From positions 1 through 20,481 of IMG/VR virus record IMGVR_UViG_3300035698_010911: a DNA stretch of 20,481 bases; one strand, given 5' to 3'. The notes under the pieces were generated by a model. It was not told where the DNA came from. It ran no database searches and worked only from the letters and a program-made list of their open reading frames with translations. Source of the DNA: a virus. A program made the translations under genes and the position numbers. Within the stretch, counting starts at the first letter, position 1, and each line of letters begins with the position of its first letter. Shown piece after piece: positions 1 to 20,481 of the stretch.

Positions 1-107
1 ATAGAGCCATCTTCCTTACTGGTGGTGATTGCTTTCTGTAGCTTGCGTTTGCCAGGGAAGTCAACAACACGTCCATCTGTCATAGTTACTGTAGTAATGT
101 CAGTCAT
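1..107 (-). CDS. Hypothetical protein, N-terminal part (cut by window edge)
   Basis: A leftward gene begins with ATG at 107-105 and stays open to the window edge, giving 35 codons that start M-T-D-I-T-T-V-T-M-T-D-G-R-V-V-D-F and continue with a Lys/Arg-rich stretch. A good Shine-Dalgarno (AAAGGA) sits 7 bases upstream of the ATG, and a sigma70-like promoter at 157-185 lies just before it, so this is very likely a real gene with its own transcript. The opening resembles a short beta-hairpin, but too little is visible to assign a family. The leader contains the motif TCTTTAAACTT also seen before two other leftward genes. Confidence 0.65.
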   Translation of the reverse strand, partial: MTDITTVTMTDGRVVDFPGKRKLQKAITTSKEDGS

Positions 108-156
108 TTTTAATTCCTTTTAAAGTTTAAAGATAGTTCGTTGAGTGAAGTGAATG

Positions 157-185
157 ATTATACTTGAAGTAGAGACAGGTAGCAA
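157..185 (-). promoter_or_regulatory. Sigma70-type promoter for the edge gene
   Basis: On the minus strand: -35 TTGCTA (185-180), 17-base spacer, perfect -10 TATAAT (162-157). Expected start near 150, about 45 bases before the ATG at 107. The first ten bases, TTGCTACCTG, are identical to those of the promoter at 1310-1338. Confidence 0.72.
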
Positions 186-194
186 ATCTATTTG

Positions 195-512
195 TTAAAG
201 ACATTGGCGGAGTGATTCAATTTCTAGTGGTATCTTTGGTTCTTTGTATATACGGAAACGGACTATTGTGCCTTGGTCGATTGTGTCGACTCTAGTGGAT
301 AGGCGATAGTCTCTTTCTAAGTGGGCTAACTCGTGTTCCTTATACTTCCGAAGACTTGCCCGGAAGCTTCGGAAGCATCGAGCTAAGTTAAGAGCAATCT
401 GTTTTTCTTCGATAGCATATAGCTCTTGATAGATTATAGGCTGGTCTCTTGTTAAGGAAGATCGAAAAAAGAAAGGATAAGTGTCAGGCTGTCTTGGTTT
501 GTCCATTGGCAT
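195..512 (-). CDS. Hypothetical protein, 105 aa
   Basis: Small leftward gene of unknown function, last in a three-gene block (1212 to 195). The ATG at 512-510 has AAGGGA 8 bases upstream, a better spacing than the in-frame ATG two codons later, so the longer form is preferred. It starts 1 base after the stop of the preceding gene, which argues for one transcript and coupled translation. The protein is rich in Arg, Lys, Glu and Tyr, with a predicted helical middle (about residues 30-70, a basic stretch around FRSFRASLRKYKEHE) and a beta-like C-terminal part. There are no membrane segments, signal peptide or recognisable catalytic motif. It may be a small soluble phage accessory or regulatory protein, but I do not recognise it. 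Confidence 0.65.
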   Translation of the reverse strand: MPMDKPRQPDTYPFFFRSSLTRDQPIIYQELYAIEEKQIALNLARCFRSFRASLRKYKEHELAHLERDYRLSTRVDTIDQGTIVRFRIYKEPKIPLEIESLRQCL

Positions 513-513
513 T

Positions 514-942
514 TTAGGTATCCCTTGTATAGTATGGTGTTGTGCTTGCAGGGTTATCAGATCGAATAGGCTCTTTTACAAGTTTAAGTAGAGTTTTGAG
601 CCTATCTTCTGATGCCTGTGCAGCAGGTGTAGATAGGGTTGCTTGCATATCTTGCTCAACAACTTCAAAGAGGCTGGCCACATCGTCGGAATGCTCGGAT
701 AGGTAAACTTCAAGTATGGCAGGATTATCTACATTCGATCTCAAAGACAGAGAAGTGACTGCTTCATAGAGTTCGGGCAGGTCTCCGAATTTTTCGTGCC
801 TAGTCTTTATCTGCCGTATCCTAACGTACATCTTGAAGCGGATAGAGTCTACGTTACGCTTGTGCGGGTACTTGTGCTGAAAGCCGCCTTCATTGAAAGC
901 CTTTAAGAAGACAGTGTCGAGGATGTCAGTTGATTTGCTCAT
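514..942 (-). CDS. Hypothetical protein, 142 aa
   Basis: Middle gene of the leftward block, read from 942 to 514. The start is supported by AAGGAAG, about 8 bases before the ATG and lying inside the 3' end of the upstream gene; the gap between the two genes is 3 bases. The protein looks soluble and mostly helical. The first 50 residues are basic and aromatic (HKYPHKRNVDSIRFKMYVRIRQIKTRHEKFG), and the rest is more acidic, with Ser/Thr/Pro-rich low complexity near the C-terminus. There are no cysteines, membrane segments or enzymatic motifs. Function unknown; the charge distribution would fit a nucleic-acid- or protein-binding accessory protein, which is only inference. Confidence 0.65.
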   Translation of the reverse strand: MSKSTDILDTVFLKAFNEGGFQHKYPHKRNVDSIRFKMYVRIRQIKTRHEKFGDLPELYEAVTSLSLRSNVDNPAILEVYLSEHSDDVASLFEVVEQDMQATLSTPAAQASEDRLKTLLKLVKEPIRSDNPASTTPYYTRDT

Positions 943-945
943 AGC

Positions 946-1212
946 TTAAGCTTCCTTTTCCTTTTCTTTAAGTGTGCAATTTAGCTTTTGTGTGTTGAGG
1001 TCTAGATTGTTGGCAGATTCACACTCAAGCGAAAATTGCTTAGACTCTTGAAAGCTTGCGCTAAGTTCATTTGAGTAGTCTTTGATAGCTGTACCACCAT
1101 AAAGCCAAATGGAGAGCACTAGTAAGATCCAGAAGGCTATCAAAGAACGGTGGGCTACTTTTGTATCTTGAAGTTGCTGTCTTTCTTGCTTTGTTAAGTT
1201 TAAGTTAATCAT
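946..1212 (-). CDS. Small single-pass membrane protein, 88 aa
   Basis: First gene of the leftward block. The ATG at 1212-1210 has a strong Shine-Dalgarno AAAGGAA about 7 bases upstream and lies about 90 bases downstream of the start expected from the promoter at 1310-1338. A polar N-terminal segment of about 22 residues (rich in Gln, Arg, Lys) is followed by one hydrophobic helix at about residues 24-42, containing WILLVLSIWLYGG. A hydrophilic C-terminal domain of 45 residues follows, with cysteines at 64 and 79 and a Lys/Glu-rich end. By the positive-inside rule the C-terminus would face the periplasm, where the cysteines could form a disulfide. It is not clearly a holin (one helix) or an Rz spanin (no long periplasmic coiled coil), so it remains an unassigned membrane protein. 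Confidence 0.68.
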   Translation of the reverse strand: MINLNLTKQERQQLQDTKVAHRSLIAFWILLVLSIWLYGGTAIKDYSNELSASFQESKQFSLECESANNLDLNTQKLNCTLKEKEKEA

Positions 1213-1309
1213 TAGTGTGTTCCTTTTTGTCAGTTATCGAGTCGGGTTAAACCAAGCTAAGATTTGTCAAAAGCTAGTGAAATGGCCTTGAATTAAGCTT
1301 GAATGGTCA

Positions 1310-1338
1310 ATTCTATAGGCTATTGGGTCAGGTAGCAA
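1310..1338 (-). promoter_or_regulatory. Sigma70-type promoter for the 1212-195 gene block
   Basis: On the minus strand: -35 TTGCTA (1338-1333), 17-base spacer, -10 TAGAAT (1315-1310, five of six consensus bases). Expected start near 1303, about 90 bases upstream of the first ATG. It shares TTGCTACCTG with the promoter at 157-185. Confidence 0.65.
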
Positions 1339-1370
1339 GTAAATTCGAGGGAGTTATGAGCCAATTGGTG

Positions 1371-1583
1371 GGTATACGTGAGCTAGATGGATGTATTGTA
1401 TACCCTTAGTGCCTTAATTCTGTGAGGTCGAAAAAGGGGTGAAAAAGGGGAGTTCCTCGCGACGCAAGAAGCAAAAACGATATATAAAAAAAAATATTAT
1501 TAATACTGTAAGTGTTCTTTCTTTCTCTCTCTTTTCCTAAGGTACTAAGGGTATACAATGCATCAATATAAGCCGTATATACC
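1371..1583. repeat. Long inverted repeat with AT-rich core
   Basis: Left arm 1390-1416 and right arm 1538-1564 are reverse complements over 27 bases with two mismatches. The pairing continues more weakly outward to 1371 and 1583, where GGTATA faces TATACC. Each arm carries GTATACCCTTAG. The 121-bp spacer includes an AT-rich tract around 1480-1510. It could be a cruciform-forming control site, paired protein-binding sites, an origin-like element or a degenerate MITE-like insertion. I see no target-site duplication. Confidence 0.75.
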
Positions 1584-1720
1584 GAGCAACTCCCAGAAAC
1601 AAGCTCAAATCGCATCCTAAGCGACTATCTCCCCCTCTTCGCTACTTACCCCTTAAGCAAAAACGCTATTCTACTTAGCAAATGCTTAGATATAGCTCAA
1701 TGGGGCAAACTGATAGACGT

Positions 1721-1753
1721 AAAAAAGCCCACTCTCAATGAAGAAAGTGGGCT
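1721..1753 (-). terminator. Rho-independent terminator after the 2381-1776 gene
   Basis: On the minus strand an 11-bp stem (AGCCCACTTTC / GAGAGTGGGCT, one mismatched pair) with a 6-base loop is followed by a run of T (A run 1721-1726 on the plus strand). It begins 23 bases past the stop codon at 1776, as expected for a terminator of that gene. Confidence 0.85.
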
Positions 1754-1775
1754 TAAATCTTGCAATATTGCTAAG

Positions 1776-2381
1776 TTACTTCTGTATAGCTTCTGTTGCC
1801 TTTTTAAGTAGGCTTTTTGGCTTAACAACCTCTTTCTTCGGGTCACCTAACCCACTCAACAAAGACTTTGTATCTATCGAAGCTGGTGTTCTAGCCTTTT
1901 GCAAAGCGTGGATAGTTTTGGCAACATTCGGGTCAAGTCTAAGCGCGGCTTTCTCACTATTGCTCAGTGGCTCCAAGAAAGCTTTCAATTGCTCGCTTGT
2001 CTTAGTGGTGTAGAGAGTGGTCAAAGCTTGAAGCAAGAGTCCACCTTCTTGTCCACCACCTTCTCTGTGTTTGTTCCACTCACCAGCCTCGCCGCTTATA
2101 CGTTCTAAAACTTCAAGCACACTTGCATACTTGGTTTCAATGTTGGCGGTTTGACCCGTTACAAGATCTCTAGCAATGGCTGCAGCATCCCCAAGCTTTT
2201 GCTTCAAGCCATGCAATGTTGCTTGCTTAACTATCGACTCGCTTAACTTGTCTATCTCAACCACTAAAGTCTTACCATGCGCGAAATCCATTGTTAGCTT
2301 GTTGCCTTCGCTGTCTATTGTGGTTTTGATCGCTGGTACTTTCTTGTCGTTTAAGTTTTCTAATTTTTCTAAGTTAGACAT
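1776..2381 (-). CDS. Conserved phage hypothetical protein, 201 aa
   Basis: Leftward gene, second in its block and followed by a clear terminator. The ATG at 2381-2379 has AGGAA about 7 bases upstream. An N-terminal beta-like part reads out a substrate-less pattern (NKLTMDFAHGKTLVVEID, about residues 26-43). It is followed by a helical stretch with HGLKQKLGDAAAIARD (about 57-72), a Gly-rich loop (HREGGGQEGGLLLQAL, about 105-120) and a basic Lys-rich C-terminus. From memory, proteins with this 'HGLKQKLGDAA ... GGG ... LLLQAL' layout recur in many phage genomes without an assigned function; that is recollection, not a search. There are no membrane segments or cysteines. A role in phage DNA metabolism or regulation is possible but unproven. 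Confidence 0.78.
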   Translation of the reverse strand: MSNLEKLENLNDKKVPAIKTTIDSEGNKLTMDFAHGKTLVVEIDKLSESIVKQATLHGLKQKLGDAAAIARDLVTGQTANIETKYASVLEVLERISGEAGEWNKHREGGGQEGGLLLQALTTLYTTKTSEQLKAFLEPLSNSEKAALRLDPNVAKTIHALQKARTPASIDTKSLLSGLGDPKKEVVKPKSLLKKATEAIQK

Positions 2382-2430
2382 TTTTTATTTCCTATAAAGT
2401 TTTAAAGAACATTTGGCTCAAAGTGAACCC

Positions 2431-2493
2431 ACTTACCAACTCTACTGCTTTGAACTCTACTGCTTTGAACTCTACTGCTTTGAATTGGTAAGT
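2431..2493. repeat. Three 15-bp tandem repeats framed by a 9-bp inverted repeat
   Basis: Three exact copies of AACTCTACTGCTTTG lie at 2438-2452, 2453-2467 and 2468-2482. They are enclosed by ACTTACCAA (2431-2439) and TTGGTAAGT (2485-2493), perfect reverse complements. The element lies in the leader between two leftward genes, so in the transcript the triple repeat would sit in the loop of a 9-bp stem just upstream of the 1776-2381 gene. Confidence 0.85.
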
Positions 2494-2501
2494 AGATCGC
2501 T

Positions 2502-2729
2502 TTAATTATTCTGCTGCTTCCCTGCTTCCCAATCGTCTTGGGTTACGGCTACATTGTCGATTACCATTCTTGCTGCCGCCTTCCCTGCTTGCTCTGCTTC
2601 CCTCAACCTTCTAAGGAAGAAGTTGCTTGCTACTTGGCTAAACTCCCCTTGCATATATTGGCGAAGGGCTGCACGTCTCAAACTCTTTACATTTTGTTTA
2701 ATTGCTTTCAATCTATCTAAGTTGTTCAT
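2502..2729 (-). CDS. Hypothetical small basic protein, 75 aa
   Basis: First gene downstream of the leftward promoter at 2839-2866. The ATG at 2729-2727 has a clear AGGGAG about 9 bases upstream. The protein appears fully helical. It has an Arg/Lys-rich N-terminal half (RLKAIKQNVKSLRRAALRQY, about residues 6-25), an amphipathic middle with RRLREAEQAGKAAARM, and a polar end. A small basic helical protein encoded next to repeated DNA sites would fit a DNA-binding regulator, but no helix-turn-helix is recognisable, so this is only a suggestion. No close family is recognised. Confidence 0.62.
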   Translation of the reverse strand: MNNLDRLKAIKQNVKSLRRAALRQYMQGEFSQVASNFFLRRLREAEQAGKAAARMVIDNVAVTQDDWEAGKQQNN

Positions 2730-2777
2730 TCTATATACTCCCTATAAGTTTAAAGATTTAAAGATTTAAACACTCCG

Positions 2778-2834
2778 CGAATTACTTTGTGCTTGACGAA
2801 TTACTTTGTGCTTGTCGAATCGCTTTGTGCTTGT
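2778..2834. repeat. Three 19-bp tandem repeats at the leftward transcription start
   Basis: Copies at 2778-2796, 2797-2815 and 2816-2834 read CGAATTACTTTGTGCTTG plus A or T; the third differs by two bases in the middle (TCG for TTA region). The predicted start of the leftward promoter (about 2832) falls in the third copy. They could be operator sites, a repeated RNA-leader element or iterons. Confidence 0.88.
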
Positions 2835-2838
2835 AACC

Positions 2839-2866
2839 ATTGTACGGCTATTCTACTGGAAGTCAA
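2839..2866 (-). promoter_or_regulatory. Leftward sigma70 promoter for genes 2729-1776
   Basis: On the minus strand: -35 TTGACT (2866-2861, five of six), 16-base spacer, -10 TACAAT (2844-2839, five of six). Transcription would start near 2832 and run through the 19-bp repeats into the gene starting at 2729. Confidence 0.72.
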
Positions 2867-2960
2867 TAGACTCTATCGAAAGCTAAGTTAAATAGGTTGA
2901 ATAGCTAAATAAGTTGACTTTTTGCTTTCTAGTTTAAAGTCAATAGGTTAGGAGAGAAGA

Positions 2961-2990
2961 GGGGGGTGGGTTGATCGGCTGGGGGGGTGG
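2961..2990 (+). other. G-rich tract with quadruplex-forming potential
   Basis: Runs of six, three, seven and two G occur within 30 bases, allowing four G-triplets with loops of 1, 10 and 1 bases. The composition is unlike the AT-leaning surroundings. A C-rich stretch (CTCCCTCTCCCC) follows at about 3012-3023. A packaging or replication signal is possible. Confidence 0.55.
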
Positions 2991-3062
2991 TCTGGTCGAG
3001 CATGTTAACGTACTCCCTCTCCCCACACATGGACCCCAAATTTCAAACTATATACCTGAGCA

Positions 3063-3136
3063 CCTCCAACCTCCAACCTCCAGCTTGCTCTGCAAGAGCC
3101 TTGCTTTAAAGCGGAGCCTACAGCCCTCTGCAAGAG
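3063..3136. repeat. Short direct repeats upstream of terS
   Basis: CCTCCAA occurs three times in tandem from 3063 (third copy ends in G). The palindromic CTCTGCAAGAG then occurs twice, at 3088-3098 and 3126-3136, and the first is extended to GCTCTGCAAGAGC. Two identical small palindromes 38 bp apart, close to terS, could be terminase or regulator binding sites. Confidence 0.6.
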
Positions 3137-3156
3137 ATCACTCAGCTACTTTGATT

Positions 3157-3192
3157 GTTTGCGCAGAGTACAAAAAAGTACCTTGCGCAATC
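3157..3192 (+). promoter_or_regulatory. 36-bp dyad element overlapping the late promoter
   Basis: GTTTGCGC (3157-3164) and GCGCAATC (3185-3192) are inverted arms (7 of 8 paired) around a 20-base centre with TAC and GTA arms flanking an A run. The right arm carries the -35 box of the late promoter. An element with the same arms, centre and length lies at 13133-13168. Confidence 0.7.
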
Positions 3193-3211
3193 TATGCTAT
3201 TCTGCTATAAT
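3183..3211 (+). promoter_or_regulatory. Late-operon sigma70 promoter
   Basis: -35 TTGCGC (3183-3188), 17-base spacer, perfect -10 TATAAT (3206-3211). Expected start near 3218, giving a leader of about 25 bases before the terS ATG at 3243. The -35 lies in a palindrome (TTGCGCAA), which suggests control by a bound protein. Confidence 0.78.
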
Positions 3212-3242
3212 CCTTGACTTAACTTAAATAAGGTTTACTGCT

Positions 3243-3764
3243 ATGAACGACTTCGTATCGAGTAGATCCCGAATTGAAGGCACAGAGTACTCAGCCGATT
3301 CAATACAGCGGGTTAAATACTCCCACGACGCTATGATTGATATGATTATGGCTTGTCCAGATATAACTCAAAACATGCTCGCTGCTAACTTTGGCTATAC
3401 AGTTGCTTGGGTTTCCCGTGTTATTAACTCTGATGCATTCCAGGTGAGATTGGCAGAGCGCAAGCATGAGATGATAGATCCAGGGCTTTTAGCTACGATT
3501 GAAGAGAACTTGAAAGAAGTAACTCAGAAAAGCCTTGATGTTATCAAAAGGAAGCTGGATGCTGCACCAACAATGGAGCAAGCTTTAAAGGCTGTTGAAA
3601 TAACTACAAAATGCTTGGGCTATGGGGCTAGGCAATCCGACCAAACAAACACTCAATTGAACTTTGTTGTCCAGATGCCTGAGAGAGTTGAGAAGGCTGT
3701 TGACTGGCAAGAGAAGTTTGCACCAAAAGCTATTGAAGCTGTGCTCGATGACCCCGCAGCTTAG
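3243..3764 (+). CDS. terS: Terminase small subunit
   Basis: Recognises the phage packaging site and hands DNA to the large subunit. The 173-residue protein has a helix-turn-helix-like segment at about residues 41-62 (ITQNMLAANFGYTVAWVSRVIN), the usual DNA-binding fold at this end of small terminases. A helical central part (about 75-130) fits the oligomerisation core, and a short C-terminal tail would contact the large subunit. The ATG at 3243 has AAGG 9 bases upstream and follows the late promoter directly. It is the first gene of the late operon and overlaps terL by 17 bases, as is typical of this pair. Small terminases are poorly conserved in sequence; the call rests on HTH, size and position immediately before terL. 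Confidence 0.85.
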   Translation: MNDFVSSRSRIEGTEYSADSIQRVKYSHDAMIDMIMACPDITQNMLAANFGYTVAWVSRVINSDAFQVRLAERKHEMIDPGLLATIEENLKEVTQKSLDVIKRKLDAAPTMEQALKAVEITTKCLGYGARQSDQTNTQLNFVVQMPERVEKAVDWQEKFAPKAIEAVLDDPAA

Positions 3765-5226
3765 GAAACCGCAGGCTCTCTCGGATGGAATCTCTGTAAT
3801 CTGGTCGCCTCAAGAAGGGCCTCAGACAGCATTAATTACTTGTCCAGTTTTTGAAGTATTCTTTGGAGGTGCACGTGGTGGAGGAAAAACTGAAGGCTCT
3901 ATCGGCGATTGGCTGCTTCATTCCAGCACTTACGGAGAGGCAGCTATCGGACTATTTGTTCGTAGGAAGCTTATCCAGCTCGCTGATGTTATTGCACGAA
4001 CAAAGCACATTTTTCCAAAGCTCGGAGCGAGGTACAACGAGCAGCGAAGAGAATGGTTAATGCCCAATGGGGCTAGGCTGAGGTTTGCCTACTTAGAGAG
4101 AGATATAGATGCTGAAGAATATCAAGGACACAACTATACAAGAATCTATGTTGAAGAAGTCACCAACTTCCCCTCCCCAGACCCCATCAACAAACTCAGA
4201 GCTACCCTTCGCTCTACAGCTGGTGTGCCTACTGGTATGCGTCTTACTGGGAATCCGGGTGGGCCTGGTCATCTGTGGGTAAAAGCCCGCTATATAACTC
4301 CAAATCCTGCAGGCTATGAAGTAATCACAGAAACTGAAGTTGTTGAGGTTGATGGAGAGATGTTGACTGCTTCAATTGACAGGGTGTTCATCCCATCGAG
4401 GTTGAAAGACAATTCGCTGTTGCTGAAGAGCGACCCTGCCTATGTAATGAGATTGAGGCAGTCCGGCTCTGCGGCGTTGGTGCAGGCTTGGCTAGATGGA
4501 GATTGGAACATAATCGATGGGGTTTTCTTCGGATCTTTCAGTGAAGAGCTGCATGTATTGGACGATAGCTGGTTAAACGTTATCCCTAAAAAGTCCCATA
4601 GATTCAGAGCATTTGATTGGGGATCAGCTAAGCCTTTCTCAGTTGGTTGGTATGCTTTAAGCGATGGAGAGTGGGGATTGCCTAAAGGGGCTCTGTTCAA
4701 GTACAAGGAGTGGTATGGAGCATCTGGCATCGACAAGGGTTTAAAGATGACAGCCGACTTGGTTGCTCAAGGTATAAAAAGAAGAGAGGTCGGTGATAAC
4801 TTAAAGGATGCAGTAGCTGACCCCTCTATATTTGTCAGAAATGGTGGGCCAAGTATAGCAGAAACTATGGCTTTGCATAACTGCCAATGGAGAAGAGCAG
4901 ACAACAAACGACTTCCTGGCTGGGAGCAATGCCACCTGAGGTTGAACGGAGTGTTCGGAGTTCCTATGCTTTACCTGCATGAAAGCTGTAATGCAACAAT
5001 AGCGGGCTTCTCGACTATGCAGCACAGTTCGAAAGATCCGGAAGATATAGACACCGATGCGGAAGACCATGCACTGGATGAGACTAGGTATGCAGTTATG
5101 TCCAGGCCCTGGCTTCCATTAGAGAAAAGTTTAAAGCATACTTCACAAAACACAAACGTTCTAGACTGTTCTCTCAACGATATCATAGATAGATTGAAGC
5201 ACAAAAGACTAAACAAGGAAGCTTAA
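3748..5226 (+). CDS. terL: Terminase large subunit (packaging ATPase-nuclease)
   Basis: Motor and nuclease that pumps DNA into the prohead through the portal and cuts it. In the 492-residue form, Walker A is GGARGGGKT at residues 40-48. The Walker B-like strand IYVEE at 133-137 supplies the catalytic acidic pair. The RNase H-like nuclease domain shows its acidic positions at D290 (AFDWGS), D358 (AVADPS) and around 440-448 (DHALDETRY). The frame is open further upstream to a non-ATG codon, but the ATG at 3748 is preferred because it keeps a normal 17-base overlap with terS and a usual N-terminus ahead of Walker A; the longer form would add 28 basic residues read out of frame through terS. Length and motif order fit the family well. 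Confidence 0.95.
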   Translation: MTPQLRKPQALSDGISVIWSPQEGPQTALITCPVFEVFFGGARGGGKTEGSIGDWLLHSSTYGEAAIGLFVRRKLIQLADVIARTKHIFPKLGARYNEQRREWLMPNGARLRFAYLERDIDAEEYQGHNYTRIYVEEVTNFPSPDPINKLRATLRSTAGVPTGMRLTGNPGGPGHLWVKARYITPNPAGYEVITETEVVEVDGEMLTASIDRVFIPSRLKDNSLLLKSDPAYVMRLRQSGSAALVQAWLDGDWNIIDGVFFGSFSEELHVLDDSWLNVIPKKSHRFRAFDWGSAKPFSVGWYALSDGEWGLPKGALFKYKEWYGASGIDKGLKMTADLVAQGIKRREVGDNLKDAVADPSIFVRNGGPSIAETMALHNCQWRRADNKRLPGWEQCHLRLNGVFGVPMLYLHESCNATIAGFSTMQHSSKDPEDIDTDAEDHALDETRYAVMSRPWLPLEKSLKHTSQNTNVLDCSLNDIIDRLKHKRLNKEA

Positions 5227-5230
5227 AGCT

Positions 5231-7705
5231 ATGGCGTACAAAAAGAAGCCAGCAGGAAAAATCGAAAAGTCTCTATTTGCTAAGTCCAATGCAGTAGTAG
5301 ACTGGACGAAAGCTATAGAAGCCGCCAAGTTTAGAGAGAAGGACTGGCGGAAGATGGCTAAAGATGTTGTCTCTCTATATGAGTCCTCCCTGGGAGAAGA
5401 GACTCCCTTCAATATACTTTTCTCCAACACAGAGCTTTTAGCTCCTGCTTTGTATGGTCGATTACCTGTTCCTGTAGCTAGTCGCCGGTTTAAAGATGAA
5501 GATCCATTGGGCAAAGTTGTAAGTCAAGTAGCTCAGAGAACCTTAGCCTATCTAGTAGACGACAACAACCCAGAGTATTCTTCCTTCGACGATATAATGA
5601 AGAAAGCTGTTCTTGAAGGTTTGCTAGCTGGTAGAGGACTAACACAGGTCAAGTACGATACATTCGATAATGATTATGAGACAGTCTGCAACAAAGAAAT
5701 ACCTTGGGATCGTTTCTGCCACGGCTATGGGAAAGTGTGGTCAGATGTTCCCTGGATAGCAATCGAACACTACATGACTTTCGAAGAGCTTACAAAGCTT
5801 CTAGGCAGCGAAGAGCTTGCAGGGATGGTAGAGTTAACTGCTACTTCCGAAGCTATGAAGGAAGAGACCTTAACAAAAATGTCTTCTGGCAATGAAGACG
5901 ATACTGATTTAGGCCATGTATTTGAGATCTGGGATAAAGCCTCAAAGCAAGTTATCTTCATGAGCCCAGATAGTCCAGAGATATTACAGACAATTGATGA
6001 TCCTCTAGAGTTAACCGGTTTCTTTTCGGTGCCAAAGCCTATGGGATTCTACGACAAGGTTTCCGGCGTAACGCCTCAATGCCTATATGCCGCATACAAA
6101 CCACAAGCAGAGGAATTGAACAAAGTAACCACCCGTATACGTATGGTTATGAGTGCCTTGAAGGTTAGAGGCTTCTATGATGGAAGTGTAGAGAAGCTTG
6201 GTGAATTGATGAGCTCACCTGATAACACTTTACTTGCAGCAGAGAATGTAGCTCAATTTGAAGGTAAAGGGCTTGACAAACTTATCTGGTTCGCACCTTT
6301 AACTGAATTGATTACTGTCCTCCAACAGCTTTACTTGCAGCGGCAACAGATAAAAGATGTTATTTTTGAGATAACTGGTCTAAGCGATTTGATGCGGGGT
6401 GATACTGCTGCTTCAGAAACCTTCGGTGCTCAAGGGCTGAAAAGTCAGTGGGGTTCGATGAGACTGAAGAAGATGCAGCGGGAGGTTATGCGGTATTCCA
6501 GAGACCTTTTGAGGATTATGGCTGAAATAGCTTTAACAAAGTTTAGCAGAAAAACTCTACAAGGTATGACAGGGCTGCAACTTCCGACTGAAGAGCAGAA
6601 AGCTAAAGCCTACGAGTTAATGCAACAAATTGCTCAAGCGGCAGAAGCTGGTCAAGAAATACCTGCACAGATTGAAGAGAAAGCAGCCGAGCTTGATAAA
6701 ATACTCAAACTACCAAGCTGGGAATCAATAATAGATATTATGCAGGACAACCTGCTTAGAAATTATAAAGTAGATATTGAAACAAACTCTACGATTGAAC
6801 TTGATGCAGCTGAGGATAAGAAAGATATAGCTGAGTTCTTGAATGCTTTCGCTCAGTTCATGAATGGTGTAGCGCCTATGATTGCCTCTGGGACGTTGCC
6901 TTTTGCAGTAGCTCAGGAAGTCTTAATAACTGTTGTTAGACGGTTTAGATTCGGAGAAGAGCTTGAAGATCAGCTGAAGAAGATGCAACCTCCACAAGGC
7001 AATCCAGAAGAACAGCAAGCTCAAATAGAAGAACAGGCAAAGCAGTTGCAACAGGCTCAAGAGGAATTTGCTCAGCAACAGCAGCAAGCTCAAGCAGAGA
7101 TGCAAAAGGTTCAGGAGCAGCTCCAAGGCGAACAGCAGAAACTTCAAATGGATACACAAAGCCTGAAGATAGATATGCAAGCAGGGAAAGCTGAGTTGGC
7201 TGCGTCGAAGACACTTATGATAAAAGAGATGAGTCTGGCACAGAAAGAGTTCGATCTCAAGCAAAGCTCCACGGAGCAGATGCATGGACAAAGAAAAGAG
7301 CATGAAGCTTTAATGTCTGCCAATGATGCAAGCTTAGCCGAAGGGCAGGGAGATGAGCTAGATCTAATTGCTGAGACAATAACAGAGGGCTTGGCTAGTG
7401 CAGGTGCAGTTCTCTCTCAAGGTTTAATAGCTTCTGCCAACACCTCAAAACGTGTAGAGAAGTTGTCTGAGGGTTCTTGGAGATCTGTAGTTGATGAGCC
7501 TTTAAGCGAAAAAGATCTGTTACCTATAAAGGTAGAAGAGCAGAGAGAAGACTCTCCTACAATAAACTTGTTGAAGGATGGATTTAAGGAGATGGAGCAG
7601 ATAATAGCAGCTGGTATAGCTGAAGCAGCAAACACCTCTAAAGGTGTAAGGAAGACAGAAGAAGGTGTTTGGGAGACTTTCCCAGTTGATGTAGACGAAG
7701 TTTAA
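5231..7705 (+). CDS. Portal protein, P22-like, with long coiled-coil C-terminus
   Basis: Forms the dodecameric ring at one head vertex through which DNA passes. The start at 5231 has AAGGAAG upstream, 4 bases after the terL stop. The N-terminal part (EKDWRKMAKDVVSLYES ... FNILFSNTELLAPALYGRLPVP) and the core with GLSDLMRGDTAASETFGAQG (about residues 382-401) match the P22-like portal type. At 824 residues it is longer than P22 portal (about 725). A Gln/Glu-rich coiled coil spans about 578-693, comparable to the barrel-like extension of long podoviral portals. After it, two related blocks of about 45 residues (711-757 and 777-823) each end in A-A-N-T-S-K-x-V followed by an E-G-x-W motif, an apparent internal duplication. 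It directly follows terL, as expected. Confidence 0.93.
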   Translation: MAYKKKPAGKIEKSLFAKSNAVVDWTKAIEAAKFREKDWRKMAKDVVSLYESSLGEETPFNILFSNTELLAPALYGRLPVPVASRRFKDEDPLGKVVSQVAQRTLAYLVDDNNPEYSSFDDIMKKAVLEGLLAGRGLTQVKYDTFDNDYETVCNKEIPWDRFCHGYGKVWSDVPWIAIEHYMTFEELTKLLGSEELAGMVELTATSEAMKEETLTKMSSGNEDDTDLGHVFEIWDKASKQVIFMSPDSPEILQTIDDPLELTGFFSVPKPMGFYDKVSGVTPQCLYAAYKPQAEELNKVTTRIRMVMSALKVRGFYDGSVEKLGELMSSPDNTLLAAENVAQFEGKGLDKLIWFAPLTELITVLQQLYLQRQQIKDVIFEITGLSDLMRGDTAASETFGAQGLKSQWGSMRLKKMQREVMRYSRDLLRIMAEIALTKFSRKTLQGMTGLQLPTEEQKAKAYELMQQIAQAAEAGQEIPAQIEEKAAELDKILKLPSWESIIDIMQDNLLRNYKVDIETNSTIELDAAEDKKDIAEFLNAFAQFMNGVAPMIASGTLPFAVAQEVLITVVRRFRFGEELEDQLKKMQPPQGNPEEQQAQIEEQAKQLQQAQEEFAQQQQQAQAEMQKVQEQLQGEQQKLQMDTQSLKIDMQAGKAELAASKTLMIKEMSLAQKEFDLKQSSTEQMHGQRKEHEALMSANDASLAEGQGDELDLIAETITEGLASAGAVLSQGLIASANTSKRVEKLSEGSWRSVVDEPLSEKDLLPIKVEEQREDSPTINLLKDGFKEMEQIIAAGIAEAANTSKGVRKTEEGVWETFPVDVDEV

Positions 7706-7719
7706 AAGGAGATTTAAAA

Positions 7720-8142
7720 ATGGCAAACGCAGTGTACCCTTTATGGAAAAAGAAGTTGATGGATGGTGAAGCTGATGCAGCACTTGATCTAGCAGAAGGC
7801 GCAACTACTGGAGTGTTTTGTGCTTTGGTTGATACTGGTACCTACACATATAGTGCTGCACATGATTTTTGGAATGATGTAGTTGCAGGTATTATAGGTT
7901 CGGAGGTAGAGATCACTTCTAAAACAGTTACAGCTGATGTGTTTGATGGAGTTGATGTAACCTTTACATCTGTAACTGGTGCCACTGCAGAAGCTATTGT
8001 GATCTTTCGTAAAACAGCTGGAGCAAACACAGCTTGGCCTGTGATAGCTTATCAAGATACTGGTGTAACCGGTCTTCCAGTAACCCCAAACGGAACTGAC
8101 ATAGATATCACCTGGGACGCTTCTGGCATCTTTAAGCTTTAA
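7720..8142 (+). CDS. Phage virion structural protein, 140 aa
   Basis: The start at 7720 has a strong AAAAGGAG 8 bases upstream, 14 bases after the portal stop. The protein opens MANAVYPLWKKKLMDG and continues with LVDTGTYTYSAAHDFWNDV (about residues 37-55) and TGVTGLPVTPNGTDIDITWDASGIFKL at the C-terminus. That combination recurs, from memory, in small structural proteins of many tailed phages; its exact place in the virion is not settled. It is beta-rich with a single Cys (34) and no membrane segment. Position after the portal and before the repeat-containing surface protein suggests a minor head or fibre-associated component. The family match is fairly sure; the specific role is not. Confidence 0.8.
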   Translation: MANAVYPLWKKKLMDGEADAALDLAEGATTGVFCALVDTGTYTYSAAHDFWNDVVAGIIGSEVEITSKTVTADVFDGVDVTFTSVTGATAEAIVIFRKTAGANTAWPVIAYQDTGVTGLPVTPNGTDIDITWDASGIFKL

Positions 8143-8144
8143 TT

Positions 8145-8561
8145 ATGATTGTCTGCGTGGAGATACTACGAGAGGATGGGCCTACAGCTGAAAGTGGAGG
8201 CTGGGCCTTGGGTGATGTGGTGCGTGTGTTTGAGCCACACCCCAATCTACTCGCTGATAGAAGGTGCAATCTAAAGAGAAAAGCGTATATTTTCGTAGAG
8301 GGCTTCCCTGATGGGCAGTTTGAGAATGTATGCTCTTGGGTGGAAGCTTACGAAGTAGATCCAATAAGTGGTGAGATCACCAGAAAGCGTGAGTGGTCAT
8401 TAGACTTCAGTACTGTAAACCCTGTCAATGCAGCTAAACTCTTAGCGCCTCCGCATGTTATGACCTATCAGTGGGCAGATATTCAAAGTAAATTGGTCAG
8501 GAAGAAAGCCAACAACGTAAAGAAAACCTTAACAGATCTAGGACTCTTTAAAAAGACATGA
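8145..8561 (+). CDS. Hypothetical protein in head module, 138 aa
   Basis: The ATG at 8145 follows the previous stop by 2 bases and has no clear Shine-Dalgarno, so translation is probably coupled. It ends in an ATGA overlap with the next gene. The N-terminal half looks beta-rich (MIVCVEILREDGP ... WALGDVVRVFEPHPNL, then YIFVEGFPDG), and the C-terminal third is a basic helical stretch (KLVRKKANNVKKTLTDLGLFKK). Three cysteines (4, 41 and 63) are present without a metal-binding spacing. I do not recognise a family. Tight coupling between a structural protein and a beta-helix surface protein suggests a virion component or an assembly helper for the latter. Confidence 0.72.
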   Translation: MIVCVEILREDGPTAESGGWALGDVVRVFEPHPNLLADRRCNLKRKAYIFVEGFPDGQFENVCSWVEAYEVDPISGEITRKREWSLDFSTVNPVNAAKLLAPPHVMTYQWADIQSKLVRKKANNVKKTLTDLGLFKKT

Positions 8562-10594
8562 CAGCCTACAGATATGTACATACATCAGCTGACGGCACGG
8601 GCGATGGCAGCACTCGCGCCCTGACGACTGGAACCGGCGCATATGCCTCCCTGTCTTCCTGGGAGTCAAGTGAACAGGTGACTTTAACGGAAGATCACAT
8701 CGTTAGGTGTGCTGGCTCTACAGCTGATGGAACTGCTGTGTCTATATCCGGATGGACGCCAGGAGTTTATTCGATACATGTCAGAGGTGATAGGGGCGAG
8801 GATGATTCTGCGGGTGGCGGAGATGATGGTACAGGATTTGGTAATGATGGATTCTATGACGGTAACTTTTCCTTCAGTACAAGCCATTATAGATTAGATC
8901 AGTCTGCAGCTTTCACCACGCTTACGACCAGCGAAGAAAATGTAAAAATAGACGGATTGCAGCTATATTGCTCAAAGGCTTCTTCTGGTGCTGCGGCTGT
9001 AACTATAAGCCAGACTAACTCAGAGCTGGTCAATTGCAGGATAGGCTGCACATCAGGTGACGGAGTGGTTGCTAGTGGCGGTTCATTTAGATCTACGCCA
9101 TTACAGATATCTAAAAATATCATTTATAAAGCTGGCGCTGTAGGAATGGAATTGGCTCGAAATGTAGACGCGCCAGACGCAACAACGAACATCTACAACA
9201 ACACTTTCTACGATTGCGTTACTGCATTTAGTATACTCAGTGATAATACAGGTGACACATGGAATGTTAAGAATAACGTTGTATTTAACTGTACAAACGA
9301 ATTCTCAGGTCTCGATAACGATGTAAGCTCCACAATAAACTCTACCCATAATGCTGGAGAAGGATCAGCTCCAACAGGACACAATAGCAACTGGATAACT
9401 TTAAGCGCTACACTTACAGATGATTTAACCGATCCTGAAAATGCTAGCGGTATTTCTGCTGATGATTTAAGGCCGGTCAGTGGTGGGGGAATAGATAACG
9501 AAGGCATTGGGAGCGCGACAGACAGCAATGCGCCCACTACTGATATTTTGGGCAATGCCAAGTCGACCACTGCTCCAAGCCTGGGGGCTTTTGAGGTTGC
9601 AGCAGCAGGGGGTCAGACTCTAACCCAAACTAGATTAGACAATACTTCTTCTTTCTTTACACCAGTTGTAGTTCAATCAGCACAGCAACTTGTCCAAACT
9701 CGACTGGATAATACTTCTGCTTTCTTCAACCCTACTGTAACTCAATCGGCTCAGCAGCTAACACAGACAAGAGTTGAAAACACTTCAACTTTCTTTACAC
9801 CTGTTGTAGCATTCGCTAGACAGACTTTAGAGCCAACTAGACTTGAAAATACTTCAACCTTCTTCACACCTGTGGTTTCTACTTCTTTGGTGTTGGGACA
9901 GACTAGGCTCGATAATACTTCAGTATTCTTTAACCCAACTGTAGCTCAAGCTGCTCAGCAACTTGTACAAAGTAGACTAGACAATACATCTGCTTTCTTT
10001 AATCCAGTTGTAACTTTTGCTGATCAAATACTAGAAGCGAGTCGACTAGAGAACGTTTCAGTATTCTACTCTCCTACTGTAAGTATAGGCCAGGTTTTAG
10101 AAGCGACTCGAATAGAGAACACTTCTGTCTTCTTCAATCCTACTGTAACTACACAGCTTCAATCTCTCTTCCCTGCAAGGCTTGAAAATAGTTCAACTTT
10201 CTTTACACCTGTAGTGACTGGTGGGCTACGTCTATCAAATACTGGTCGAGGGGGTAGTGGAGGCGGAGCTGTTCAGAATATAAAAAATGCAAGAGCCTTG
10301 AGCAAACTGCTGGATAAAATAGGTATGTCTTCAGAAGAGACTGGCCTTAAACTATTAGAGACTGCTATAGAAGAAACTCCCACTCAAGAGTTTATAGATA
10401 GTCTGCAGCAACTAGCTTCTGAAAACGACAGCTTATTGTTGCGTATGGACTTTCTCAAACTCTTGCAGCAAAGCTTAAACAACCTTAATTTGCTGGAAGA
10501 TGCCTTGCTAAAGTATAGTGAGAGATTGGCAGTAGATGCTAAGATGTTCGAAGCTGAGCAAGATGCTGCTATTATTCTACTTTTAATGGATTAA
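8558..10594 (+). CDS. Large beta-helix protein with nine TRLDNTS-type repeats (candidate head fibre)
   Basis: 678 residues in three parts. Residues 1-345 have the Asn/Gly/Ser-rich short-strand pattern of a right-handed parallel beta-helix (for example NIYNNTFYDCV and NVKNNVVFNC), with an opening like pectate-lyase-type phage proteins (MTAYRYVHTSADGTGDGSTR). Residues 355-558 are nine repeats of 22-23 residues, consensus L-x-x-T-R-L-D/E-N-T-S-x-F-F-x-P-x-V. A Gly-rich hinge (about 562-575) leads to an all-helical end (580-678). Translation starts in an ATGA overlap with the preceding gene. The protein sits between portal and scaffold, not with the tail genes, which suggests a head-attached fibre or capsid surface protein, perhaps binding glycans. 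A displaced tail spike is the alternative. No catalytic site was identified. Confidence 0.82.
   Translation: MTAYRYVHTSADGTGDGSTRALTTGTGAYASLSSWESSEQVTLTEDHIVRCAGSTADGTAVSISGWTPGVYSIHVRGDRGEDDSAGGGDDGTGFGNDGFYDGNFSFSTSHYRLDQSAAFTTLTTSEENVKIDGLQLYCSKASSGAAAVTISQTNSELVNCRIGCTSGDGVVASGGSFRSTPLQISKNIIYKAGAVGMELARNVDAPDATTNIYNNTFYDCVTAFSILSDNTGDTWNVKNNVVFNCTNEFSGLDNDVSSTINSTHNAGEGSAPTGHNSNWITLSATLTDDLTDPENASGISADDLRPVSGGGIDNEGIGSATDSNAPTTDILGNAKSTTAPSLGAFEVAAAGGQTLTQTRLDNTSSFFTPVVVQSAQQLVQTRLDNTSAFFNPTVTQSAQQLTQTRVENTSTFFTPVVAFARQTLEPTRLENTSTFFTPVVSTSLVLGQTRLDNTSVFFNPTVAQAAQQLVQSRLDNTSAFFNPVVTFADQILEASRLENVSVFYSPTVSIGQVLEATRIENTSVFFNPTVTTQLQSLFPARLENSSTFFTPVVTGGLRLSNTGRGGSGGGAVQNIKNARALSKLLDKIGMSSEETGLKLLETAIEETPTQEFIDSLQQLASENDSLLLRMDFLKLLQQSLNNLNLLEDALLKYSERLAVDAKMFEAEQDAAIILLLMD
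9620..10231 (+). repeat. Coding tandem array of nine 66-69-bp repeats
   Basis: Repeat starts at 9620, 9689, 9758, 9827, 9893, 9962, 10031, 10097 and 10166; six units are 69 bp and three are 66 bp, all in frame. Every unit encodes the R-[LIV]-[DE]-N core and an F-[FY]-x-P element. DNA copies have diverged while the protein core is kept, so the array is old and under selection. Confidence 0.93.
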
Positions 10595-10597
10595 ATT

Positions 10598-11011
10598 ATG
10601 CCACTCTATGACTTTAAATGTAATGCTTGCAGCAAAAAGTTAGAGCGTTTTGTACCTCTTTCAAGATTCGATGACCCTCAATACTGTGAAAATTGTTTAG
10701 CAGAGATGGAGCGTCTTATAAGTGCTCCTATGATTGTATCAGATTATAAAGTGTATAGCTGTCCAGTTTCAGGTAAGCCTGTTGAGGGTAGAGTAGCCCA
10801 TAGAGAGAACTTAAAAAGAAATGGTTGTCGCCTTTTAGAGACTGGTGAGAGAGAGCAAAGTAGAGCAGATGAGCAAGTGAAAGAACGTAGGCTAGAGCAA
10901 AGTTTAGAGGCTACCGCAGAAAGACTATACGAACAGATGCCTAGCAAGAATCGTGAACAGCTGGCTACTGAACTTCAACAGGGTGCTACAGTAGAAATTG
11001 CCCGTACTTAA
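10598..11011 (+). CDS. FmdB-type zinc-ribbon protein
   Basis: The N-terminus MPLYDFKCNACSKKLE carries C8-x2-C11 and, 18 residues on, C30-x2-C33: the four-cysteine zinc ribbon of the FmdB/CxxC regulatory-type family. A second motif, YKVYSCPVSGKP ... AHRENLKRNGCRLLETGE (about residues 51-83, with C55 and C77), is the block that, from memory, follows the ribbon in many phage versions. The C-terminal 50 residues are charged and helical. The ATG at 10598 follows the previous stop by 3 bases with only a weak Shine-Dalgarno. It lies directly before the scaffold gene. A role in head assembly or as a small nucleic-acid-binding factor is possible; in phages its function is not established. Confidence 0.85.
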   Translation: MPLYDFKCNACSKKLERFVPLSRFDDPQYCENCLAEMERLISAPMIVSDYKVYSCPVSGKPVEGRVAHRENLKRNGCRLLETGEREQSRADEQVKERRLEQSLEATAERLYEQMPSKNREQLATELQQGATVEIART

Positions 11012-11020
11012 AGGAATAAA

Positions 11021-12109
11021 ATGTTTATTAAACCATTTAGGATTTACAGAGGTGAAGAAGATGCTGGGACTGACGATGCCGGAGGTGGCTTTGACATGGA
11101 TTCAGCGTCTAATGAGATTGCTGAAGGGCTTGGCTTTGACGTTTCAGAAGACGACTCTACAGAGAGTGGAGAAAAGACTGGAGATGTTGAAGACAAAGAG
11201 TCTGAAGAAGAGACCTCCAGTTCAGAGGAAACAAAGAAAGTTAAGACTGAAGAGAAGTCGAAAGAGACTGCCGAAGATGATAAAGGATCTACTGTAGAGA
11301 AAGAAGAGAAAGAAGAGAAAGAAGAAGATGCTCCAAAGACTTGGAAAGCAGAAGGCAAAGCTGTCTGGAAAGACTTACCCGCTGCCGCAAAGACAGAGAT
11401 ACTGCGCAGAGAAGGTAATATGTATGATGGTATAGAGCAGTACAAAGTAGATGCCAATATAGGGCAGAGTGCCAAACAGATATTAGATCCTTTCTTATCT
11501 TCGATTCAAAGCAGAAATATAGAGCCTTTTCAGCATGTGAAGGATCTCTTAAACATGGATAAAGAATTAAGAGAAGGAAATCTGGAGGCAAAGCAAAAAG
11601 CCTTTAAAGACTTGGCTGCTGGCTATGGCGTATCATTCGACGGAACAAATGTAGCTGTTGAGGATTCTGCAGTCAGCAACTTGCGTTCTGAGTTGAACGC
11701 TATAAAATCCAACATTGAGGCTACAAAATCTAAGACAGAAGAGATTGAAAGATCCCGCATCAATGCAGAGATTAATACATTTGCATCTGACCCTGCTAAC
11801 AAGCACTTTGATACTGTAGCTAACGACATTGTTAGTTTGATCGGAAGCACCCCAGGAATTTCTCTTGCCGACGCATATGAGAAAGCTGTTTGGGCAAACC
11901 CTATAACCAGGGCACTCGAAATGGAACGCATCCAGACGGAGGCTGACCAGAAAAGAGAAAAAGAAGCAAAACTGGAAACAGAGAAACGCAAGAAACTTGT
12001 AGCTGCAAATGCAACATCTAAAGCATCTCCTAAAAAGCGGGCGACCCCACTAGGTACAATGGAGGATACACTGAACGCTGCATATAACGCAATAGATTCT
12101 AGAGAATAG
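11021..12109 (+). CDS. Capsid scaffolding protein
   Basis: Internal assembly protein that guides coat subunits into a prohead and then leaves. The 362-residue protein is highly charged. Its N-terminal 105 residues are dominated by Glu, Asp, Ser and Lys, including three EKE units. The conserved-type segment APKTWKAEGKAVWKDLPAAAKTEILRRE (about residues 107-134) and a central helical region with QILDPFLSSIQ follow. Residues 225-255 and 305-340 look like coiled coil, and the end is basic. The start at 11021 has AAAGGA 6 bases upstream. It stands immediately before the major capsid gene, the standard scaffold position. It lacks protease motifs, so this is scaffold only, not a protease-scaffold fusion. 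Confidence 0.9.
   Translation: MFIKPFRIYRGEEDAGTDDAGGGFDMDSASNEIAEGLGFDVSEDDSTESGEKTGDVEDKESEEETSSSEETKKVKTEEKSKETAEDDKGSTVEKEEKEEKEEDAPKTWKAEGKAVWKDLPAAAKTEILRREGNMYDGIEQYKVDANIGQSAKQILDPFLSSIQSRNIEPFQHVKDLLNMDKELREGNLEAKQKAFKDLAAGYGVSFDGTNVAVEDSAVSNLRSELNAIKSNIEATKSKTEEIERSRINAEINTFASDPANKHFDTVANDIVSLIGSTPGISLADAYEKAVWANPITRALEMERIQTEADQKREKEAKLETEKRKKLVAANATSKASPKKRATPLGTMEDTLNAAYNAIDSRE
11297..11323 (+). repeat. Three 9-bp in-frame repeats in scaffold gene
   Basis: GAGAAAGAA occurs three times in tandem (11297, 11306, 11315), encoding E-K-E blocks in the acidic region. Likely slippage-prone low-complexity coding DNA. Confidence 0.8.
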
Positions 12110-12134
12110 TCTTTATCGCTTAACTTTTATTTTT

Positions 12135-12140
12135 AGGAGG
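12135..12140 (+). promoter_or_regulatory. Consensus ribosome binding site of the major capsid gene
   Basis: A full AGGAGG lies 6 bases before the ATG at 12147. It is the only perfect Shine-Dalgarno noticed before a late gene here, and fits the need for the highest expression for coat protein. Confidence 0.85.
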
Positions 12141-12146
12141 CTTACA

Positions 12147-13118
12147 ATGCCCTCACCAAACGCAGTCTTTACCGAACTTGTATCAACAACCTTTCGCAAC
12201 CACAAGAAAGAGATTGTTGATAATGTTTCAAACAATAATGCCCTGTATCGTCGATTAGTCGAGAAAGGGCAAGTTGAGTTAGAAGATGGTGGAACAACCT
12301 TAACTTACCCATTGGATTATGCAGAGAATCAAACGTACCAACGATATAGTGGCTATGATCGCTTGAACATTGGTGCATCTGATGTGATCTCCGCCGCAGA
12401 GTACCAATGGCGGCAAATCGCTTTAAACGTTGTTGCTAGTGGTCAAGAGCTTCGCATCAATTCTGGTCGCTCTGCTATTATCAAGTTGGTTAAAGCACGT
12501 GTCAAGAACGCCATGCGTACATTCAAGAACAACTTTTCAGTTGATATGTATAGTGATGGAACCTTACCAAACCAAGTGAACGGCTTGCAGGCTTTAGTTG
12601 CAGATACTGGTGCAGGCACTATTGGTGGAATCGATAGCTCAACCTACACTTTCTGGAAGAACATTGTTCAGTCAGCTGCAGCTCCTTTGCAAGGCGGCGG
12701 TGGAATCACTCCTGGAAGCACGACTATGGAAAGCTTAATGCTCCCTCTATGGCTTGAGCTGACTCGTGGTGATGACCAGCCTGATTTGATTGTAAGCTCA
12801 AACGAGTATTTTACTTTCTATGAGCAAGAGCAAGTTTCAATCAAACGTTACACAGATGAAACATCTGCAAATGGCGGCTTCGTAAGCTTGAAGTACAAAA
12901 ATGCTGATATCATCTTCGACGGCTCTTCCGGCATCCCTGCAGCTCATATGTACTTCTTAAACACCGACTATCTGAAGGTAGTTGCTCACAAAGATGCAAA
13001 CTTGACTGAATTGGCAGATGCTAGACCAACCAATCAAGATGCAGTTGTAATGCCTATCATCTGGATGGGTAATCTTTGCTGTAGCAATCGCTTCCTGCAA
13101 GGTGTTGTTAAGGCTTAG
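12147..13118 (+). CDS. Major capsid protein
   Basis: Coat protein of the head, 323 residues, expected to adopt the HK97 fold. It opens MPSPNAVFTELVSTTFRNHKKEIVDNVSNNNALYRRLVEKG and continues with LDYAENQTYQRYSGYDRLNIGASDVISAAEYQW, a sequence pattern I recognise from major capsid proteins of several podovirus-like phages. The VKARVKNAMRTFKNNFSVDMYSDG segment (about residues 115-138) fits the spine helix. There is no N-terminal pro-domain to cleave, consistent with the separate scaffold gene. It has the strongest ribosome site of the operon and lies directly after the scaffold gene. A hairpin after the stop (13131-13170) may stabilise its message or reduce read-through. Confidence 0.93.
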   Translation: MPSPNAVFTELVSTTFRNHKKEIVDNVSNNNALYRRLVEKGQVELEDGGTTLTYPLDYAENQTYQRYSGYDRLNIGASDVISAAEYQWRQIALNVVASGQELRINSGRSAIIKLVKARVKNAMRTFKNNFSVDMYSDGTLPNQVNGLQALVADTGAGTIGGIDSSTYTFWKNIVQSAAAPLQGGGGITPGSTTMESLMLPLWLELTRGDDQPDLIVSSNEYFTFYEQEQVSIKRYTDETSANGGFVSLKYKNADIIFDGSSGIPAAHMYFLNTDYLKVVAHKDANLTELADARPTNQDAVVMPIIWMGNLCCSNRFLQGVVKA

Positions 13119-13130
13119 GCAGGTTTGTTT

Positions 13131-13170
13131 TTGTTTGCGCTAACTACAAAATTGTACTAGGCGCAAACAA
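13131..13170 (+). promoter_or_regulatory. Dyad/hairpin after the capsid gene, twin of the late-promoter dyad
   Basis: TTGTTTGCGC (13131-13140) and GCGCAAACAA (13161-13170) form a perfect 10-bp stem with a 20-base loop that itself contains TACAA-AA-TTGTA. The 36 bases at 13133-13168 match those at 3157-3192 in about three quarters of positions with no gaps. A weak T-rich stretch follows, so it may act as a partial terminator or message stabiliser as well as a protein-binding site. Confidence 0.75.
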
Positions 13171-13199
13171 CTTTTCAATTTTAAACGGAGAATTCAGTC

Positions 13200-13697
13200 A
13201 TGGCTTATAAGTTAAATGACCCCAGAGCAGGTCTGCAGCAAATAGATGAAACCTCAACTGTTCGAAACTTTCCTTTAGGTACTTGTGCCTGTGCTATAGA
13301 TGCTACTAGTGTCGCAGGCGTTCAGATGGAAGGTGAGTTTATCTATCTTAAAGGGCTTGCTTCTACAGCAGTTGGGGAGCTTTGCACTTTTGACAACTAT
13401 ACTGGTGACACAGTTAGAGCAGTAACAACTTCCAGAGGTCCTTGTGGCTTTGCTATGTCTGCAAATGTAGCCGACCAATATGGATGGTATCAGATCCGTG
13501 GATCAGCTGTTGTTAAGTCTGGCACAGTTGCTGCAGATACTATGGTATCCTCCACATCTACTGCGGGTACAGTCGATGATGCAGTTGTCGCTACAGCTAT
13601 GGTTCAAGGTGCTACCTTCAAAACAGCGAATGGTACACCTGCAGCAGGCTTTGCAATTGCAGAGATTATGTATCCAACCATGTCTGGTCTTGAGTAA
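13200..13697 (+). CDS. Capsid decoration/stabilisation protein
   Basis: 165 residues, start at 13200 with CGGAGA upstream. It is nearly all beta, rich in Ala, Thr, Gly and Val and low in charge, with VAGVQMEGEFIYLKGLASTAVGELCTFDNYTG (about residues 39-70) followed by a barrel-like pattern of alternating strands to the C-terminus (GFAIAEIMYPTMSG). Small beta-rich proteins placed right after the major capsid gene are commonly capsid decoration or cement proteins (DUF2190-like or similar). Cysteines at 29, 31, 62 and 82 lack a metal-binding pattern. The call rests on composition and position, so decoration is likely but the family is uncertain. Confidence 0.75.
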   Translation: MAYKLNDPRAGLQQIDETSTVRNFPLGTCACAIDATSVAGVQMEGEFIYLKGLASTAVGELCTFDNYTGDTVRAVTTSRGPCGFAMSANVADQYGWYQIRGSAVVKSGTVAADTMVSSTSTAGTVDDAVVATAMVQGATFKTANGTPAAGFAIAEIMYPTMSGLE

Positions 13698-13709
13698 ACT
13701 TAAAACTTA

Positions 13710-13735
13710 GTAGAGGGCTTCGGCTCTCTGCTTTT
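13710..13735 (+). terminator. Candidate terminator with TTCG tetraloop
   Basis: GTAGAGGGC-TTCG-GCTCTCTGC forms a 9-pair stem (two G-U pairs) closed by an extra-stable TTCG loop, followed by TTTT. It lies 12 bases past the decoration-gene stop and 13 before the next gene. The short T run suggests partial termination, allowing high capsid and lower downstream expression. Confidence 0.65.
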
Positions 13736-13748
13736 AACGGAGATTTAA

Positions 13749-14225
13749 ATGAGTTCAGTAGAGCAGATGGAAAAGGTACCACCACAGGTAGCCTTTGAAA
13801 CAAGAACAACAGAGGATAGAGCAGCTACTTTAGAAGCTGGAGAGTTTGTAGGGCTTGAAGTAGATTTAGCTATCATCTCTCCTCCAGGCTCTAAAGACAA
13901 GATAGAGCGTATATACCATGAATGGATGGCACACATCAAACAGGAAGCCAGGAAAGGTAGATTTCCTGAAGCGTGGGTTCCTCAGATAGAGTCTAGATAT
14001 ACTGCTTGGAAAGACGGAACACCTCCACCAGTATTTGGAACACCTTTAAAAGACTGGAAATACACAACACCTAAATTAGCTAAAGCTTTCGTAGCTGTTC
14101 ATATAACAACTATAGAAGAGTTAGCTGATGCAAATGAAGAGCTGATTGGCAGATTGGGTATGGGCGCAAGAGCTTTGAAAGAGAAAGCTTTACTTTACGT
14201 TAATCAGCAACCTATTGAGGCTTAA
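13749..14225 (+). CDS. Conserved phage head-module protein with HhH-like C-terminus
   Basis: 158 residues, start at 13749 with CGGAGA 7 bases upstream. The middle segment DLAIISPPGSKDKIERIYHEWMAHIKQEARKGRFPEAW (about residues 39-76), then TAWKDGTPPPVFGTPLKDW, is a pattern I recall from conserved proteins found just after phage capsid genes. The C-terminal 50 residues (ITTIEELADANEELIGRLGMGARALKEKA) have the helix-hairpin-helix look with a G-M-G turn seen in small DNA-binding folds. Its role in the virion is not known to me. A head completion or DNA-contact role is plausible from position between capsid and adaptor genes and from the HhH-like end. Confidence 0.78.
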   Translation: MSSVEQMEKVPPQVAFETRTTEDRAATLEAGEFVGLEVDLAIISPPGSKDKIERIYHEWMAHIKQEARKGRFPEAWVPQIESRYTAWKDGTPPPVFGTPLKDWKYTTPKLAKAFVAVHITTIEELADANEELIGRLGMGARALKEKALLYVNQQPIEA

Positions 14226-14241
14226 CTTTAAACTTAAAGTT
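14224..14241 (+). promoter_or_regulatory. Palindrome in the leader of the adaptor gene
   Basis: AACTTTAA-AC-TTAAAGTT is a perfect 8-bp inverted repeat overlapping the stop codon at 14223-14225 and ending 7 bases before the adaptor ATG. No Shine-Dalgarno is visible there, so it may influence re-initiation. It is AT-only except for one pair, so it would be weak. Confidence 0.45.
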
Positions 14242-14248
14242 TTAACTT

Positions 14249-14962
14249 ATGAACCTTCTCGAAATCTTACAGAAATTTGCAGCTAGAGTAGGCATCAAAG
14301 TTCCTACAGTTGGCATTACATCAACAGATGCCTCCACCAGACAGTTAGTTGGCTTGCTGGATGAACTTCTAGAAGACTTATCTTTTACAAGGCAGCAGTG
14401 GACAGCTCAGACAAGAGAAGTCACCCATACCTCCTTGAATGCGTTGGATCAAGGCACTGTAGAGTCTATAGCTCCTGGGCACATTTGGGCTATACCAAAC
14501 ACTTTCTTCGATAGAACCTCAAACTTAAAGATAGTTGGGCCAATGAGCCCTTCGGAGTGGCAGCAAGCTCAAGCAGTAGCATACAGTTCAGCCTACCATA
14601 TTTTTAGATTTTGGCAGAATAACTTCTACATCTATCCCTTAATTGCAGCAGGCCACGAAATTGCATTCGAGTATACTTCAAAGTATTTGGTCTATGACGC
14701 AGATACTCTAGCCTTCAAACAGTACTTTACAAAAGACACTGATACGATTGCGCTAGAGTCAGCAGTTATCTTGAGGGGTCTGCGCTATCTGTGGAGGAAA
14801 GAGAAAGGCTTGCCTTATGCAGAAGAGTTCATGGCTTATGAAAGTATAGTTAGATCCCTGGCTACCCACGATGGCGTTAAAGCAAACATAGATATGTCTG
14901 GTGGTTCTTTGAGTAGAGTTCCAGGTATATTTGTCCCAGACAGCGACTGGCCTCTATCATGA
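14249..14962 (+). CDS. Head-tail adaptor protein
   Basis: 237 residues. Adaptor rings sit under the portal and join it to the tail nozzle. The N-terminus is helical (LLEILQKFAARVGIK, then RQLVGLLDELLEDLSFTRQQWTAQ), and a beta insertion with GHIWAIPNTFFDRTSNLKIVGPMSPSEWQQAQAV (about residues 77-110) follows. A long helical end contains ALESAVILRGLRYLWRKEKGLPYAEEFMAYE. This matches the adaptor type seen after capsid genes in podoviruses such as SU10-like and related phages (from memory). The start at 14249 lacks a clear Shine-Dalgarno and lies 23 bases after the previous stop. It ends in an ATGA overlap with the nozzle gene, which fits equal-number connector parts. Confidence 0.82.
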   Translation: MNLLEILQKFAARVGIKVPTVGITSTDASTRQLVGLLDELLEDLSFTRQQWTAQTREVTHTSLNALDQGTVESIAPGHIWAIPNTFFDRTSNLKIVGPMSPSEWQQAQAVAYSSAYHIFRFWQNNFYIYPLIAAGHEIAFEYTSKYLVYDADTLAFKQYFTKDTDTIALESAVILRGLRYLWRKEKGLPYAEEFMAYESIVRSLATHDGVKANIDMSGGSLSRVPGIFVPDSDWPLS

Positions 14963-16545
14963 GACAGCCTCAAGCAGCTGCTCAGCGTCAGCATAGAAGC
15001 TTCACACAATCTGTGCCAGCTCCTACAGGAGGATTAAATGCTGTAGACCCAATAGCTGCTATGCCGGACACAGATGCAATTGTGTTAGATAATTGGTGGC
15101 CTTCAACAGTTGATGTTTCCATAAGAAAAGGTTGGGCAGTTTTCGCCACTCTGCCAACTGATGATCCAGCAGGTCAGCGTCATGATATACGTTCGATAAT
15201 GAGTTATAAGCATCCAGATGGTACAACGGTTGGCTTTGTAGCAGATCAAACTGGCATCTATGATGTGTCGGCAGGTGGAGCAGTTAGCTCTATAGACTCC
15301 GCAGCTACAAATGGAGAATGGCAGTTTACAAATATCTCTACAGCGGGTGGTAGTTTTCTATGGTGTTGCAATGGAGTCGATAAGGCTAGATACTTTAATG
15401 GTACAAGCTGGACTGTTCTAGATGGTGTTTCCTCTCCTGCCTTAACAGGTATTACCTCAACAGATATTACTTCAGTAACATTGTTTAAAACTAGACTTAT
15501 GTTCCTGTTGAAGGATTCTTTAAGCTTCGCTTTCTTGCCAGTCAACTCTGTAGCTGGAGCTGCAAGTGTCTTTCCTTTAGGGGCTATCTTTAAACTAGGC
15601 GGTCACTTAGTATTGTTGGATACTTGGTCAGTAGACGGTGGTGAAGGCATCGACGACTATATGATTTTCATGACTTCTGAAGGAGAGCTAGCTGTATATA
15701 AAGGTACAGATCCAGCGGTAGCAGCAAATTGGGCACTTGTTGGAGTTTACTTTGTGGGGAGGCCACTGTCTAAAAGATCTTCTGTAAAGGTAGGTGGTGA
15801 TCTAGTTCTGCTGACAGTTCAAGGCTTGTATCCAATATCGAAAGCGCTTGGCTTTGCAACAACAGATGAGACAACAGCTATAAGCTACAAGATTCAAACA
15901 CTTTTCTTGCGATATGCAGAAGCCGGTCTGGATCTCTATGGATGGGAAATTCAGCACTTCCCTGAAGCTACAATGCTCGTAGTCAATGCACCTTTTCGAG
16001 CAGATGCTTCTTTGAACTTTTTTTACTCTTATCAGTTTGTAATGAACACAACTAATTTAAGTTGGGCTAGATTTACAAACATGCCTTCAGAAGCCTGGGG
16101 AGTTCACAATGATAGACTCTATTTTGCTGCGCACAATGTAATCTTTCAGGCTTGGGTAGGGAGCACAGATGGGGGAGCCAAGATTAGATCTAGAGGTCAG
16201 ACAGCCTTTACCTTTTTGAGAAAGCCCTCTGTTATAAAGCATATAAAACTCGTACGTGCCTTAATGCAGGCTTTCGGAGATGTATCGTTTAAGGTAGGTG
16301 TTGAGTCAGATTTCACTGTGGATGTACGAACAGAGGCTTTACCTCCAACTCTATCATCCCAATCTGTATTTGACTCTGCTAAGTGGGATCAAGCTTCCTG
16401 GTCAGGATCTGGTATATCTACCACCTGGAATGCTGTTTCAAATAACCCAGGTATTTGGCTGTCTCTTGTGCTTGAAGGGAGTACAGATGCCGCTGTCAAT
16501 TGGTACACAACTGGCTATATCTATGAAACAGGTACCTATCTATAA
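14959..16545 (+). CDS. Tail nozzle/stopper-like virion protein
   Basis: 528 residues. The beginning PAPTGGLNAVDPIAAMPDTDAIVLDNWWPSTVDVSIRKGWAVFATLP (about residues 20-66) is a signature I recognise from large phage connector or nozzle proteins. The remainder is beta-rich with repeated blade-like units (GTTVGFVADQTGIYDV, GSFLWCCNGVDKARYFNGTSWT, LFKTRLMFLLKD, GELAVYKGTDPA, GDLVLLTVQGLYPISKA), suggesting a beta-propeller followed by a C-terminal beta-sandwich. It follows the adaptor by ATGA overlap and precedes the next gene by TAATG overlap. This fits the lower tail tube that holds DNA in the head and passes it to the host envelope. The exact structural name remains an inference. Confidence 0.83.
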   Translation: MRQPQAAAQRQHRSFTQSVPAPTGGLNAVDPIAAMPDTDAIVLDNWWPSTVDVSIRKGWAVFATLPTDDPAGQRHDIRSIMSYKHPDGTTVGFVADQTGIYDVSAGGAVSSIDSAATNGEWQFTNISTAGGSFLWCCNGVDKARYFNGTSWTVLDGVSSPALTGITSTDITSVTLFKTRLMFLLKDSLSFAFLPVNSVAGAASVFPLGAIFKLGGHLVLLDTWSVDGGEGIDDYMIFMTSEGELAVYKGTDPAVAANWALVGVYFVGRPLSKRSSVKVGGDLVLLTVQGLYPISKALGFATTDETTAISYKIQTLFLRYAEAGLDLYGWEIQHFPEATMLVVNAPFRADASLNFFYSYQFVMNTTNLSWARFTNMPSEAWGVHNDRLYFAAHNVIFQAWVGSTDGGAKIRSRGQTAFTFLRKPSVIKHIKLVRALMQAFGDVSFKVGVESDFTVDVRTEALPPTLSSQSVFDSAKWDQASWSGSGISTTWNAVSNNPGIWLSLVLEGSTDAAVNWYTTGYIYETGTYL

Positions 16546-17036
16546 TGTTAACTAGATCACCAGACATGGTAAAATTTATTGATGAGGCTCTTCAAGGCAA
16601 CACACAGGCTATATCGATGCTGTGGAGTATATTCGATATACTCCATTTTTATGATGATTTAATAGATCAGGATAGAGAAATAGATAGCATCTTTATACAT
16701 TCAATTATGTGGAAACTTTTGATAGACTTACCATTGAACCCTTTCTACCATGCAAATGTATCTTCTATATCAACTGCCTTAACTATCTGTATACTTGAAT
16801 GGAGAGCTGCTACAAAAATAGAGCAGAATACCAACGGCATAAATGAAAACGGCATAAATGAAGTAAATGCCTCCAGCCTAAGGGTTGCTTTCTACACTCG
16901 CTCCAGTTATCATAACTTAATTACACACTGCGCTCTGCTTATAGGTGGTGTTACTTGGGCGGCTAAGGTTGCGGAAGAAGTTAGTCATATAGCTTATACT
17001 GAATCCTTCGATGAATACTTAAAAGAGCTTACATAG
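16545..17036 (+). CDS. Helical phage protein with DDLID motif, 163 aa
   Basis: The ATG shares one base with the previous stop (TAATG). The protein is almost entirely helical. The clearest motif is HFYDDLIDQDREID at residues 34-47, an aspartate-rich run like the metal-binding DDxxD of isoprenoid synthases. It also shows the pattern of a family I recall from phage tail regions (DDL-x-D-x-D near the N-terminus, then a conserved LPLNPFYHANVSS, here at about 65-77). At 163 residues it is half the size of a true terpenoid synthase, and no second Asp-rich motif is seen. So it is probably not an enzyme of that kind, or else a very reduced relative. Residues 97-106 contain a two-copy NGINE repeat. Possible roles are a tail assembly or ejection chaperone; function unknown. 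Confidence 0.75.
   Translation: MLTRSPDMVKFIDEALQGNTQAISMLWSIFDILHFYDDLIDQDREIDSIFIHSIMWKLLIDLPLNPFYHANVSSISTALTICILEWRAATKIEQNTNGINENGINEVNASSLRVAFYTRSSYHNLITHCALLIGGVTWAAKVAEEVSHIAYTESFDEYLKELT
16833..16862 (+). repeat. 15-bp in-frame tandem duplication
   Basis: AACGGCATAAATGAA occurs twice with no gap, encoding N-G-I-N-E twice in a loop region of the 163-residue protein. Exact identity suggests a recent duplication. Confidence 0.88.
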
Positions 17037-17040
17037 TGAT

Positions 17041-18378
17041 ATGGGTAAACCAGACTTTAGCATTAACGCAGCTCTCAGTGGGAAGCCTATACCATTAACT
17101 GGTATCAACAAGAAAGTAGACAAAATTACAGGAGCTTTGAATCCAGTGGGACTATGTCCAAAAACACCAAAAGCACCAAAAGTACTTGACCCTAGAATAG
17201 CTATTGAAGCTCAGCTTGCAGCTGATATAACAGCAGCTGAGAAAGGAACAGCCTTAAGTCGCTTTGATACAGCTGGCCCTCAAGGGTCTCAGGTTTGGAG
17301 TATAAATCCTGATACAGGTCGATATACTCAAACTCAACAGCTCACTCCTAACCTCCAGAATGCTGAAACTATAGCTCAGGAAAATACTCTAGATAAACAG
17401 TTAGGCGAGAAACTTCTCTTGAATAGAGCACAAGAGGCTTTAAGTCAAAAAGCCCCTACAGCTCCTGGTCAATCTACTGCTGATTTTTGGAGACAGCAAA
17501 CTGATAAGACTTTAGCTGACCCAGAGATGCAAGCCAAAACTGCTTTAGAAGCAGTTGATCGCTCACAGAATGTTCATGGAAATGCACTGAACAGATTAGA
17601 TGCAGGTCTAGAGGCAGACTTCAACTATGATGCTTTAGGGGCGGCTCCTACAGCTGATGAATCCACAAGACAATCTGTAGCTGACTCTCTATACAATCAA
17701 TCTACTTCTAGGCTTGACCCTCGCTATAGCCAGCAAGCTAATGATCTATCGACACAATTAGCAGCTCAAGGTATTACTCAGGGATCTGCTGCCTATGATA
17801 GAGAGATGGACAACTTCATGCGAGATAGAAATGATGCTTACTCTTCTGCGTCAAACATAGCCAATACAGAGTCTATAGATGCTATGGAGAAACTGTATGG
17901 CATGGCACTGGAAGGAAGACAGCAGGGTGTTGGAGAAGCAAACTACTTAAGAGCGAATCCTGTCAATGAAGCCTTAGCAACCTCTGAGCTAGCTACTGGA
18001 AGTACAGAGAGAGCTACGGATCTTTTAGGTGCACAGGTTGGTAGACAGTTGTCTGTTCCAGGTATAGCAAGTGCAAATTTTGGCGTAGATAAAACAGCCT
18101 ATGATACTCAGACAGAGGCTAGACAAAACGTACTCAATGAGTTCTTGCAAGTTGCTGGTATAAATTCAGGTGGCGCCTCCAACGTAGGTGCAGCAGCTGC
18201 TGCAGGAGCCAGTGGGCAAAGTCAACTACAATCCACAGGGCAGGTAGATGCTTCCGGTGCCTACAATACTCTAACCGATGCAAACCAAAGACAGTTTGAA
18301 GCAAAGACAGGAACCTACAACAACAAACTTCAAGGTGGAGCTACACTAGGGGCAGCAGCTATAGCCGCTTTTGCCTAA
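17041..18378 (+). CDS. Internal virion/DNA-ejection protein (annotated in relatives as tail fibre-domain protein)
   Basis: 445 residues, rich in Ala, Gln, Asn, Ser and Thr. The N-terminal GSQVWSINPDTGRYTQTQQLTPNLQN (about residues 82-107) and the central SLYNQSTSRLDPRYSQQANDLSTQLAAQGITQGSAAYDREMDNFMRDRNDAYSSASNIA (about 217-275) match a widely distributed phage protein that I know as a tail fibre-domain or DNA-transfer protein. Long helices with polar faces, a low-complexity Gly/Ala stretch (about 378-398) and an Ala-rich hydrophobic end (LGAAAIAAFA) fit proteins stored in the virion and ejected ahead of DNA. The start at 17041 has a weak ribosome site. The stop overlaps the next start (TAATG). 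The ejection role is inferred from composition and position. Confidence 0.78.
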   Translation: MGKPDFSINAALSGKPIPLTGINKKVDKITGALNPVGLCPKTPKAPKVLDPRIAIEAQLAADITAAEKGTALSRFDTAGPQGSQVWSINPDTGRYTQTQQLTPNLQNAETIAQENTLDKQLGEKLLLNRAQEALSQKAPTAPGQSTADFWRQQTDKTLADPEMQAKTALEAVDRSQNVHGNALNRLDAGLEADFNYDALGAAPTADESTRQSVADSLYNQSTSRLDPRYSQQANDLSTQLAAQGITQGSAAYDREMDNFMRDRNDAYSSASNIANTESIDAMEKLYGMALEGRQQGVGEANYLRANPVNEALATSELATGSTERATDLLGAQVGRQLSVPGIASANFGVDKTAYDTQTEARQNVLNEFLQVAGINSGGASNVGAAAAAGASGQSQLQSTGQVDASGAYNTLTDANQRQFEAKTGTYNNKLQGGATLGAAAIAAFA

Positions 18379-19124
18379 TGAATTTTCAAGAATACAACAA
18401 TCCTGTACTTTTCTTCTCTGGTGGCAAGGACTCTATGGCAGTCCTTTTTAAACTGCAGAGAGAGCTAAAGGATATATATGTCGTTTGGGCACATACAGAG
18501 TCTGTGTTTCCAGAAACTTTAAAGATGGTTGAGCTGGCTAAAAAGATGTGCCCTAACTGGATTGAAGTTACCACCGATAAAAAAGATAATTGGGAAGCAA
18601 AGGGTATGCCTTCTGATTTGGTCTCTTTTCCTTCTTCAGAGCTTGGACAGCTTATGCTGCAACCTTCGAAATCTATAAAACTGCAGCTTTCTTTTGAGTG
18701 CTGTTTATCAAATCTAGTTGCTCCAGCTTTAAAAGTTGCCGAGGCTTTAAACTCTACTTTGCTGATAAAAGGTCAGCGAATGGAAGAGGATATGAAAAGT
18801 ACCTCCAGAACTGGTACAAAAATAGGAAATGCTACAGTTTGGCATCCTATAGAAATGTATACAACTGAGGAAATCTTAGCTTACTTGGAGGAAAAGATGA
18901 ACGAGCTGCCTGAGCATTTTCACTTCTCTCATAGCAGTTTAGATTGTGCAAATTGCACAGCTTATTTGGAAGAAACAGCAGATATCCATCGACATGTAAG
19001 AAGTAAATATCCAGAATTAAATGAAGAGTTTATGTTAAACATACAATTGATAAAGGATGCTGTTTTGAAGCCTTTTCAAACATTAACCGAAAGAGCTGCG
19101 GAGAGAGAAGATGGCAGGCCCTAA
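18378..19124 (+). CDS. PP-loop (PAPS/APS reductase-like) protein with a CC...CxxC iron-sulfur signature
   Basis: 248 residues. The PP-loop SGGKDS at residues 14-19 marks the nucleotide-binding fold of the PAPS/APS reductase superfamily, and HTESVFPET (39-47) follows at the usual distance. Cysteines C108-C109 and C190-x2-C193 give the CC...CxxC arrangement that holds a [4Fe-4S] cluster in assimilatory APS reductases. No cysteine follows C193, so the C-terminal E-C-G-L-H catalytic motif of true sulfonucleotide reductases is missing. It may therefore be a PP-loop ATPase or sulfur-transfer enzyme, as in DndC- or TtcA-like chemistry, rather than a reductase for sulfur assimilation. It overlaps both neighbours (TAATG at the start, 14 bases at the end), so it is made together with the ejection proteins. 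Confidence 0.9.
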   Translation: MNFQEYNNPVLFFSGGKDSMAVLFKLQRELKDIYVVWAHTESVFPETLKMVELAKKMCPNWIEVTTDKKDNWEAKGMPSDLVSFPSSELGQLMLQPSKSIKLQLSFECCLSNLVAPALKVAEALNSTLLIKGQRMEEDMKSTSRTGTKIGNATVWHPIEMYTTEEILAYLEEKMNELPEHFHFSHSSLDCANCTAYLEETADIHRHVRSKYPELNEEFMLNIQLIKDAVLKPFQTLTERAAEREDGRP

Positions 19125-20367
19125 CATACCTACACCTTTTGGCCCTGGGCAATCCAGGATTCAGCAAAGAAGGAGATTGGCTGACGCTATGACAGGTCAA
19201 TCCTTGCAGGGTATAGAAGGTGATCGAACTCCTGGAGCTGCACTTAGCTGGACTCAAGCCCTTGGAAAGATTGCACAAGCCTATGCTGGTCAGAGGTTAC
19301 ATGGGCAAGCTGCCGATCAAGAAAGCCAACTAGCCCAACAACACCAAGAAGGTTTGCAGGCACATTCAGCTGAGTTCAATGAACGCTTGAAGTCTGATCC
19401 TGATGGAGCTATAGCTTTTGCAGGAAGCTCTCCCTTCGAGACTGTTCAGAAGATGGGGCAGGAAGAACAGAAAGCCCGTAGAGCTACAAGAAAGCAAGTA
19501 CAAGATGCAGCTACTGACTCTAGTCTTATAGCAGCTGCTCAACAAGGTAATGGTGCTGTGGACGTGCACTCTTTGCAGGGCAAGACACCTGTAACAACAA
19601 TAGCTCCAGGCAATGTCACTATGAATGCCCAAACAGGTGAGATAACTTCTGGCTTTGGACTATCTCCGAACAACAAGGGAGGATTGGATCAAGTCTCTGC
19701 AACCGGACGTAGACAGCTAAACCAAGCAACCAACGTAACACAGAATGTAAGCAATGCAGGTTTGTTACCTGGACAGAAAGTTGGCTTTGAGACACTAATG
19801 AGAGATGCACAGACTCAAAACACTAAGTCAAGCGAGAGGGCTTCAATGGCTGTAAATACTCTACATGCCTTAGACGCTCTGGAAAAGCTAGCAGACTCTG
19901 ATGGTGGAATATTTGAAGGTACAACTTCTGGAGCAGCAAAATGGATGTCTGGTGTAGCTCAGGCTTTTGGAGTTCCTGTTGGAGCTGAGGTATCAGCAAA
20001 GCTTGGAAACACAGAGACCTACGATGCAACTGTTATTGGTTTGTGGAACTCTATAATAGGTCAGGGAGAAGGAGGTCATAAAGGCGTTGTTAAGGAAGAG
20101 GCTGAGAAGATTATGCAGATGCTTCCGCTAGCCAGACATTCTCCTATGGCACGGAAAGCTATAACTGATATTTTAAGAGATGCTGCACAGAGAAACATAG
20201 ACGATCATATAGAAAGTCATAGCATATATGTAAATGCCCTTATGACTGAAGATATGGGAGAGTATGCTGCACATATGCAAGATATGTTTATTAGGGATTC
20301 TTGGAAATCTTCAGTCCCTCCATCTGCAGAAGACTATCTAAAACAGCTAGACGCTCAGGGAAGATAG
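19111..20367 (+). CDS. Predicted internal virion/ejection protein, 418 aa
   Basis: The ATG at 19111 has GGAGAGAG upstream and lies inside the end of the PP-loop gene. The protein is Gln/Ala/Gly-rich: an N-terminal basic segment (SRIQQRRRLADAMTG, about residues 15-29), a helical stretch with QESQLAQQHQEGLQAHSAEFNERL, a linker around 150-195, and a helical C-terminal half (SERASMAVNTLHALDALEKLAD; KEEAEKIMQMLPLARHSPMARKAITDILRDAAQRN). A glycine-rich loop, GQGEGGHKG, lies at about 315-323. No cysteines or membrane segments are seen. This style, between a DNA-transfer-type protein and a large downstream gene, is typical of podoviral internal core or ejection proteins. It could carry a lytic or membrane-active part, but none is evident. 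Confidence 0.72.
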   Translation: MAGPNIPTPFGPGQSRIQQRRRLADAMTGQSLQGIEGDRTPGAALSWTQALGKIAQAYAGQRLHGQAADQESQLAQQHQEGLQAHSAEFNERLKSDPDGAIAFAGSSPFETVQKMGQEEQKARRATRKQVQDAATDSSLIAAAQQGNGAVDVHSLQGKTPVTTIAPGNVTMNAQTGEITSGFGLSPNNKGGLDQVSATGRRQLNQATNVTQNVSNAGLLPGQKVGFETLMRDAQTQNTKSSERASMAVNTLHALDALEKLADSDGGIFEGTTSGAAKWMSGVAQAFGVPVGAEVSAKLGNTETYDATVIGLWNSIIGQGEGGHKGVVKEEAEKIMQMLPLARHSPMARKAITDILRDAAQRNIDDHIESHSIYVNALMTEDMGEYAAHMQDMFIRDSWKSSVPPSAEDYLKQLDAQGR

Positions 20368-20368
20368 A

Positions 20369-20481
20369 ATGCCTATACCTAAGTTAGATGAAGATCAAAT
20401 AATACCGAAAGATCAACCTGCTGCAGCTCCGAAAGATCAACCTGCTGCAGCTGGTATGCCTGACTCAATTCGTATGCCTGA
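20369..20481 (+). CDS. N-terminal part of next late gene (cut by window edge)
   Basis: Starts with ATG at 20369, one base after the previous stop, with GGGAAG about 6 bases upstream, and stays open to the edge (37 codons). It opens M-P-I-P-K-L-D-E-D-Q-I-I and continues with two PKDQPAAA units, then GMPDSIRMP. Proline/alanine-rich N-termini of this kind are common in large internal or ejection proteins, and the position suggests the next member of that group, but the visible part is too short to assign. Confidence 0.7.
   Translation, partial: MPIPKLDEDQIIPKDQPAAAPKDQPAAAGMPDSIRMP
20405..20452 (+). repeat. 24-bp in-frame tandem duplication
   Basis: Two identical, adjacent 24-base units (20405-20428 and 20429-20452) encode P-K-D-Q-P-A-A-A twice at the start of the last gene. 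Perfect identity points to recent duplication; the copy number may vary between related phages. Confidence 0.92.

Follow-up and report, generated by a model that had tools for sequence, protein, structure and literature searches.

The gene at positions 18378..19124 (+ strand) of the viral sequence analyzed here probably encodes an ATP-dependent, [4Fe-4S]-type PP-loop modification enzyme, from a phage-specific family that is predicted to be co-translated with ejection proteins without itself becoming part of the virion. The sequence, hereafter the window, is the entire 20,481-base IMG/VR record IMGVR_UViG_3300035698_010911, which is probably a fragment of a phage genome. Given the absence of a catalytic cysteine, the slot of the gene among those for injection proteins and its pairing or fusion with a methyltransferase in some relatives, it probably serves to modify some viral product rather than to feed sulfur metabolism.

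An Intact PP-Loop and a Reductase-Like Cysteine Set

The ORF encodes a 248-aa protein of the phrog_424 / PF01507 type and carries what a first-pass annotation had listed, namely SGGKDS, C108-C109, C190-x2-C193 and no later cysteine. SGGKDS (residues 14-19, 18417..18434, +) is an intact ATP-pyrophosphatase PP-loop, and SGGxDS is invariant in the family alignment. The first putative Fe-S cysteine pair, C108-C109 (18699..18704, +), is in register with the ECC of APS reductase, and the second, C190-A-N-C193 (18945..18956, +), with its CAPC; C58 is the one cysteine besides these four, and none lies C-terminal to C193. PF01507 (PAPS_reduct) matches the protein with 40.8 bits, above the Pfam cut-off of 22.5, and the best PHROG is phrog_424 (E 4.6e-13). 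The AlphaFold2 model has a mean pLDDT of 95.2, and its nearest PDB structure is the APS reductase 2goy (TM 0.51/0.56), followed by PAPS reductases and, lower down, by TtuA thiolases; a phmmer search of the protein against the PDB returned chance septin and ribosome-factor matches alone. Both cysteine pairs also align in register with the APS reductase 7lhr in profile alignments. Since the pairs keep this register and the nearest fold is that of APS reductase, we infer on good grounds that C108, C109, C190 and C193 hold a [4Fe-4S] cluster.

With CysH, the window protein shares the APS-type CC...CxxC ligand register, found in both profile and multiple alignments, but it has neither the C-terminal catalytic cysteine, nor the degraded PP-loop, nor the R-K after CC. 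An ordinary CysH is also encoded in four bacterial genomes in which the phage gene is part of a prophage. In three of the four, this CysH has SSLGAED, SSLAAED or SSFGAES at the PP-loop position and CC...CxxC together with ECGLH or ECGIH, and R-K after CC; in the fourth it has ECGLH without the Fe-S cysteines. The phage proteins instead display SGGKDS, a CC without R-K (CCLSNL in the window protein vs. CCHIRK in host CysH), DC-x-x-C-T-A-Y, and no GRWWW/ECGLH tail. In the profile comparison proposed in the first-pass annotation, PF01507 matched, the NCBIfam reductase models scored 28.2 bits (cut-off 154) and 22.2 bits (cut-off 235.3), the DndC model also stayed under its cut-off, and no TtcA model was among the NCBIfam matches of the protein. 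Placement inside an active reductase clade, named there as one outcome that would overturn the interpretation, was not found: in a maximum-likelihood tree, a branch with 98/96 support separates 53 phage proteins from CysH, CysD and DndC. As the outgroups are few and the branches long, we read this tree for the separation of the phage clade only. The best reading of these sequences is that the protein is not a sulfonucleotide reductase, having lost the catalytic cysteine and the reductase substrate-binding segments.

A recent acquisition of the gene from a host is not favored, because it groups with phage relatives rather than with host CysH and its GC content (38.6%) is similar to the 36.8% of the neighbor at 16545 and only a little under the 43.1% of the window as a whole.

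A Phage Family Without the Catalytic Cysteine

A query of viral contigs with the window protein as single sequence gave zero matches, so that profile searches were necessary. One such scan of IMG/VR gave 353 loci, of which the best 80 were retained, and genome contigs gave 12 full-length relatives. Named phages with relatives are the Burkholderia Lessieviruses, the uncultured Manatee Spring phage (MW202711) and Aeromonas phage phiA008. Across 53 sequences, each 21-36% identical to the window protein, 15 alignment columns are invariant, among them SGG, DS, G76, P78, CC, P116, G132, P157, C190 and C193. CC and CxxC are kept in 78/78 non-redundant relatives and ECGLH is found in 0/78; 13 of the 78 have a cysteine beyond CxxC, at scattered positions in the eight cases listed from the first set. 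This conservation is not an effect of selection during retrieval, since no retrieval pattern contained CC, and all 41 relatives beyond the reach of the CxxC search pattern have CxxC. Judged from these sequences, the missing active-site cysteine pointed out in the first-pass annotation is a trait of the whole family and not peculiar to the window gene.

One relative lies on a contig binned as Planctomycetaceae (L091, PAQH01000135.1) that bears a Lessievirus-like region, with a PP-loop gene different from that of BcepMigl; it is probably a misbinned phage contig.

A Conserved Slot in the Ejection Gene Block

The gene at 14959..16545 (+) encodes a tail tube B / P22 gp10-like stabilization protein (phrog_5107, E 2.6e-101); syntenic genes are annotated as stabilization or tubular tail B proteins, and the PHROG label "amidase" is probably wrong. 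It is followed at 16545..17036 (+) by a phrog_21390 protein in a P22 gp14 / RimL-like head-assembly position, identified from gene order alone (phiGT1, Mx8), and at 17041..18378 (+) by a virion/ejection protein in a P22 gp7-like position (phrog_6121, E 5.7e-14), with a hydrophobic, Gly/Ala-rich C terminus. Downstream of the PP-loop gene, 19111..20367 (+) encodes an internal virion protein with homologues in 16 other loci, in the slot that a muramidase-bearing ejection protein occupies in relatives; the L010 homologue carries an SLT transglycosylase domain. Two further genes of the structural block drew our attention: 8558-10594 encodes a 678-aa protein with several TRLDNTSxFFxPxV-type repeats and no Pfam match, and 10598-11011 a Zn_ribbon_8 (FmdB-type) protein.

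Stop/start overlaps had been noted on both sides of the gene, and both are present. The upstream stop codon (TAA, 18376-18378) shares 1 nt with the start codon (ATG, 18378-18380) in a TAATG at 18376..18380 (+), and the downstream ORF, from 19111, overlaps the last 14 nt of the PP-loop gene. Among 53 loci dereplicated at 85% identity, with start codons called mechanically in the same way for both sets, 34/47 upstream junctions are of the -1/-4 type vs. 63/322 other same-strand junctions (odds ratio 10.8, p 1.2e-12). The TAATG overlap suggests translational coupling to the upstream ejection gene.

The place in the ejection gene block, also claimed in the first-pass annotation, is conserved: an upstream gene could be called in 88 loci, and in 82 of them it falls into three virion/ejection groups, being phrog_6121-like in 65 (including the window), a phrog_4287-like "DNA ejection protein" in 10, and the phrog_8003-like Lessievirus virion protein in 7. 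Downstream, the relatives encode internal virion proteins, several of them with SLT, muramidase or endolysin domains. Homologous upstream genes also occur in phages with a plain P22-like order and no PP-loop gene there (phiGT1, Mx8, MW202489 and Mwe-JY13), in which the upstream ejection gene is followed directly by the other internal virion genes; the phiGT1 paper does not mention a PP-loop gene. From this comparison of gene orders, the PP-loop gene is accessory, because related ejection genes exist without it, and is a retained insertion that separates the gp7-like ejection gene from the muramidase-bearing one.

The upstream ejection proteins have a short, hydrophobic, Gly/Ala-rich end (e.g., 18320-18375 of the window), often with an aromatic last residue, across divergent groups; such an end would suit insertion into a membrane as well as a site of modification. 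In phiGT1, a phage without a PP-loop gene at this place, the homologue phiGT1_17 (L211:3902-4930) has a C-terminal peptidase S74 chaperone domain.

The first-pass annotation had also proposed a virion-linked factor, a view that has lost ground: in CsCl-purified virions of the Lessievirus JC1, gp64, gp67, gp68 and gp69 were detected and the PP-loop homologue gp65 was not (PMC9144972). A structural role for the protein is thus disfavored, though non-detection is no proof.

A Recurrent Methyltransferase Partner

In several loci (L039/L040, L060 and L082), the ejection gene and the PP-loop gene are separated by a tightly overlapping gene for a class I SAM methyltransferase. One methyltransferase family accompanies 15 of 79 non-redundant PP-loop lineages, a proportion that is not an unbiased frequency, as 5 of the 15 came from a search with the methyltransferase alone. 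It lies upstream in 8 lineages, downstream in 6 (among them L208, counted with reserve, whose PP-loop protein sits on a very long branch), and is fused to the PP-loop protein in one clade. This clade comprises seven contigs (L168, 4341-5714; L156, L173, L185, L187, L189 and L192) at 69-87% identity, mostly of ~61 kb and Lessievirus-like. The search with the methyltransferase alone, for which we used a three-sequence alignment since a six-sequence alignment was too divergent, found nine loci, with the PP-loop gene adjacent in eight and 4.6 kb away in the ninth. On the PP-loop tree, the presence of the methyltransferase changes 13 times, with at least eight changes forced by well-supported branches, and was therefore gained or lost repeatedly. 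The phrog_424 profile itself has a methyltransferase segment at its N terminus, which suggests that the fusion is present, unremarked, in reference phages. Three other records contain a related methyltransferase elsewhere, and the family was absent from the five named phage records tested. As it accompanies only 15/79 lineages, the PP-loop protein would usually act without a methyltransferase or with one encoded elsewhere.

The methyltransferase model (pLDDT 93.6) is nearest to MitM, RebM/AtmM, TleD and prenyl-diphosphate methyltransferases. The family lacks motif IV, [DNS]PP[YFW], which rules it out as an amino-methylating DNA methylase. In L208, a possible S-adenosylmethionine decarboxylase gene (5233-5985; phrog_3125, E 4.7e-9) adjoins the PP-loop and methyltransferase genes.

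Our search of the open literature, outside which subscription papers lie, turned up no description of the active site lacking across the family, of the coupling or of the methyltransferase fusion; the adjacency and fusion with the methyltransferase are new here.

Possible Function and Alternative Explanations

Several of the claims made at first sight hold together, namely an ATP-type PP-loop protein with an APS-reductase-like set of four cysteines, outside CysH and in an ejection slot; a role as a virion component or in phosphorothioation is not supported. We propose that the SGGKDS site would use ATP to adenylate an acceptor, and that the [4Fe-4S] cluster on the four cysteines would hold or activate a sulfur atom, as in TtuA/TtcA-type thiolases. 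Displacement of the adenylate would then leave the acceptor thiolated or substituted in another way, and some phages would methylate this product. The sulfur would come from the host, since none of 20 phage records, several of them fragments, encodes a cysteine desulfurase (Aminotran_5, DndA-like), for which host housekeeping enzymes could substitute. Because of the specific coupling to the upstream gene, we tentatively take the acceptor to be the ejection protein translated together with the enzyme, or a small molecule that this protein carries, and a low-molecular-weight group would fit the resemblance of the partner to small-molecule methyltransferases. A tRNA or the phage DNA appears a less likely acceptor, and a free small molecule, or else some other acceptor, less likely still. 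An unlikely extension of this proposal is that podoviruses possess a dedicated post-translational module, consisting of a [4Fe-4S] PP-loop enzyme and, optionally, a methyltransferase, which would modify a co-translated ejection protein for its function or survival in the next cell.

Other explanations account for part of these data. An auxiliary metabolic gene for a working APS/PAPS reductase, which would raise sulfate assimilation by the host, as published for the Lessieviruses and assumed for viral cysH, would agree with the PF01507 match, the APS-reductase-like fold and the published annotation as PAPS reductase (PMC9144972, PMC10269572). We consider it very improbable, given a C-terminal catalytic motif in 0/78 lineages, the missing R-K and GRWWW/ECGLH segments, reductase models far under their cut-offs (28 vs. 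154 and 22 vs. 235 bits), and a late, ejection-coupled position that is odd for metabolism. The same protein could instead thiolate nucleic acids in the manner of DndC or TtcA, modifying tRNA, or progeny DNA before packaging, and so protect the genome in the next host; DNA phosphorothioation had been raised in the first-pass annotation. The intact SGGKDS with Fe-S-type cysteines is consistent with this, late expression would suit modification before packaging, and DndC-type sequences branch beside the phage clade in the tree, on long branches. It is nonetheless unlikely, as the DndC model gives the window protein 13 bits (cut-off 290.4), the cysteine spacing differs, the 20 records lack a desulfurase gene, and the partner methyltransferase, without motif IV, has small-molecule methyltransferases as structural neighbors.

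These structural neighbors, with the adjacency and fusion of the methyltransferase, point to another scenario, in which the two enzymes make or tailor a small molecule by adenylation and then methylation and the ejection operon sets the timing only. The matched methyltransferase folds are, however, generic, timing alone leaves the strong and specific coupling to ejection genes unexplained, and no biosynthetic genes were seen nearby except the possible AdoMet decarboxylase in L208, so that we rate this scenario as quite unlikely. The coupling could also reflect a PP-loop protein without catalytic activity that persists because it helps the ejection protein to fold or assemble, and the peptidase S74 chaperone domain fused to phiGT1_17, in a phage without the PP-loop gene, would agree with such a need; but the PP-loop and the cysteines are invariant despite 21-36% identity to the window protein, which argues for catalysis, and the methyltransferase partner recurs, making an inert factor decidedly improbable. 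We thus favor an active modification enzyme that is made together with the ejection proteins.

If the enzyme modifies ejection proteins or another late product, this would be a new step in virion building, for which the methyltransferase fusion provides a concrete two-enzyme system. Surveys treat phage "cysH" genes as auxiliary genes of the sulfur cycle, and among the viral AMGs listed for Baltic sediments cysH occurred at the largest share of stations, 65% (PMC9301287). If this family, with 353 IMG/VR loci in one scan, is among those counted, viral sulfate assimilation may be overestimated, because its members lack the residue needed for reduction.

Comparison With Known Systems

Assimilatory APS reductases (2goy, 7lhr) have the same fold and CC...CxxC ligand register as the window protein; the TM-score between them is about 0.5, and the window protein differs in its intact SGGKDS and in lacking R-K after CC and the GRWWW/ECGLH tail. 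DndC shares the intact SGGKDS and Fe-S-type cysteines, but has only one cysteine where CC stands and, after an insertion, an additional one before CxxC (the DndC-like locus comparison left out L121), and no desulfurase partner was found in the 20 phage records. The [4Fe-4S] tRNA thiolases of the TtuA/TtcA type, of which TtuA is among the structural matches of the model, share the logic of a PP-loop with an Fe-S cluster; their cysteine layout, with a three-cysteine [4Fe-4S] site, is probably different from that of the window protein.

A precedent for protein modification by a PP-loop enzyme of the same operon exists in type IV CBASS, where the QueC-family enzyme Cap9, encoded in a phage-conflict operon, helps to modify a protein (PMC11996544). 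The window protein gives a weak profile match to 9nto; Cap9 belongs to another subfamily with another chemistry, and the analogy extends to protein modification only.

The closest known counterparts are the Lessievirus proteins (BcepIL02 gp67, JC1 gp65, and those of CSP3, DC1 and BcepMigl), published as PAPS reductases and as a sulfate-assimilation moron (PMC9144972, PMC10269572). They are 26-28% identical to the window protein, and their genes lie about 9-13 nt from the upstream gene, whereas that of the window overlaps it. In family, in cysteines, in the lack of a catalytic cysteine, and in their slot between an ejection/virion protein and the internal virion proteins, they are as in the window.
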